Positions 1-60,610 of a DNA stretch of 60,610 nt are shown here, one piece after another. The notes beneath the pieces are model-generated. The model was not told the DNA's origin. It searched no databases and was given only the letters and a program-made list of their open reading frames with translations. Origin of the DNA: Methanoculleus sp. (GTDB lineage: Archaea; Halobacteriota; Methanomicrobia; Methanomicrobiales; Methanoculleaceae); contig NZ_JAJGBK010000012.1 of NCBI RefSeq assembly GCF_020696975.1, forward strand, positions 1 through 60,610. Reading direction: 5' to 3'. A program made the translations under genes and the position numbers. How positions within the stretch are numbered: position 1 is the stretch's first letter; every line of letters starts with the position of its first letter.

Positions 1-58
1 TTGTTGTGTGGTACTGAGGTGCGAGAGCCCTCGGGAAGCGCAATTCGCTGCTATTACC
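1..58 (+). rRNA. rrf: 5S rRNA, 3' part (cut by window edge)
   Basis: Bases 2-58 are identical to bases 451-507, the 3' half of the complete 5S gene downstream. The copy ends with the same closing strand (gctattacc) that forms the terminal helix. The 5' half lies outside the window, so this is the end of an rRNA operon (16S-23S-5S order presumed, not visible). Base 1 differs from the second copy. Confidence 0.9.
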
Positions 59-112
59 GTCCTTCCATTGGAAGACTGTTCTCCTTATGACCTGCCCTGG
101 TAGATGGGTGGT

Positions 113-126
113 AAACATTAAATACC
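113..126 (+). promoter_or_regulatory. Probable TATA box for tRNA-Cys
   Basis: The AT-rich element cattaaatacc lies about 40 nt before the mature tRNA-Cys 5' end, in otherwise GC-rich DNA. A start site about 27 nt downstream would leave a short 5' leader for RNase P. A second AT-rich word (catatagg, near 138-145) lies too close to the tRNA unless the transcript starts inside it. Inference from spacing only. Confidence 0.4.
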
Positions 127-159
127 TGGGTGGCTAACATATAGGAGGTAACACGGTTT

Positions 160-231
160 GCCAAGGTGGCGGAGCGGCCACGCGGTTGACTGCAGATCAA
201 CTACACCCCGGTTCAAGTCCGGGCCTTGGCT
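160..231 (+). tRNA. tRNA-Cys(GCA)
   Basis: A 72-nt cloverleaf can be drawn. The acceptor stem gccaagg/ccttggc closes it, the anticodon stem-loop gttga-ctgcaga-tcaac carries anticodon GCA, and the T-arm contains gttcaagtc. The discriminator base is T (U), as expected for tRNA-Cys. No intron is present and CCA is not encoded. It lies between two 5S genes, so it is probably an rRNA-operon-associated tRNA. Confidence 0.95.
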
Positions 232-260
232 TCCATTCGGGCGCGAAGCGGCCGATTGGG

Positions 261-369
261 GAGAAAATCCCGTAGGGATTTTCGACTTTGGCTGGGCATC
301 CATCAGGATGGCCTGATGAGAAGAAAATCCATCTGGATTTTCGACTTCGACCGGGCATCCATCAGGATG
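261..369 (+). repeat. Two-copy tandem repeat, 60-bp period, with hairpins
   Basis: Two similar units of about 50 bp (261-310 and 320-369) recur with a 60-bp period. Each contains an aaaatcc...ggatttt inverted repeat followed by ttcgactt, then gggcatccatcaggatg, which is itself a small hairpin (catcc-atca-ggatg). The array fills the spacer between tRNA-Cys and the second 5S gene. It resembles a duplicated processing or spacer element. It encodes no plausible protein and there are too few units for a CRISPR. Confidence 0.75.
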
Positions 370-380
370 TTCGCTCACAT

Positions 381-507
381 GGTAATAGCGGCCATAGCAG
401 AGGGGAAACACCTGGACCCATCTCGAACCCAGCAGTTAAGCCCTCTCACGTGTTGTGTGGTACTGAGGTGCGAGAGCCCTCGGGAAGCGCAATTCGCTGC
501 TATTACC
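381..507 (+). rRNA. rrf: 5S rRNA (complete, second copy)
   Basis: A sequence of about 127 nt is closed by the terminal helix ggtaatagcg/cgctgctattacc. Internal 5S hallmarks are visible, including cccatctcgaac followed by agcagttaag in the loop B/C region. Its 3' half matches the partial 5S at the window start. It is separated from the rRNA operon by tRNA-Cys and the 60-bp repeats, so it is an extra 5S gene. Confidence 0.93.
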
Positions 508-1068
508 TCCCTTTACTCTGAAACCTGTTCTTCTATATCTTACCGTGCGAACGCAAGTTGTCTGTTCCTGATCGTCTCTTTTGCGTAACGCATTTTCCAC
601 AACAGTATATTCTACCTCCGAGCGGTAGCCGGCACGACCGGCTCCTCCCTTCCTGGCAGTATGCTGAAGGCCGCTCTCAAAACAGCGAACTGGATAGGGG
701 AATGGAAAGGCCGTTCCCTTCCATCCCCGTGAAACACTCATAGCAACCTTCCGGGACATCCGGCACGGTGCCCCGGGATTACTTCAATGGCAGAGGGTTT
801 CACACCATGCATGGATCTCAAGATGTGCCGCCACTGCGGTGGCACCATTCTATTTGTAGTATCTATTTATTATTTAACTTTAATCGTTTGTCAGGGTTAC
901 ATCATTTACCTGCTCCCCGGAGACCTGACAGGCTGCGAGAGCGGTGGTGACGGCCGTTCTTCCTGTACCCCGCCTTCACCCCTCACCACAGGGCCATCGA
1001 AGAGAGGTGGCGGGTTGCATCGTCAACGACCTTGCCGCCGCTTCGCCCGGTGCCGGCATAACCGGCAG
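508..1068. other. Gene-free spacer with an imperfect hairpin and AT-rich tract
   Basis: I find no convincing gene here; open frames are short and lack ribosome-binding sites. An imperfect inverted repeat (gtgccgccac-tgc-ggtggcac, 825-845) is followed by an AT-rich run (about 850-893) quite unlike its GC-rich surroundings. This could be a terminator plus promoter-like DNA for the preceding RNA genes. A perfect hairpin (tgccgg-cataa-ccggca, 1051-1067) abuts the stop of the next minus-strand gene. Confidence 0.5.
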
Positions 1069-1506
1069 TTATGCGATCGTGATCTGGGCTGCCGCCTCCT
1101 TCTCCTGCTGGAACGCCTCACTGAGTTCAAACAGGGTGCTCCTGCTGAGGTGACGCTCCGCCCGGGCAAAGACCCCGCCTTCTTCCGATGCGAAGTGCGC
1201 CTCCACATCCCCCCTCAGTTCGTGGAGTGCCGGCATCCAGGCATCGTCCCTGAGCGGGATCTTCTCAAACCGGATAAGCCTTTTACGAACCTCATCATGC
1301 TCCTCAAGCGACCGCTGGATCTCCTCCGGCACCACATCCCGGAGCCGTGCATACAGTGTAGCCTCCTCGGCATACATATGCCCGGGGAGCTCACGGCGGA
1401 GCGTAATACACCGGACATCCCGGGTCTCGGGGTTGCTCTCGAGTTCATCAAAGAGACTTCTGATGAGATCATGATCATCCTGGATCAGTTCAAGAATCTG
1501 TGGCAT
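1069..1506 (-). CDS. Hemerythrin HHE-domain protein 1
   Basis: A 145-residue, all-helical hemerythrin-like protein, expected to carry a di-iron centre in a four-helix bundle that binds O2, NO or iron. The expected ligand pattern is visible in order: QDDHD near residue 10, HMYAEE near 43, EEHDE near 68 and HFASEE near 103, matching the H...HxxxE...H...HxxxE spacing. The ATG start is preceded by GGAGG about 10 nt upstream. It is the last of three tandem paralogues on this strand, about 30% alike by eye. In a strict anaerobe an oxygen- or NO-scavenging role is plausible but inferred. Confidence 0.85.
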   Translation of the reverse strand: MPQILELIQDDHDLIRSLFDELESNPETRDVRCITLRRELPGHMYAEEATLYARLRDVVPEEIQRSLEEHDEVRKRLIRFEKIPLRDDAWMPALHELRGDVEAHFASEEGGVFARAERHLSRSTLFELSEAFQQEKEAAAQITIA

Positions 1507-1567
1507 ACATAGCCTGCCTCCGGGCGAGCAATAGGATGGATGACAGATAACAATTTCGCCGGATTAA

Positions 1568-1603
1568 CAAAAAACAGGGGCACCGGTGCCAGGCACCTGC
1601 CCG
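1568..1603 (-). terminator. Hairpin plus oligo-T terminator
   Basis: Read on the minus strand, a GC-rich inverted repeat (gggca...tgccc enclosing ggtg/cacc) is followed directly by cccctgttttttg. It lies just downstream of the middle hemerythrin gene and before the next one. It should at least attenuate read-through between the two. Confidence 0.5.
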
Positions 1604-1620
1604 TATGGTATACCTGCCGC

Positions 1621-2070
1621 TCACTGTGCCGCAACCGGCAGTGCGCTCCTCTTTGCCTCCTGGTACCGGGTGTCAAGGTCTGAGAGTTCGCTGCTCATCT
1701 TCTGCTGCATCTGGGGGAAGATATGCTCCTCCTCCTCGCTGATGTGGTGCTTCACGTTCTCCTGGATCACCGTTATCTTCGCCACCCAGACGTCTTCTTC
1801 CGATGTGGATGCATTATCGAGCTGGGAGAGCAGCGACTTGACCGCATTGTGCTCCTCGATTGCCTCAAGCGCCATGTCCCGCATATCCGACTCTCGCTCA
1901 AGCCTCGGATACAGGCTCTTCTCCTCCCCGATCATGTGCGGTATGAGGTTCTCCTTCAAGGAATTGTACGTCTGTTGCCGGTTGCTGATGCCCTTGCTTG
2001 AGAGTTCCGAGAGCAACGAGAGCACCATCTGGTGCTCCTGCTTCAGGGTGTCAATAACATTCTGCGCCAT
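1621..2070 (-). CDS. Hemerythrin HHE-domain protein 2
   Basis: A 149-residue hemerythrin-like protein starting MAQNVIDTLKQEH. The ligand motifs KQEHQM, PHMIGEEK, EEHNAV and HHISEEEEH are all present. I chose the internal ATG rather than an upstream start 12 codons earlier because the homologous third copy begins at the same place (MGQNILSLLRQEH) and a GTGATC element precedes it. It is the closest relative of the upstream copy and is followed by a probable terminator. Role as for the other two: a di-iron sensor or scavenger, function unproven. Confidence 0.85.
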   Translation of the reverse strand: MAQNVIDTLKQEHQMVLSLLSELSSKGISNRQQTYNSLKENLIPHMIGEEKSLYPRLERESDMRDMALEAIEEHNAVKSLLSQLDNASTSEEDVWVAKITVIQENVKHHISEEEEHIFPQMQQKMSSELSDLDTRYQEAKRSALPVAAQ

Positions 2071-2160
2071 CCCGATCACTTCCCTGCTCTGCAGGGAGGG
2101 CTGCATGGACCGATCCTGTATATATCAGTTGTGGCTGTCTCCGTCCAGGAGCCGCCGGGG

Positions 2161-2610
2161 TCACCTGAGCGGCACGAGGTGAGCCTTTCCCTTCGCCTCC
2201 TCGAACCGGTTGCCGATCTGGAGGAGAAGAGCAGCGTCCATCCTCTTCCTGGCTTCCGGGAAGACCACGTTCTCCTCCCGCTCGACATGGCTCTCCACGG
2301 CCTCCCTGACCTCCAGCATCGCACGGAGCCAGTTCTCCTCATCGTCCATGGAGGTACGGTTCAGCCGGTCCATGAGCGTGCGGATAGCCGTATGCTCCTC
2401 CCGTGACCCGGATACAAGGTCCCGGAGCCCCCGCCCTTCGAGCTCCGGATAAAAGACCCGTTCCTCTCCGGCCATATGCGGCAGGAGGTTGTTCTTCATC
2501 CGGTTGAACAACTCCTTGCGGTCACGGAGACCCTGTTGCTGCAGCTCGTCCAGTTGAGCGACCACTTTCGCGTGTTCCTGCCTTAATAGACTCAGAATAT
2601 TCTGCCCCAT
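2161..2610 (-). CDS. Hemerythrin HHE-domain protein 3
   Basis: A 149-residue hemerythrin-like protein, first of the three tandem paralogues in transcription order. Ligand motifs are RQEHAK, PHMAGEER, EEHTAI and SHVEREE. The start MGQNILSL was chosen over a 49-codon upstream extension because it aligns with copy 2 and has GGGGAGTG just before it. A T-rich element (ttttattt on the minus strand, near 2648-2656) could be its TATA box. The upstream extension would overlap the divergent permease promoter, which also argues against it. Confidence 0.85.
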   Translation of the reverse strand: MGQNILSLLRQEHAKVVAQLDELQQQGLRDRKELFNRMKNNLLPHMAGEERVFYPELEGRGLRDLVSGSREEHTAIRTLMDRLNRTSMDDEENWLRAMLEVREAVESHVEREENVVFPEARKRMDAALLLQIGNRFEEAKGKAHLVPLR

Positions 2611-2685
2611 CTGCACTCCCCATATGGCTCTCTCCCGGAGCCACATCAAATAAAAATGTATGGTCTCCCGGGCGCTGCTGGATAG

Positions 2686-2696
2686 CCATAAATTGA
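2686..2696 (+). promoter_or_regulatory. TATA box for leaderless permease gene
   Basis: The sequence gccataaattg is centred about 27 nt before the permease ATG at 2718. There is no Shine-Dalgarno sequence in front of that ATG. This is the spacing expected when an archaeal transcript begins at the start codon. Confidence 0.45.
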
Positions 2697-2717
2697 GCCG
2701 GCGCATAAAAGTATCAT

Positions 2718-4025
2718 ATGCCGAAAGAGGAACCGGACGCTCCCAATCCAGGGACAAAACTCCGGCGAGAACTCGGGCTCGCTGCCGTCACCCTCTCTGG
2801 TGTCGGGATCATCCTCGGGGCAGGGATCTACGCCCTCCTCGGGGAGGCGGCCGGCATGGCCGGCAACGCTGTCTGGCTGACGTTTACGATTGCCGCCACC
2901 ATCGCCGCGTTCAGTGCTCTCAGTTATGCCGAACTCTCATCGATGTTTCCCCACGCCAGCGCCGAGTTCGAATACGTCTCAAACGCCTTCGGGCGGAGGC
3001 TTGCCTTCGTCGTCGGGTGGCTGATCATCTTCTCCGGCGTCTTCGGGGCTGCAACCGTCTCGCTTGGGTTTGCCGGCTACTTCTCGGACCTCGTCGGCTT
3101 TCCAGTCCTCCCCTCCGCGGCCCTGATCATCATCCTTCTCGCCGGGGTCCTCTTCTCCGGTATCAAGGAGACCGCCCGGGTCGCCATCGCCCTGACCCTC
3201 ATCGAGGCCGCGGGTATCGTCATGGTCATCCTGATCGGCCTCCCGCATATCGGGCGGGTGGATTACCTTGAGATGCCGCAGGGGATCCCGGGCCTCCTGC
3301 AGGCGTCCGCGCTTGTCTTCTTCGCCTACATGGGGTTTGAGGAGATGGTGAAACTCTCCGAAGAGACCCGGAACCCGGAGCGGAACATCCCGCTCGCCCT
3401 GATCATCGCGCTTGCCATCTCGATTCTTCTCTATGTCCTGGTCTCGCTCGCCGCCGTCTCGGTCGTCAGCTGGGAACAGCTCGCCGCTTCACGGGCCCCC
3501 TTCGCCGATGTCGCATCCGTCGCCCTTGGTCCTGCGGCGTTCACCCTTATCTCCGTCATCGCACTCTTTGCCACGGCAAACACCGCCCTTCTGATGATGA
3601 TGGCGTCGTCCCGGATCATATACGGCATGGCAGCCTCGCTCTCACTCCCGCCGGTCCTTGCCCGGGTGCACCCCCGGACGCGGACGCCCTGGACGGCCAT
3701 CATCGCCGTTGCGCTCGCTTCTATGGTTTTCCTCTTCGCCGGCGAGATCGATTTCGTCGCGAACGTCACCAACTTCACGCTCTTCGTGACGTTCATCGTC
3801 ATCAACGCGTCCGTCATCCTGCTCCGCTACCGTGCGCCGGGCGCGGTCCGGCCGTTCCGGATCCCCGGTGCGATCGGGCTCCTTCCGATCATTCCGGTCG
3901 TCGGCATCATCTCCTCTCTCTTCCTCCTCACCCAGCTGGAACCCCTGGTGCTGCTCCTGGGCGGGGCCCTGGTCGCTCTCGGTGCAGGGATCGCTTTCGT
4001 CGGGGATTGGCGCCCGGGTGCCTAA
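2718..4025 (+). CDS. APC-family amino acid permease
   Basis: A 435-residue integral membrane protein of the amino acid-polyamine-organocation superfamily with about 12 hydrophobic segments. The first helix carries the family signature VGIILGAGIYALLG near residue 30, and a second conserved stretch GFEEMVKLSEETRNPERNIP follows near 210. It probably imports or exchanges amino acids; the substrate cannot be read from sequence. It converges on the ACT-metallohydrolase gene with stop codons overlapping by a few bases. A second, different permease lies at 51717. The start is apparently leaderless. Confidence 0.88.
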   Translation: MPKEEPDAPNPGTKLRRELGLAAVTLSGVGIILGAGIYALLGEAAGMAGNAVWLTFTIAATIAAFSALSYAELSSMFPHASAEFEYVSNAFGRRLAFVVGWLIIFSGVFGAATVSLGFAGYFSDLVGFPVLPSAALIIILLAGVLFSGIKETARVAIALTLIEAAGIVMVILIGLPHIGRVDYLEMPQGIPGLLQASALVFFAYMGFEEMVKLSEETRNPERNIPLALIIALAISILLYVLVSLAAVSVVSWEQLAASRAPFADVASVALGPAAFTLISVIALFATANTALLMMMASSRIIYGMAASLSLPPVLARVHPRTRTPWTAIIAVALASMVFLFAGEIDFVANVTNFTLFVTFIVINASVILLRYRAPGAVRPFRIPGAIGLLPIIPVVGIISSLFLLTQLEPLVLLLGGALVALGAGIAFVGDWRPGA

Positions 4026-5554
4026 CTCCCCCTCACCTCTCGCGCCTGGTAGCGCTCGATAGGCCCGACCGCTTCCAGTCTCCCGTCCGAGAGGACTGAG
4101 ACAGCGCCGTGGCCACACGCGACCAGGCACCGGCGGCCGTGTAGGGCGAGTTCCTCATCCGTCTCCCGGACCAGTTCGAGCAGCGCCTTCCTCTCCTGGC
4201 GTGCGCATTCGCTGTCGACGTTGACCGACGTTACCAGGAAGTCAGCGAGCGAATTGTAGCGTTTCCGGTCCTCGTCGAGGCTCCCGAAGTTGATCAGCGT
4301 ATCGGCGGTGAAGATGATACCGTGATCGGGAGAGAAGAGGTAGACCTGGCCGTGCATGTGCCCGCCGAGAGACTCAAGGACCTCGAACTCGATATCGTGG
4401 ACCGTGAAGCGGGCAAGGATGGGAAAGATCGAGCGCGTGCCGATCGGTTCATCCGGGAAGAGTTCGAGGTCTTCCGGCGCCGAGAAGTGCGAGAAGAGGT
4501 TGATGACGGTCGTGTAGACCTCCTCGAGGATTGAGGCCTCGCTGCGCGAGCCGTAGGCCCGGTTCGCCTGGCGGATGATCGCAAGCGACCCGGTGTGCGT
4601 ATACGCTTTTGCGGCAAAGAGCCCTCCGGCCCCGCAGTGGTCGGCGTCGGCGTGGGTGATATAGATCCGGTTGATCCGGGTGAGGTCCCCGAGGCCGTAG
4701 TGCTGGAACATCCGCACAGCGTCCTCGTGGTAGATCCCGTAACCGGTATCGATCATGACGGTCTCGTCCGGGGCACGGAGCAGGAAGATGTTTCCGCCGC
4801 CCGGCATCTGGAAGCAGAAGACCTCGACGTCGTCGCTCAAGCGGATGCGCTGGACGTCGGCGTAAAACCGGTCTTTGGTCGTGTTCTTGAGCGTCCTTCC
4901 TGTAGCAAGGATGCTCTCAAAGACCTCCCGCGGGTCCTGGCCGAGGCTGTTGAGTTCCTGGACGATGTGGTTGACGTCCTGCAGGAAGGAGAGGAGGAAC
5001 TCGTCCTCGGCCGTTCCGATCAGTCCCCGCACCGCCTGGGCGAACCTGACGTAGAAGACGGTATCGTCGAGCCTCTCGCCGGTCGTGTCGTACTCGATGA
5101 TCTCGAGGCGGTAACGTGACTTCAGCCGATCGAGCAGGCTCTCGACGATCGCGGTCTCTTCGACGTTCAGGCTGATGGTGACTTTGCCGGAGGAGCACCT
5201 CTGGTCGTCGAAGTCGATGTAGGCGATGTTCGCCCCCGCCCCGGTGATGTAGGTGAGAAGGTCGAAGAGGGACCCGGGCTCGTGGGGGAGGTATATGGAG
5301 AACCTGAGGAATCCGAGGGTGGGGAGCGTTTCCTGGAGGTAGCCGATGGCGTGGAGGTCTTCCTTCATCTGCGAGTAGGTCGCGGGCGTTGCGGTCACCT
5401 CAAAGAAGACCGTGGCGGGATCGATCCTGCGGTCGTACTGGATGCGGTTGATGTTGCCCCGGTAGGACTTGATGATCTCGGCCGCGCGGTGCAATGTGCC
5501 CGGTTCGTCGGGCATTCTGGCGACAAAAGAATATTTATCCACCCGATCTATCAT
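4022..5554 (-). CDS. ACT-ACT-metallo-beta-lactamase fusion protein
   Basis: A 510-residue protein with two N-terminal ACT-like domains (about residues 6-80 and 84-155; MPDEPGTL and LPHEPGSL mark the ligand-loop positions) joined to a metallo-beta-lactamase-fold hydrolase (about 240-480). Metal motifs are THADADH (300-306), a GGHMHG histidine, FTADT and a C-terminal GHG. The first motif reads HxDxDH instead of the usual HxHxDH. ACT domains usually bind amino acids, so a hydrolase or redox enzyme gated by an amino acid is inferred. A TATA-like element about 28 nt upstream suggests a leaderless message. Substrate unknown. Confidence 0.8.
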   Translation of the reverse strand: MIDRVDKYSFVARMPDEPGTLHRAAEIIKSYRGNINRIQYDRRIDPATVFFEVTATPATYSQMKEDLHAIGYLQETLPTLGFLRFSIYLPHEPGSLFDLLTYITGAGANIAYIDFDDQRCSSGKVTISLNVEETAIVESLLDRLKSRYRLEIIEYDTTGERLDDTVFYVRFAQAVRGLIGTAEDEFLLSFLQDVNHIVQELNSLGQDPREVFESILATGRTLKNTTKDRFYADVQRIRLSDDVEVFCFQMPGGGNIFLLRAPDETVMIDTGYGIYHEDAVRMFQHYGLGDLTRINRIYITHADADHCGAGGLFAAKAYTHTGSLAIIRQANRAYGSRSEASILEEVYTTVINLFSHFSAPEDLELFPDEPIGTRSIFPILARFTVHDIEFEVLESLGGHMHGQVYLFSPDHGIIFTADTLINFGSLDEDRKRYNSLADFLVTSVNVDSECARQERKALLELVRETDEELALHGRRCLVACGHGAVSVLSDGRLEAVGPIERYQAREVRGS

Positions 5555-5576
5555 GATTTTTATAGGTGGGCCGTCG

Positions 5577-5587
5577 TCCTATAAGCA
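5577..5587 (-). promoter_or_regulatory. TATA box for the ACT-metallohydrolase gene
   Basis: On the minus strand tgcttatagg is centred about 28 nt before the ATG, and no convincing Shine-Dalgarno sequence is present. A second AT-rich word (ctataaaaa) sits only 8 nt before the ATG and is too close to direct that start. Confidence 0.4.
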
Positions 5588-5647
5588 CCTTTTCTTGCGG
5601 CCCGGAAGGCCGGACGGGAAAAAGGGATCTCCCGGGGGTGATCCCCT

Positions 5648-7030
5648 CTACCGGTCTTTGCGCCGCAAAACGGCAGCGGCGAGTATGGCCCCGAGACCCG
5701 CGGCGGCGCAGAACCCGGGTGCCTCCTGCGGTGTCGCCGGGGCGCCCTGCATCTCGGCAACGAATGATCCCGGATCAGCGGGATCCGTGGGTGCCGTCTT
5801 CTGTCCCGGGATCATCGTCGGGGGAGGCTGTGCGGTGAAGGCAAAGTAGTAGACGTTCCGGTTATCGGAGCCGATCGCCAGGTAGTCTGCCGGTGATGAG
5901 AGCGTGATCCCGGTGACGGTGCAGTTCTCACCCTTCGGGCCCATGAGCCTGTCGAACGTCCACATTCCCGCTCCGGCACTGTTTAAGAGGTGGGTGTAGC
6001 CTCCGGCCGTCCCGGCGCCGATGGTGGCGCCGCGGGGACCGAGGCAGAGGGCGTTGATCGGTCCGTCACCCGTCCATACTACGGTCCCCTTCCCTTTGCT
6101 GTCCAGCAGGAGGACCGCGGACCCGGCGGTTCCGGCGGCAACAGTGGTTCCTCCGGCGGCGATTGAGACGCTCTGCACGGCACTCCCTGCATCATAGGTC
6201 CAGAGCAGATCTCCCCGGGAATCGAGGAGACTGATATTGCCATCACCCGTCCCTGCCGCCACGAGCGAACCGTCCGCACTGGCCGCGACAGCGTTGACGG
6301 GGCTTCCAAGCGATCTCCTCCAGAGGAGGCCTCCCCGGTCGTTGACGAAGAAGACGTCCCCTGCAGTGGTCCCTGCAACGCTGTAATTTCCATCAGAGGA
6401 TATATCTGCCCCGAGCACCGTGTTTCCCGCCTCTATCGTCCAGAGGGTCTGGCCGCCCGAATCAAGCATCACAAGTTGGTCTCCGGCTCCTCCTGCAATG
6501 ATGCTTCCCCCGGCAGAGATCCCGATCCCGGCGACCGGAGCGCCGAACCCGGAGGTCCAGAATGGCGTGCCGTTGCTGTTTAAGAGCGTGATATTCCCGC
6601 CTGCGCTACCGACCGCCACGGCAGACCCGTCGGCCGGCATATCAATCGTTGTTACTGCATCCGGGAACGTGTGGGTCCAGAGCAGGGTGGCAGTGCGGGA
6701 GCCTCCTCCTCCGGATCCGGAGGAGGCGATCCTGGTTCCATCTCCAGATCTGCCTCCGTTCCCATCTCCGTTTCCGCCTCCATTCTCACTCCCGTTCTCA
6801 TTTCCACTCCCATCTCCGCCGTTGAGGTAGAGCCTTGTCTCGACCTGCACGCCTTTCTGTGGCGTACCGATGGTGCCGTCAAGGCTGTGTGCCTGGCCTA
6901 TCCCGACGATAAGGCAGAGCGTGATGAGGCACGCCAGGATCATCCCGGATCTGCGGTGCCCTGACGGTTTAGTTCGCTTAAATTGACTCTTATTGAATAT
7001 GGGGGCCGAATAGCCCCTTATCTGGGTCAT
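5648..7030 (-). CDS. Secreted beta-propeller (PQQ/WD-like repeat) protein with PGF-CTERM-like anchor
   Basis: A 460-residue exported protein. A hydrophobic segment (about residues 30-46) follows a basic N-terminus. Residues about 70-110 are a Gly/Asn/Asp/Ser-rich low-complexity linker. From about 112 there are seven or so propeller blades, each with a variant of LLWTxxxG...GxxVAAGTxxGxIxLLDS. The C-terminus, a PGF motif followed by a hydrophobic run and RRK, matches the PGF-CTERM pattern cut by archaeosortase A, which replaces the tail with a lipid anchor. It is therefore probably displayed on the cell surface. The ATG has a TATA-like element (attaaatacc) 28 nt upstream. Confidence 0.8.
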   Translation of the reverse strand: MTQIRGYSAPIFNKSQFKRTKPSGHRRSGMILACLITLCLIVGIGQAHSLDGTIGTPQKGVQVETRLYLNGGDGSGNENGSENGGGNGDGNGGRSGDGTRIASSGSGGGGSRTATLLWTHTFPDAVTTIDMPADGSAVAVGSAGGNITLLNSNGTPFWTSGFGAPVAGIGISAGGSIIAGGAGDQLVMLDSGGQTLWTIEAGNTVLGADISSDGNYSVAGTTAGDVFFVNDRGGLLWRRSLGSPVNAVAASADGSLVAAGTGDGNISLLDSRGDLLWTYDAGSAVQSVSIAAGGTTVAAGTAGSAVLLLDSKGKGTVVWTGDGPINALCLGPRGATIGAGTAGGYTHLLNSAGAGMWTFDRLMGPKGENCTVTGITLSSPADYLAIGSDNRNVYYFAFTAQPPPTMIPGQKTAPTDPADPGSFVAEMQGAPATPQEAPGFCAAAGLGAILAAAVLRRKDR

Positions 7031-7221
7031 GGTGTGCAGTGATATGAAGCGGTGGTATTTAATGATATCTGCGTGATGGTATGGATTATGCCTCTTTTTT
7101 ATTCATCATTGGGTATTATAATCCGGCTTCAGTCACGAAGCGTTGCCACAACGCATCGGCCGGTGCGAGAAAGGGTAACTGCTCATGCCTCCGGTCCTGG
7201 AAGAATTAAGATAATGGCCGG

Positions 7222-7728
7222 TCAGGCCGGTCCAATCATCGGGCGCACCGCCCGTGCCCAGGCACGGATGGCCTCCCAGTTTCGGAGATCCCCTGTTTTT
7301 GTCCGGATGAGCTTGATGATTGTGCGGTCTGCAAAGGAGAGGCGACCGGTATCGAGTCCTCCCGAAAAGAGACCGATATCGACGGGCTTTACAAGCATCC
7401 GGACCTGGTCCATCGATGCTTCCGCCTTCTTGAGGAACTCGGGATTCCCCTCTTCGACCGTGAGCCCCACGGCAAAGAAGGCGACCGGGATGCTGCGGAG
7501 GAGCTGCTGGTAGCGCTCGATGAAGACCTGAGATTCCGGGAGCCATTTCCCCATATATATAGGGCTCCCGATGATGGCCGCGCGGTAGGGGGAGAGGTCG
7601 CTGACCTCGTTCGCCGGGCGCACATCAACTTCGTCGCCGGCCTTCCTGAGTTCATCCCCGATCGCTTCCGCCACCTCTGCGGTCGAGCCGTAGCGGGAGG
7701 CATAGGCAACAAGAATCTTATCTGCCAT
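7222..7728 (-). CDS. Flavodoxin-domain protein (HemG-like)
   Basis: A 168-residue flavodoxin-fold protein. The FMN phosphate loop reads YASRYGSTAEVAEAI at residues 9-23, and GSPIYMGKW at about 57-65 is typical of the HemG/menaquinone-dependent protoporphyrinogen oxidase branch. It probably transfers electrons through bound FMN; the partner is unknown. The ATG at 7728 was preferred to an in-frame GTG six codons upstream because the fold begins immediately (MADKILVAYASR). GGTGAG lies upstream at a long spacing. Confidence 0.82.
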   Translation of the reverse strand: MADKILVAYASRYGSTAEVAEAIGDELRKAGDEVDVRPANEVSDLSPYRAAIIGSPIYMGKWLPESQVFIERYQQLLRSIPVAFFAVGLTVEEGNPEFLKKAEASMDQVRMLVKPVDIGLFSGGLDTGRLSFADRTIIKLIRTKTGDLRNWEAIRAWARAVRPMIGPA

Positions 7729-7816
7729 AATACAGTTATCTCTCACCTAACCGGTCTTAAACGTTGCCGGGTGGTACGGGTTATGTTCTTATGGATTGGC
7801 CTCCCCTATAGGTCCG

Positions 7817-8458
7817 ATGGCGACCAGAGATGACGGTGCCGGAGCGTGGTACCACAAGGGCCAGGCTCTCTGCAACACCAGGGACTACAGTAAAGCGATC
7901 GCGTGCTACGACAGGGCCCTTGAACTCGCCCCCGACGATCCTCTCCTCTGGAGGCGGAAGGGGTACGCGCTCCTCAAGGCCGGTCGCTACGCCGAGGCGC
8001 TCGCCTGTTTCGATCAAGCGCTCGCCATTGATCCCCGCGACGCGATGGCCTGGCAACGGAAGGGCTACGTTCTCGCCTGCATGGGGAGGAGCGAAGATGC
8101 CGTCGCCTGCTGCGATGAGGCGCTCACGCTGAACCCGGAGCACATTCTCGCCTGGCAGAGCAGGGGGTGGGTGCTCGGGGCCATGTGCCGCTATGACGAG
8201 GCGGCGGCCTGTTTTGAAGCGATCATCCGGATCGATCCCGACCGCGAGTCCGCGGCCTGGCACCGGGAGCGTATGCGTGAGAGGAGAGACCTTGAGGCGC
8301 TCGCGGCCGAGATCAGGGAGGCGGAGCGGATCATCGATGTGCCGGCCTGCATCCGTGACGTTGCCCGGGAGCGGGACTATGAAAACGCCGGACTCGCCCG
8401 GATGGTGCTCCGGGAACTCGCCCGCAGGGCAGAGGAACCGCCGGTTCAGCGGCCGTGA
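7817..8458 (+). CDS. TPR-repeat protein
   Basis: A 213-residue protein with four consecutive tetratricopeptide repeats (about residues 9-140), each built on W..KG..L....Y..A..C.D.AL...P, followed by a charged helical tail with no repeat. TPRs form protein-binding superhelices, so a scaffold role is likely, but the partner is unknown. The ATG at 7817 is preferred to an in-frame TTG seven codons earlier. It has no signal peptide. It stands alone, convergent with gltX. Confidence 0.8.
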   Translation: MATRDDGAGAWYHKGQALCNTRDYSKAIACYDRALELAPDDPLLWRRKGYALLKAGRYAEALACFDQALAIDPRDAMAWQRKGYVLACMGRSEDAVACCDEALTLNPEHILAWQSRGWVLGAMCRYDEAAACFEAIIRIDPDRESAAWHRERMRERRDLEALAAEIREAERIIDVPACIRDVARERDYENAGLARMVLRELARRAEEPPVQRP

Positions 8459-8556
8459 GTTACGACGGACCAAAGGGAGCGTGGGAAGAACTCAGGTCTT
8501 CGGGTGGGTTGCAGGTAGCCTTACGATCTAAAAAGAGGGGCTCTGCCCCTGCCCCT

Positions 8557-10245
8557 TCACCGGTGCGCGAAGTACGCGCTCACCCGGCCGCCGTCGACCG
8601 AGTCGATCCGGGCAAACCCGATCCGCTCGAACTGGACGACGTTATCCGCCTCGCCGGCGACTAACGGTTCGCAGAACCCTTCGAGGCTCCCGTCCTGCCG
8701 CAGAAGCGTGCAGGGGAGTTTCGTCTCCGCCGGGAGCCACTGGATGATCGGCGCCTTCTCGCGCCGTGCTTCATCGAGCGAGTCGCCTGCGTAGGTGACC
8801 CGTAGCACATCCCCGTCCTGCGCGATCCTGATATTGTAGAGGTCCTTTAGCCGGACCATGCTCCGTCCCTCGATATCCGCCCGCGGGAGGAGGATCCTGC
8901 CGGCGGTCGCAAGGGTCCGGACCCCCCGGGCGGGGTCGTTCGGGTGGAGGGCCGCGTGGGCCTCGTGCCGTGGAGCGCCCTCGACGGTCACCTCGACCGG
9001 GTCGGGGACGAAGAAGTAGCGGTTCGCCTTCGGGTCGACGAGCTCCTTGTTCTTGGCGTAGAGGTTCTCCCACGAGAACGATATATCCGTCTCCCCGATC
9101 CCGATATCGACCATGGCGTTCCGGACTGCATCGGCCTCGATGCCGCGGCGGGCGATCGCCCGCAGCGTCCCGAGATGGATATCGTCCCACCCGGTGTAAA
9201 GGCCGCTCTCTATCCCTTCGCGCATCCCGGACGTCGAGAGGACGACGCCCGATATCCCCATCCGGCCATAGTGGCGGTAGACCGGTGGTTTCCAGCCGAA
9301 ATAATCGAAGATGTAGCGCTGCCGTCTCGTGTTTGCGATGTGGTCCTTCCCGCGGATGACATGAGTGATCCCGAGGAGGTGGTCGTCCACCGCGACCGAG
9401 AAGTTCATCAGCGGAAAGACCGTGGCGTCCACCCGCGGGTGGAGGGGTTCGCTCACGATCCGCATCGCGGAGTAGTCCCGCATCGCGGGGTCGGGGTGTG
9501 TGAGGTCCGTCTTCACCCGGACGGTCACGTCCCCCTCGTAGAACTCCCCGTCAAGCATCTGCTGCCAGAGTTCCAGGTTCTCCTCCACCGTCTGCTCCCG
9601 GCAGGGGCAGGCCTTCCCCTTGAGTTTAAGTTCCCTGAACCGTTCCGACTCGCAGACGCAGACGTAGGCGCCGCCGAGTTCGATGAGCTTCCTGCAGAGG
9701 TCGTAGTAGATATCGAGTCGGTCGCTCTGGTAGACGACATCGGTGATCCCGAGCCCCAGCCACGCGATATCCTCCTGCACCATCCCATACGCCTCGGGGT
9801 CGACCCGTCTTGGGTCTGTATCCTCGATACGGAGGACGTACCGGCCCCCGTAGCGCCTGACATAGTAATCGTTCAGAATAGAGGCCCGGGCGTGCCCGAG
9901 GTGGAGCGGCCCGCTCGGGTTCGGGGCAAACCGCATCACCACGCCGTTCTCGGCGCCCTCGAGCGCGGGAAGTTCCCGCGAGCGCTCATGCGTCGTCTCG
10001 GTGAGTTCGGCGAGGAGTTCGGGAGCGAGTTCCTCAAGGCGGCTCTTGCGGTCGGACTGGCTCATCGCCGCCACCTCCGCGACCACCTTTCCTGCGAGGG
10101 GACCCAGTTCCCTTGCCCTGCTCCGGAACTCAGGGTGCTTACCGAGCACCGTGCCGATGACCGTCCCGCTTTTTGGGGCGCTATCGTGCTTTACAGCGTT
10201 CTGGAGGGCGTAGACAAAGAGCAGATGCTCGAGATCGGTGTCCAT
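8557..10245 (-). CDS. gltX: Glutamyl-tRNA synthetase, archaeal type
   Basis: A 562-residue class I aminoacyl-tRNA synthetase. The HIGH-type motif is HLGH within PSGPLHLGHARAS (near residue 115) and the second signature is VLSTSGM. The C-terminal half is the beta-barrel anticodon-binding domain of the archaeal GluRS/GlnRS type. It charges tRNA-Glu, and in archaea it is normally non-discriminating and also makes Glu-tRNA-Gln for GatDE. The start MDTDLEHLLFVYALQN was chosen because earlier in-frame codons run into the idsA stop region. It is the last gene of the isoprenoid operon, 4 nt after idsA. Confidence 0.95.
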   Translation of the reverse strand: MDTDLEHLLFVYALQNAVKHDSAPKSGTVIGTVLGKHPEFRSRARELGPLAGKVVAEVAAMSQSDRKSRLEELAPELLAELTETTHERSRELPALEGAENGVVMRFAPNPSGPLHLGHARASILNDYYVRRYGGRYVLRIEDTDPRRVDPEAYGMVQEDIAWLGLGITDVVYQSDRLDIYYDLCRKLIELGGAYVCVCESERFRELKLKGKACPCREQTVEENLELWQQMLDGEFYEGDVTVRVKTDLTHPDPAMRDYSAMRIVSEPLHPRVDATVFPLMNFSVAVDDHLLGITHVIRGKDHIANTRRQRYIFDYFGWKPPVYRHYGRMGISGVVLSTSGMREGIESGLYTGWDDIHLGTLRAIARRGIEADAVRNAMVDIGIGETDISFSWENLYAKNKELVDPKANRYFFVPDPVEVTVEGAPRHEAHAALHPNDPARGVRTLATAGRILLPRADIEGRSMVRLKDLYNIRIAQDGDVLRVTYAGDSLDEARREKAPIIQWLPAETKLPCTLLRQDGSLEGFCEPLVAGEADNVVQFERIGFARIDSVDGGRVSAYFAHR

Positions 10246-10249
10246 GGTT

Positions 10250-11215
10250 TCAGTTGCCCCGGTCGATGAAGAAGTCTGCAATCTCTGAGAGCAAGTTCTT
10301 TTCTTCCGAGTCTGGAAGGATCGAGAGCGCTTCTTTTGCGACAGCCGCCCGCTCGACCGCTCTCGCCCGGACCTCGTCGATGACGCCTGCACCCTCCAGC
10401 CGGGCGATCAGGTCGTTGATCTCCTCGGCCGAGAGGCTCCTCCGGTAGGGGACAAGGTCGATCCCCTTCTCACGCGCCCGGATCGCGATCAGGGTCTGCT
10501 TCCCTTCCCGGATATCCGACGCCTGGTCCTTGCCGCTCTTCTCGGTGCTCGCAAGGAGGTCGATGAGGTCGTCTTGGATCTGGAAGGCGACGCCGCTGTT
10601 TAATCCGAATTGGTAGAGGGCATCGGCCTGGATCGGGGTCGCCCCCGCAAGGATCCCGCCGATGGCGGCAGACGCGCCGTAGAGAACACCGGTCTTCTTG
10701 CTGACCATCTCCAGGTACTCCGCCTCCGAGACGTCTTCCCTCTTCTCAAACGCCATATCCATGCTCTGCCCGTCGCAGATCTCGGCGCATGTCCGGGCAA
10801 GCATCTTTGTCGCCCGGACCTTTGCGGCGTCGGTGGCGTCCGAGAGGCAGATGAACTCGAACGCCTTCGCGTAGAGCACATCGCCTGCGAGGATCGCCGT
10901 CGGCTCGTCCCAGACCGTATGCACCGTCGGGACGCCGCGCCGGACAACGTCGCCGTCCATGATGTCGTCATGGATGAGGGTGAAGTTGTGGGTCAGTTCA
11001 AGCGCGAGGGCTGCAGGGATCAGGTCGTCCGAACTCCCTTTCCTCACTGCATCCGCGGCGAGTATGACGACCGCCGGACGGAGCCGTTTGCCGCCTGCAA
11101 GCAGCAGGTGGGCGCTCGCCCGGAAGAGGTCGCCGTGGACATCTCCGAAGTAGCGGTGGATTACCTTGTCAAATCTGTCAGCATTCTTCTCCAGGTAGTC
11201 TTGTAGCGTCGTCAT
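10250..11215 (-). CDS. idsA: Polyprenyl (geranylgeranyl/farnesyl) diphosphate synthase
   Basis: A 321-residue trans-prenyltransferase that condenses IPP with allylic diphosphates to C15/C20 chains for archaeal lipids. The first Asp-rich motif is HDDIMDGDVVRRG (DDxxD, near residue 83) and the second is QIQDDLIDL (near 213). GGKRLRP marks the IPP-binding loop. It lies between RNase J and gltX in the same direction, downstream of fni, ipk and mvk, which make its substrates. Product chain length cannot be decided safely by eye. Confidence 0.95.
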   Translation of the reverse strand: MTTLQDYLEKNADRFDKVIHRYFGDVHGDLFRASAHLLLAGGKRLRPAVVILAADAVRKGSSDDLIPAALALELTHNFTLIHDDIMDGDVVRRGVPTVHTVWDEPTAILAGDVLYAKAFEFICLSDATDAAKVRATKMLARTCAEICDGQSMDMAFEKREDVSEAEYLEMVSKKTGVLYGASAAIGGILAGATPIQADALYQFGLNSGVAFQIQDDLIDLLASTEKSGKDQASDIREGKQTLIAIRAREKGIDLVPYRRSLSAEEINDLIARLEGAGVIDEVRARAVERAAVAKEALSILPDSEEKNLLSEIADFFIDRGN

Positions 11216-11225
11216 GCACTCTCTC

Positions 11226-12563
11226 CTACTTAATCAAGACGTTCTGCCCGTTCCTGAGGATGTGAAGGTCGTTACCCAGAGTATACCCGATCTCCTCCGC
11301 GAACTTCGCGTAGTTCCCGGTCATGCCGATATCACCGTGCGACGGGATGAGGTGCTGGGGGTTTAAGAGGTGCAGGAACTCGTAATGGTCCTCCTTGTAG
11401 GCGTGGCCCGAGACGTGCAGGTCGTCAAAGATCCGCACACCCGCCATCTTGGCGCGTGCCTCGACCAGGTAACGCTGCCCGTGGTTCATCGGGTTCGGGA
11501 TTACCCTCGCCGCGAAGAGGATCTTGTCGCCCTTCTCCAGTTTGTAGGGGGTATCCCCCATCACGATCCGTGTCAGGATGGCGCCCGACTCGCCCTGGTG
11601 GCCGGTGACGATCGGGAGGAACTTGTCCTTCCCGGTCTTCATGATCCGTCTGAGCGTCCGGTCCACGGTCCGCCGGTTGCCAAACATCGAGAGACTCTCG
11701 GGGAACCCGACCAGTTTGAGCTGTTCGGCTGCCGAGTTGTAGCGCTCCATCGACCGGCCGAGCAGGACCGGTTTCCTTCCGATCTCGTGGGCGCATTCGG
11801 CGATGGTCTTGATACGGGAGATGTGCGACGAGAACGTCGAGACGAAGAGAGCGCTCTTGTCGTCCTCGTAACTCGTGATGGTGTCCCGCACGAGGTCCCG
11901 CGCGATCTTCTCGCTCGGGCAGCGCCCGTTGTCGGCGATGTTGACACTCTCCGTGATGAGAGCGATGACACCCTCTTTCCCGATCTGCCGCAGCCGGGCG
12001 AAGTCCGGCGGCTCCCCGATCACCGGCGTCCGGTCGAGTTTGAAGTCGTTTGCGTAGACGACCGCGCCCCGCGGGGTGTGCAGGACGGGAAATACGGTAT
12101 CGATGATCGAGTGCTGGCTCCGCACGAACTCGAGCGTGAGGTGCGGGGAGATGGTGTAGCGCTGCCCGGCCTTCAGGGCGAAGAGTTTGTTGTTCACACC
12201 AAACTTCTGTTCGCCTGCAATCTGCTGCCGGATCAGTTCCGATGTGTAGGGCGTGCTGATGATCGGGGCGTTGTACCGGTGCGCCAGTTTCGGTATGGCA
12301 CCGATGTGGTCCAGGTGTCCGTGGGAACAGACGATCGCCTTGACGCTCCCCTCTACCGCATTCATGATGGTGTCATCAGGAATGGCCTTCATCTCGATCA
12401 GGTCCAGAGAATGCATGTTCTCAATATCAGCATCCTCATGGATCATCACCTGGTCGAGGCGCAGACCCATATCAAAGATGACAATCTCTTTTCCGCAGCG
12501 GACGGCAGTCATATTTCTGCCGACTTCGTTATACCCGCCCACTGCTATGATCTCAATATCCAT
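11226..12563 (-). CDS. rnj: Ribonuclease J (archaeal)
   Basis: A 445-residue metallo-beta-lactamase/beta-CASP ribonuclease. Motifs seen are CSHGHLDHIG (HxHxDH, near residue 80), the beta-CASP region with FVSTFSSHISR and TGHQGE, and C-terminal SGHAYKEDH and PSHGD. Family members are 5'-3' exoribonucleases in RNA decay and processing. The gene sits inside the isoprenoid cluster between fni and idsA, with 10 nt to idsA. An ATG start is followed by MDIEIIAVGGYNEVGRN, typical of the family. Confidence 0.92.
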   Translation of the reverse strand: MDIEIIAVGGYNEVGRNMTAVRCGKEIVIFDMGLRLDQVMIHEDADIENMHSLDLIEMKAIPDDTIMNAVEGSVKAIVCSHGHLDHIGAIPKLAHRYNAPIISTPYTSELIRQQIAGEQKFGVNNKLFALKAGQRYTISPHLTLEFVRSQHSIIDTVFPVLHTPRGAVVYANDFKLDRTPVIGEPPDFARLRQIGKEGVIALITESVNIADNGRCPSEKIARDLVRDTITSYEDDKSALFVSTFSSHISRIKTIAECAHEIGRKPVLLGRSMERYNSAAEQLKLVGFPESLSMFGNRRTVDRTLRRIMKTGKDKFLPIVTGHQGESGAILTRIVMGDTPYKLEKGDKILFAARVIPNPMNHGQRYLVEARAKMAGVRIFDDLHVSGHAYKEDHYEFLHLLNPQHLIPSHGDIGMTGNYAKFAEEIGYTLGNDLHILRNGQNVLIK

Positions 12564-12592
12564 GTAAACCTCCGTGCTTGGATGTTTTGTGA

Positions 12593-13645
12593 TTAGTCGC
12601 TTGTTTCAATCATCTGCCTGGTTAATCCGGTTATATACGTCCGTGCGTTTGAGAGGTCCCGTATTGTCCGTGACCCCGTCAGGAACATCGCCACCTCGAG
12701 TTCGCGGTGTATCGCCTCGACGGCTGTAATGAGTGCATCTTCACTCTCCATAGCCGGTTTTAAGAGGGGGAGGGCCATGCCCCCGAGATCCGCCCCGAGT
12801 GCGACTGCCTTTGCAACATCGATTCCTGATCGCAGTCCGCCCGTCGCGATGATCGGGCCTCCTGCCTTCCGCACCTCGCAGAGGCTTACCACGGTCGGTA
12901 TGCCCCAGGAGAGGAACGCTTCCCCGAGTTCGGCGAGCCTGGAGTCTTTTGCCCGCAGGCGTTCAACCTTCGCCCACGACGTGCCTCCATAACCCCCGAT
13001 ATCGATTGCGCTTGCTCCTGCCCCCCGGATTATCCTTGCAGTCCCGGCTGATATGCCGGATCCGGTTTCCTTCACGATGACCGGGTAGGAGAACTCTTCG
13101 CAGAGGGTACTAAGCGCAGCAAGGCACCCCTCTGCATTATGATCGCCTTCCGGCTGAATCGCTTCCTGAAGCGAGTTGACGTGGATGGCGATCGCCTGTG
13201 CATCGATCATCTCGACAGCCCGTTCCGCCCACTCGATGCCGTGGTCGCGGAGCTGGATGATTCCTAGGTTCGCGCAGAGGAAGGCATGCGGCGCCTCCTC
13301 CCGCACGATCGTGAAACTCTCCTCCAGTTCGGGCTTCTCCAATGCCGCTCGCTGAGAACCAACACCCATACCGAGGTTATACCGGTCGGCGACACGTGCC
13401 AGCCGCCGGTTCACCTCGAGGGTGTCCGGATGTCCTCCGGTCATCGCTGCAATGAAGAGGGGAGACCCGAGTGTCGCGCCGAGGAATCGGGTTCTGGTCT
13501 CGATCGCGTCCATATCGCACTCGGGGAGGGCGTCGTGGACCAGCCGGACATCCTTGAACCCGGGATCGCCTGCTTCAATGGGATTTTCACAGCAGATGAT
13601 CAGGTGGTCCCGTTTCCGTGAGGATGTGGCGAGTTCCCCGGTCAT
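12593..13645 (-). CDS. fni: Isopentenyl-diphosphate delta-isomerase, type 2
   Basis: A 350-residue FMN- and NADPH-dependent TIM-barrel enzyme interconverting IPP and DMAPP. Signatures are RKRDHLIICCENP at the N-terminus (substrate loop), FIAAMTGG near residue 64, GVGSQRAAL, VKETGSGIS and the Gly-rich FMN phosphate loops IDIGGYGGTSWA and TGGLRSG. It overlaps the ipk stop by 4 nt, implying translational coupling. It completes conversion of ipk product into both C5 units used by idsA. Confidence 0.95.
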   Translation of the reverse strand: MTGELATSSRKRDHLIICCENPIEAGDPGFKDVRLVHDALPECDMDAIETRTRFLGATLGSPLFIAAMTGGHPDTLEVNRRLARVADRYNLGMGVGSQRAALEKPELEESFTIVREEAPHAFLCANLGIIQLRDHGIEWAERAVEMIDAQAIAIHVNSLQEAIQPEGDHNAEGCLAALSTLCEEFSYPVIVKETGSGISAGTARIIRGAGASAIDIGGYGGTSWAKVERLRAKDSRLAELGEAFLSWGIPTVVSLCEVRKAGGPIIATGGLRSGIDVAKAVALGADLGGMALPLLKPAMESEDALITAVEAIHRELEVAMFLTGSRTIRDLSNARTYITGLTRQMIETSD

Positions 13646-14406
13646 GATACTCCCCGTCCGGTTATGGTTGTCCCGTCGTGCCCGGTGCCGTCCAGGAACC
13701 GGCCGACCTTTGAGACGTGGAAGATATGCGACTCGGTCCCGGCATCGGCCAGCGCCAGGAGTTCCGCGATCTTGCCTCGCATGCCCCCGGTCACGTCGGT
13801 GTTCGACGATCCCCCGATATCAAGCGTCTCCATGACGGACCGGTCGATGCGCGGAACGACAACCCCGTTCTGCAGCACGCCGGGGACGTCTGTTGCAAGA
13901 CCCACTCGCCTGCTCGAAAGAGCGACGGCAAGCCGGGTCACCAGCTGATCGCCTGATACGATGCACGACCCCTGCAGGCGGTCCATCACCACATCGCCGT
14001 GCAGCACGGGCACAATGCCGTGTTCTGTCATCTCGGCAATATGGCGGGTCTCAAGCGAGGCCAGACGTCCGCCTTCGGCGAGAGCGAGATCCAGCGGATG
14101 GATGCCGACCGCCTCGACCCCCGCATCCCGCAGGGCATCGACGACCGCGGCGTTCAGGCGTGAGACGGCAGCGTGTGTATGGTAGACGCCGGGGACGTTC
14201 TCTCTCGTGAGGCCGTCGTTGATATGGTAACGCCGGGCTTCCGGGTGCCCGCACGATCCCGCACCGTGGACGAGCACGAGCGCGGAGGCTCTCCGCGTGG
14301 CGAGGTCTGCCGCAATCCCGCGCAGGCGGGTGTGGTCGATCGCACAATCGCCCGACTTGTCGGTGATCACGCTCCCTCCCAGTTTCAGTATCACGGTCTC
14401 AGTCAT
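13642..14406 (-). CDS. ipk: Isopentenyl phosphate kinase
   Basis: A 254-residue amino acid kinase-fold enzyme that phosphorylates isopentenyl phosphate to IPP, the last step of the archaeal mevalonate variant. It begins MTETVILKLGGSVITDKS, and HGAGSCGHPEA carries the catalytic His-containing loop. DVTGGMRGK is the nucleotide-binding loop. The start at 14406 overlaps the mvk stop by 8 nt; a longer upstream reading (37 more codons) would lie within mvk and was rejected. The adjacent mvk and fni genes support the assignment. Confidence 0.93.
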   Translation of the reverse strand: MTETVILKLGGSVITDKSGDCAIDHTRLRGIAADLATRRASALVLVHGAGSCGHPEARRYHINDGLTRENVPGVYHTHAAVSRLNAAVVDALRDAGVEAVGIHPLDLALAEGGRLASLETRHIAEMTEHGIVPVLHGDVVMDRLQGSCIVSGDQLVTRLAVALSSRRVGLATDVPGVLQNGVVVPRIDRSVMETLDIGGSSNTDVTGGMRGKIAELLALADAGTESHIFHVSKVGRFLDGTGHDGTTITGRGVS

Positions 14407-15268
14407 GCTTCTCTTTTCTCGCACCATCCGTATCGATGGTGGTGATGATTGCCCTTCCTTCGCAGGCCTCGATGGCCCCGGCGACCCGGCTCTTTGCCCG
14501 CCGGGGGCAGAGGGCAATGATGCACCCGCCGCCTCCGGCTCCCGTTATCTTTGCTCCGTAGGCGCCGCTTGCCCGGGCCGCAAGGACGAGTTTGCTGCTT
14601 GCCGGATGCCCCACACCGAGCGCCTCCAGGAGAGCGTTGTTCATGTCCATGCACTGCCCCAGGTCTTTGGGGTTGTTGATGCTATGGAGGGCGGAGAGCG
14701 TCACGGCCCCGATGGCATCGAGTATCGGGTTTGCAATCTCCGGATGCTTTCTCTGCAGGTTCCCGACCAGTTCGACCATCTTTGCGGTGCTGTGCGGCAC
14801 CAGGGTGTTTCCGACGACGAGCTGCAGCCCCTGCGGGGGGAGTCTCCTCTTCGAGTTGCCGGTGATGAGCACCATCCCCCCGTTTGCGCAGACATAGGTG
14901 TCGGTCGGGCTTGCCCGTCCGTTCTGGACCTTTTTTTCTATGGCGAACGCCATATCCGCAATATCCTCGCGGGTGCGCCCGAGATCGAACTCATCGTTGA
15001 TCGCAGAGAGGGTCGCGACCGTCACCGCGGCCGACGATCCAAGCCCGGACGAACTCTGGAGCTGCGAATGGACGTAAACACTGCCCCGGACACCCATTCG
15101 TTCGAAACACTCGTTGATATACGGCGACTTCGGGCGCGTTGGGTTGCGGGATTTCCGCACCGTGACAAAGACACGGGGCTTGATTGCCATTGCTACGCCC
15201 GGCTTTCCATAGACGACTGCATGCTCGCCGAACAGGAAGACCTTGCCCGGCGCACTCCACGTTGCCAA
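14399..15268 (-). CDS. mvk: Mevalonate kinase
   Basis: A 289-residue GHMP kinase that phosphorylates mevalonate. N-terminal SAPGKVFLFGEHAVVYG, the ATP loop SSGLGSSAAVTVA (near residue 95) and C-terminal KITGAGGGGC (motif 3) are all clear. Translation appears to begin at TTG, with GGTGGTG just upstream, directly after the MEMO stop codon (0 nt spacing). Being slightly shorter than bacterial homologues is normal for archaea. It is the first isoprenoid gene of the operon. Confidence 0.95.
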   Translation of the reverse strand: MATWSAPGKVFLFGEHAVVYGKPGVAMAIKPRVFVTVRKSRNPTRPKSPYINECFERMGVRGSVYVHSQLQSSSGLGSSAAVTVATLSAINDEFDLGRTREDIADMAFAIEKKVQNGRASPTDTYVCANGGMVLITGNSKRRLPPQGLQLVVGNTLVPHSTAKMVELVGNLQRKHPEIANPILDAIGAVTLSALHSINNPKDLGQCMDMNNALLEALGVGHPASSKLVLAARASGAYGAKITGAGGGGCIIALCPRRAKSRVAGAIEACEGRAIITTIDTDGARKEKHD

Positions 15269-16057
15269 TCACACCACCGCTATCGCTGCATACCCCACTA
15301 CCTGATTGAAGTCCTCTGTCACATCGCCGCTGGTCGTATACCGCAAGAGTTCCCCCCTGCTTGCTCCGAGGGAACTGCACGCGATGCACATGGCCGATAT
15401 CGGGCCGTAGCCGCATGCCGTGGCGCCGGTCTCCTGGAGCCGCCGATAAAACTCACGGGTGTCCAGGGTTTTGAGCGCATCGATCGCGTAGAGGTCCTGG
15501 CGACGGGCTGCCTCTTCGGGGACGTAGTGGGAGAAGTCGCTTGAGGCGACGATCCGGACGTCCCTTCCTGTGCGCCGTGTCGCCTGGAGCAGGTGCTCCG
15601 CGAGCCTTGCCGCCGCCTCGTGACTCTGGTCTCCCATCATGATGGGCACAACCCTTGCTCGCGGAAACCGGTACTTGATGATGGGCATCTGCACCTCGAT
15701 CGAGTGCTCGTTTCGGTGCGATGCCTCATCGACCTCGATATCCAGCGCATCGACAAACTCTGTATCGACATCGACGATCCCGAGGGGAGTCTCCCACGGC
15801 ACGGCAGAGACACCGGTCGTATAGCCCCGGTGACTCGGACCGATGACCAGAAGTGTCCCGTCAAAATCAGGTGGTATGGTGGAGAAGGCACAGGCTGCGG
15901 TCTCTCCTGAGTAGACGTAGCCCGCGTGAGGGGAGACGATGCCCCGGGCATCGATACCCGGGGCCCTCCTCTGGAAGAATGTCTCCAGCAGTTGCTCCAG
16001 ATGCCTGGGCTCGGCAGGATAGAACATTCCCGCTACACTGCATGGGCGCATATCCAT
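15269..16057 (-). CDS. MEMO family protein (AmmeMemoRadiSam system protein B)
   Basis: A 262-residue MEMO-type protein related to class III extradiol dioxygenase folds. Visible signatures are AGMFYPAEP near the N-terminus, SPHAGYVYSGETAA (near residue 44), GPSHRGY and SSDFSHY. The biochemical role in archaea is not settled; it often neighbours an AMMECR1 gene and a radical SAM gene, neither of which is adjacent here. It precedes mvk with no gap and is probably in the same operon. Three possible starts lie close together; the first ATG was used. Confidence 0.88.
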   Translation of the reverse strand: MDMRPCSVAGMFYPAEPRHLEQLLETFFQRRAPGIDARGIVSPHAGYVYSGETAACAFSTIPPDFDGTLLVIGPSHRGYTTGVSAVPWETPLGIVDVDTEFVDALDIEVDEASHRNEHSIEVQMPIIKYRFPRARVVPIMMGDQSHEAAARLAEHLLQATRRTGRDVRIVASSDFSHYVPEEAARRQDLYAIDALKTLDTREFYRRLQETGATACGYGPISAMCIACSSLGASRGELLRYTTSGDVTEDFNQVVGYAAIAVV

Positions 16058-16084
16058 CAAGATTGAGCTCTGTGCCTTCGGATC

Positions 16085-16693
16085 TTATAACTCTGTCTCA
16101 AAGTCTTCGGGAGTAAGTGATGTGGCAACACCGCGCAGGCGGAGCAGCTCCTTTGTCAGGAGGTAGTAGATCATCGAGAGGGCTTTGCGGCCCTTGTTGT
16201 TTGTCGGGATGACCACATCGACGTACTTCGTCATGTTGTTGGTATCGCAGAGGGCGACGATCGGGATACCCGCCTGGACCGCCTCGGTGATCGCCTGGGA
16301 GTCACCGATGGGGTCGGTCACGACGATCACGTCAGGCTCGATGTACTTGTTCAGGCGCTGGTTGGTGAGCATTCCGGGGATGAAACGGCCGATGACCGCC
16401 ATGCCGCCGATAGCGTCGGCGAACTTCTTTGCCGGGTACTGGCCATACTGCCGGGAGGTGACGACCAGGACTTTTGCGGGTTCGTACTGCGAGAGGAACT
16501 TCGCCGCGGTCTTGACCCGCTCGTCGGTCGCCTGGATGTCCAGGATGTAGAGCCCATCCCCGCGGACGCGGTAGATGAACTTCATCATGTCTTTGCTCTT
16601 CTGCTGGGTGCCGATGTGCACGCCTGCTGCGAGGTACTCTTCCACAGGTACCAGTGGTTCTTTCAGTTCGATCTCAAGTTCGTTTCCAGTCAA
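16085..16693 (-). CDS. rps2: 30S ribosomal protein uS2
   Basis: A 202-residue small-subunit protein of archaeal length. Signatures are [30 protein letters not shown] and the LCDTNN region. It follows enolase by 1 nt and ends the RNA polymerase/ribosomal protein operon. The order rpoN-rpoK-eno-rps2 is the familiar euryarchaeal arrangement, supporting co-transcription. Confidence 0.96.
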
Positions 16694-16694
16694 G

Positions 16695-17882
16695 TTAGAT
16701 CAGCTCCTCTATGCGAATCAGTTCGTTCAGTTTGGCTATCCGTTCCCCGCCGACAACGCCGGTCTTGAGGAAGATGCACTCAAATGCGGTTGCGAGATGC
16801 GCGATGGTTGCGTCGGTGGTCTCTCCGGACCGGTGGCTCATGACGGTCTCCATACCATTCTCCTGGGCGAGATGTATCGCCTCGAAGGTGTCGGTGAGCG
16901 TGCCGATCTGGTTTGGCTTGATGAGGACGCAGTTTGCCGCGCACGTCTCGACGCCCTTCATGATCCGTTCGACGTTGGTCACGAAGAGATCGTCGCCGCA
17001 TATCAGGCAGCGGTCGCCGACCTGTGCGGTAAGGTCGGCGAACGCGTCGAAGTCCTCCTCGAAGAGGGGGTCTTCGATGTAGATGAGGTTGTAACGGTCG
17101 ACGAGATCGGCCATGTAGGCGATCTGGTCTTCGAGGGTTCGCGAGGCATCCTTGTAGCGGTAGTGCTCGCCGTCCCAGAGCTCGCTTGCGGCTACGTCGA
17201 TTCCCATCCGGACCTCGACGTTCATCTCATCGGAGACGGTGGCGATTGCTTCGCTAATGATCTCGAATGCCTCGGCATCGGAGATTGCGGGTGCCCAGGC
17301 GCCTTCATCCCCCTTGCCGGAGAGCTTGCCCTGCTTCACCAGGATCGTCTTCACTGCCTTATGAACGGCAGCGTTCACGAAGACGCCCTGTGAAGCGCCG
17401 GAAGCCCCGGTAGGTACTACCAGGAACTCCTGGATGGATGTGGCATTCGGGGCATGAGCGCCTCCGCCGATGACGTTGCCCAAAGGCAGGGGCGTCTCGC
17501 CGGCAAATGCGCCACCCAGATACCGGAAGAGTTCCAGGTCAAGAGACGATGCAGCCGCCTTTGCGCACGCAAGAGACAGTGCTACAGCGACGTTTGCGCC
17601 GATTGAACTGAAGTCGGGTGTTCCGTCGTTCTCTCTGAGCAGTGCGTCGAATGTGATCTGATCGTGAGTGTCCTCACCGATGAGCGATGGAATCAGGTTC
17701 TTTTCTGCATCCTCGATAGCCTCGCGCGGCGGCCGCACCTTTGCCTCATAGGTTCCGGTGCTTGCGCCGCTGGGTGCCGCTGCCCGCCCAAAGCCGCAAT
17801 CGGTGTGGATCTCGGCCTCGACGGTCTCGTTTCCACGGCTGTCCAGGATCGTTCTCAGGATAATCTGTTCGATGGTCGTCAT
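16695..17882 (-). CDS. eno: Enolase
   Basis: A 395-residue phosphopyruvate hydratase interconverting 2-phosphoglycerate and PEP, here for gluconeogenesis. [10 protein letters not shown] and [11 protein letters not shown] mark the N-terminal domain, the Mg ligands fall in [18 protein letters not shown] and CGDDLFVTN, and the catalytic Lys lies in [18 protein letters not shown] is the family signature. It lies 7 nt after rpoK and 1 nt before rps2. Its length is near the short end of the family. Confidence 0.96.
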
Positions 17883-17889
17883 CAGATCA

Positions 17890-18057
17890 CTACTTTCTCT
17901 TCACTGTTATAGGGATCATGTCGCGATCGAACTCTTCAAGTGCGATCTCGAGCGGCTCTGTCTTCGCTGTTTTAACCAAAACAGGTGCACCCATTGATAC
18001 CTGCAGAGCACGAGCCCCTATAATTCGCGCCCGTTCATACCGGGTATATGATTCCAT
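17890..18057 (-). CDS. rpoK: RNA polymerase subunit K (Rpo6/omega homologue)
   Basis: A 55-residue protein, [19 protein letters not shown] at the N-terminus, ending ITVKRK. The [15 protein letters not shown] helix and the GAPVLV turn are diagnostic of Rpo6/K, the small subunit that stabilises the beta' fold. I translated it from the minus strand between tRNA-Pro and eno. It is 7 nt upstream of eno and about 30 nt after the tRNA, so it depends on the shared operon transcript after tRNA processing. Confidence 0.93.
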
Positions 18058-18087
18058 CGTGCAGCCTCAAAATCATTAATGATAAAA

Positions 18088-18162
18088 TGGGGTCGCTGAG
18101 ATTTGAACTCAGGTCACAGCATCCCGAACGCCATAGGATAGTCCAGGCTACCCCACGACCCC
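18088..18162 (-). tRNA. tRNA-Pro(CGG), embedded in operon
   Basis: A 75-nt minus-strand cloverleaf. The acceptor stem is ggggtcg/cgacccc with discriminator A, the D-stem is gggt/atcc, and the anticodon loop ttcggga carries CGG. The T-arm contains gttcaaatc. It starts at the base next to the rpoN stop codon and ends about 30 nt before rpoK, all on the same strand. It must therefore be cut out of the mRNA or separately transcribed. No intron is present. Confidence 0.88.
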
Positions 18163-18351
18163 TCATTGATACGGATTCAGGTCCTCCACTACTTCCTTGT
18201 GCGTCAGCAGCATCCGCCTGCAGCAGTAACGCTCCAGGCCGAGATTGTCGAGGATCCGTCCTGGATCCTCGCCTGCATCTCGCCGCTCCTTGAACTCCTT
18301 CCAGGCTGTAGAGACGACCTTACCGCATGTAAAACATCGTACGGGTATCAT
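18163..18351 (-). CDS. rpoN: RNA polymerase subunit N (Rpo10)
   Basis: A 62-residue zinc-binding RNA polymerase subunit. It starts [11 protein letters not shown]; the atypical zinc site is CFTCG at the N-terminus plus RYCCRRML near residue 45. The ATG at 18351 is chosen because the 13 upstream codons are not conserved in the family. Its stop codon abuts tRNA-Pro directly. Confidence 0.95.
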
Positions 18352-18386
18352 AATAATGGTCCTCCATCCCTTATATCTCTTTTCCT

Positions 18387-18788
18387 TCACCGGTAGGATT
18401 TCTGGAACTTTGCCCGTGCGCCTGGGCCGTGCGGCTTCTTGGTTTCCTTCTGCCGCGAGTCGTTTACGAGCAGCGTCCGGTCATACGCGAGGAATGCGTC
18501 CTTAATCTGGGGGTCGTTGTGCCACTCCACAATCCCGCGCGCAAGCGCCGTCCGGACTGCCTCGGCCTGTCCCATCGTACCGCCGCCTGCGACATCGATC
18601 GCCGCGTCGACACCGTCGAGCGCATTCGGGACCAGCAGCAACGGCTCGGCGATCTTCATCCTGATCAACTCGGTCCCGTAGATCTCCAGGGGCACGGAGT
18701 TGATGCGGACCCGGCCGTTGCCGGGCTTTAAGGTCGCCCGGGCGATTGCCGTCTTTCTCTTACCGCTTGTGTTGATGATCTTTGCCAT
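18387..18788 (-). CDS. rps9: 30S ribosomal protein uS9
   Basis: A 133-residue small-subunit protein. It has the [16 protein letters not shown]-terminal region, [19 protein letters not shown] in the core and a basic C-terminal tail ending KFQKSYR that reaches the P-site tRNA. It lies between rpl13 and rpoN, the standard archaeal order. Confidence 0.97.
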
Positions 18789-18802
18789 TCCATCACCCTA
18801 TG

Positions 18803-19225
18803 TTAGTATTTTGCTCCGAGGTTGGTGCTAATTGCTCCGACGGTAACGTACCGCGGGCTACTCAGCCGGTCGATGTGGGCCTCTGCGAGCGACTCGGCCT
18901 CCATCCCGACGAACTCTGTCGGGACGCCGACGTAGGTCTTGATCCGCTTGAATGCGGCGATGCCGCGCTCGCGTTTGTACGGGAGCATGCCGCGGATGGT
19001 GCGCTTGACGATATGGTCAGGCCGGCGCGGGAAGAACGGGCCGCCCTCACGGGATCCCCGCTCGCGCTTTGTGGTGTAGTTCGCGAGCACCTGCGCTTTG
19101 TTCCCGGAGACGATTGCCTTCTCGACGTTCACGATGGCAATCTCCTCGCCGGCGAGCGCACGCTGCGCGACGATGCTGGCCATCCTTCCGAGCAGTAATC
19201 CTTCTGCATCGATAACTGTAACCAT
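18803..19225 (-). CDS. rpl13: 50S ribosomal protein uL13
   Basis: A 140-residue large-subunit protein. It starts [17 protein letters not shown], followed by the [14 protein letters not shown] core and [14 protein letters not shown]. The internal ATG at 19225 was chosen over a longer reading because the N-terminus matches the archaeal family and sits just after the rpl18e stop. It is part of the ribosomal/RNA polymerase operon. Confidence 0.97.
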
Positions 19226-19230
19226 TCGTC

Positions 19231-19599
19231 TCACCTGAGGATCCGTACCTTGCTGCCCTTCGGGTTGTCCCGAACGAGGTCCTCGATAGTCATGCACGTC
19301 CCGTTGGCACCGGTGATCTTGCTCACGGCAGCCTCAGAGAAGTCCAGCGCGGCGATCTTCACCGGCAGGTTGAGTGCGCCGCTGCCGAGCACCTTGCCCG
19401 GCACCAGGATCGTCTCGCCTTCGTTTGCGTAGCGGTCGATCTTGCTGAGGTTCACCTCGGCGTAGTTCTTCCGGGGTGCATCCAGCCTTCTTGCAATCTC
19501 ACGCCAGATGTTCGCCTCATGTACGCGCGACGCGTCTTTCAGCGTCAAAATGAGGGCGGCCAGCCGGGGGTTTGATTTATTCTCGGTTGTCTTCTTCAT
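19231..19599 (-). CDS. rpl18e: 50S ribosomal protein eL18
   Basis: A 122-residue archaeal/eukaryotic-type large-subunit protein. [16 protein letters not shown] near the N-terminus, [20 protein letters not shown] and the VLGSGAL core identify it. It overlaps the 3' end of rpoD by 4 nt, indicating coupled translation. Confidence 0.96.
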
Positions 19600-20426
19600 T
19601 CAGTCCCCTCTCCCGTTATATCGTTCATCACGTCTACCAGGTCGTCTGATGATCTCTGAATGTATTGGAGCGCTCTCTCGATGATCTCCCGGACGGGCAT
19701 GGATCCGTCGCTCTCCACCACGAAGATGAATCGGGTTTCGTCGGTATCGATATGGATGGCCGGCTCGTTGCCGATGCCGCCGGCAAGGCATGCCCGCTCG
19801 CAGAGCCTGCAGAGGGAACACAACTCCTGCTTTCCTTCAACGACCCTGACTCTTCCCTGCCCGGACTCGAGCACGTCGCGCGGACACTCATCGACACACA
19901 TGCCGCACCCGTCGCACCGTTCATCGATGACGATCTCCGGATAGTTCTTGTAGCCGCAGGCGGTCGTCGCCTGCCACTTGGCATGCTCCTTTCCGGTGCC
20001 GACGATTGCCTGTGCTTCGAGCACAACCTTCTGCTCCGTGGCAAGTTCGATGATGGGGACGTTCTCCTCTGCCGGTGCGGCATCGGGGTCCTGGGGTATC
20101 AGGTCGCTTGAGTAGACCGTCTTCGGGCCCTCGACGGAGAGCGTGTAGGTGGCGGTGCAGACCGGGCACCCTGCGTCTTCGCAGGTGCATTCGCTACGTG
20201 GTTTGTAGCGCTTGAGGTCGGTCCGGAGCGGGATGAGTCCCAGCCGGTGCGCCAGCATCTCGTCGAAGAGGACGCTTGTGTTGTCGTAGATACGGACATC
20301 TTCGATGGCGAGCGTCGGCACCTCGCTGATCATCGCCCGCCGGAACATATTGGCGAACGATGTGGAAACGCCGCTTATGGTGAATTTGGCGACTCTCTCA
20401 TCCAGTCGAGAAAACGCTATCTCCAT
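19596..20426 (-). CDS. rpoD: RNA polymerase subunit D (Rpo3) with two Fe-S motifs
   Basis: A 276-residue alpha-like assembly subunit. The dimerisation domain is split by an inserted ferredoxin-like domain carrying two cysteine sets, CDGCGMCVDECP (about residues 171-182) and CSLCRLCERAC (about 204-214). Each set has four cysteines, as needed for a [4Fe-4S] cluster. LAHRLGLIPLRTDL is typical of the family. It overlaps rps11 by one base and rpl18e by four. Confidence 0.96.
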   Translation of the reverse strand: MEIAFSRLDERVAKFTISGVSTSFANMFRRAMISEVPTLAIEDVRIYDNTSVLFDEMLAHRLGLIPLRTDLKRYKPRSECTCEDAGCPVCTATYTLSVEGPKTVYSSDLIPQDPDAAPAEENVPIIELATEQKVVLEAQAIVGTGKEHAKWQATTACGYKNYPEIVIDERCDGCGMCVDECPRDVLESGQGRVRVVEGKQELCSLCRLCERACLAGGIGNEPAIHIDTDETRFIFVVESDGSMPVREIIERALQYIQRSSDDLVDVMNDITGEGTE

Positions 20427-20815
20427 TACACTCTCCTTCCTCTCCGGCCGCCCTTGCCGCGGATACCGTCGTGGGGCACCGGGGTGACATCTTCGATGCG
20501 GCCGATCCTCATCCCCGCACGGGCCAGGGCGCGAATCGCTGCCTGAGCGCCGGGACCGGGGCTCCGCTGCTTGCCCCGGCCTGGTGCGCGTACCTTCACA
20601 TGGACGCCGGTGATCCCCTTATCGCGCGCGTTCTGCGCGACCTGGATCGCCATCTGCATGGCCGCATAGGGCGAGCTCTCGTTTCTGTCCTGCTTCACGA
20701 CCATGCCGCCGCTGCTCTTCGTGACCGTCTCGGCGCCGGAGAGGTCGGTGATCGTGATGATGGTATTGTTGAAGGAGGCAAAGATGTGTGCAATGCCCCA
20801 TTTCTCTTCTGCCAT
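20426..20815 (-). CDS. rps11: 30S ribosomal protein uS11
   Basis: A 129-residue small-subunit platform protein. [21 protein letters not shown] near the N-terminus, [22 protein letters not shown] in the middle and the C-terminal [20 protein letters not shown] are characteristic. Its stop overlaps the rpoD start. It follows rps4 by 4 nt. Confidence 0.97.
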
Positions 20816-20819
20816 GATA

Positions 20820-21368
20820 TTACCTCATTCCTGCGCGGGCGATCCGGCCTCTCTCGGGGTGGACGTCGTTCGTGAGCGGGGAGGGGCCGTAGTAGGTGAT
20901 CTCCTGCTCTTCGGCTCTCTCGACCCGGTAACTCGGGACGGTTACCCTGCGACCGGCGATCGCGATGTGGCCGTGGGTGATGAACTGGCGGGCCTGCTTC
21001 GGGGAGCGGGCGAGCCCCTTCCTGAGGACCAGTGTCTGGAGACGGCGATCGAGCTGCTGCTCAACCTTCAGGGCGAGCACGTCACCGACCTCGGGGTTCT
21101 CGCCAATGAGCCCGTAGCGATAGAGGTGGTTGATGAGCTGGTCTCTCTTCTTCTCGTACTCCTCAAGGTTGATGCCTGCCGATCGCAGTGCCACCAGTTC
21201 TCGGGCAGCGGCGCGGTACTTCCGCAGCACACTCTGGGCCTTCCAGAGTTCACGCTTGTTCCGGAGCCCGTAGTCGATGATGAGCCGCTTTTCGTCCTCA
21301 AGTCTCGTCTTCTCGAACCGCCGCTTGGGCGTCGCGTACTGCTTGTGGTTTTTTCCGGGATATCCCAT
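20820..21368 (-). CDS. rps4: 30S ribosomal protein uS4
   Basis: A 182-residue small-subunit protein starting [19 protein letters not shown], typical for archaea. The S4 RNA-binding module is visible as [18 protein letters not shown] followed by [13 protein letters not shown]. Its spacing to rps13 (12 nt) and rps11 (4 nt) indicates one operon. Confidence 0.97.
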
Positions 21369-21380
21369 TTAATCACCGCG

Positions 21381-21830
21381 TTAGTCTTTCTTTCTCTTGA
21401 CGCCGACGGTCGTGCCCGTTCTTCCGGTGGACTTGGTGCGCTGACCGCGGACCTTCTGCCCGGTCTCGTGCCGGATACCCCGGTAGCTCCGCATCTTCCT
21501 CATGCGGTTGACGTCTTCGTCATTCATCATGGAGAGATCGGTACCGAGGAGGTGGCGGACTTCTCCAGTATAGACGTCTTTTGGACGGTTGACCATCCAG
21601 TCGGGCACCTGTTCCGTGTATGTGTCGACGGCGGTTGCGAGCCGGTCGACTGATCCGTCGTCCAGTTTGCCGAGGACGGCGTGAGGATCTACACTGGCAA
21701 GAGCGGTGATGGTGCGCGATGTGTGCGGACCAATGCCCTTGATCCCGGTCAGTGCGATGTGCACTGCCTTGGTGCCGTCGAGATCAGTGTTTCTGATTCG
21801 AACAAAATACTTTATCTCTTCTTCATCCAT
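21381..21830 (-). CDS. rps13: 30S ribosomal protein uS13
   Basis: A 149-residue small-subunit head protein. [16 protein letters not shown] is the helix-hairpin-helix region and [20 protein letters not shown] is the conserved basic C-terminal part. It is the first protein gene of the operon, 34 nt after tRNA-Ser on the same strand. Confidence 0.97.
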
Positions 21831-21864
21831 GTGATCGCCTCATCATCGACATTGTCGGTGAAAG

Positions 21865-21949
21865 CGCTGAGGGAGGGATTTGAACCCTCGAGTCCCAGGG
21901 GGACACAGGTTTAGCAAACCTGCGCCATACCAGGCTTGGCTACCTCAAC
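21865..21949 (-). tRNA. tRNA-Ser(GCT)
   Basis: An 85-nt minus-strand tRNA with a long variable arm (class II). The acceptor stem is gttgagg/cctcagc with one G-U pair and discriminator G, as in seryl tRNAs. The anticodon stem-loop caggt-ttgctaa-acctg reads GCT (Ser AGY codons). It lies directly upstream of rps13 in the same direction, so the operon transcript may begin with it. Confidence 0.94.
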
Positions 21950-22063
21950 ATAGAACTTCGCATCTTTCGATACTCGCAACACGCAATGGTGCTGCTCCAG
22001 ACACAGCATTCTATGACTTGTGCCTATAGATTTAGGTTCGGTATCTTAATAATTATTTTGGTG

Positions 22064-23029
22064 TCAGGGGGCCCGGCGGGCCCGCTCAACCCCACTCCCG
22101 ATCAGGCCTGACGCGACAATAGGGAGGGCAATCGTCGCGTCGCAGAAGCACTGGACCCGCGCTGACTCGGGCGCCTCCTTGCCCCAGCTGATCGCCTCTT
22201 CAAACGTGCACCCGGAGAGGCCGCCCCAGTGGGGGGCGTCGGTGGTGTACTGGATGGCGTAGGCGTGTCCGCCGAGGTGCTGTTCATGGATCGAGGCGAT
22301 GACCTGCGTCTGCTGGATGAAGTTCTTCGGCACGCCCCCGCCGATGTAGATGACGCCGGTCTTTCGCGACTCCTCGACCATCCGCGTGATCTCGTCGGTA
22401 TCGGCGAGCTGGTCGATATTGACGTCGACTCCGCGGCGGCGCGCCATCACGAGCCCGATGCCGATGGATGAGTCGCCGAGAGCGGGGATGAAGATCGGGA
22501 CGTCGTACTCGGCGCAGGTGGCGATGAGCGACTGTCCCTCCGGCCGCCGCTCGCGGAGCCACTCGCCGAGACGCCGGATGAACGCGCGCGACGACCCGTG
22601 GAACGGTGCAATCTCGTCGGCGAACCGGGCGATCTCCGCGTCGATGCTCCGGAACTCTTCTTCGTAGGCAAAGACGTCGTAAATGCGGTCGATCCCTTCC
22701 TCGAGGAGTGCTGCATCGTCCGCGTGGTGGTGGCCAAGGTAGTGCCGCACGCCGAGGTGCTCACAGGTGTCGTGGAAGATGTTTGCACCAGTCGAGACGA
22801 TGACGTCGACGTAGCGGTGCCTGACAAGTTCGATCAGCACGTTCTGCATACCTGCCGGGATCATCGCACCCGACAGTCCCATGAATATCGTGCAGTCTGG
22901 ATCTTTGACCATCCTGGTCCAGACACCGAGCGACTCCCCGAGTTTTCTCCCCTGAAAACCGGTCTTGCTCATGGACTGAAGGAGGGCCGTTACATCCCTG
23001 TTTGGTTTGACTGGCTGCGTTGGTTTCAT
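22064..23029 (-). CDS. dys: Deoxyhypusine synthase
   Basis: A 321-residue NAD-dependent enzyme expected to transfer the aminobutyl group of spermidine to a lysine of aIF5A. Family signatures include FMGLSGAMIPAGMQN, STGANIFHD, PALGDSSIGI and GGGVPKNFIQQ; the last contains the lysine equivalent to the catalytic Lys. The C-terminal SGCTFEEAISWGK is also conserved. The ATG at 23029 was preferred to a TTG two codons upstream. It stands alone between tRNA-Ser and a long non-coding stretch. Confidence 0.93.
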   Translation of the reverse strand: MKPTQPVKPNRDVTALLQSMSKTGFQGRKLGESLGVWTRMVKDPDCTIFMGLSGAMIPAGMQNVLIELVRHRYVDVIVSTGANIFHDTCEHLGVRHYLGHHHADDAALLEEGIDRIYDVFAYEEEFRSIDAEIARFADEIAPFHGSSRAFIRRLGEWLRERRPEGQSLIATCAEYDVPIFIPALGDSSIGIGLVMARRRGVDVNIDQLADTDEITRMVEESRKTGVIYIGGGVPKNFIQQTQVIASIHEQHLGGHAYAIQYTTDAPHWGGLSGCTFEEAISWGKEAPESARVQCFCDATIALPIVASGLIGSGVERARRAP

Positions 23030-23789
23030 GGACAATCCTGGTATCCGTTTCTGGTTCTGGTGTATTAATGGTTGGTGCCGGGGGGGAATGACTTCACCGA
23101 AGGGGGATGGGGTTCGAGCGCCGGTAGGTTTTGCAATATTGGTGTATGAGGTGAGGGGCGGGTGCGAGGAGAGGTGTGTGAATTACAGGCACCAGGGTGC
23201 GGTTTCAACCGATGAACGAAAAAATTGCTGATGTAGAGAGAAACCCATAAACTGGACCGAGTGAGGAGGCCGAAGGCCGGGCGGGGTGGGGGCTACGAGG
23301 AGTGAGGATCTCTACGCGTTAGAGACAGGGGAGGGGTGAACCCCCCTCGAAACTCTTCGAGTTTCTCAAGCTCGCTACGCTCGCACTCCCCGTCAGCCTC
23401 TCCCCCAATGGTGATATCCCCACGGTCCAGTGTACAGGGTCTGTCCTCGCATCTGGGTGTCCACGCGCCCCACAAGGTTCGCGCACTCCTGGACTAGGCC
23501 CCTATAACAGCCCCCCCTCATACTCACCGCCCCAACCGCGTTCCCACCCGCCATATAAGATAGTTCCAGAACCCTCGCTCTCGCTCGCACCTTCGCGGTT
23601 CATGCTCCGGCCCCAGGCCCATCGCACCGCAGTTCACTGCCAGATCGATCAACACCTATGTGGGCAACAAACTGCATTCGGCCGGCCGGGCGAACCTTGA
23701 CCCCGTCCCCGGCAAGCCTATCCCCTCAATCAAAAACATCCCGCCCGGCCCTGCCGCCGCCCTAAAAAAGAAGTGTTATCTGGGGCGGG
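23030..23789. other. 760-bp gene-free region with clustered hairpins
   Basis: No convincing gene is present on either strand. Three hairpins lie close together at 23310-23365: ctcta-cgcgt-tagag (23310-23324), gaggggt-gaac-cccctc (about 23331-23348) and gaaactc-ttc-gagtttc (23349-23365, perfect). Beyond about 23480 the plus strand becomes strongly C-rich, and a TATA-like catataagatag appears near 23552. The block may be a repeated intergenic element, a non-coding RNA locus or decayed sequence. The sequence alone does not decide. Confidence 0.5.
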
Positions 23790-24572
23790 TTACAGCGCCT
23801 GCACAAGCGAATTCCGGGTCACGAGGCCCGCGATTCTGCCGTTCTGCATGACCGGGACGGAACTGATATTCTTCTTGAGCATCAGGTCGATGACGTCCGA
23901 GACGTCCATACTCGCGTCCACCGAGATCAGGGGCGAGGTCATGATGTCGCGCACGAGGAGGTTTCGGATCCGGTAGTCCTGGCGGGTCCCTTCAACGATA
24001 TCCTTGAACGCATAGAGCGCCTTTGCGACATCGGTCTCCGTGACAATCCCAAGGACGGTCTCCCCGTCCTCGACGATGAACCGGTTGATCTCGCCGTCAA
24101 GCATTCTCCGGCGGAGGTGGACCGCCCGCTCATCGGCCTGAATGGAGCGTGCTGGCTCCATGGCGTCCAGGAGGCCGCCGGCCGGCCGGAGCACCTTCAG
24201 GAGGTCGCCTGTTGTCACCTGTCCGATGAGGCGGTGATCGGGATCGAGCACCACAACGAGCTTGTAGCGCTGGAGCAGCGGCACCAGAACATCGATGCTC
24301 TGGTCCGGATATGCGGAGGTGAAGTTCTCCTCGACGGTGTTCGCGACATGAATGGATGTGGCTTTCATTGCCTGAGTCTTCTTGCTGCCAAGCGTCTCGG
24401 CGATTGCCGCCCGGGACGTCGTGCCGATGACCGTGCCGTTGTTGGTCACGATAAGCGGATCGACGCCCTCATCGAGCATCTTTTCGAGCGCTTCACTGAC
24501 AAAGGCAGACTTTGCGATGGTGATCGGTTTCGCCATCACGTCTTTGATAAGTACCTGAAATCTGTCGCTCAT
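23790..24572 (-). CDS. CBS-domain protein (four CBS motifs), CBS cluster gene 5
   Basis: A 260-residue protein made almost entirely of four CBS motifs (two Bateman modules). Motif ends are visible as PLIVTNNGTVIGTTSR, VVVLDPDHRLIGQVT, FIVEDGETVLGIVTETD and VPVMQNGRIAGLVTRNSL. DVMAKPITI and DIMTSPLIS open two of the motifs. CBS pairs bind adenine nucleotides or SAM and act as sensors. It overlaps the preceding CBS gene by 4 nt. No enzymatic domain is attached, so it must act in trans or by hetero-oligomerisation. Its target is unknown. Confidence 0.85.
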   Translation of the reverse strand: MSDRFQVLIKDVMAKPITIAKSAFVSEALEKMLDEGVDPLIVTNNGTVIGTTSRAAIAETLGSKKTQAMKATSIHVANTVEENFTSAYPDQSIDVLVPLLQRYKLVVVLDPDHRLIGQVTTGDLLKVLRPAGGLLDAMEPARSIQADERAVHLRRRMLDGEINRFIVEDGETVLGIVTETDVAKALYAFKDIVEGTRQDYRIRNLLVRDIMTSPLISVDASMDVSDVIDLMLKKNISSVPVMQNGRIAGLVTRNSLVQAL

Positions 24573-25408
24573 TTTGCCACTTCCTTGATGATATCATCTC
24601 TCTTGAGCACACCCTGGATATCATCGTCCTCCGCGACAACGAGGCTGTTGACCTGGTGCTCCAGCATCAGCCCGACGGCATCCTGGAGGGATGCGCCGGG
24701 AGGGATGGTGATGACCGGGCGGCTCATGATGTCCTCTGCGACTGCCGATACCTCTACGACGTATCTGAAGCGTTTCTGCCCCGCCGGCTCTTCCTTCCGG
24801 AGATGGGTAACGTCTTTTCTGGGCAGGTTCATCCGTTCGTCCAGATACTCGTAGAATGCGAGGTTACTCTCCGTAATAATGCCGGCAAGGCTTCCATTGT
24901 CGTTAACGACAATAAGTTTATCGTTTTTTCCCTTGATCGTGTTGATAACGTGATCCAGCGAGTGATACCGGTTGACCGTGATCGCATCCTCCATGATCTC
25001 ACTGACCTGGGCAGTGAGCCCCTGCACGTATGCCGAACGCATAACATCCAGTTTGGTGACGATACCGATCACCGTGCCGTCCTCGACCACGGGCAGTCCT
25101 GATATGTCCCTATCAAGCATCGTGGCTGCGATGGCGCGAATACTGGTCTCCTGCGTTATAGTGATCGGGTCCGGCGCCATCAGGACGCTGACCGGGATCC
25201 GGTCGATCGGGCGCCGTCGCCACATTGCCTCCGTCTGCCTGAGCCGGTAGGCGATATCCTTCTTGGTGAGGATGCCCTGAAGGTCGTCCTCTTCCATGAC
25301 AAGGAGTCTTGACACACGGTGCTTCAGCATACGGTTTCGCGCATAGGCGACGTTATCGTTCGGTGCAACGACGTGCACCGGAGCGGACATCACATCAACG
25401 GCACGCAT
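24569..25408 (-). CDS. CBS-domain protein (four CBS motifs), CBS cluster gene 4
   Basis: A 279-residue protein of four CBS motifs. Examples are RLLVMEEDDLQGILTKKDIA, LPVVEDGTVIGIVTKLDV, LIVVNDNGSLAGIITESN and LVVAEDDDIQGVLKRDDII. DVMSAPV and DIMSRPV open two of them. The start MRAVDVMSAP is preceded by GGAGTGA; an earlier TTG lies inside the upstream gene's end and was rejected. It overlaps the next gene by 4 nt. A charged linker (about residues 195-215) separates the second Bateman module. Confidence 0.85.
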   Translation of the reverse strand: MRAVDVMSAPVHVVAPNDNVAYARNRMLKHRVSRLLVMEEDDLQGILTKKDIAYRLRQTEAMWRRRPIDRIPVSVLMAPDPITITQETSIRAIAATMLDRDISGLPVVEDGTVIGIVTKLDVMRSAYVQGLTAQVSEIMEDAITVNRYHSLDHVINTIKGKNDKLIVVNDNGSLAGIITESNLAFYEYLDERMNLPRKDVTHLRKEEPAGQKRFRYVVEVSAVAEDIMSRPVITIPPGASLQDAVGLMLEHQVNSLVVAEDDDIQGVLKRDDIIKEVAK

Positions 25409-25415
25409 CCTTCCT

Positions 25416-26363
25416 TCACTCCTCTGCAAATGCTTTCACGAGGTCGTACTCCGTCACGAGCCCCACGAGGTGGGAGTCCTCTATGACGGGGAGCGCTCCG
25501 ACCCGGCGCTGGACCATCTCGACGGCAATCTCGTGGATATTCCGGTCCGGCGCGATGGTGTGGAGGTCCCCCGAGAGGAGCGACCGCACCGGCGCCCCCA
25601 TTACCTCGGCAGAATCCTCGGTCGTCAGTTGCTCGAAGGCCTTGCCCTTCCCAAGATAATTCATGACATCGGTGGCGGTAACGATGCCGCAGAGAACGTC
25701 GTCCACAACGACCGGGAGTCGCCGGAACCGGCACGTTATCATCTCCTCACAGACCTTGCTGACCGGTGTGTCTGGGCTGGTGACACGCACGGGGGCCTTC
25801 ATGATATCTTCCGCCCTGCGGCTCGAGTGCTCGGTGGCAAGCACCTTCATCACATCACGCTCGGTCACGATACCCTTCAGGCTTCCTTCGGCGTCGGTGA
25901 TAGGAATCCCGCCGATGTTTCTGTTGACGATGATATCGATCGCATCGGCAATGTTTCCGGTGACGGGCATGGTTACCAGGTGCGGGGTCATGATCTCGCG
26001 CAGCCCCTCGTTGATGGCCGCGAGGAAGTTGCCCCCGTGCTTGACCTGGACAAGGTTGAACTTGTCGCCGCCGCCCATGAAGTTGATGATGTCGCTGACG
26101 GTCACGATCCCGCGAAGATGGTGTGTTCCTGCATCGATGACCGGCAGCCTGCGAAACCCTTCACGGGTCATGATCTCCACTGCCTGGATGATCGGGGTGG
26201 TCCGCTGTGCCGTAACGACGTTTCTCGTGGCGATTGCCATGATCTCGCCTTCGGAATCAGCGATCCGCGTCTTGAAGTCGACAGGTCCGCGATCGAGTTT
26301 GCCCGGCATCTTCAGGAGCCGATCAGCCGGTTTCTTATCTGAGTTGTTCGGATTAGGTTGCAT
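25416..26363 (-). CDS. CBS-domain protein (four CBS motifs), CBS cluster gene 3
   Basis: A 315-residue protein, the longest of the five. A polar N-terminal tail of about 40 residues precedes four CBS motifs: RLPVIDAGTHHLRGIVTVSD, IPITDAEGSLKGIVTERDV, RLPVVVDDVLCGIVTATDV and LPVIEDSHLVGLVTEYDLV. Motif-opening words include EIMTPHLVTM and DIMKAPVRV. An insertion (about residues 105-125) lies between the first two motifs. It is followed by gene 4 after 7 nt, on the same strand. Confidence 0.85.
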   Translation of the reverse strand: MQPNPNNSDKKPADRLLKMPGKLDRGPVDFKTRIADSEGEIMAIATRNVVTAQRTTPIIQAVEIMTREGFRRLPVIDAGTHHLRGIVTVSDIINFMGGGDKFNLVQVKHGGNFLAAINEGLREIMTPHLVTMPVTGNIADAIDIIVNRNIGGIPITDAEGSLKGIVTERDVMKVLATEHSSRRAEDIMKAPVRVTSPDTPVSKVCEEMITCRFRRLPVVVDDVLCGIVTATDVMNYLGKGKAFEQLTTEDSAEVMGAPVRSLLSGDLHTIAPDRNIHEIAVEMVQRRVGALPVIEDSHLVGLVTEYDLVKAFAEE

Positions 26364-26405
26364 GGTATCACTCCTCTTTGGGTGCTATGGTACCTGCAGA
26401 TGCCC

Positions 26406-27161
26406 TCACCGGGCAAGACTGCGCAGAACATCATGACGGTCGATAACGCCGACAAGCCTCTTACTCTCATTGATGACCGGGAGGATGCTGATATCGTGGT
26501 CGACCATCAGCTGGCTCGCCATTGCTACCGTGTCGTCGGGTGTTACGCTGATGACGGGTGTCGTCATCACCCGGTCCACCGTGGTCTCCGCCTGGTTCTT
26601 CACCGACGGGCGTATGCTCCCGGCACGCAGGAGGTCCCGGCGGGAGACGATGCCGATGACCTCCTTCTTCTGCATCACCGGGAACGCGACAAAACCACTT
26701 GTAACAATCAGGTTATAGATCCGGTGTATGGGATCCTGGTACGAGCAGGTGACGGGTTCCCGCGACATGACATCCTCAACCCGGCCCGGTATGGTATGGC
26801 GGGAGATCAGGACCGGGAAGAGTTCGGAGAAGAGAATCCCTGCCCGAAGCGTACCGTCTTCGCCGATGACGGCAGCACTATTGGTATTGGCATTCAGTAT
26901 CGCGCGACCGACCTCAACGAGGGGCGTGTTCGGGGCGACCTGGGCGGCTTCCCTGACAAAGCCCCTGATCGTGACGTTTGATTTGGTGTCCGTCACTCGA
27001 AGGACGTCAGTTATATCGAGGTAACCCATCAGACGGTTCCGTTCGTCAACGACGTAGAGTTCACGAAAGACGTCGTCCCGGAGCACGCTCCGTGCTCTGG
27101 TGACATATTCATCGCATTGTAGGGCAGGAATATCAACCATCAGGTTTGAGGTCACTTTCAT
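26406..27161 (-). CDS. CBS-domain protein (four CBS motifs), CBS cluster gene 2
   Basis: A 251-residue protein of four CBS motifs, including LYVVDERNRLMGYLDITDV, AVIGEDGTLRAGILFSELF, FPVMQKKEVIGIVSRRDLL and LPVINESKRLVGVIDRHDV. DVMSREPVTC and RVMTTPVISV open the last two. It overlaps the zinc-ribbon CBS gene by 4 nt. The first two motifs are less regular than in the neighbours and may have lost nucleotide binding; this is a judgement by eye. Confidence 0.82.
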   Translation of the reverse strand: MKVTSNLMVDIPALQCDEYVTRARSVLRDDVFRELYVVDERNRLMGYLDITDVLRVTDTKSNVTIRGFVREAAQVAPNTPLVEVGRAILNANTNSAAVIGEDGTLRAGILFSELFPVLISRHTIPGRVEDVMSREPVTCSYQDPIHRIYNLIVTSGFVAFPVMQKKEVIGIVSRRDLLRAGSIRPSVKNQAETTVDRVMTTPVISVTPDDTVAMASQLMVDHDISILPVINESKRLVGVIDRHDVLRSLAR

Positions 27162-27721
27162 AGCAACTGCTCCTCTTCCCGACAGACGGGACAGAGCATA
27201 AGGCTGTCGACTCGTGAGAGGTCATCGGAGATCTTCCCGCACCGGTCACAGACGCCCATGGCGTACTCCTCCTCGCGGTTGATCTCGATGAGGTCCGCCA
27301 GCAACTCGTTCACCTCGGCTGCAACGGTGAGGATATCCCTGACCGTCACGATCCCGATGACCAGCTGGTCCTCAACCACAGGAAGTCTGCGGACACGGTG
27401 TTTCACCATCATTACCGCGGCATCCCCGACCAGCCTGTCTGCGCCGATGGTGATCAGCGGGGTGCTCATGATCTCGCTAACGCGGGTACCGCTTGGCTTT
27501 AAGTCTTTTGCCACAACTTTGCAGTTGATATCCTCCTCCGTGACGATCCCTATGGGCAGATTATTTTGCAGCACGATACAGCTACCGACCTCATCGCGGC
27601 ACATTGACTGCGCTGCTCGGGCGACTGTTTCCCCCACATCGATGGTCGTTGGATGGCTCCGCATGACCTCCCTGACTGGAACGCGTGTCTCGAAGTGGAT
27701 GGTATCGCTATTATTCATCAT
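27158..27721 (-). CDS. CBS-domain protein with C-terminal zinc ribbon, CBS cluster gene 1
   Basis: A 187-residue protein, first of five CBS genes. One Bateman module (about residues 10-135) shows VLQNNLPIGIVTEEDI and RLPVVEDQLVIGIVTVRDIL. A helical linker leads to a rubredoxin-like zinc ribbon CDRCG...CPVC at about 158-181. It begins ATG-ATG with GGAGAATCCC just upstream. The zinc ribbon may bind nucleic acid or a protein and is the only non-CBS domain of the cluster. Confidence 0.83.
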   Translation of the reverse strand: MMNNSDTIHFETRVPVREVMRSHPTTIDVGETVARAAQSMCRDEVGSCIVLQNNLPIGIVTEEDINCKVVAKDLKPSGTRVSEIMSTPLITIGADRLVGDAAVMMVKHRVRRLPVVEDQLVIGIVTVRDILTVAAEVNELLADLIEINREEEYAMGVCDRCGKISDDLSRVDSLMLCPVCREEEQLL

Positions 27722-27932
27722 GGGATTCTCCTAATTCGGTCGTTATGAGAGCCGATTATCCAGGTGCAAGTGTATCTACGTTTCAGCAGTATAAAAGAAT
27801 TCTCACGCACTGGAATTGATGCTTCGTTCCGGAAATCGGGATGATCTGCAGGATGGAACATATAATTATATTTAATTGTGAGTGTCATAGCATACGTAAG
27901 CATACAGAAAATGGTCAATCAGAAGGTGCCAG
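27722..27932. promoter_or_regulatory. Divergent promoter region, CBS cluster and GTPase cluster
   Basis: The 211-bp spacer is AT-rich compared with its flanks. On the minus strand, ttcttttatactgc (about 27787-27800) is a TATA candidate for the CBS operon with a leader of about 45 nt. On the plus strand, acatataattatatttaatt (about 27856-27875) is a strong TATA candidate for the GTPase gene, whose ATG is preceded by agaaggtg. Direct evidence is base composition and word match only. Confidence 0.45.
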
Positions 27933-28574
27933 ATGAGTTTCTTAGTTCGTACAAAACAGAAGATATCCCAAATCCTTAAGACGTTCTTCGGGCAGCAAAC
28001 CTGCCGCATCGGGATCTATGGGCCTCCCAATGCCGGCAAAACGACACTTGCGAACAGGATTGTCCGGGATTGGATAGGGGATGCAGTCGGGCCGGTCAGT
28101 GAGGTACCTCACGAGACGCGTCGCGTGCGCCGCAAGCAAGATGTAACCATCACTGGCAGCGATGGCAACTCGATCACCTTCGATATCGTCGATACGCCGG
28201 GTGTGACGACCAAGATCGACTATAACGAGTTCATCGAATACGGCTTCGATAAGGAGGAAGCGGTTAAGCGTGCGCGAGAGGCGACCGAAGGCGTCGCCGA
28301 GGCGATGCACTGGCTCCGGGAGGACATCGACGGCGTCATCTATATGCTCGACTCCACGCAGGACCCGTTCCAGCAGGTGAACATCATGATGGTGGGGATC
28401 ATCGAGAGCAGAAACCTCCCGGTCCTGATCGTCGCGAACAAGACCGATCTCCCCGATGCCTCCCCGGCGCGGATCAAGAGCGCGTTTCCCCAGCACCCTG
28501 TGGTCGCCATATCGGGTCTGGAAGGAAGCAACGTAGATGAACTGTACGAGAAGATGGCGTCCTATTTCGGGTGA
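27933..28574 (+). CDS. arvA: Era-like small GTPase, ArvA-type
   Basis: A 213-residue GTP-binding protein. G1 is YGPPNAGKTT (about residue 31), G3 is VDTPGV, G4 is NKTD and G5 probably ISGLEGS. A basic amphipathic N-terminus (about 20 residues) precedes the G domain and may bind membrane. The three-gene order GTPase, DUF2073, zinc ribbon matches a conserved euryarchaeal cluster whose Haloferax GTPase was reported to drive extracellular vesicle formation (ArvA). The assignment rests on recall of that cluster and gene order. It overlaps the next gene by a few bases. Confidence 0.8.
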   Translation: MSFLVRTKQKISQILKTFFGQQTCRIGIYGPPNAGKTTLANRIVRDWIGDAVGPVSEVPHETRRVRRKQDVTITGSDGNSITFDIVDTPGVTTKIDYNEFIEYGFDKEEAVKRAREATEGVAEAMHWLREDIDGVIYMLDSTQDPFQQVNIMMVGIIESRNLPVLIVANKTDLPDASPARIKSAFPQHPVVAISGLEGSNVDELYEKMASYFG

Positions 28575-28948
28575 TGGAGATGATACAGGGTGTACAGATA
28601 GACCTTATTTCGGCAGAGCGCCTTGATCGGCTCACGGGCATGGAAAAGATCCGCCTGATCCTCGACGATGTCATGGAGGGGAACATCGTCGTCCTGGAGA
28701 AGGGCCTCGCGCCGGACGAACAGAGCAAACTCATCGAGATTACGATGCGGGAGATCACGCCCGATGGGTTCACGGGGATCGAGATGGAGACCTATCCTAT
28801 CAAGGATGCCCAGGAAGGGTTTCTGTCGAGGCTTCTGGGGGGGAAGCGCTCGGAGACCCGGCTGACCGTTATCGGGCCTGCAAACCAGCTCAAGACTATT
28901 AAGAAGGAGAAAGACCTCATCAGCGCGTGGATCTCCTCCTCACGATGA
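28574..28948 (+). CDS. arvB: DUF2073 protein, ArvB-type
   Basis: A 124-residue protein of the family I know as DUF2073, always found next to the small GTPase. It begins MEMIQGVQIDLISAERL and contains a conserved LDDVMEGNIVVLEKGL region and a basic LLGGKRS segment. No catalytic motif is evident. Possible starts GTG 28571, ATG 28574 and ATG 28580 are stacked across the GTPase stop codon, so translation is coupled. Probably a partner of the GTPase. Confidence 0.75.
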   Translation: MEMIQGVQIDLISAERLDRLTGMEKIRLILDDVMEGNIVVLEKGLAPDEQSKLIEITMREITPDGFTGIEMETYPIKDAQEGFLSRLLGGKRSETRLTVIGPANQLKTIKKEKDLISAWISSSR

Positions 28949-28971
28949 AGAACGTTTACGGGTGATACAGG

Positions 28972-29346
28972 ATGCCTCACAAGTGTACGCAATGCGGCAG
29001 GGAGTTCGAAGACGGTTCGACAAAGATACTGAAAGGATGCCCGAGTTGCGGCGGAAAGAAGTTCCTTTACATCCGTGAGGCCGAACGGCACGACGATGTG
29101 CTGAAAGAAAAGACCGTCGATGAGATCGCCAGGGAGACCGGGCGGGATGTGCTTGAGGTCCGGCAGGACCGACGCAGAGAGGAGATCGAGGTCTTTGAGC
29201 GGATTGAGAGCATCCGTATCCTCGGCCCCGGTTCGTACGAACTGAATATCGAGAAACTGGCCCGGTCCGACGAGGTCGTCGTCGGGCTGGAAAAAGAAGG
29301 GAGGTACATGGTGGATATCCTCTCTATGGGCAAGAGGAAAAAGTAA
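28972..29346 (+). CDS. arvC: Zinc-ribbon protein, OapC/ArvC-type
   Basis: A 124-residue protein. The N-terminal zinc ribbon has CTQCG at residue 5 and CPSCGG at about 24. A charged helical middle follows and an ELNIEKLARSDEVVV strand region lies near the end. It lies 23 nt after the DUF2073 gene in the same direction with GGTGATAC upstream. Together the three genes form the ArvABC-like cluster. A membrane-remodelling role is inferred from the family. Confidence 0.75.
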   Translation: MPHKCTQCGREFEDGSTKILKGCPSCGGKKFLYIREAERHDDVLKEKTVDEIARETGRDVLEVRQDRRREEIEVFERIESIRILGPGSYELNIEKLARSDEVVVGLEKEGRYMVDILSMGKRKK

Positions 29347-29355
29347 TCGCCTGAA

Positions 29356-29412
29356 GGCAATTTTTGTGGGCCCGCCCAATCCCCGCCATTTTCGTGGGCC
29401 CGGCCAAAATAT
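29356..29412 (+). repeat. Short imperfect direct repeat downstream of the GTPase cluster
   Basis: Two near-identical words, tttttgtgggcccgcccaa and ttttcgtgggcccggccaaa, lie 29 bp apart. Each contains the palindrome gggccc. The T-runs just after the arvC stop could terminate transcription, and aaaatattaagtaat (about 29405-29419) is TATA-like for the next gene. The rest of 29347-29622 shows no gene. Confidence 0.5.
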
Positions 29413-29622
29413 TAAGTAATCCGAGAACCATTTTTTCGGTATCAAGAGAACTCGACACCCTAAGTTGCATATCACGGGCGATGGTTTCCTGCATAAGAGC
29501 ACGGCACTCTCATGAACCCTTTCCACAATCGGACTGCCATCCTTGATCCCGCTCTCATGCATTTATCCCCGATTACTGCTGGCCGTTCCACGGAGCGGAA
29601 GGTGTCGACAGAAAGGAGGAGT

Positions 29623-30750
29623 ATGAACCCGACATATGTTGCATCGCTGGATAAGGTTGCCAGTATCGGCGCAAAAGAACGCGCCGAACTCGCACGGGTA
29701 ACCGATCTTTTTGCGTTCCGTTCGAACAGTTACTATCTCTCGTTGATCGACTGGGAGGATACAAAGGATCCTATCCGGAGGCTGATCATACCGAGCCTGG
29801 AGGAGCTTGAGCCCTGGGGACACCTCGATCCCTCATCGGAGCACCGGTATACCCGGGCACCGGGGCTGCAGCACAAGTACCGGGAGACTGCTCTCCTGCT
29901 CGTGAGCGACCTCTGTGGCGGTCTCTGTCGCTACTGTTTCAGGAAACGCCTCTTCATCAGGGATGCACGTGAGGTGAATAAGGATATCTCCGAAGGGCTT
30001 GCCTATATCCGTGACCACCCGGAGATCAATAACGTCCTGTTGACCGGGGGCGACCCTCTGACCCTCAAGACCGACCAGCTGCTTGATACCGTCCGCCAGC
30101 TCCGGGATATCGATCACGTCGGGATCATCCGGATCGGCACAAAGATGCTCGCGTACAATCCCTACCGGGTCATCAACGATCCCGGACTCCTGGATATGAT
30201 CCGGAAGTACAGTCACGATCAGAAGCGCATTTACATCATGGCGCAGTTCAACCACCCGCGTGAACTGACCGACGCCGCACGCCAGGCGGTCTCCCTTCTG
30301 CAGGATGCCGGGGCGATCATCATGAACCAGACACCCCTGCTCCGCGACGTCAACGATAGTCCCGGTGTTCTCGCCGGGTTGTTTAACAGACTTGCATCCA
30401 TCGGTGTCCATCCGTACTATGTCTTCCAGTGCCGCCCCACGACTGGAAACCGGCCGTTCGCTGTCCCGGTGGAGGAGTCTTACAGAATCTTCGAGCAGGC
30501 ACGCTCGGTCTGCTCGGGGCTTGCGAAACGGGCACGGTTCGTGATCTCCCATGCGACCGGCAAGATTGAGGTTGTGGGGAAGACCGGTGAGTTCACGTAC
30601 TTCAAGTACAACCAGGCGGCAAACCCGGAGGACCGCGGGCGGTTCATGGTCTATAAGAGCAACCCGGATGCCTACTGGTTCGACGACTACACCGACCTTG
30701 TGGACGAGGGGAGGGTGAAGGGATCCAGCGGGCCGGTCCAGGCGGCCTGA
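29623..30750 (+). CDS. KamA-family radical SAM protein (lysine 2,3-aminomutase-like)
   Basis: A 375-residue radical SAM enzyme. The cluster motif CGGLCRYC (CxxxCxxC) lies near residue 100, followed by LLTGGDPLTLK typical of KamA. A conserved lysine in SHATGKIEVVG may bind PLP. Family members move amino groups on lysine or modify proteins. The start MNPTYVASLDK is preceded by AAAGGAGGAG. True lysine 2,3-aminomutase of methanogens is paired with the acetyltransferase ablB, which is absent here, so the substrate is open. Confidence 0.82.
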   Translation: MNPTYVASLDKVASIGAKERAELARVTDLFAFRSNSYYLSLIDWEDTKDPIRRLIIPSLEELEPWGHLDPSSEHRYTRAPGLQHKYRETALLLVSDLCGGLCRYCFRKRLFIRDAREVNKDISEGLAYIRDHPEINNVLLTGGDPLTLKTDQLLDTVRQLRDIDHVGIIRIGTKMLAYNPYRVINDPGLLDMIRKYSHDQKRIYIMAQFNHPRELTDAARQAVSLLQDAGAIIMNQTPLLRDVNDSPGVLAGLFNRLASIGVHPYYVFQCRPTTGNRPFAVPVEESYRIFEQARSVCSGLAKRARFVISHATGKIEVVGKTGEFTYFKYNQAANPEDRGRFMVYKSNPDAYWFDDYTDLVDEGRVKGSSGPVQAA

Positions 30751-30890
30751 ACACCGCCTTTTCTCTCGCCCCTGGTTTGAATACTGCATCCGTCCGATAA
30801 ACATGGTTTTCCGGCCGGACCGGGGGGTACGCCTGCATCCCGGGGACCGCCAAGTCTTTTCTTCTTCGCCTCCCCATAGGTTAAGCACAT

Positions 30891-31922
30891 ATGGCACGGA
30901 AGTCGGGAGTAGCAGCACCTGGCGGGCGATACCTGAGCCCGGGATGCGTCCTCTGCCACCAGGGAGCAAAGATGGTCCTCTTCGTGACCGGCCGGTGTCA
31001 CCGCACCTGCTGGTACTGCCCGCTCTCCCGCGAACGGAAAGGCCGGGACGTGGTCTTTGCGAATGAACGGGAGGTCTCGTCACCGACCGAGGCCATCGAG
31101 GTAGCCGAGAGCATGAGTGCTCTTGGGACCGGGATCACCGGTGGCGAACCGCTGCTTGTCCTCGACCGGGTGGTGGAGTACGCGAGGCGCCTCAAGGATC
31201 ACTTCGGCCCGGACCACCAGATTCACCTCTACACGGGCCTCCCGCCGGACGAAGATGCGCTCCGGCGGATGCAGGGGCCGGTCGACGAGATCCGGCTGCA
31301 TCCCCCGCACGAATCCTGGCCCCGGATCCTGGAGACGAACTTCGCCCGCTCCGCCGTCCTCGCCCGGCGGATGGGCTTTCTGATCGGGATCGAGGTGCCG
31401 GCGCTCCCGGGGATCGGGGCCCTTGCCGCCGCCCTGCCGCTCCTTGACTTCCTCAACATCAACGAGCTGGAGTGGGGGGAGACCTGCGCCGCCGCCATGC
31501 GCGAACGCGGGCTCGAACTCACTGATGGGCTGCACAACGCTGTGCTGGGCGCCTCCCGGTGGGCGGAGGAACTCCCGGCCGATCCGAAGGTGCACTTCTG
31601 TTCGTCGAGTTTCAAGGACTCGGTCCAGTTACGGGAACGGTTAAAGCGAATCGCAGCGAACACCGCGCGTCCGTTTGAAGAGGTGACAGATGACGGGACT
31701 GTTGTGTATGGGGTGCTTGAGCCGGCCGGCGATCTCGACGGGTTCCTGAAGAGCCTCGATAAAGACGACTACGCGGTCTGTGACGGGAGGGTCGAGATGG
31801 CATGGTGGGTGCTTGCCGATGAGTCTGCCGGGCTGCCGGGCAGGAAGTACGTCGTCGAACGCTACCCGAACGGAGGGATGATCGTGGAGGTGACACCGCT
31901 CGATGTTGCGAACGAGGATTGA
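30891..31922 (+). CDS. Radical SAM protein of unknown substrate
   Basis: A 343-residue radical SAM protein. The [4Fe-4S] motif is CHRTCWYC (CxxxCxxC, about residues 36-43), and GTGITGGEPLLV is the SAM-binding GGE motif. Two extra cysteines lie just before the barrel (CVLC near 19). It overlaps the cis-prenyltransferase gene by 20 nt, suggesting a functional link to lipid-carrier synthesis or coupled translation. I recognise the family in methanogens but know no assigned reaction. Confidence 0.8.
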   Translation: MARKSGVAAPGGRYLSPGCVLCHQGAKMVLFVTGRCHRTCWYCPLSRERKGRDVVFANEREVSSPTEAIEVAESMSALGTGITGGEPLLVLDRVVEYARRLKDHFGPDHQIHLYTGLPPDEDALRRMQGPVDEIRLHPPHESWPRILETNFARSAVLARRMGFLIGIEVPALPGIGALAAALPLLDFLNINELEWGETCAAAMRERGLELTDGLHNAVLGASRWAEELPADPKVHFCSSSFKDSVQLRERLKRIAANTARPFEEVTDDGTVVYGVLEPAGDLDGFLKSLDKDDYAVCDGRVEMAWWVLADESAGLPGRKYVVERYPNGGMIVEVTPLDVANED

Positions 31923-32682
31923 ACCTCTTTACGAGCGCTACCTGCGGTGGCAGGTGAAGCACATACCCCGGCATGTTGCGGTTATCCAGGATGGAAATCG
32001 CCGGTTCGCGCGGGAGCAGGGGCTTGACACGGCGATCGGGCACCGCCTCGGGGCGGATGCCACGGAGCAGGTCCTCGACTGGGCGTGTGAGCTCGGTGTG
32101 CGGTATATCACGCTCTACACCTTCTCGACCGAGAACTTCCGGAGGGATAAGGGCGAGCTTGCGTCGCTCTTCGCGCTCTTTCAGGAGAAGTTCGTCGCGA
32201 TCCTGAAGGATGAGCGGGTGCATAAGAACCATATCCGGGTGCAGATGATCGGGGACCGGTCCCTCCTCCCCGACGACCTCCTCGCAACCATCGATGCGGC
32301 GGAGAAGGCAACCCGGCACTACACCGACTACTGCATCAATATCGCGCTTGCCTACGGCGGCCGGAACGAGATCGTGCATGCCGCCCGGTCGATCCTCGAC
32401 GAGGTCAAGCAGGGCATCATCGATCCGGCGACCATCAACCCCGATACCGTCGAGAGCCACCTCAACCGGGGTGCACCCATACCCCCCGTCGACCTGATCA
32501 TCCGGACCGGCAACGACTGCCGGACGTCCAACTTCCTTCCCTGGCTCGCGAACGGCCACGAGTCCGCCGTCTACTTCTGCGCCCCCTACTGGCCGGCGTT
32601 CAGGAAGATCGATCTCCTCCGGGCGATGCGGGTCTACGACCAGCGCATGAGGTGGAAGGAGAGCGCGGGCCGGTGGGGTTGA
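31903..32682 (+). CDS. uppS: Cis-prenyltransferase, catalytic subunit (UppS family)
   Basis: A 259-residue polyprenyl diphosphate synthase making the glycosyl carrier lipid. The catalytic Asp and substrate loop are in VIQDGNRRFAREQG (about residue 28), with FSTENFRR and IRTGNDCRTSNFLPW downstream. The C-terminus ends with an R-W-G tripeptide, reminiscent of the RxG motif of heteromeric enzymes. The ATG has GGAGGTGAC upstream inside the radical SAM gene. It converges with a degenerate homologue at 32708. Confidence 0.92.
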   Translation: MLRTRIEPLYERYLRWQVKHIPRHVAVIQDGNRRFAREQGLDTAIGHRLGADATEQVLDWACELGVRYITLYTFSTENFRRDKGELASLFALFQEKFVAILKDERVHKNHIRVQMIGDRSLLPDDLLATIDAAEKATRHYTDYCINIALAYGGRNEIVHAARSILDEVKQGIIDPATINPDTVESHLNRGAPIPPVDLIIRTGNDCRTSNFLPWLANGHESAVYFCAPYWPAFRKIDLLRAMRVYDQRMRWKESAGRWG

Positions 32683-32707
32683 AGCTCGGGGTCTTCCGCC
32701 ACCACAC

Positions 32708-33298
32708 TCACCGCCCGAACCGGCGGGCACGCGACTGGTAGTCCCGGAGGGCGCGGAGGAAGTCCACTTTCCGGAGCAGCGCCCAGTTGACGTCGAGGAA
32801 GAAGAGCTCGGAGTAGACCGACTGCCAGATGAGGAAGTCGGTCAGGTGGTCGCCGCCGGTCTTGATGACGAGGTCCGGCTCGTACTTGAAAGTGAGGTAG
32901 GACTCCAGCAGGTCCTCGTCCACGGAGCCCGGGTCGATGCCGTCCTCGGCCATCCTTCTCACGCAGCCGGCGATCTCCTCCCGGCCGCTCTTCCCGATTG
33001 CTACCGCCACGTCCATTCCCTCCCCGCTGACCTCTCTTTCGTCCCGGTAGTGCAGTGTCAGGCGCGCGATCGAGGAGACCGCACGGATCCGCGGGAGGCA
33101 TCGCTCCAGACTGGCCGGGTCATCGGTGCTGATGTGGAACATGACACTTCTGATCCCGAGGTCGCGGCACCACCCGGCGGCAACGTAGAGGTTGTCGGGA
33201 GCGTCGAGCATATCCTGCCCCGTGATCATGAAACAGATCTGTTCCGGGAGCGTGCGAAGATCACGCAGAAGGATCTTCTCGTAGAACCGGTAGATCAC
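32708..33298 (-). CDS. Cis-prenyltransferase homologue lacking the catalytic Asp motif
   Basis: A 196-residue UppS-fold protein. It aligns with its convergent neighbour at YEKILLRDLRTLPEQICFM, but the DGNRR loop is replaced by TGQDMLD, so the catalytic Asp is missing. The C-terminal region (LVIKTGGDHLTDFLIWQS, then RKVDFLRALRDYQ) is kept and it ends with R-F-G-R. This looks like a non-catalytic partner subunit, as in NgBR/DHDDS and a Methanosarcina mazei pair reported to act together. The GTG start overlaps the polX stop as GTGA; a longer start 20 codons upstream is possible. Confidence 0.75.
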   Translation of the reverse strand: MIYRFYEKILLRDLRTLPEQICFMITGQDMLDAPDNLYVAAGWCRDLGIRSVMFHISTDDPASLERCLPRIRAVSSIARLTLHYRDEREVSGEGMDVAVAIGKSGREEIAGCVRRMAEDGIDPGSVDEDLLESYLTFKYEPDLVIKTGGDHLTDFLIWQSVYSELFFLDVNWALLRKVDFLRALRDYQSRARRFGR

Positions 33299-34941
33299 GA
33301 GCGCCACTCCAGCAGTCCAGATAAGGAGAGGGTATTTACGATATCGTCCGGGGCGCACCAGCCACGGCGCGCCAGCATGATGCCGTTCTTCATATTTGCG
33401 AACTCACCGGTGCGGTGGGCATCGGTCCCTGCAGCCAGTCTCACTCCCTTCTTCTTCGCATGCCAGATATAAATATCCTCAAGATCGAGCCGGTGAGGAG
33501 ACGAGTTGATCTCAAGCGCGGTCCCCGTCTCCGCTGCATGGGCCACAACGCGGGGAAGGTCGACCGCGTAGGGCGGTCTCCGCCCGAGAAGGCGCCCGGT
33601 GGGGTGGCCGATGATATCGACGTGCTCGTTCTCCATCGCAGTGAGGATCCGCCGGGTCACGACGTCCTGGTCCTGGCCGAACCCCGAGTGGACACTTGCG
33701 ATCACCAGGTCAAGGTCGGCAAGAATCCTGTTCGGATACCCGAGCGTGCCGTCGCTTCTGATGTCCACTTCGCTCCCGGCGAGGAGCTGGCAGGTGTGCC
33801 GCCGGTTGGTCCTCTCGATCGCGCTCTGCTGCTTTGCGAGGGCCTCCGGGCTCACTCGCGAAGAGTGGTCGGTGATGACGATATACTCGTAACCCCGGGC
33901 GTCTCCCGCCTCTGCCACATCCTCAAGCGACTGGCGGCCGTCGCTTGCGGTGGTGTGGGCATGGAGGTCTCCCCGCACGTCGCCGAGATCGACGAGGTCC
34001 GGGAGGGCGTGCCGGCGGGCAAGTTCGATCTCGCCCCGGTTCTCGCGCAGTTCCGGCGGGATGGCCGCCATCCCAAGGAACGAGAAGACCTCTTCTTCGC
34101 TCCTGAACGTATGGAGCCGGCCGCTTGATGCATCCACAAGGCCGTCGGGCGTGAGCCGGTAGCCCTCCGCGAGCGCCACCTCCCCGAGCCTCTCCAGGAA
34201 CCCGGCCGACCCGGTGGCGCAGAGGAGCGCGGTGCCGCACCGGGCAGGATCGGTGAACCGGACGTTTGCGCGTGTCCCATCGGTTACGGCGGCGAGACGA
34301 TCCGCGAGGGCGGCCTGATCGGCGGTCGTGACGATCTCGATCTCGCCGACCGTGGCGGCACCCCGGCGGTAACTTCCGGCAACTGTGTACTGTCCGTCCG
34401 GGAGGAGCGTCGCGACCTTCGCGAGCACCGCCTCGGCCTGCGGCCGGGTCATCCGATCCGGCATCCGGCGGAACTGCTGGATCCCTTTTGCGATCGTCCC
34501 CTCCTTCTTTGCCCCAAAGCCGGGGAGCTTCCGGAGCCGACGTCCCTTCACTGCCTGCTCCAGATCGTCGAGGGTCAGGACGCCGAGCCTCTTCCAGAGA
34601 AGGTGCAGGGTCCGGGGCCCAACCCCTGAAACATCGAGGAGTGCGATGAGCGAGCCGGGGATGGCGGCCTGCAGGTCGTTGAGTTCTGCAAAGGACCCGG
34701 TCCTGGCGATCTCCCGGATCTGCCCGGCTATTCGGTTGCCGATACCCGGGATACGGGTGAGTTCCTCCTCGTCGAGTCCGGCAACCGGGAGGGTGAGCCG
34801 CTCGACCTGCCGCGCCGCCCGCTCGTAGGCCTGGACCTTATGCCGGTCTTCTCCTGCGATCTCGAGCAGGCGAGCCATGAACGCGAGCCGTTCGGCAACA
34901 TCCCTGTTTGTGATCTCTTTCTGGCTCATCATCGTCGTCAT
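33295..34941 (-). CDS. polX: PolX-family DNA polymerase/PHP protein with degenerate polymerase site
   Basis: A 548-residue protein with N-terminal helix-hairpin-helix motifs (TRIPGIGNR, LDVSGVGPR, LRKLPGFGAKK), a Pol-beta nucleotidyltransferase core and a C-terminal PHP phosphoesterase (from about 322). The core has GSYRRG, but the metal-binding DxD reads GEIEIV (about 199-204) and the third Asp position reads ANVR (about 225-228). The core is also shortened. PHP motifs are intact: DLHAH, ITDHS, SEVDI, SVHS, GHPTGR and GTDAH. Polymerase activity is therefore doubtful, while 3'-5' exonuclease or AP-site activity is plausible. The start choice (34941 or 34932) is uncertain. Confidence 0.83.
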   Translation of the reverse strand: MTTMMSQKEITNRDVAERLAFMARLLEIAGEDRHKVQAYERAARQVERLTLPVAGLDEEELTRIPGIGNRIAGQIREIARTGSFAELNDLQAAIPGSLIALLDVSGVGPRTLHLLWKRLGVLTLDDLEQAVKGRRLRKLPGFGAKKEGTIAKGIQQFRRMPDRMTRPQAEAVLAKVATLLPDGQYTVAGSYRRGAATVGEIEIVTTADQAALADRLAAVTDGTRANVRFTDPARCGTALLCATGSAGFLERLGEVALAEGYRLTPDGLVDASSGRLHTFRSEEEVFSFLGMAAIPPELRENRGEIELARRHALPDLVDLGDVRGDLHAHTTASDGRQSLEDVAEAGDARGYEYIVITDHSSRVSPEALAKQQSAIERTNRRHTCQLLAGSEVDIRSDGTLGYPNRILADLDLVIASVHSGFGQDQDVVTRRILTAMENEHVDIIGHPTGRLLGRRPPYAVDLPRVVAHAAETGTALEINSSPHRLDLEDIYIWHAKKKGVRLAAGTDAHRTGEFANMKNGIMLARRGWCAPDDIVNTLSLSGLLEWRS

Positions 34942-35030
34942 CCCCGGTAGTGAATTCAGCGTTGCCGGCGCCCCGATCCCTATGGCACCATACAAATCCA
35001 TAAACTGCCATACGATAAAAAGAATGTAGC

Positions 35031-35663
35031 ATGCTCCCCTCCGCATTCGAGGATTATCTTGAAGCAATCCTCATGATCACGGAAGACGGCAGGCGTCCGG
35101 CGACGCTCGCGGAGATAGCGGCCGCCCTCGGTACCGGGGCAGAAGTCGCCCGGACGACCATCGCCGCGCTCGCAGAGGAAGGATATCTGGAGCACGTCTC
35201 CGGCGATGCCGTCAGGCTGACCACGAAAGGGTCCGCGGTGGCGTCGCGGGTGGCGCGGAAACACCGCGTCCTGCAGTGTTTTTTGACGGAGATGCTCGGC
35301 GTCGATGCGGACGCGGCGAGCAAGGAGGCCTGTACCCTCGAGCACGGCATCTCCGACGAGACCATCGATCGGCTCTCCTCGTACATGGACGGCGCAGAGC
35401 CCGCGCGGGGACGTATGGGGCGGTGCTGCGGCCGAAACGCCTGCACGCTGCTCGACTGCAAGGAAGGCGACACTGTCCGGGTGGCGATGATACGGGGACC
35501 GCGGCGGAACCGCAGGCTGGTCGACCTCGGTATCTTCCCCGGTGAGGTCGTGCAGATCCGGCGGAAGCTCCCGAACAAATCGGTCGTCGTCAGGGCGAAA
35601 GGGTGCGATATCGGCATCAGCCCCGAGATCGCGGCATCTATTGTCGTGGAGTCGTGTCCATGA
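35031..35663 (+). CDS. DtxR-family metal-dependent regulator fused to FeoA domain
   Basis: A 210-residue protein. An N-terminal winged helix (about residues 1-65, FEDYLEAILMI typical of DtxR/MntR) and metal-binding dimerisation region (about 66-125) are followed by a FeoA/SH3-like domain (about 135-208). A cysteine-rich hinge RCCGRNACTLLDC lies between. It overlaps feoB by ATGA, so it is co-translated and probably represses the iron-uptake operon when Fe(II) is plentiful. The promoter region contains gataaaaag just before the ATG. Confidence 0.87.
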   Translation: MLPSAFEDYLEAILMITEDGRRPATLAEIAAALGTGAEVARTTIAALAEEGYLEHVSGDAVRLTTKGSAVASRVARKHRVLQCFLTEMLGVDADAASKEACTLEHGISDETIDRLSSYMDGAEPARGRMGRCCGRNACTLLDCKEGDTVRVAMIRGPRRNRRLVDLGIFPGEVVQIRRKLPNKSVVVRAKGCDIGISPEIAASIVVESCP

Positions 35664-37510
35664 GGTTTGCGCTGGTCGGCAACCCCAGCGTGGGCAAATC
35701 CCTGATCTTCAACCAGCTCACCGGCCTCGGGGTGGAGGTGAGCAACTACCCCGGGACCACCGTCGAGCTGCAGCGGGGCAACACCTGCTTTCAGCGCGAG
35801 ATGGTCGAACTCGTGGACCTGCCCGGTGTCTACTCGCTGGATGGAGAATCCGACGAAGAGACACTGGTCCGCGAGTTCCTGGAGCAGCAGGACACCGATG
35901 CGGTCATCGTGGTGACCAACGTCACCCGTCTTGAGCGCAACCTCTACCTCCTCCTCCAGGTGGCGGAATACGGGATCCCGATGGTCGTCGTCCTGAACAT
36001 GGCCGACGAGGCCGTGAAACAAGGGCTTGAGATCGATCCCGGCCCGATCCGCGACCTCCTCGGCGTGGATGTGATCCTGACTGCCGCCGCACAGGGAAAG
36101 AACATCGACCGGATCATACCGGCGGCCCTTGCCGCAACCCGGCCGGCGAAGGTGGAGATCCCGTACGACCACCATATCGAGGCGGCCGTCCGGAGCCTCG
36201 GCAAGATGTACGGGGCCGACCGGATGAAGAGCATCCAGGCGCTCCAGGGGATCGGCGAGAGCCCGGAACTCCTTGAGGCAGCACGAACGATCGCCGACGA
36301 GATCGAGTCCCGGCACCGGATGACGGCCGCCCAGATCATTGCGGCCAACCGGCACAACTTCGCCCACCGGATTGCCGACCTCACCCTCAAGGAAGACGTG
36401 ATGGTTCCCCGTTCCGACCTTGACGGCATCCTGACGCGGGTCTTCCCGGGCATCCCCATCCTCCTCGGGATCCTGGTGGGGATGCTCCTCCTGGTCTTTA
36501 TTGTGGGGACGTTCCTTGAGGAGATGATCGTCGAACTCTTCGACGTCTTTGCGGTGCAGCCGTTCCTCGCGCTGGGGCTCCCGCCGCTCGCCGAAGAACT
36601 GGGGATATCCATACTGCTCGCGCTCCAGGCGGGATTCGGGATTGCGTTCCCGTATGTCCTCCTCTTCTACATCGTCATCTCCGTCCTCGAGGACTCCGGG
36701 TACATGACCCGGGCGGCGTTCCTCGCCGACAACGCGATGCACCGGGTCGGGATGCACGGCGGGGCGGTCATCCCCCTCACCCTGGCGTTCGGGTGCAACG
36801 TGCCGGCCATCATGAGCGTACGGCTCCTGCACTCCCGGCGCGAGCGTATCATCGCCTCGTTCCTGGTGACGATGGTCCCCTGCTCGGCCCGGACCGTCAT
36901 CATCGCCGGGATTGTGGCGGGCTTCGTCGGGCTCGGGGCGGCGTTCAGCGTCTACGCGATCGTCTTTGGCCTGATCCTCGTGACGGGGCTCTTCCTCTCA
37001 CGCGTGGCGCCCGGAGAGCGCTTCGGCATGATCATGGAGATGGTCCCGCTCCGCCGGCCGGACCCGCGACTGGTGATGAGGAAAGCCTGGTCGCGCCTCT
37101 CCGAGTTCCTCTTCATAGCGATGCCCCTCCTCCTCGTGGGGAGCGTCGTCCTCGGACTGCTCGGGTTCTTCGGCATCATGACGATCTTTGAGGAGATCGT
37201 GGAGCCCTACACCATGGCCCTCCTCGGCCTTCCCGGCTACTCGGCGACGGCGCTTATCTTCGGGATCTTAAGGAAAGAGATGGCGTTTGAGACCCTCGCC
37301 ATCCTTGCGGGCACTGCAGACCTCGGTGCGGTCCTCTCGTCCCTCCAGCTCTACATCTTTGCGGTCGTGACCGTCCTCTTCGTCCCCTGCCTTGCGACGA
37401 TCACGGTCCTCCTGCGTGAGGTCGGCTCACGGATCACGCTCGCGATCACGCTCTACACTGTCGCTCTTGGTCTCCTTGTCGGGGCCCTTCTCTTCTATAT
37501 CCTGGGATAG
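35660..37510 (+). CDS. feoB: Ferrous iron transporter FeoB
   Basis: A 616-residue membrane GTPase importing Fe(II). The N-terminal G domain has GNPSVGKS (G1), DLPGVYSL (G3) and NMAD (G4). The C-terminal part has about 8-11 hydrophobic segments, including the gate-like stretches around [11 protein letters not shown] and [10 protein letters not shown] with the conserved cysteines. The ATG at 35660 overlaps the regulator stop. A short separate FeoA gene is absent; the FeoA-like domain is in the regulator. Confidence 0.95.
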
Positions 37511-37619
37511 GCCCCCACCCCCCCGATCCGTTACCTCTACGATGCAGGAGCGCCGACAGTTGAGGGATGACGATGAACCTTCTGCGATGCTCTGCACACC
37601 CCCAGGGAGTGAGCCGGTC

Positions 37620-38372
37620 ATGCTGACGTTCGTGGGCCTCGGGCTTTACGACCTCGGGGACATCTCCGTCAAAGGGCTCGACTGTGTCCGGAACGCCGAT
37701 GCCGTCTACCTCGAGGGGTACACGTCGCGGCTGATGGGAACAGACGTTCCGGCAATGGAGGCGTTCTTCGGCAAAGAGGTCCGGGTGCTCGCGCGAGAGG
37801 ACGTCGAACAGGACCCCCACGAGATCATCGAGCGTGCGACGAGCGGCCGGGTGGCGTTCCTGACCGGGGGGGACCCCATGGTCTCGACGACGCATGCCGA
37901 CCTCCGGATGCGGGCGGCCGCTGCCGGGGTTGAGACCTCTATCATCCACGCCTCGTCCATATCGAGCGCGGTCTCGGGCCTCTCTGGTCTGCAGAACTAC
38001 CGGTTCGGGAAATCCTGCTCGGTGCCGTTCCCCGCAAAGGGATGGTTCCCGACGGCCCCCGTCGAGACGGTTGCGGCAAACCTTGCTCTCTCCCTTCATA
38101 CACTTGTCTACCTCGATATTCAGAAGGACCGCTACATGCGCATCCCGGAGGCGATTGCCATCCTTGAGGAGATGGCGGAGAAGCGCGGGATCGAGCCGCC
38201 CGCCCTCTATGTGGGGATCGCCAGGGCGGGGTCGGAGAGCCCCGTGGTCAGGGCCGGGACCGGTGCGAGGCTCAAGGAGACCGATTTCGGGCCGCCGCTC
38301 CATATTCTCGTCGTCCCGGCGGATCTCCACCCCATGGAACGCGAGTACCTGGAGGTCTTTGCCGGCCTATGA
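37620..38372 (+). CDS. dphB: Diphthine synthase
   Basis: A 250-residue SAM-dependent methyltransferase that trimethylates the modified histidine of elongation factor aEF2 in diphthamide synthesis. It begins [16 protein letters not shown], with [15 protein letters not shown] and SIISxxSGLxxYRFGK-like regions typical of DphB. GGGAGTGA precedes the ATG by 8 nt. A longer in-frame reading runs back into feoB and was rejected. It overlaps the DUF357 gene by 4 nt. Confidence 0.95.
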
Positions 38373-38938
38373 GCCTTCTGGAGTACGGGGCGCTCTTTTC
38401 AGAGGCGCTCTCGGGGACCCGGACCGTCGTCCCGGAGGGGACTCTCCTCTCCCGGTTGGCGGGGGAGGTGGTCGAGATGGCCGGGGCGTATTTGAGCGAC
38501 GGGACGACGTTTCTTCGGACGGGCGACCCGGTGAACGCGCTCGCCGCCTTTGCCTACGGGCTCGGCTGGCTTGACGCAGGCGGCAGCCTCGGACTCTTTG
38601 AGCCGTCCCCCGCCCACCCGCCGGCAGGGGTGGAGGCGTGCATACCGGACTCGCAAAGCGCCCACCTGCACGAGAAGACCCACCGCTACCGCCGGATGCT
38701 CAACGATGCTCTCCTGGTGGTCGAGGCGGGCCCGGACGAGGCGAGCCCGCTTCATGCGGGGGCGGAGGCGTTCCGCTCGGCGGCAGAGTCCTGGTATACG
38801 GAGGGAGTGGAGCGCCTTGAGGCCGGCGATCTTCCAGGGGCGCTTGCCCGGTTCAGCTACGGGTATGCCTGGCTTGATGCCGGCATCCGCGCGGGGCTTT
38901 TCAGAATAACCGGTGAGCGGGGTCTTTTCACCGTCTAA
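38369..38938 (+). CDS. DUF357-domain protein (internal duplication)
   Basis: A 189-residue helical protein. It contains two copies of the same motif: [18 protein letters not shown] near residue 65 and [18 protein letters not shown] near 165. Each is preceded by a long helix with Y...G...L..GD...AL. The pattern matches DUF357, a TPR-like archaeal family of unknown function. It is coupled to dphB by a 4-nt overlap (ATGA). Confidence 0.75.
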
Positions 38939-39086
38939 GGGTCCATCCCCCTGCTCGCCATAAAACCATCGTTATATAGTTCCTGGACAATACTTTATTA
39001 ATCCGATTTCGGGCTTTTTCCTCAAGAAATTGCCCGATAATCCGCAACAATCTGCGGATAGCATCCGGTGCCCGGGAGCGTTGAGT

Positions 39087-40127
39087 ATGAAGAGGTCTCA
39101 GTGGAAGTGGCTGCTCGTCTCGATCAGTTTTAGCGTCCTTGTGATGGCCGGGGTCCTCTACTTCACCGTCGATGAGATGACGGTCGAGTATCTCAGCCGC
39201 GTGAGCCCGCTCTATCTGGCCCTTGCTGTCCTCTTCCACATCGTCTCGCTTGTTTTCTGGGCGCTTCGGATCCAGTTGATGTCGGGATCGCTCGGATACC
39301 GGGTGCGGTTCATGCACTGCCTGAACCTGGTGCTCGCGAACATGCTTGTTGCGGCGGTCACCCCGTCCCAGGCGGGTGGCGAGCCAGTCCGGGTCCACGA
39401 ACTCTACCGGGCAAACGTCCCGGTCGGGGACGCCACCGCCGTCGTCGTGATGGAACGGATCCTCGACGGGATTGTCCTTGGGGTGCTTGGAGCCATCTCG
39501 ATGCTCTTCCTCGGACGGTACTGGAGCAACCTTACCTCCGGGTTCAGCGGTCTGAGTTTCATCATGTACGCCGCCTGGATCTCCGTCATGCTCTTCGTGC
39601 TGGTCTTCGTCTACTCGGTGAAGAACCCGGACCTCCTCAAAAGGGCCCTCAAATGGATATCACGATGGATCGACCGGCGCTGGCATTTGAAACGGCTCGA
39701 GAGCCTGCTTGATACGATCGATCGGGAGGTGGACAACTTCAATGCGGGGCTTGTCAAGTTCGTGAACCATGGAAAGAGCGGTCTTGTCTGGGGTTTTATC
39801 TTCACGCTGCTCTTCTGGCTCTCGGAGTTCGCCATCGCATCGCTGCTCCTGGTGGGCCTCGGCCAGTCGCCGTACGTCATCGAGTCGTTTGTTGTCCAGC
39901 TCGTCATCGCCATCATCATGATGATCCCCCTCACCCCCGGCGGCTCGGGGGTTGCTGAGCTCGGCGCCACGTCGCTCTACAGCCTCTTTGTCCCGTCGTC
40001 GATCGTGGGCGTCTTTGTCCTCCTCTGGCGGCTGATCCTCTACTATCTCAACATTCTCCTCGGCCTGCTCTCGAGTCTCGTCATTGTGCGGCGCGAGTTT
40101 CTCGCCCGCGCAAAAAAACAGCGGTGA
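39087..40127 (+). CDS. Flippase-like membrane protein (UPF0104/AglD C-terminal type)
   Basis: A 346-residue protein with about eight hydrophobic segments. It shows the lysylphosphatidylglycerol synthase TM-region/UPF0104 signatures TPSQAGGEPVRV (about residue 92) and MIPLTPGGSGVAELG (about 289). The family is proposed to move lipid-linked substrates. The start MKRSQWKWLLV was chosen over an upstream in-frame ATG because the first membrane segment follows at once. An AT-rich promoter region (38970-39005) lies upstream. Nearby cis-prenyltransferases make a glycolipid-carrier role attractive but unproven. Confidence 0.8.
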   Translation: MKRSQWKWLLVSISFSVLVMAGVLYFTVDEMTVEYLSRVSPLYLALAVLFHIVSLVFWALRIQLMSGSLGYRVRFMHCLNLVLANMLVAAVTPSQAGGEPVRVHELYRANVPVGDATAVVVMERILDGIVLGVLGAISMLFLGRYWSNLTSGFSGLSFIMYAAWISVMLFVLVFVYSVKNPDLLKRALKWISRWIDRRWHLKRLESLLDTIDREVDNFNAGLVKFVNHGKSGLVWGFIFTLLFWLSEFAIASLLLVGLGQSPYVIESFVVQLVIAIIMMIPLTPGGSGVAELGATSLYSLFVPSSIVGVFVLLWRLILYYLNILLGLLSSLVIVRREFLARAKKQR

Positions 40128-40136
40128 TTGACCCCA

Positions 40137-40147
40137 AGGTTTAAACC
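40137..40147 (+). promoter_or_regulatory. TATA-like element for leaderless gene at 40171
   Basis: The word ggtttaaacc is centred about 28 nt before the ATG at 40171, and no Shine-Dalgarno sequence separates them. This spacing supports the inner of two possible starts. Confidence 0.4.
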
Positions 40148-40170
40148 CCATGAGCTCATGTCAGGAACAC

Positions 40171-40617
40171 ATGACGGCTCAAAGTTGCAGGGTGCAGGGC
40201 GTCTTCATGTCGGTGAGCGAGATGGGAGCAGCACCGACAGTCGTCCTGGACGCCGGGGGTGACAGCACAATCCCCATATATGTCGGGCTCTGGGAGGCGA
40301 TCTCGATCAGCAACGCCCTCAATAGCGAGATGCTCCCCCGGCCGATCACCCACGACCTCATCGTTGAGCTGTTTCGGAACTTTGATATAACCCTCGATGC
40401 CCTGCACATCGATTCCCTGGAGGAGGGGGTCTTCTACGCCAAACTCCTCCTCCGGCAGGGTTCGCGCACCGAGATCATGGACTGCCGGCCGAGCGACGGG
40501 ATAGCTATCGCTCTGCGGTATCGTGCTCCCATCATGATCGAGGATACGGTCGTAGAGTCCGCGGCGGTGAAGAAAGACGACCTCCCGCGGATGGTGGACC
40601 TGAAGGAATATCTCTGA
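40171..40617 (+). CDS. Bifunctional nuclease (BFN) domain protein, DUF151
   Basis: A 148-residue protein of the BFN/DUF151 family. Signatures are IPIYVGLWEAISI, RPITHDLI and CRPSDGIAIALRYRAPI. Family members have been linked to nuclease activity in plants and occur in many bacteria and archaea. No cofactor motif is evident. An ATG seven codons upstream (40150) is possible, but the spacing to the TATA-like element favours 40171. It converges with hisE. Confidence 0.8.
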   Translation: MTAQSCRVQGVFMSVSEMGAAPTVVLDAGGDSTIPIYVGLWEAISISNALNSEMLPRPITHDLIVELFRNFDITLDALHIDSLEEGVFYAKLLLRQGSRTEIMDCRPSDGIAIALRYRAPIMIEDTVVESAAVKKDDLPRMVDLKEYL

Positions 40618-40643
40618 GGCTCCGCCGGGAGAGCCCCTTGCTC

Positions 40644-40937
40644 TTACTTGCGGCGTGCGGCGAGTTCGTCGAGCACGTCCGCCACGTCGGTGCCGGATGC
40701 CTGAAGGGCCACCAGGAAGTGGAAGATGAGATCCGCGGCTTCCGAGACCGTCCTCTCGGGGACCTGGTTCTTGGCGGCCAGGATGAACTCGACCGCCTCC
40801 TCACCGACTTTCTCCAGGGATTTGTCGACCCCTTTCCTGTGGGTCAGGACCGAACTGACGTAACTCTCGGCCGACGGGTGCTCTGCCCGGTCCTGGATGA
40901 CCAGCCAGACTTCTTCAAGAACCTTCCAGTCACGCAT
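40644..40937 (-). CDS. hisE: Phosphoribosyl-ATP pyrophosphatase
   Basis: A 97-residue MazG-like enzyme of histidine synthesis that hydrolyses PR-ATP to PR-AMP. The Glu-rich helix KVGEEAVEFILAAK and the later SEAADLIFHFLVAL carry the Mg ligands (EExxE...D). The start was taken as MRDWKVLEEVW; the full-length frame runs back into the upstream gene. It overlaps the NusA-like gene by 8 nt. No other his genes are in the window. Confidence 0.92.
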   Translation of the reverse strand: MRDWKVLEEVWLVIQDRAEHPSAESYVSSVLTHRKGVDKSLEKVGEEAVEFILAAKNQVPERTVSEAADLIFHFLVALQASGTDVADVLDELAARRK

Positions 40938-41370
40938 GGGTATCCCCCGCCGCGAGCACCTCGCCAAGGTCTGTCTCGAAGTACCGGGAGAGGAGGCACC
41001 GTGCTTTCTCGATGGTGCAGCCGCCTTTCCCGATGGCGATGCCGAGATCACTCTTATTGATGTAGACCGTGAGTCTCCCGTCGTTGTCCTTGTTGATCCC
41101 GACGACGTCGGCCGGTTTAAACACGTTCTTCGCGAATTTTTCGATCTCTGGAGAATATTCGACCATCTCAATACGTTTCCCGAGGACCCGCTGCATCTTG
41201 CGGATGTTGCTTCCTTTCCGACCGATAGCGAGGCCCATATCTCCTTCTTTTATGAGGTATACTATGCGGTCGAACCGTTCATCGATAATGCAGTCCAGCG
41301 CGGTCGCCCGGGTAAGAATTCGCAATTCTTCGATATATCTTCGTTCTTTAAAGCATATTGTTCGTATCAT
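40930..41370 (-). CDS. NusA-like KH-domain RNA-binding protein
   Basis: A 146-residue protein with two KH folds. GXXG loops are AIGRKGSNIRKM (about residue 48) and AIGKGGCTIEKA (about 115). The arrangement is that of archaeal NusA, which lacks the S1 domain. NusA usually sits in the rpoH-rpoB-rpoA operon, so this copy beside hisE may be a second paralogue; that cannot be checked here. The start MIRTICFKERRYIEE was chosen over an upstream reading that lies in the promoter region. Confidence 0.85.
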   Translation of the reverse strand: MIRTICFKERRYIEELRILTRATALDCIIDERFDRIVYLIKEGDMGLAIGRKGSNIRKMQRVLGKRIEMVEYSPEIEKFAKNVFKPADVVGINKDNDGRLTVYINKSDLGIAIGKGGCTIEKARCLLSRYFETDLGEVLAAGDTHA

Positions 41371-41450
41371 TGAAGCAGTCCCCAATGGGAATGATGCGGT
41401 ATGATATAGTCGCTGGGAGAATATATATTGCGTCCCCCTGAACCGGGGGC

Positions 41451-42884
41451 CTAACATTTCTGCAGGATAACCTTTATTGCCGCTCCTTCCTCCGGTTTGC
41501 CCGGAACCCGGTCCGCCGCCCAGACGCGCCCGCCATACCGGGTTACAAGGGTCTTGACGATGTGAAGCCCAAGACCCCTGCTTCCGGGCGTGGTCTTCCC
41601 CTCACGGTTGAAGCGATCGAAGATGTTGGGTTTGAGGTGATCCGGTATGCCGATCCCGGTATCGGCGATGGTGAGCGTCACGATCTCCGCGGTCTCCATG
41701 ACGGATATATCGATCCGCACCTTCATGCCGCCGAACTTGATGCTGTTGCTGATCAGGTTGGATATGACGTGTTCGAGGAGAGGGTTTGCCCAGACCATGT
41801 GGCTCCCCGGCTCGTACCGGATATCGATCCCCGCGTAACGCCGTACCTGGTCATGGATGACGCAGTCGAGATCGACCGGCTCCAGGCGGACCTGGTGCTT
41901 GTTGAGTGTGTTTAAGAGTTCAACGTTCTTGATGACGTTGATCCCCTGCTCGACCGTGTTCTTGACCCTCTGTGCGAGTTCCGCCTCCTCGCCCGAGAGC
42001 CGTTCCCGGAGCATCTCGATGATCGTTGCTGCAACCATGCTGGTGTTGTAGATGTCGGTGCCGAGCAGGTCGAGATAGAGGTTTGAGAACTGGCTGGTCT
42101 CCTGGAGGGTCCGTTCACAGAGGAGGTCCCGGGTGATATCGCGGCTGACGCCGGTGGCTGCCATGATCCTCCCTGCAGGATCGTGCAGGGGGTGGATGGT
42201 GACGTGGAATGACCGCTGGTCCCCGTGCCACAGAAACGTTCGGGTCTCGGATACGACCTCTCCTGCCTCGACGACCCGGCGGGCAGCCCTGACAAGGAAG
42301 TCTGCCTCTTCGGCCGGCAAGAGGGCATGGGGGGTCTTCCCCACGATCTCGTCCGGGTTTACGCCCACGTTCCGGCCCCCGGTCCAGAAGAACTGGGTGA
42401 AGATGCCGTCCTGGCTGAGCGTGAAGATCATATCGGGCAGGGCGTTTGCCAAGATCTGCACCTGTTCTCGCGATGACTCTTCGACCGGTGGCTCTCTGGG
42501 AGTATCCCGGAGCGTCTCGACCGCCCCGATCTGTCGGCCGGCGGCGTCGCGGAGAGGGGCAGCCATACAGACAACCTCTCTGCCGGATACGAGGGTGATG
42601 CGTGATTCGGCGAGCCGGCCTTCACCGTCGTGGGGGAGCAGGCGGTAGTGGTCGCTCCCGGGCTCGCTCTCTGTCAGGATACAGTCCGCCAGTGTGGGGC
42701 GACTCTCACCGAACAACGCCTCCCCATGAGCGTAATTGCCTTTCCCGATGATATCCTCCGGAGAGACCCCGGTGTACTGGACCATGCCATCGTTCCAGAC
42801 GACCACCCGTCCCTCGCAGTCGAGAACAAGTGCCGGCTGCTGGAGGTGGGTGAATATACTCAAGGGTATCTGGCTGTGACTCAT
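41451..42884 (-). CDS. PAS sensor, histidine-kinase-like, lacking phospho-acceptor His
   Basis: A 477-residue soluble protein with two PAS domains (about residues 8-125 and 140-255) and a C-terminal HATPase (about 325-470). N-box NLISNSIKFG, DTGIGIP and GSRGLGLHIV are intact. At the dimerisation helix, where methanogen kinases read LYLDLxGHDINN, this one reads LYLDLLGTDIYN, so His is replaced by Thr (about residue 276). It has no membrane segment and no receiver domain or neighbour. The start at 42884 is uncertain; an ATG at 42923 with AGGTGATG nearby is also possible. Confidence 0.8.
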   Translation of the reverse strand: MSHSQIPLSIFTHLQQPALVLDCEGRVVVWNDGMVQYTGVSPEDIIGKGNYAHGEALFGESRPTLADCILTESEPGSDHYRLLPHDGEGRLAESRITLVSGREVVCMAAPLRDAAGRQIGAVETLRDTPREPPVEESSREQVQILANALPDMIFTLSQDGIFTQFFWTGGRNVGVNPDEIVGKTPHALLPAEEADFLVRAARRVVEAGEVVSETRTFLWHGDQRSFHVTIHPLHDPAGRIMAATGVSRDITRDLLCERTLQETSQFSNLYLDLLGTDIYNTSMVAATIIEMLRERLSGEEAELAQRVKNTVEQGINVIKNVELLNTLNKHQVRLEPVDLDCVIHDQVRRYAGIDIRYEPGSHMVWANPLLEHVISNLISNSIKFGGMKVRIDISVMETAEIVTLTIADTGIGIPDHLKPNIFDRFNREGKTTPGSRGLGLHIVKTLVTRYGGRVWAADRVPGKPEEGAAIKVILQKC

Positions 42885-42923
42885 GGGTTCCCTGATCTTT
42901 TCCTGGTCTATCTTCACACGCAT

Positions 42924-43374
42924 CACCTGCAAACGGTTCTCGGCCGCATGGAGCCGCGGAAACTCCCTCTCCCGGAAGGGTCATCCGTCTCGGCAAATAC
43001 GACGTCCTTTGCTTCTTACTTGCACCGGTCCCTGACGAGACCCCCGCACCTTGCACCAGTCAACCCAGGAAGGCGAAGAAAGCGGGGTATCCCCAGAACC
43101 GGAGAGACATATAAAAAGTGTCTGGGACCGCCGCTTAAAAGAGTGTCTATTTATTTGTTTCAGAATATGTTGTGATGAAGATTTATTATTTATATTTTTC
43201 TAGATCACTCCCCGCTATAACGGTCAGAGTTGGTACAACGCGTTGATTTAACGCTGAAAATTTATTATCAGGGCACTTAATGTGCCTTTTTGAGATTGGA
43301 ACCGGGAACGCAACAGACCGATAGTTTCCGTTATTGAAGTAACTTAATATTTGAGTATTTGCAGAGTATAGGTG
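42924..43374. promoter_or_regulatory. Divergent intergenic region with TATA box of the DUF432 gene
   Basis: No gene is apparent in this 450-bp stretch. From about 43130 on it is unusually AT-rich. A TATA-like acttaatatttgag (43342-43355) is centred about 27 nt before the DUF432 start. Another TATA-like acatataaaaag lies near 43108 and could serve either strand. The kinase message would then have a long leader. Confidence 0.45.
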
Positions 43375-44076
43375 ATGTTCGGACGCTATAATGGCACATT
43401 TTGCCGCGAATGCGGGGACATTTCGGTTGAAACCGATGTGGTGAACGGTCTTTTGACCTACCGGCGTCGGTGCGAAGGCCGGACGTTCGAGCGGATCCTG
43501 GTCTCAAAGACGGGTGAGATCGTCATCAGCCCGGTGGAGCCGCACAACCTCCCTGAGAATATCACCGAGTTCCTGCTGATGGAGTTCTCTCCGATAGTCA
43601 TTGAGCCGGATGCCACCCAGACGGTCTACCTGAAGTTTCCGGTCGAGATCGGTGTCTTCTTAGAGTCCGCGAAGGACATCGATGTGCTGGATATCTTCGG
43701 CCTTGGTCCGCAGAAGTATACGCTCTACGGCTCGCCGACGAACGGGCTCATCGCCCGATGTTACCGGAGTGCGGTCTACCCGGAGATCCCGCCGGTTGAG
43801 CCGTTCCGCGAGGGAGTGCTGAAACTCTGCATTCATAACGCATACAACGAGTGGGCGGAGGTCTCGTGCGCAGTCTTTGACAGCACCGATATGAAGATCT
43901 ACTACGACAATTATGTCGCGGCCTCCGCAACGATGAAGATCGTCTCCAAGACGCTCGCGGAGACGGACTTCGTCGACGCGCCCCTCCGGCCCGGCATGAC
44001 GAAGGCTATCGAGCTGAATGTGGCCCGCAAGATCCCGGTTCTCGATCGGGGTTACCTGATGGAGTGGGGATACTGA
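43375..44076 (+). CDS. DUF432-type protein upstream of MscS
   Basis: A 233-residue soluble protein with CRECGD near the N-terminus (a single C-x2-C, so not a full zinc ribbon) and a beta-rich body. I take it as DUF432, a methanogen family often located next to small mechanosensitive channels. No catalytic motif is visible. Its stop codon overlaps the MscS start as TGATG, implying coupled translation and perhaps a regulatory role for the channel. A GTG one codon earlier is an alternative start. Confidence 0.6.
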   Translation: MFGRYNGTFCRECGDISVETDVVNGLLTYRRRCEGRTFERILVSKTGEIVISPVEPHNLPENITEFLLMEFSPIVIEPDATQTVYLKFPVEIGVFLESAKDIDVLDIFGLGPQKYTLYGSPTNGLIARCYRSAVYPEIPPVEPFREGVLKLCIHNAYNEWAEVSCAVFDSTDMKIYYDNYVAASATMKIVSKTLAETDFVDAPLRPGMTKAIELNVARKIPVLDRGYLMEWGY

Positions 44077-44933
44077 TGGCGTTCAACGTGACCGAGGTCC
44101 TGGAGATCCCTATCGGGGTCGGCACTATCACCCTCGAAAACATACTGTATTTCGCCGTAATCCTCACCATCGGCGTGACCGTCGCGAGGATTGTCTCGAC
44201 GAACGTCCGCAGAGCCCTCACGGAGCGGCTGCCCAAGAACGAGTCCGAACTGCTCGCAAAACTGGTCTACTACATCATCATCCTCTGGGCGTTCGTCTTC
44301 GCTCTCCCGCAACTCAACTTCGACCTCTCCGGTCTCCTGGTGGCCGGGGGTGTCGCCGGTCTGGTCATCGGTTTTGCCAGCCAGAGCGTCGTCTCGAACC
44401 TGATCTCGGGCCTCTTCCTGATGTTCGAACGCCCGATCAAACTCGGGGACAGCATAAACGTCGCGGACGTGAGCGGCAATGTCGAGGATGTCCGCGTCCT
44501 CTCGACGGTTGTCAAGACATACGACGGGATCTACGTCCGTATACCGAACGAGACAGTATTCACATCGAATATCACGAATTACGTCCACAATGCAGCCCGG
44601 CGGTTTACATACGAGATCGGTATCCGGTATGAGGACGATGCCGATAAGGCGATCCGGATCACGAGGGAGGTCATCGCGAACCATCCCTTCGCTCTGAAGC
44701 ACCCGGCGCCATCGGTCTTCGTCGACAATCTCGGTGATAACAGCGTCAACCTGACCGTCTACATATGGGCGCCGGCCCGGAACTGGTGGGATGTCAGGAC
44801 GGATCTCCTCTGGAAGATCAAGCAGGCACTTGAGGCGAACGGTATCGAAAAGCCTTTCCCGCAACGGACCATCACGTTTGCGGACAACCTTGAGGTGAAG
44901 AACCGGGCTGCCGGGAAGAAAGGGGACGATTGA
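44076..44933 (+). CDS. mscS: Small-conductance mechanosensitive channel, MscS family
   Basis: A 285-residue membrane protein. There are three hydrophobic segments in the first 110 residues. The pore helix LLVAGGVAGLVIGFASQSVV leads into the conserved N.ISGLFLMFERPIKLGD motif, then the beta-domain with RIPNETVFTS. It releases solutes on hypo-osmotic shock. The ATG overlaps the DUF432 stop codon. Confidence 0.93.
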   Translation: MAFNVTEVLEIPIGVGTITLENILYFAVILTIGVTVARIVSTNVRRALTERLPKNESELLAKLVYYIIILWAFVFALPQLNFDLSGLLVAGGVAGLVIGFASQSVVSNLISGLFLMFERPIKLGDSINVADVSGNVEDVRVLSTVVKTYDGIYVRIPNETVFTSNITNYVHNAARRFTYEIGIRYEDDADKAIRITREVIANHPFALKHPAPSVFVDNLGDNSVNLTVYIWAPARNWWDVRTDLLWKIKQALEANGIEKPFPQRTITFADNLEVKNRAAGKKGDD

Positions 44934-44964
44934 GTCCCTGAAAATAACCAATCTCAAACTCTTT

Positions 44965-45627
44965 TTAGAAACGGTGCACCTTCCCGACCCCTCCCGGCCA
45001 AAACGACTCCGGGTAGCGTGCCTGGAGTTCTGCAATTTTATCGGTGCAGTGGGACGCGGAGAGGTATTTCACACCGGCGAGGGTGTCGATATCCTCGCCG
45101 GTGACGGTGTGCAGCCCGCCGATGACGCCCCATACCGGTCCAACCTGTGAGATCCGTTCGATGATCCGGCTGATCTGCGGGTGCGCGCACCCGGTGACGA
45201 TGAGAAGACCGCCCGGTACGGTTATTACGAGCGACTGCTCCCGGATGCCGGTCCCGAGCGGCCCGGTCACGGCGATGCCGTCCGCGATCCCGGTCCATCT
45301 GCGGATGATCCGCGGTTCGGTGTATTCCCGGATCAGTCCAAGAGTCTTCTCCGAGAAGGCGTCATGGACGTAGACCTCTGTTGACGGGTTATCGGCGAGA
45401 ACCGTCGCGATCCCGCCGATGTGGTCGTGGTGGTCGTGGGAGAGGACGAGATGCCGGACGCAAGCCGGGTCGATCCCGAGCGTCTGCATGTTTGCGGCAA
45501 GCACGTCCCCGCGCCCCCCGGTGTCAAAGAGCAGCCCGGCATCCTTGATAAAACAGGAGAATCCCCAATCCGTGGCGAGATCCGGCCGGAAGGGGATGTT
45601 GTTGTAGACCTCGATGAGAGTGGGCAT
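44965..45627 (-). CDS. Metallo-beta-lactamase-fold hydrolase (COG1237-like)
   Basis: A 220-residue MBL-fold protein. Metal motifs are LSHDHHDHIGG (HxHxDH, about residues 63-68), VTGCAHPQI and GGLHTVTG. The CAHP motif places it in the family that includes the dihydropterin ribofuranosylaminobenzene phosphate synthase-like proteins of methanogens. That could link it to methanopterin synthesis, but this is family inference only. It converges with mscS. Confidence 0.82.
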   Translation of the reverse strand: MPTLIEVYNNIPFRPDLATDWGFSCFIKDAGLLFDTGGRGDVLAANMQTLGIDPACVRHLVLSHDHHDHIGGIATVLADNPSTEVYVHDAFSEKTLGLIREYTEPRIIRRWTGIADGIAVTGPLGTGIREQSLVITVPGGLLIVTGCAHPQISRIIERISQVGPVWGVIGGLHTVTGEDIDTLAGVKYLSASHCTDKIAELQARYPESFWPGGVGKVHRF

Positions 45628-45755
45628 CAGAACAGACTCCAGACATCCGGTCTCTCGTCGGGAACGATTATGCTTCCCGATGAGGTAATCGGAGGTCGGG
45701 CCCGGGGCCGGAGAGCACCCGGACCTGCAGACGAAAATGGGGGTTTTGGGTAGAA

Positions 45756-46517
45756 TCAGGAGATGATGTAGGAGATTGAGACGGTTGCGGTCACGTCGAT
45801 CTCACCGGCCTCGAGCGGTGTCGGGGCCGCTGCTCCGCCGGCTGCCTTCTCCATGCCCATGACGCGGTTGTCGTAGACCAGCGGGATGTAGTTGTTTCCG
45901 ACGTTGACCTCTTTGACGTCGATGATGGTCTTGCCGAGGGCCGCGGCAACCGCGTCTGCGTCGCCCCGCGCCTGCTCTACGGCGGCGGTCAGGGCCTGCG
46001 ACCGGAACTCAAGCTGCCTGGCGTCACTCAGGGTGAACGCGAACCGATCGACCCGGTTTGCACCGTTCGCGACTGCAAGGTCGACGATCTCGCCGGCGCG
46101 GTTCACGTCATTGAGTGTGACCTCAACGGTGTTGATGACCCGGTAGAACTGGATCCGCAGATCGCGGGTCGTCGTGTCGGCGGGAAGTGGCCGGTTGTTG
46201 TTCTCGGTCACCGGGATGATGTTGTAACTTGCGGTCCGGATATCCTTCTCCGGGATGCCGGCGTTCTTTAAGGCGTTGATCACGGCGTCCATCTTTCGGG
46301 CATTCTCCTGCTGCGCCACTGTAACGTCGGCGTTCTCGGTCTCGACCGCGAAGAGAATGATGGCCTGGTCGGGTGTGGTCGTCACTTTGCCCGTCCCGGA
46401 GACGTGGATCAGTTTGTCCTTGGACTCCTCCTCCGGCATCTGTGCGGTGACGCTCCCGATCACCGCGGCGCAGATGACCATCAGGGCAAGCCCCAGAAGT
46501 GCTGTCTTTCCTCGCAT
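45756..46517 (-). CDS. Secreted SIMPL (DUF541) domain protein
   Basis: A 253-residue exported protein. A signal peptide (MRGKTALLGLALMVICAAVI, ending near SVTAQ) precedes the SIMPL domain, recognised by IHVSGTGKVTTTPDQAII and a C-terminal VTATVSISYII. A disordered Ala/Pro/Thr loop lies near residue 235. The family's role is unclear; it is linked to envelope functions. The ATG at 46517 was preferred to a TTG three codons upstream. Confidence 0.85.
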   Translation of the reverse strand: MRGKTALLGLALMVICAAVIGSVTAQMPEEESKDKLIHVSGTGKVTTTPDQAIILFAVETENADVTVAQQENARKMDAVINALKNAGIPEKDIRTASYNIIPVTENNNRPLPADTTTRDLRIQFYRVINTVEVTLNDVNRAGEIVDLAVANGANRVDRFAFTLSDARQLEFRSQALTAAVEQARGDADAVAAALGKTIIDVKEVNVGNNYIPLVYDNRVMGMEKAAGGAAAPTPLEAGEIDVTATVSISYIIS

Positions 46518-46542
46518 AGGTATCAATCATCTTTTAATTCGG

Positions 46543-46556
46543 TGAAAATAAATATC
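46543..46556 (-). promoter_or_regulatory. TATA box of the SIMPL gene
   Basis: On the minus strand agatatttattttc is centred about 33 nt before the ATG, giving a very short leader. A perfect palindrome lies just upstream of it. Confidence 0.45.
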
Positions 46557-46565
46557 TTGCTTTAA

Positions 46566-46583
46566 CTACGATATTTTTCGTAG
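46566..46583. promoter_or_regulatory. Perfect inverted repeat next to the SIMPL promoter (operator candidate)
   Basis: ctacga-tatttt-tcgtag is a perfect 6-bp palindrome with a 6-nt spacer, flanked on the plus strand by ctttaa on both sides. It sits immediately upstream of the TATA/BRE position, where an archaeal regulator could block or recruit TBP/TFB. It could also form a weak RNA hairpin. Confidence 0.5.
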
Positions 46584-46700
46584 CTTTAACCGGGCGAATT
46601 ATGAAAACGAGCGTTTTAATCTCGTTTCCCGGATCTCCTCACTCCCGGCCGGTCTTCGGCACCTATCCGGCCGCCGCCATCAGGTGGGTGAGAAGACCTT

Positions 46701-48014
46701 TCACGATCCTTCATCCCCTTCGCCGCCCGTTACGGCATTGATTGCATCGAGCACCTCTCTGGCGGACCGGTAGCGGTCGGCAGGCTCTTTTGCGAGGCAG
46801 CGGAGAATGATTCCATCGAGCCTGGCGAGGGCGGGGTCGACCTCTGAGGGGGGGACCGGCTGCCCGTTCAGGATCGCCCCGGCCATCCCGGCGATGCCCT
46901 CGCCGGCATAGGGGGCCATTCCCGTCACCAGCTCGTAGAGGACGGCGCCGAGCTGGTAGATGTCGGTCCCGGCCCCGGCCCCGGTCTTCCCGAACCGTTC
47001 CGGGGCGATCTGCTCCGGGGCAGCGTAGGCGAGGGTGAACCCGGCGGCGCCGGTCTCCCGGCTCGTTGCGAGTCTCGTGCTCATGCCCCAGTCGGTGATC
47101 TTCGGCGTCAGGTCGTCGGCGAGGAGGATGTTTCCGGGCTTGATGTCCCGGTGGACGACGCCCCGCTCGTGGGCATAGGCAAGCCCGGCGGCGATGCCGG
47201 CAGCGATCCGGGCGGCGGTCCCGACCGGGAGCGGTTTATCGAGGTCTGCGAGGCTCCGGGGCAGGTACTCCATCTCGACGTACGGGACCGGGAGGATGTT
47301 GACCGAGTAGACCTGGACGATGTTAGGGTGGACGAGGTCCTCCCAGAACCGCATCTCCTTCATGAACGTCTTTCCGGTTGCCTCGTCGTAGGTGACCGGT
47401 ATCTTCACCGCTACGGTCCGACGGTCATCGCGCCTGACTGCGGAGAAGACCTGTCCGAGCCCGCCCCTCCCGACGAAGGCGATCCGGTCGTAGCGCTCTC
47501 CAAGTTCCGGCGGGAACCCGGCCGGACGGGAGAGTTGGGTCCGGTATGCGCCGGGCAGGATGGTCGCGCCTGCCCGCGTTTCGCCGCCGGCACCTCTTTC
47601 CTCCGGTTCCATCAGGTATCGGGCACCAAGCACGGCGGCGCCGGCGAGCAGGATGAGGCCCAGTCCAATCCCGCCCCAGCCGGAGAAGTCTGCGACCGTC
47701 GGCCCGCTCCCCTCTTCACCGGCTCTTCCGGCCTGCTCTTCTCCCGGGGTCCCGGCAGGTGTGAGCGAGGGGAGGGGGCTCGGTGTCTCTTTGGGTTTAC
47801 CCTTGCCCTTATCCTTGTTCTGGCCTGGGGCTAACCCGCTCTTCCCGGGAGCGGTGGTGACGTCGTCGGCCGGCGCTTTGCCCGCAGCCCCGATGGCCGG
47901 AACGACGCCGTTCGTGTCCCCTGGCGGTCCACCCGCTCCCGAGACGGCCGGAGCGATCGCAGCGAGGAGGAGGGCGGCGGCGAGGAGCAGGACTGTCGCC
48001 CGTTCAGGCCGCAT
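46701..48014 (-). CDS. Transmembrane eukaryotic-like Ser/Thr protein kinase
   Basis: A 437-residue protein: signal sequence (about 1-27), extracellular Gly/Pro/Lys-rich linker (about 28-110), one membrane helix (about 113-133) and a cytoplasmic C-terminal kinase (about 176-430). Kinase motifs are VGRGGLGQVF, VAVKIP (Lys), HRDIKPGN (about 288-295), DWG in place of DFG (308-310) and YAAPEQ (APE). All catalytic residues needed for activity are present. The order (sensor outside at the N-terminus, kinase inside at the C-terminus) is reversed from bacterial PknB. It overlaps the wHTH-FHA gene by 11 nt and is co-expressed with it. Confidence 0.88.
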   Translation of the reverse strand: MRPERATVLLLAAALLLAAIAPAVSGAGGPPGDTNGVVPAIGAAGKAPADDVTTAPGKSGLAPGQNKDKGKGKPKETPSPLPSLTPAGTPGEEQAGRAGEEGSGPTVADFSGWGGIGLGLILLAGAAVLGARYLMEPEERGAGGETRAGATILPGAYRTQLSRPAGFPPELGERYDRIAFVGRGGLGQVFSAVRRDDRRTVAVKIPVTYDEATGKTFMKEMRFWEDLVHPNIVQVYSVNILPVPYVEMEYLPRSLADLDKPLPVGTAARIAAGIAAGLAYAHERGVVHRDIKPGNILLADDLTPKITDWGMSTRLATSRETGAAGFTLAYAAPEQIAPERFGKTGAGAGTDIYQLGAVLYELVTGMAPYAGEGIAGMAGAILNGQPVPPSEVDPALARLDGIILRCLAKEPADRYRSAREVLDAINAVTGGEGDEGS

Positions 48015-48801
48015 CCGCCGCCGGCACCCCCCCGGGAACAACGAAGACAAGGGTTGCCCCCGGCGCTCCTTTGGCGAGTTCGACAAGGTCGCCGTCGTGG
48101 AGTTCTCCCCGCGCGCCCCGGTCGAGCGGCGCGCCGTTCACGAACGTGCCGCCGGTGCTCCCGCAGTCCTCGATGAACCAGGCGCCGTCCCGCCGGGTGA
48201 TCCGGGCGTGCGGTCGTGAGACACGGGTGACCGCCGCATACTCATCGCCGAGGACGATCTCCTGTCCGGACCGGCCGGGCGCGTCCGGGTCCGCCCGCCC
48301 TACGGCGATGCTGTCGTCTCCGAGCGGGAAGACCTTGCCGTCCTCCGCTCCCCCTAACAGGATGAAGACCGGACTCTGCCCGGCAAACTCGCCCGAGAAC
48401 GTCTCCCGGACACCGGCAAGTTTCTTTGCGAGCACGGCATCCGTAAGCGTCAGGTTCAGGTTCGCAAACAGCCCGAGGCTTCTCGTGATCGCCTCAAGCC
48501 CTCCGGGCACGAGCGAGTACTTCCAGACCGGGCGGATCCCTTTTGCGGTCGGCCGGGAGAGACCGGCCTCTTTCCGGACGACCCCGATGCTCATGAGTTT
48601 GTCGAGGTGCTTCTTGGTGTTCTCGTAACTTGTCTCGATTGCGGCCGAGATCTGCCGGATGTCCTTTGGCTTGCGCTCGATAACTTTGAGGACCTTTAGA
48701 CGTGTGCTGCTGCTCAGCACGTCCAGGTATTCGGAGAGTTCCTGCAGATCGTCGGTGTCCATATCAAGGATCAGTGTCCTTGTGTCGTCGTCGCTGGTCA
48801 T
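48004..48801 (-). CDS. Winged-helix DNA-binding protein with C-terminal FHA domain
   Basis: A 265-residue protein: an ArsR-like winged helix (about 25-92, SSSTRLKVLKVIERKPKDIR then ISAAIETSYENTKKHLDKL), a linker helix (about 98-135) and an FHA domain (about 144-255). FHA motifs are VGR (about 167), SRPH (195-198) and GSTGGTFVNG (about 214-223). The usual Asn of STNGT is Gly here. FHA domains bind phosphothreonine. The start MTSDDDTRT was chosen since GCAGGGGATG lies before it; an ATG 13 codons upstream is also possible. It is upstream of, and overlapping with, the membrane kinase. Confidence 0.85.
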   Translation of the reverse strand: MTSDDDTRTLILDMDTDDLQELSEYLDVLSSSTRLKVLKVIERKPKDIRQISAAIETSYENTKKHLDKLMSIGVVRKEAGLSRPTAKGIRPVWKYSLVPGGLEAITRSLGLFANLNLTLTDAVLAKKLAGVRETFSGEFAGQSPVFILLGGAEDGKVFPLGDDSIAVGRADPDAPGRSGQEIVLGDEYAAVTRVSRPHARITRRDGAWFIEDCGSTGGTFVNGAPLDRGARGELHDGDLVELAKGAPGATLVFVVPGGVPAADAA

Positions 48802-48840
48802 AGCATCCCCTGCCGGCCTTCCATTGCTGTATATTTCCAT

Positions 48841-49170
48841 ATACGTAGCCTTTATGATTATGGGAACTATCCGTTAAGCGGTTGCCGCAGTAAAGAGGAT
48901 TGTGCCGCCCACCGCGAGGAAGAGAGCGGTCATCCGGTCACTTCGCCGGGTGCTCCTCGTCTGGCAGCCTGGCGTCCGGTCGAGATCCGGAAATTCACCC
49001 CGGTGGGATGGCATGTGTCTTCCTCCTCGATGGCAACCTCCGGGATTCCTGGAGTGGCGGATGGCCGCGGGGGGCTGCAGTGCCCGCGCTGTTATCCCGT
49101 CCCGGGATTGCAGGGCAAGCGATTGTTCCCGGGATCATGTTTTATACGAAGTGACCTATCGAGGGGGGCC
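48841..49170. promoter_or_regulatory. Intergenic region with divergent promoters
   Basis: No gene is apparent. Near 48836-48860 the sequence is AT-rich (ccatatacgtagcctttatgattat), a likely promoter area for the minus-strand wHTH-FHA gene. At 49139-49149 gttttatacga is centred about 27 nt before the ATG at 49171, so that gene may be leaderless. Confidence 0.45.
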
Positions 49171-49455
49171 ATGCTTGAAGATATTGAAGCGGCACAGCAG
49201 CGGACCGTGATGGCGGAGATCGAGGAGATGATCCAGACGACGCCCGAGTATGCTGATATACGGGAGGCTCTCCAGTCGTTGAACTTCATACCGGAGCAGG
49301 ACGATACCGACGTCGCAATCTGGGTGCAGCCTGACCTCAGGATCTTCGTCCTGCTCCAGATGAACCTCGGGGGCGGGTATGCAGGGTACAGGGTTGGTGC
49401 CTACGACGACCTTGACAGCCAGAACGGGGAGTTTTCCGGCTACAATGCCCGGTAA
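49171..49455 (+). CDS. Small hypothetical protein, paralogue A
   Basis: A 94-residue acidic protein of unknown function. Its core, EYADIREALQSLNF then DVAIWVQPDLRIFVLLQMN, aligns with the next gene (TYDEIRKGLEGLGF, then LALWENPEHELFVMVHMD). The ATG is placed about 27 nt after a TATA-like element, and the upstream in-frame extension has no coding character. It has no membrane segment or metal motif. Possibly a single-domain fold shared by both genes. Confidence 0.7.
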   Translation: MLEDIEAAQQRTVMAEIEEMIQTTPEYADIREALQSLNFIPEQDDTDVAIWVQPDLRIFVLLQMNLGGGYAGYRVGAYDDLDSQNGEFSGYNAR

Positions 49456-49530
49456 TGGTTCTGTCCACCCCCTTATCTCACCGCCCCTGCCGGGTCAGGT
49501 TTATCTGGACGTGTGCGGTATGGTTCTCGC

Positions 49531-49797
49531 ATGCCCAGACAGATAAAGATTGACCGGGGTGAGCAGGAGGCCATGATTGGCCGGGTCCGGGATGTCTTGA
49601 CCGCAAACGCCACTTACGACGAGATCCGTAAGGGTCTTGAGGGTCTCGGGTTCAGGGCGAAGGAGGACAGGCCCGCCCTTGCCCTCTGGGAGAACCCCGA
49701 GCACGAACTCTTCGTGATGGTTCATATGGATCCCGCGACCGGCAAATTGCGGGATCATGAGGTGAGCACGTTCGAGGAGACGGAGGGGTTCGAGTAG
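49531..49797 (+). CDS. Small hypothetical protein, paralogue B
   Basis: An 88-residue acidic protein of unknown function, distantly related to the preceding gene over about 60 residues. The ATG at 49531 lies about 28 nt after gtttatctgg (near 49499-49508), suggesting a leaderless transcript; six upstream codons are possible but less likely. The pair is probably an old tandem duplication. Confidence 0.7.
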   Translation: MPRQIKIDRGEQEAMIGRVRDVLTANATYDEIRKGLEGLGFRAKEDRPALALWENPEHELFVMVHMDPATGKLRDHEVSTFEETEGFE

Positions 49798-49804
49798 CCC
49801 CGGT

Positions 49805-50251
49805 TCACGCCCAGTCCGGCGGCGGGTCCGCAAAGAGCGCGATGTATCCGCCGATGAGCGTGAGGATGAAGACGATCAGGTAGATCGGGACGGCAAACGT
49901 CCGCCCAAACTGGGCAAAGAGCCCGATCCCGGTGATCTCGCCCACGAGCAGGATGAGGCGCAAGAGGAACATAACGAGAAACACGGCGCCGACGGCGCCG
50001 AAGATCGGGCCCGGCAGGTTCAGGGGGAAGATGAGGGTGCCGAAGAGGTCGCCGATGAGGAAGACGACCGAGATCAGGATGAGGAGGCCAAGGTTGGCGT
50101 TGAGGAACCCGACGATCCGGACAAATATCGGTGCCTGGACGTAGCTGCCGGTGAGTATGTTCAGGACGCCTAACAGGACCAGAAAGATGACGAGCCCGAT
50201 GGCCCAGGATACGAGGACACCGACGACCGATCTCTTCTTGCGCCCACCCAT
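49805..50251 (-). CDS. Small membrane protein (about four TM segments)
   Basis: A 148-residue, strongly hydrophobic protein with four predicted membrane segments, starting with the basic MGGRKKRS. No known family or motif was recognised. The upstream in-frame extension (64 codons) is Arg/Ser-rich without hydrophobic character and was rejected. It converges with paralogue B (7 nt between stops). Confidence 0.72.
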   Translation of the reverse strand: MGGRKKRSVVGVLVSWAIGLVIFLVLLGVLNILTGSYVQAPIFVRIVGFLNANLGLLILISVVFLIGDLFGTLIFPLNLPGPIFGAVGAVFLVMFLLRLILLVGEITGIGLFAQFGRTFAVPIYLIVFILTLIGGYIALFADPPPDWA

Positions 50252-50490
50252 GCGATCTCTCTGATGAGTGGATGGTGCTTCACTCTTATGGAGTTTCCGG
50301 CGGCGTGGGTACCTGCGCCTGCGCGTTCCATACCCGCACAGCGTTCGGACCGCCGGGTGCGAGCGGGGGCATCTCCCCTCACTGATGCCGGGCCCGGTCC
50401 GGGGCGCTCTGCCCGCAGAACCGCTGGCCTTCTGATGGCCCATATCTTTATGTCACCGTACCGTTACCCCGACCCGGATGGGATGAGAGA

Positions 50491-51564
50491 ATGAAGGGTC
50501 TCGCAATGCTGAAGATCGGAGAGATCGGGTGGATCGAGAAAGAGCGGCCGGCCTGTGGGCCGAGAGACGCCATCGTCAGACCGCTGGCGCTTGCGCCGTG
50601 CACCTCCGATGTCCATACTGCCTGGGAAGGGGCGATCGGGGAGCGGCACAACCTTATCCTGGGGCATGAAGCTCTCGGGATCGTGGATGAAGTGGGAGGT
50701 GAGGTCAGGGATTTCAGGCCCGGCGACCGGGTCATCGTCCCGGCCATCACCCCCGACTGGGAGACGGAAGCAGCACAGCGCGGGTTCCCCTCGCAGACCG
50801 GCGGGCCCCTTGGCGGCTGGAAGTTCTCAAACTTCAAAGACGGTGTCTTCGCCGAGTTCTTCCACGTGAACCTGGCAGACTACAACCTCGCTCATCTCCC
50901 GGAGGGGATATCGCTTGAGGCAGGGGTCATGCTCCCGGATATGCTCAGCACCGGCTTTATGGGTGCCGAGAACGCTGAGATCCGGATCGGGTCCACAGTA
51001 GCGGTCCTGGGGATCGGGCCGGTCGGCCTCTCCGCCGTAGCCGGCGCAAAACTCCGGGGGGCCGGGAGGATATTTGCCGTCGGGACAAGGCCCGCCGCCG
51101 TCAGGGTGGCGAAAGAGTACGGCGCGACGGATATCATCAGTTACAAGGAGGGAAGCACCGTCGACCAGATCCTCGATAAGACCGGCGGTGCAGGGGTCGA
51201 TGCCGTGATCGTCGCCGGTGGGGGTCCTGATATTATGATGGACGCGATCAACGTCGCCCGGCCCGGATCGGTGATCTCGAACGTCAACTACTTCGGTTCG
51301 GGTATCGGGGACCAGGACACCATTCCTCTTCCCCGCGTGGGCTGGGGATTCGGGATGGCGGACAAGAACATCATGACCGGGCTCTGCCCCGGCGGACGGG
51401 TGAGGATGGAGCGGCTGGCCGAAGTCGTGATCTACGGGCGGATGGATCCATCCCTCATGGCGACGCATGTCTTCAGGGGTTTCGACAAACTCGAGGAGGC
51501 CCTGCTCCTGATGAAGGAGAAGCCGAGAGACCTGATCAAACCCGTCGTCATCGTGGAGGAGTAA
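50491..51564 (+). CDS. NADP-dependent secondary alcohol dehydrogenase (zinc)
   Basis: A 357-residue medium-chain dehydrogenase. Catalytic zinc ligands fall at exactly the numbering of Thermoanaerobacter brockii ADH: C37 (APCTSD), H59 with E60 (GHE) and D150 (LPDML). The cofactor-specificity residues also match: G198, T199, R200 (AVGTR) and Y218 (ISYKE). The structural-zinc lobe is absent, as in that family. It would oxidise 2-propanol or similar alcohols with NADP+, supplying electrons to a methanogen. A TATA-like element (catatcttta, near 50448-50457) lies upstream. Confidence 0.9.
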   Translation: MKGLAMLKIGEIGWIEKERPACGPRDAIVRPLALAPCTSDVHTAWEGAIGERHNLILGHEALGIVDEVGGEVRDFRPGDRVIVPAITPDWETEAAQRGFPSQTGGPLGGWKFSNFKDGVFAEFFHVNLADYNLAHLPEGISLEAGVMLPDMLSTGFMGAENAEIRIGSTVAVLGIGPVGLSAVAGAKLRGAGRIFAVGTRPAAVRVAKEYGATDIISYKEGSTVDQILDKTGGAGVDAVIVAGGGPDIMMDAINVARPGSVISNVNYFGSGIGDQDTIPLPRVGWGFGMADKNIMTGLCPGGRVRMERLAEVVIYGRMDPSLMATHVFRGFDKLEEALLLMKEKPRDLIKPVVIVEE

Positions 51565-51716
51565 AGGCCCGAACCTTTTTTTCCGGCAGATCGGTCGGGC
51601 CCGGTCCGGTGTTTCGCTGCTCGTTCGCCTATACAGGCACATCAGTTAACTCTCGCACCGATCGTATGCTTTCCGGCGCTGGCGAGGCTTACGGACGGTA
51701 AGGCGATGGCGGTCGT

Positions 51717-52985
51717 ATGGTGAGAAAGGCACCTCTCGGCGGAGTCCGGGTGGACCGGCTCTCGCGAAGACTGACGACGGGGGATGCCGTCGCCCTCGGG
51801 CTTGGCTCCATGATCGGAGCCGGCATCTTCACGGCCCTTGCACCGGCGGCGGCTGCAGCTTCGGCGGGGCTGGTCGTCGGCCTCGCAATTGCGGCCGCCA
51901 TCGCATACTGTAACGCTGCCTCGTCCGCCGGGCTCGCCCGCCTGTACCCGGTGTCGGGCGGCACCTATGTATACGCGCGAGAGCGGTTGAACGAGTTCTG
52001 GGCCTGGGTGGCGGGCTGGGGTTTTGTGGTCGGGAAACTCGCCAGTTGTTCTGCGGTTGCGCTCACGTTCGGCAACTACCTCTTCCCGGAGTACGCACGC
52101 TGGCTTGCCGCAGGGGCAGTGATCATCTTCACGGCACTGAACTATTTCGGGATCGAGAAGACTGCCGGCGCGACGAAGGTCATCGTTGCGGTGGTTCTGC
52201 TCTCGCTCTCCGCGATCGTTGCTCTCGCGTTCACCGGTGAGGCGGAACCCGGCAATCTGCTCCCGCTCCCGGGACCGAACGGTGTATACGGGATCCTGCA
52301 GTCGGCGGGGATCTGGTTCTTTGCGTTTGCGGGGTACTCGAGGATCGCCACCCTGGGTGAAGAGGTCAGAAGCCCGGAGACCTCCATCCCCCGGGCGATC
52401 GTGCTCGGTCTTGGCATCACACTGGTCGTCTATACCGCCGTCGCCGTCTCGGCGCTCCTCCTTATCGGGCCTGCGCTCCTCGCAGAGTCCGGCGCCCCCC
52501 TGGTGACGGTGCTCGCCGGGGCGGGTCTTAAGCAATGGCAGTGGATCGCCAGGGCCGGCGCGACCGCCGCAACGCTGGGGGTGCTGCTCTCCCTTATGAC
52601 GGGCATCAGCCGGATGCTGTTTGCAATGGCACGAGACTCTAGAATGCCCGCGTATCTCGCCCGGGTCCACCCGGTGCACCGGGTCCCGCATCTCGCCGAG
52701 GTGACGGTCGGCGTAATCCTGATCGCCGCGGTGCTGCTCGTGGACCTTCGTGCAGCGATCGGGTTCAGTTCTTTCACCGTCCTCCTGTACTATGCGGTCA
52801 CGAATACGTCCGCGTACACCCTGACGGGAGAGGAACGGTTGTATGGCCGAAAAATCGCGGTGATCGGCCTTCTCGGCTGCCTCGTGCTCGCGTTCACCCT
52901 CCCTGCCGCATCCATGGCTGCGGGGAGTGCGGTCATGCTGGCAGGGATACCGGTCTACCTTTTTGCGAAGCGGCGCAATCCCTGA
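51717..52985 (+). CDS. APC-family amino acid permease
   Basis: A 422-residue membrane protein with about 12 segments. The family signature in helix 1 is GLGSMIGAGIFTAL (about residue 28), and GYSRIATLGEEVRSPETSIP follows near 205. It differs from the permease at 2718 in sequence. Substrate unknown. It is followed by the cysteine desulfurase gene after about 170 nt with no obvious terminator. Confidence 0.87.
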   Translation: MVRKAPLGGVRVDRLSRRLTTGDAVALGLGSMIGAGIFTALAPAAAAASAGLVVGLAIAAAIAYCNAASSAGLARLYPVSGGTYVYARERLNEFWAWVAGWGFVVGKLASCSAVALTFGNYLFPEYARWLAAGAVIIFTALNYFGIEKTAGATKVIVAVVLLSLSAIVALAFTGEAEPGNLLPLPGPNGVYGILQSAGIWFFAFAGYSRIATLGEEVRSPETSIPRAIVLGLGITLVVYTAVAVSALLLIGPALLAESGAPLVTVLAGAGLKQWQWIARAGATAATLGVLLSLMTGISRMLFAMARDSRMPAYLARVHPVHRVPHLAEVTVGVILIAAVLLVDLRAAIGFSSFTVLLYYAVTNTSAYTLTGEERLYGRKIAVIGLLGCLVLAFTLPAASMAAGSAVMLAGIPVYLFAKRRNP

Positions 52986-53155
52986 GACCGGGACGGCTCC
53001 GGATCTTGTTGAGGCAGGCCCTGTACCGGATTCCGGGCACCTCTGCCGCCTCCCTTGCCCGTTTGGGCAGTTGTATGCAGCCCCGTGGAAAAAGACCTCC
53101 GGGTGTCTGTAACGATTCCTTTTTGACCGTAGAGGACGGACCCTCTGAACGTCGC

Positions 53156-54322
53156 ATGGCCCGGAGTCCACCGATCTACTTAAACAACGCCGCCACGACG
53201 TGGCCGAAACCCCCGGAGGTGCTCGATGCCGTCAGGCAGTCTCTTGCCCTTCCCGTCTTCGGGTCAGGGAGGACCACCGGCAGCCAGGGTGAGGATTACG
53301 CTACGCTCGCCCGGGAAGCGCTCGCGGCCCTCCTCAACGCAGATCCCCCGGAGCACGTCGCCTTCACCCAGAACGCGACTGACTCCTTAAATATCCTCAT
53401 CCAGGGGTTCCTCGCCGCCAACGGGGACGGCTGCCATGTTATTACGACCGCGCTCGACCACAACTCGGTCCTGCGGCCGCTCCACGAACTCGAGCGGCAG
53501 GGCCGGATCCAGCTGACGGTCCTCCCCTTCGAGAACGGCTTTGTCGGCCCCGATACTCTTGAATCGGCCATCACGCCTGATACCCGGCTCATGGTCACGG
53601 CCCACGGGAGCAACGTTCTCGGCTCCGTGCAGGATATTGCCCGTATCGGCGAGAGCCTGCACGATCACGGCATCTTCTTCATCGTCGACGGGGGGCAGAC
53701 CGCCGGCCATATCCCCGTCGACCTCCGGGCCCTCCCGGTCGACGCCTACGCCTTCACCGGCCATAAGGGCCTCTTTGGAATACCCGGGACCGGCGGGTTC
53801 TACCTGCGGGACCCGGAATCGGTCGCCCCCGTCTGTTACGGCGGGACCGGGACGGATTCCTTCTCGCTCTACCAGCCTCGCGAGATGCCGGAGCGGTTCG
53901 AGTCCGGGACCCATAACTACCCCGGGCTTGCGGCTCTCGCGGCCGGGGTGAACTACATCGCATCCGTCGGAGTGAAGACCATCGCGGAAAAAGCGGAGCG
54001 CCAGACGGCCTTCCTCATTCGTGAGTTGAAGAGCGAGCCCAACATCACGGTCTACAACGAGTCCCCATCCCTCCCCATCGTCTCGTTTAATATCCGTGGC
54101 ATGGAGAACGACGACGTGGGGTTCATCCTGGCCCGTGCCTACGGGATCGTCGCCCGCACGGGGCTGCACTGTGCACCTCTCATTCATCGGGCGATCGACG
54201 GAGGGAGAGGCTCTGTGCGGCTCAGCCTCTCCTGGTTCACGACGGACGAGGAGTGCCGGATCGCCGCACGGGCAGTAAAGGAGATCGCACAAAATGCGGA
54301 TAGTTCGGTCGGTTCGTCATAA
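53156..54322 (+). CDS. Cysteine desulfurase/aminotransferase class V
   Basis: A 388-residue PLP enzyme of the NifS/SufS type. The N-terminus MARSPPIYLNNAATTWPKPP is typical. The PLP lysine is in AFTGHKGLFG (about residue 207) and the catalytic Cys in VARTGLHCAPLIH (about 338). It should release sulfur from cysteine for Fe-S or thio-modification. The start at 53156 is a fair choice; the upstream in-frame extension has no coding look. No partner sulfur-acceptor gene is adjacent. Confidence 0.88.
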   Translation: MARSPPIYLNNAATTWPKPPEVLDAVRQSLALPVFGSGRTTGSQGEDYATLAREALAALLNADPPEHVAFTQNATDSLNILIQGFLAANGDGCHVITTALDHNSVLRPLHELERQGRIQLTVLPFENGFVGPDTLESAITPDTRLMVTAHGSNVLGSVQDIARIGESLHDHGIFFIVDGGQTAGHIPVDLRALPVDAYAFTGHKGLFGIPGTGGFYLRDPESVAPVCYGGTGTDSFSLYQPREMPERFESGTHNYPGLAALAAGVNYIASVGVKTIAEKAERQTAFLIRELKSEPNITVYNESPSLPIVSFNIRGMENDDVGFILARAYGIVARTGLHCAPLIHRAIDGGRGSVRLSLSWFTTDEECRIAARAVKEIAQNADSSVGSS

Positions 54323-54344
54323 ATCCTGCGCAGACGGCTCGTTC

Positions 54345-54665
54345 ATGAAGGAGTTCCTCCTTGATGCCCCGGTACCCGCGGGGTTCTTTACCTACCTCGG
54401 GAACTTCGGGCAGGTTGAATCGATCCCCAACATCGGCGAGGGGTTCTACAGGTTCGAGAAGCCCGACTGGTTCTCCATCAAGGGGTTTATAGGCGACACC
54501 ACCGTTGAGGTCCGCTTCAAGAAGGAGGTGATGGACCTGACGGTGGATTTTCTCTACTTCCTCTTCTCCTTCTACCGGGAGGGGCCGAGGGATCTCTCGG
54601 CGTTGAAACAGAGGGAGCAGGCGGTCGGAAGACGGGTGAGAGAACGCCTGTACGGGCCTGAGTGA
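54345..54665 (+). CDS. Hypothetical protein downstream of cysteine desulfurase
   Basis: A 106-residue soluble protein of unknown function, starting MKEFLLDAPVPAGFFTYLG. It has no recognisable motif; the C-terminal half is a charged helix. It lies 22 nt after the cysteine desulfurase gene in the same direction, suggesting an operon. An upstream in-frame ATG overlapping that gene exists but is less likely. Confidence 0.68.
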   Translation: MKEFLLDAPVPAGFFTYLGNFGQVESIPNIGEGFYRFEKPDWFSIKGFIGDTTVEVRFKKEVMDLTVDFLYFLFSFYREGPRDLSALKQREQAVGRRVRERLYGPE

Positions 54666-54672
54666 CGAAAAG

Positions 54673-54741
54673 CGCGTGGGTCCGGAGATCCGGCATGGCG
54701 GACAGGAACGTCATGGCCGGACCATGCATCGGCGGCCGTGG
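54673..54741 (+). pseudogene. Frameshifted remnant of an alcohol dehydrogenase gene
   Basis: The DNA matches an internal part of the alcohol dehydrogenase gene at about 51334-51405. Both start cgcgtggg and continue atggcggaca-gaac-tcatg-ccgg with only scattered differences. The remnant reads MADRNVMAG where the dehydrogenase has MADKNIMTG. One extra base just upstream breaks the frame. No start, zinc ligands or downstream part remain. It is a fossil of a second dehydrogenase copy. Confidence 0.7.
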
Positions 54742-54758
54742 AACCCTTGTGCCCGGGT

Positions 54759-55541
54759 TCACCCATCAACCGGTTTCTGGAAGCAGATAAAGCGATGGCT
54801 GCAGTGCATGATGTCACGATCGACCAGGGATTGCATCAGTCTTGCAGTCAGGCCCTCACCCGCAAGGCTCACAGAGGTGATCAACGAGGTTAAGGGAGAC
54901 AACGGATCCGGAAGGCCCCGGCGCCGCAGGGTGTCGCGAGCCATGGCATACGGCCAGTAGAGGGGTGATGCGCTTGAGATTGCACTCTCCTTCACGATCA
55001 TGCCGCACCCCTCAAAGAGCGATCGATACTGCTCCCATCTCCGGTATACTGTCGGCCCGTTGAAGTCACTCTCGTGTTCCCTGAACTCCGGGTCTTCCCT
55101 TGCAATCCTCTCGATGAACGTGACATGCCCCCCCGGCCGGACAACCCGGCAGATCTCGTGTACGGTGCGGGCAAGTTCATTGTCATCGGTGATGTACCGC
55201 AGGACCCAGACGGCATTGACAAGGTCGAACGCGCCGTCCTCGAAGGGAAGGGGCATGCCGTCGAGGACCCGGTGCTCGGCGTTGTGGATGCCTGCTGTAT
55301 CCGCCGCCAGCCGTGCCGCCTTCACCATATTGGGTGAGATGTCCACGCCGACAACGTGGTGCACCTGCCGGGCGAACCAGAGCGTCCACCGGCCGACACC
55401 GCATCCATAATCGAGGACAACAGAGTGTGGCTCCAGCCTGACCGCTCTTGAAACGGACCGTTTCTGGCTCATGTCGATGTAGACATGGTCCAGATCATCG
55501 CCACCTATCACTGCCCTGAACGGATGCTGGTGGTTTTGCAC
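54759..55541 (-). CDS. SAM-dependent methyltransferase (class I)
   Basis: A 260-residue methyltransferase with the Rossmann motifs LDYGCGVGRWT (about residue 44), VVGVDIS (about 64) and VRPGGHVTFIERIA near 135. The substrate is unknown. The only in-frame start codon is GTG at 55541, but the frame stays open upstream for about 14 codons (ending ...RDAWDETNV) with coding character and no start. Either a non-standard start or a lost N-terminus is possible. Confidence 0.8.
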   Translation of the reverse strand: MQNHQHPFRAVIGGDDLDHVYIDMSQKRSVSRAVRLEPHSVVLDYGCGVGRWTLWFARQVHHVVGVDISPNMVKAARLAADTAGIHNAEHRVLDGMPLPFEDGAFDLVNAVWVLRYITDDNELARTVHEICRVVRPGGHVTFIERIAREDPEFREHESDFNGPTVYRRWEQYRSLFEGCGMIVKESAISSASPLYWPYAMARDTLRRRGLPDPLSPLTSLITSVSLAGEGLTARLMQSLVDRDIMHCSHRFICFQKPVDG

Positions 55542-55725
55542 GTTCGTCTCGTCCCAGGCATCCCGCTGTTCCTTCAGGCTTTGCGTGAGCTCACCTCGTC
55601 CGATTCAGGAGTGAATCTCGGGAGAGTATTTAGGGTTTTCGGCTGTGTGGTATATCGGATCCCCCGCTACCCGCTCTTGCCGCGAGTTCTGCGGGGTACT
55701 GCTCTACAAGAAAGGCTGTTGAGGC

Positions 55726-56568
55726 TCAGTACACGCCATCGCCGGTGACGAGAATGCCTCTCACCGGGTAGGTGCCGTTGCACGGACCCCTGAACTCATG
55801 GCGCAGACTCTCGTGGTACGAGTTCGACTGCCAGCCAAGAACCCACCATTGGTTTGTCCCCAGGAAGTCCACCGAGATGTTGAGGACGTTCTCATCTCCG
55901 GCGTCAAACGAGAGGATGAACGGGACCTCGACGACGTAGCCGGAGGACCCGGGGCTCACGTAGTAGTCGTCGACGGGCCCACCGGAACCGCTGAGGTTGC
56001 CGGCGATCCGGTAAGGTGCAAGCAGGGGCTCGACCCCAATCGGCGTTCTGGTCTCGATCTCGTGATCCGACTCGGTAACAGGCATGGATAGTTCCATCTC
56101 GACGAGCACCGGCGTCTCTTCCGAGTACCTGTCGGAGTAGACGTGGGTCGGTCGCGGGAGATCCGATTCGTTCTGCCCGGGCATGATCCCGATCGGCTGG
56201 ATGCGATTTTTGTAGACGGGATTAATCCGCTCGGCCGAGATCTTCAGCATGGGAATCCCGCTGACATTCTCGATCCTCGCCGATATATCGCTGTTGAAGT
56301 TGCTGAAGCTCGCGCGGGAGAGATTGAAGGGTGTGACGTTTGTACCGGTATCCGGGTTGTAGTAAGAAGGAAGGGGGATCAGGAGGACCGCATCGTCGAG
56401 AGGGCCGGACGTCGAGATCTTCAGGCCGTAATGATACGACGACCTGAAACTCTCCGCCGATGATTGGGCAAGAGTTACTGCGGTCAGCGCTATGAATACG
56501 AGGAGGATCACCGCGAGGATGCCTGCCGTGATGAGCGCCGCCCTGAAAAAACCCGATCGATTCCCCAT
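55726..56568 (-). CDS. Membrane-anchored extracellular protein of unknown function
   Basis: A 280-residue protein with one N-terminal hydrophobic helix (about residues 10-33), then a beta-rich extracellular part. Six or more N-x-S/T sequons (for example NVTPFNLS, GNLSG, LNIS, CNGT) suggest glycosylation. No family was recognised. It lies upstream of the divergent hydrolase gene and shows no operon partner. Confidence 0.72.
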   Translation of the reverse strand: MGNRSGFFRAALITAGILAVILLVFIALTAVTLAQSSAESFRSSYHYGLKISTSGPLDDAVLLIPLPSYYNPDTGTNVTPFNLSRASFSNFNSDISARIENVSGIPMLKISAERINPVYKNRIQPIGIMPGQNESDLPRPTHVYSDRYSEETPVLVEMELSMPVTESDHEIETRTPIGVEPLLAPYRIAGNLSGSGGPVDDYYVSPGSSGYVVEVPFILSFDAGDENVLNISVDFLGTNQWWVLGWQSNSYHESLRHEFRGPCNGTYPVRGILVTGDGVY

Positions 56569-56684
56569 TGCCGATCAGGGTTCTGGCGGTTGAGGACATC
56601 AGGCTTTCTATTAATCGTTTTGTGAACCGGACCACAACTTCTTATAGTGATACGTCCCCGGACCCGCAGAAGAGGTGACATACT

Positions 56685-57554
56685 ATGTCCTATATCACCG
56701 TCGGTAAAGAGAACTCGGGCACCATTGACCTCTACTACGAGGATCACGGTGCGGGGAAACCGGTCGTCCTGATCCACGGCTGGCCGCTCTCGAGCAAGTC
56801 CTGGGAGAAGCAGGTGCCGGTCCTGCTCGATGCGGGCTACCGCGTCATCGCCTACGACCGCAGGGGGTTTGGGAACTCCGCCAAACCGACCTTCGGCTAC
56901 GACTACGACACCCTGGCAGAAGACCTGCACAGACTCATGACGGAACTCGACCTCACCGGCGCAACGCTCGTCGGGTTCTCGATGGGCGGCGGCGAGGTCG
57001 CCCGGTATCTCGGCACCTACGGAAGCGATCGCGTGGAGAAGGCCGTCTTCATATCCGCGATCCAGCCGTACCTCTTGAAGACATCCGAGAACCCCGAAGG
57101 CCTCGAGGGCAGCGTCTTTGACGGGATCATGGAGGGCATCGCCGCCGACCGTCCGGCGTTCCTCGCGAGATTCCTCTCGGACTTCTACAACGTCGACGTC
57201 TTTAAGGGCGACCGGGTGAGTGACGAGGCCGTCCGTCTCAGCTGGAATATCGCGGCCACCGCCTCCCCGCGGGGCACGCTCGACTGCGTCTCTGCATGGC
57301 TGACCGACTTCCGGAGCGATCTTCAGAGTATCGACGTCCCGGTTCTCGTGATCCACGGCGATGCCGACCGGATCTCCCCCTTCCCCGCCTCGGGCAAGCG
57401 CATCCCCGAACTGGTCAAAGAGAGCCGTCTCGCGGTGATCGAGGGCGGGCCGCACGGGATCACCTGGACCCACGCCGACAGGGTCAACCGCGAGTTACTG
57501 GAGTTTCTTGAGCAGCGGGCCGAGCCTATGGAGCCGGTTGTCGGTCTCTCCTGA
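56685..57554 (+). CDS. Alpha/beta hydrolase (haloperoxidase/perhydrolase-like)
   Basis: A 289-residue alpha/beta hydrolase. The oxyanion region is LIHGWPLSS (about residue 29), the nucleophile elbow GFSMGGGE (about 102), the acid IHGDADRISP and the histidine GGPHGITW. It resembles bacterial non-haem chloroperoxidases and perhydrolases/esterases; the true substrate is unknown. GAGGTGAC precedes the ATG and a TATA-like cttatagtg lies near 56641-56649. Confidence 0.88.
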   Translation: MSYITVGKENSGTIDLYYEDHGAGKPVVLIHGWPLSSKSWEKQVPVLLDAGYRVIAYDRRGFGNSAKPTFGYDYDTLAEDLHRLMTELDLTGATLVGFSMGGGEVARYLGTYGSDRVEKAVFISAIQPYLLKTSENPEGLEGSVFDGIMEGIAADRPAFLARFLSDFYNVDVFKGDRVSDEAVRLSWNIAATASPRGTLDCVSAWLTDFRSDLQSIDVPVLVIHGDADRISPFPASGKRIPELVKESRLAVIEGGPHGITWTHADRVNRELLEFLEQRAEPMEPVVGLS

Positions 57555-57578
57555 ACGGGCGGGAGGCCCCTCTCCCCC

Positions 57579-58778
57579 TCACTCCACCGGGATGAGGCCG
57601 GGGTTCGTCCCGGTGATGCACCGTCCGCCGCCGGGCGTGACGACGAAGGTGTTCTCGACCCCGACCATCCCGACGCCCCGGACCCCTTTCTTTGGCTCGA
57701 GGGCGAGGACCATCCTCTCTTCGAGCGGCTCATCGAAGCCCTTTGCGATCACCGGGGCCTCGTCCACCTGGAGGCCGACGCCGTGGCCCAGGAACTGCAC
57801 CCGCCGGTCCCCGTAGCCCATGAAGTTCTCAAGGAACGCGGGTTCGAGGCCGTCAAGGATCGCAGCATAGATCTCCGAGGGCCGGAACCCCGGCCGGAGC
57901 ATCGCGGCAGTCCTGTCCTGGACCTCGACGCACCGACAATGGGCCTCGACCGCCTTGTCGGGGAGCGATCCGCGAAAGATGTACGTCATCGTCTTGTCGG
58001 TGTGGTAGCCCTGCACCCCGCACGCGCAGTCGAGGAAGACCAAATCTCCCGTCTTAAGCGTCCGGTCACGGCTGCCGAGCACGGGGGCGCCGGGAGCCAT
58101 CCCGCGGGACCCGCCCGGCCCGTCGAAACTGGTCGGGTAGATGGAACTCTCACCGAACCCGAGCTGCCCGAGGACCATCTCCGTCCCGAACATGCCGAAC
58201 CGGGCAATCCCGTGGTGCCCTTCCCGGACAAGGAGGGCATAGACCTCGCCGCCGAGTTCCGCCTCGCTCATCCCCTCGCGGAGCATCGCGGGGACACGGT
58301 CCTCGAGGACGTGCCGGTGGATCCGCCCCGCCCGCTCCATGAGCGCGAGCTCGTAGGCGCTCTTCCTCGCCCGGACCGCTGCCGCCTGTGCGTCGAGCGG
58401 CTTTACCTCGCGGCTGGGAAAGTGCTTCCTGAACCGCTCAAGCAGCGCGAGGGGGACCACCTCCGTCTCCACATGGACCGTCCCCGGAAGCGCCCCCATC
58501 CCGGCCGCCGCATCGCGGAAACTCTTCATCGGCCGGATATCGGGGAAGTGCGACTCGTCAAGCGCCCGCTCGTAGCTCCGGCGTACCCAGAGGACGGCCT
58601 CGCCGGCGCGGGGGATGAGGAGGACGGAGTCCTGCATCGTCCCGGTGAGGTAGAACTGGTTCACCCTGCCAAAGATTGCCGCAAACTCCCACGAGGGGCT
58701 GTCAGCGTCCATGCGGGCCCGGAACCGCTCCATGCGGTCGTGGAGTTCGGAGGCGGGGGTTCTCTGCTCCATACCCAT
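57579..58778 (-). CDS. M24-family metallopeptidase (Xaa-Pro aminopeptidase-like)
   Basis: A 399-residue pita-bread-fold peptidase. Metal ligands appear as [15 protein letters not shown] (two Asp), [14 protein letters not shown] (His), LALEPKKG (Glu) and VGVENT (Glu). The N-terminal third is the creatinase-like domain. It likely removes N-terminal residues before proline; specificity is inferred. The start MGMEQRTP follows a TATA-like ctaaatacc by about 26 nt, suggesting a leaderless message. Confidence 0.88.
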
Positions 58779-58863
58779 GATCTCTGCGGCGATGGTATTT
58801 AGCTCTGGCGTCCCCCAAGCCGCTCCGTCGGGGTTTATCAGGTCGCATGGCACATTACGAGCG
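58779..58863. promoter_or_regulatory. Compact divergent promoter, peptidase and methyltransferase
   Basis: The 85-bp spacer carries ctaaatacc (minus strand, about 58796-58805) and gtttatcag (plus strand, about 58832-58840). Each lies about 26-28 nt before its own ATG. Both genes may be leaderless, with core promoters about 35 bp apart. Confidence 0.45.
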
Positions 58864-59610
58864 ATGGAAACCCCTTTCATATTCACCATGCACGAGAACC
58901 TGCCCCGCCAGGGGCCAGGGAGCAACGCCTGCACCCGAAAGGCCTTCTCGATGCTCGCCGATCTTCCGGCCCAACCTGAGATCCTGGATATCGGGTGCGG
59001 GGGCGGGATGCAGACCGTCGAACTCGCCCGGACCTGCCCCGGCTGCCGCATCACCGCCACCGATATCCACCAGCCGTTCCTCGATCAACTTGCCCGGAAC
59101 GCTGCATCGGCGGGGGTGAGCGACCGGATCACCACGGTCCGCGCCTCGATGGACGACCTGCCGTTTGACGACGGATCGTTCGACGTCCTCTGGGCTGAGG
59201 GCTCGATCTTCATCATAGGGTTCCGGGAAGGGCTCGTTGCGTGGAGGCGGCTCCTCCGTCCCGGCGGCTACCTCTGCCTCACCGAGGCAGCCTGGTTCGT
59301 CGAGAATCCCTCGCCGGAGGCGGTGGCGTTCTGGAACGACTGCTACCCGGCGATAACGACGGTCGCGGCAAACCGCGCGATCGCCGAGGACGCCGGCTAC
59401 GAGGTCGTCGCGACCTTCCCGCTCCCCGCGTCCGCATGGTGGGACTACTATACGCCGAGGAGCAAACGGCTTGCTGACCTGCGGCAGAAAGTCGCCGACA
59501 ACCCCGGGGCGGAGGCACAGGTTGAGTTCGCCGACCGGGAGGTCGCCGTCTACCGGGAGCATGCCGACGAGTACGGCTACGAGTTCTTCATCCTCCAAAA
59601 GAGGGAGTGA
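58864..59610 (+). CDS. SAM-dependent methyltransferase (class I)
   Basis: A 248-residue methyltransferase. SAM motifs are [15 protein letters not shown] (about residue 41), TATDIHQPF (about 65) and [15 protein letters not shown]. The substrate is unknown. The ATG at 58864 was preferred over an in-frame ATG eight codons later because of its TATA spacing. It differs from the methyltransferase at 54759. Confidence 0.85.
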
Positions 59611-59618
59611 ACCGACCA

Positions 59619-60610
59619 TCACCTCCCTTTTGTCTTCCCGATATCCCGTGCGAGTTTTCCAATCCCTTTCCAGCGTTTCTTCTCGAGCCGGACCAGCCCG
59701 ATCTCCGCTTTCTCCTCCTCAAAGGCGAGTTCCCGCATGAGCCTCCGGTAACTCTCCAGCCGTGCCGCGGGGAGGGTCCCGTCCGCGACGGCCGCCTGCA
59801 CCGCACAGCCCGGCTCCCCCTCGTGCCGGCAGTCCGAGAACCTGCAGCCCTCCGCGAGCTCGAGGATCTCGGGGAACGTCCCGGCGATACCGGCGGACGC
59901 CGTCCCGATCCCAACTTCCCGCAGGCCGGGGTTGTCGATCATGAGCGCTCCGCCTTCGAGGACGAAGAGCTGGCGGACGGTCGTGGTGTGCCGCCCTCTC
60001 TCGTCGTAGTCCCGGACATCCGAGGTCTCCTGCACCGGACGGCCCATGAGCCGGTTGATCAGGGTGGACTTGCCGACGCCCGACGAGCCGATGAGGGCGA
60101 TCGTCGTTCCCGGCAGGAGGTAGGCACCGAGCCGGTCGACGCCCTCCCCGCTCACGGCGCTGATGGGGATGACCGGTATGCCGGGCGCGACCGCGGCGAG
60201 GCCGCCGGCGAGCGTTGCGGGGTCGTCCGCGAGGTCGGACTTGTTGATGACAATGGCCGGGCGGGCGCCGGATGCGCGGGCGATCGCGAGGTAGCGCTCG
60301 ATCCTGCGGGCGTTGAGGTCGCGGCCGGCGGCGGTCACGATGAAGACCGTATCGATATTCGCCGCGATGACCTGGTCGGTGCCGTCACGCCCCGCGCTCC
60401 CCCGCTCAAAGAGGGTCTTTCGCGGGAGGATATCGACGATCGTCGATCTCCCGGCCTCCGGCTGATGGAGGAGGACGACGAAGTCCCCCACCGCCGGGAA
60501 GCGGCCGAGCCTCCGGAGCGCCCCGGAGATACCGGCCGTGACGGACCCGCCGTCGATGAGCACGTCCCACACCGTCTTCTGCCGGCAGGCCACGCGGCCG
60601 GAGAGGTACT
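59619..60610 (-). CDS. rsgA: Ribosome small-subunit GTPase RsgA (5' end outside window)
   Basis: A circularly permuted GTPase acting in late 30S assembly. An OB-like N-terminus is followed by NKSD (G4), GSSGVGKST (G1) and DNPGLREVG (G3), in the order G4-G1-G3. The zinc site follows as CRFSDCRHEGEPGC. The C-terminus is a basic helix. The visible part is about 330 residues. The frame is open to the window edge and reads ...LSGRVACRQKTVWD at its start, so the true start is probably beyond the edge; the first in-window candidate is GTG at 60593. Confidence 0.9.
   Translation of the reverse strand, partial: YLSGRVACRQKTVWDVLIDGGSVTAGISGALRRLGRFPAVGDFVVLLHQPEAGRSTIVDILPRKTLFERGSAGRDGTDQVIAANIDTVFIVTAAGRDLNARRIERYLAIARASGARPAIVINKSDLADDPATLAGGLAAVAPGIPVIPISAVSGEGVDRLGAYLLPGTTIALIGSSGVGKSTLINRLMGRPVQETSDVRDYDERGRHTTTVRQLFVLEGGALMIDNPGLREVGIGTASAGIAGTFPEILELAEGCRFSDCRHEGEPGCAVQAAVADGTLPAARLESYRRLMRELAFEEEKAEIGLVRLEKKRWKGIGKLARDIGKTKGR

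Follow-up and report, generated by a model that had tools for sequence, protein, structure and literature searches.

A candidate membrane kinase-to-regulator phosphothreonine circuit in a conserved gene pair of the Methanomicrobiales

In Mycobacterium, embR lies upstream of pknH in the same operon (PMC9239209), and the FHA domain of EmbR is required both for the interaction with PknH and for phosphorylation by this kinase (PMC9239209, PMC4601284); EmbR was found to be unphosphorylated during normal growth (PMC9239209). In Actinobacteria, autophosphorylated sites on PknG recruit the FHA domains of OdhI and GarA, whose N-terminal tails are then phosphorylated by PknG (PMC8546545). The FHA domain of DgcB from Bdellovibrio binds the protein's own phosphorylated N-terminal tail and thereby drives the output domain, with specificity set by the +3 residue, a known determinant of FHA recognition (PMC6733907). 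In Sulfolobus (S. tokodaii), a kinase phosphorylates an FHA protein that binds promoter DNA and this alters the binding, but no operon of a receptor kinase and its regulator is described there (PMC5300886); ArnA carries an N-terminal Zn-ribbon (PMC10470591), where the regulator described below has a winged helix. For the single steps of the circuit that we propose there are bacterial precedents.

The window, i.e. the whole stretch of 60,610 nucleotides of Methanoculleus sp. DNA analysed here, contains a regulator gene whose product runs from a disordered, acidic N-terminal tail through an ArsR-like winged helix (wHTH) and a helical linker to a C-terminal FHA domain, and which overlaps the gene of a transmembrane Hanks-type Ser/Thr kinase (Table 1). 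Homology matches place the window in Methanoculleus or a near relative. As in EmbR-PknH, a regulator with an N-terminal winged helix and a C-terminal FHA domain has the gene of a transmembrane Ser/Thr kinase directly downstream. EmbR, however, is a SARP with an OmpR-type wHTH and a BTAD, whereas the archaeal regulator has an ArsR-like wHTH, gave no BTAD match in Pfam and bears a conserved Thr in its N-terminal tail. Since the wHTH type differs and the BTAD is absent, the regulator, judged by its sequence, stands outside the EmbR/SARP family while its working logic is alike. The sensor of PknH is C-terminal and extracellular; that of the archaeal kinase is N-terminal. A further difference is that the archaeal regulator and kinase occur once in the source genome, as exclusive partners, and are duplicated as sets in relatives, often together with a PP2C phosphatase gene.

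Table 1. Coordinates of the features of the regulator-kinase locus within the window.
Feature	Position	Strand	Details
wHTH-FHA regulator gene, first of the pair	48004..48801	-	265 aa; ATG 48801, stop 48006-48004; Pfam, AF2, starts of congeners
Transmembrane Hanks-type Ser/Thr kinase gene	46701..48014	-	437 aa; ATG 48014, stop 46703-46701
Regulator 3' end shared with the kinase 5' end	48004..48014	-	11 nt
Thr codon in N-tail motif T-[ILV]-x-[ILV], candidate phospho-site	48775..48777	-	T9 from ATG 48801 (T22 in P0002)
ArsR-like winged helix-turn-helix domain	48505..48741	-	Pfam HTH_5; AF2 helices and wing
Recognition helix YENTKKHLDKLMS	48589..48627	-	Best-conserved segment between paralogues
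FHA domain	48061..48369	-	Pfam; R182, H211, S228, N235 invariant (92/92); N to G at 230
Gly codon in place of the canonical STNGT Asn	48151..48153	-	Gly 85/92, Asn 2/92
N-terminal signal/anchor helix, residues 3-24	47943..48008	-	Prediction
Disordered, low-complexity segment predicted to be extracellular, residues 25-112	47679..47942	-	
Transmembrane helix, residues 113-134	47613..47678	-	Prediction
Thr151 of the juxtamembrane segment (ATILPG), candidate site of autophosphorylation and of FHA docking	47562..47564	-	T in 78/92
Kinase catalytic domain, residues 171-431	46722..47504	-	Pfam, motifs
DWG motif replacing DFG, residues 308-310	47085..47093	-	91/92 relatives
Palindrome CTACGA-N6-TCGTAG = AACTACGA-N6-TCGTAGTT	46566..46583	.	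Promoter of the next gene, SIMPL/DUF541

The earlier note on this DNA had the 3' end of the regulator gene overlapping the kinase gene by 11 nt, and its coordinates are correct; the same -11 ATG overlap is found in nearly all congeners and in a few other genera. An alternative in-frame regulator ATG at 48840, upstream of 48801, is the less likely start because nearly all congeners use the start that corresponds to 48801. Stop readthrough into a regulator-kinase fusion was rejected, since TAA, TGA and TAG all occur as in-frame stops, which makes them ordinary. Both genes probably form one operon.

The proposed fusion of an ArsR-like winged helix to an FHA domain is confirmed by Pfam (FHA, 8.5e-15; HTH_5/ArsR, 1.4e-5, above the cut-off), with an HTH_5 match in 64/66 relatives, and by the AlphaFold2 (AF2) model, in which a wHTH is joined to an FHA beta-sandwich. 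This model represents one unphosphorylated chain and is uninformative on docking, but it predicts the FHA fold confidently, and the Foldseek matches of the FHA part were GarA, OdhI, DgcB, EmbR and ArnA, the best with a TM to target of 0.89 (GarA, 6i2r). GarA and OdhI are among the best relatives of the domain by sequence as well as by fold. With the metalloregulatory ArsR/SmtB proteins the regulator has the wHTH fold alone in common: its NCBIfam HTH_metalloreg score is 25.4 bits, below the cut-off of 55, and the translation P0002 holds a single Cys. Between paralogues of one genome, mean identity is 75% in the recognition helix, 61% over the wHTH, 40% in the FHA domain and 32% in the linker; this suggests that regulator copies with different inputs bind similar DNA.

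In canonical FHA domains, the Asn of the STNGT motif makes a peptide backbone contact. That this residue is Gly in the regulator had been seen correctly, and the trait proves to be family-wide, so the exchange was rejected as the mark of a decaying pseudo-FHA. Absence of the Asn bears on peptide contact and not on membership of the FHA fold; with the backbone-contacting Asn replaced by Gly in 85/92 members, peptide binding may be altered. The phosphate-contacting Arg and Ser/Thr and the structural His are present in the alignment of 92 regulators (R182 and H211 in 92/92, S208 in 78 with Thr in a further 13, T229 in 83/92). Two divergent paralogues (L076, L097) have kept the canonical Asn as STNGS and are perhaps a separate specificity class. 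The family-wide Gly would suit an FHA domain that acts independently of phosphate, as a surface for dimerisation or kinase binding, while the tail or wHTH is phosphorylated directly and the added charge alters DNA binding. A degenerate FHA domain would, however, be expected to lose Arg182, His211, Ser228, Asn235 and the Ser/Thr at 208, and here the first four (Asn235 being the distal Asn) show no variation, while 91/92 members retain Ser or Thr at 208; the linkage to PP2C and the hydrophobic +1 and +3 positions around the tail Thr (see below) also suit phospho-reading. We therefore consider a phosphate-independent FHA domain distinctly unlikely.

The kinase matches Pfam Pkinase (PF00069) at 1.5e-39, with 136.5 bits against a cut-off of 31.7. 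The catalytic motifs, which had been called complete, are all present (G-loop, K204, E220, HRD 288-290, DWG 308-310, APE and R414) and vary little or not at all among 53 relatives. DWG in place of DFG, also pointed out earlier, occurs in 91/92 kinases, the 92nd being truncated; on this count it is a family signature, and it was rejected as a sign of a decaying pseudo-enzyme. The best-matching solved kinase domains are those of the PASTA kinases PknB and StkP, which are likewise membrane-anchored, but the archaeal kinase has DWG rather than DFG, its sensor is N-terminal to the kinase domain, and no PASTA repeats were matched in it (NCBIfam PknB_PASTA 189.8 against a cut-off of 450).

All examined kinases have their sensors N-terminal to the kinase domain, opposite to PknB. 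The earlier note's N-terminal extracellular sensor stands as regards position but not as a folded domain in the window species, where the "sensor" amounts to ~88 Pro/Gly/Thr-rich residues of predicted disorder (pLDDT ~40); the juxtamembrane segment following the transmembrane helix is predicted to be disordered as well. Folded sensors are found in the kinases of other genera: 12/53 of those scanned carry a NosD-type beta-helix and 6/53 carry PEGA, the others being multi-TM or disordered. Two clusters, L118 (G100:C56) and L121 (G142:C5), hold two to three extra kinases of the same type with the FHA partner not nearby. One genome (G006) encodes long kinases (L115, L116), one of them with a beta-propeller-like plus PEGA ectodomain and adjoining a PP2C gene; an FHA protein was not found in this genome, which has kinase and phosphatase without a regulator-type reader.

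To follow the pair across the order, 150 Methanomicrobiales genomes were searched separately for regulator and kinase. The regulator was found in 99/150 genomes (29/35 genera) and the kinase in 101/150 (28 genera): 97 genomes have both, two the regulator only, four the kinase only and 47 neither. Conservation of the two genes as neighbours in relatives, on which the earlier note had made its proposal depend, is seen order-wide, with a listed kinase directly downstream on the same strand for 128 of the 147 regulator matches. Inspection of the loci showed that most other regulators adjoin a kinase scoring below those listed or lie at the end of a contig; in one case (G097:C63) the kinase is encoded on the opposite strand. 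A regulator copy at L130 (G047:C23:14112-15578) is followed by a PP2C gene, not a kinase, and ~3 kb downstream of it lie a second, divergent regulator and kinase. Outside the Methanomicrobiales, a profile search (E 1e-10) of ~310 genomes of the phylum found no such pair; a Methanoperedens match (L051) was rejected as a family member, since this protein, although it has an FHA domain, is unrelated and lies in a TPR-kinase cluster.

Copies of the pair number one to four per genome. Between multi-copy genomes, the best kinase match and the best regulator match belonged to the same pair in 122/165 comparisons, against 75.2 (sd 9.2, maximum 103 in 1000 shuffles) when partners were shuffled within genomes; the comparisons are not independent of one another, but the effect is large, and regulator and kinase co-evolve as cognate pairs. 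Loss is also joint: two genomes (G063, G120) are without both genes while the flanking neighbours are intact, and a third (G124) retains a 42-aa remnant of the kinase. It could be argued that the genes are incidental neighbours, co-transcribed without functional contact, and adjacency by itself is never proof of contact. No result supports this reading, and order-wide adjacency at one to four copies, joint loss and cognate co-evolution disfavour it so strongly that we regard it as barely credible. The source genome, which is 95% complete, encodes a single FHA protein, a single Pkinase match and a single PP2C_2 phosphatase; regulator and kinase are therefore each other's only candidate partner. 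Order-wide, all listed FHA matches belong to the regulator family with the exception of G149:C8.

Each protein of the pair has a conserved Thr in a disordered segment. The Thr of the regulator tail is kept in 90/92 members and in 48/50 non-redundant ones, while the rest of the tail, which has a pLDDT <50 in the AF2 model, varies; alignment is soft here as in the kinase juxtamembrane segment, both being disordered. Position +1 from this Thr is I/L/V and position +3 is mostly L/I/V. Of 50 non-redundant juxtamembrane segments of the kinase, 39 contain T[ILV], compared with 19.9 in shuffled ones (sd 3.1, maximum 31, 2000 shuffles), whereas S[ILV] is unenriched (17 vs 21.2). The two sites can resemble each other within a single locus, as in L101 (kinase DRTVLVAPD, regulator DRTLVSGAD). 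These sequence patterns support a phosphothreonine circuit. The arrangement is like that of GarA/OdhI with PknG (and PknB) in Actinobacteria, where a Thr is likewise placed in a disordered N-terminal tail ahead of the FHA domain, and where the FHA domain is recruited to an autophosphorylated Thr in a disordered segment of the kinase (PMC8546545). The differences are that GarA and OdhI act on enzymes instead of DNA and that their tail motif is ETTS rather than T-[ILV]-x-[ILV]. The output domain of DgcB is a diguanylate cyclase; that of the archaeal regulator would be DNA binding.

A phosphatase gene often completes the locus in relatives. Of the 150 PP2C genes listed, 24 lie <=1 kb from a member of the pair, and 23 of these share its strand; by our estimate about one such case or fewer is expected by chance, given 1-3 PP2C genes per ~2.4 Mb genome. 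The gene order is mostly PP2C-regulator-kinase, with regulator-kinase-PP2C in a few genomes (G101, G053, G045). The PPM motifs NED, ADGxGG, GMGTTL, GDSR, SSDG and DN are present in 7/7 PP2C proteins read. In the window genus the single PP2C gene is unlinked and is retained in genomes that lost the pair, so there it may act on other substrates.

The observed gene pair, its domains, conservation and joint inheritance, the exclusive partnership within the genome and the two conserved Thr form the basis of the following proposal. A cell-surface signal would activate the kinase, which would trans-autophosphorylate, probably including juxtamembrane Thr151; the resulting phosphothreonine would dock the FHA domain of the regulator, and the kinase so docked would phosphorylate T9 (counted from ATG 48801), the conserved Thr in the N-terminal tail of the regulator. 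The phosphorylated tail would be bound by the regulator's own FHA domain or that of a dimer mate, shifting the wHTH and changing DNA binding, and PP2C, whose gene adjoins the pair in many relatives and lies elsewhere in this genome, would reset the system. A membrane-receptor kinase with its cognate transcription factor, working through this full circuit, is the reading we favour with moderate confidence. Our results strengthen the earlier note's core idea of a path from membrane kinase through FHA regulator to DNA, because the two proteins are exclusive partners, PP2C adjoins them and the Thr are of docking type; the path withstood the sequence-level attempts at refutation, while the palindrome put forward for binding tests is probably not its target and its principle was already known. 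Since the analogous EmbR is unphosphorylated in normal growth, the kinase-to-regulator route, even if proven in vitro, may be minor in vivo.

The enriched juxtamembrane T[ILV], the conserved phosphate contacts of the FHA domain and the PP2C genes next to the pair in relatives are also what would be seen if the phosphorylated juxtamembrane Thr of the kinase, bound by the FHA domain, simply kept the regulator at the membrane and off the DNA, dephosphorylation by PP2C releasing it; the regulator would then not need to be a substrate. Such sequestration, the chief alternative, leaves unexplained the even better conserved Thr of the regulator's own tail (90/92), and we think it unlikely.

As for the DNA side of the favoured circuit, the palindrome at 46566, suggested earlier as a site for testing DNA binding, turned out to be a promoter element of the SIMPL (DUF541) gene: it is near-perfect, lies ~50-65 bp before this gene in congeners, usually once per genome, and is retained in at least six congeneric genomes where the regulator was not found. 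Because it is present where the pair has been lost, it is probably not the operator of the regulator and was rejected as such; its distribution marks it as the apparent dedicated site of another regulator. A PAS-type histidine kinase gene of the window (41451-42932) has conserved synteny with the SIMPL/MBL/MscS block in congeners. A second palindrome, GTATATGGAAATATAC, upstream of the regulator, occurs in the window only, is absent from congeners and was likewise rejected as an operator. Among 75 regions upstream of regulators, no common dyad stood out beyond a weak group of imperfect palindromes, GGTTnAA..TTGAACC, ~80-150 bp before the regulator start (L024, L038, L043, L067, L081), which is a weak candidate operator. 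A regulator that controls only its own operon and the kinase level, with the kinase serving other substrates and the FHA domain reading other phosphoproteins, would be in line with the overlapping genes of one probable operon and with the fact that a shared operator was not found elsewhere. A conserved palindrome was, however, not found upstream of the regulator gene either, and the sole Hanks kinase and sole FHA protein found in the genome co-evolve; such a purely autoregulatory role is in our view very improbable.

The principle of the proposed circuit is already known: EmbR-PknH (PMC9239209) has the same logic and gene order, and Sulfolobus offers an archaeal precedent, with an FHA protein that binds DNA as the target of a kinase (PMC5300886). 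Within the open papers searched, no earlier description of the pair or of a dedicated archaeal receptor-kinase/regulator operon was found; a kinase/phosphatase "signature" of Methanomicrobiales (PMC2686161) was rejected as a prior description because it concerns SpoIIAB/SpoIIE-like proteins. What is new is the order-wide archaeal receptor-kinase/regulator operon with its adjoining phosphatase gene and paired Thr motifs, together with the STGGT signature of the FHA domain, the DWG signature of the kinase and the exchange of sensors between relatives. An archaeal variant of a known design is well supported, and the findings suggest surface-to-gene signalling that is based on a kinase and not on two-component chemistry.

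The use of Hanks-type kinases by archaea, including the transfer of surface signals to DNA, is a largely open field. Here the assignment of partners is unambiguous, a candidate phospho-site can be named in each protein, the ectodomains of relatives provide handles on the signal, and the cytoplasmic parts of kinase and regulator are small domains suited to expression and assay in E. coli. The proposed circuit would also mean that the EmbR-PknH design has evolved twice, the second time around another type of DNA-binding domain. As a tentative generalisation, which we rate as possible though short of probable, the Methanomicrobiales would possess an order-specific set of modular receptor kinases, each with an FHA-wHTH factor and often a PP2C, in which sensors are swapped while the recognition helix stays near-constant and a non-canonical STGGT groove fits the T-[ILV]-x-[ILV] motifs of the two proteins. 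If this is true, several surface inputs may converge through such writer-reader-eraser operons on a shared set of promoters.
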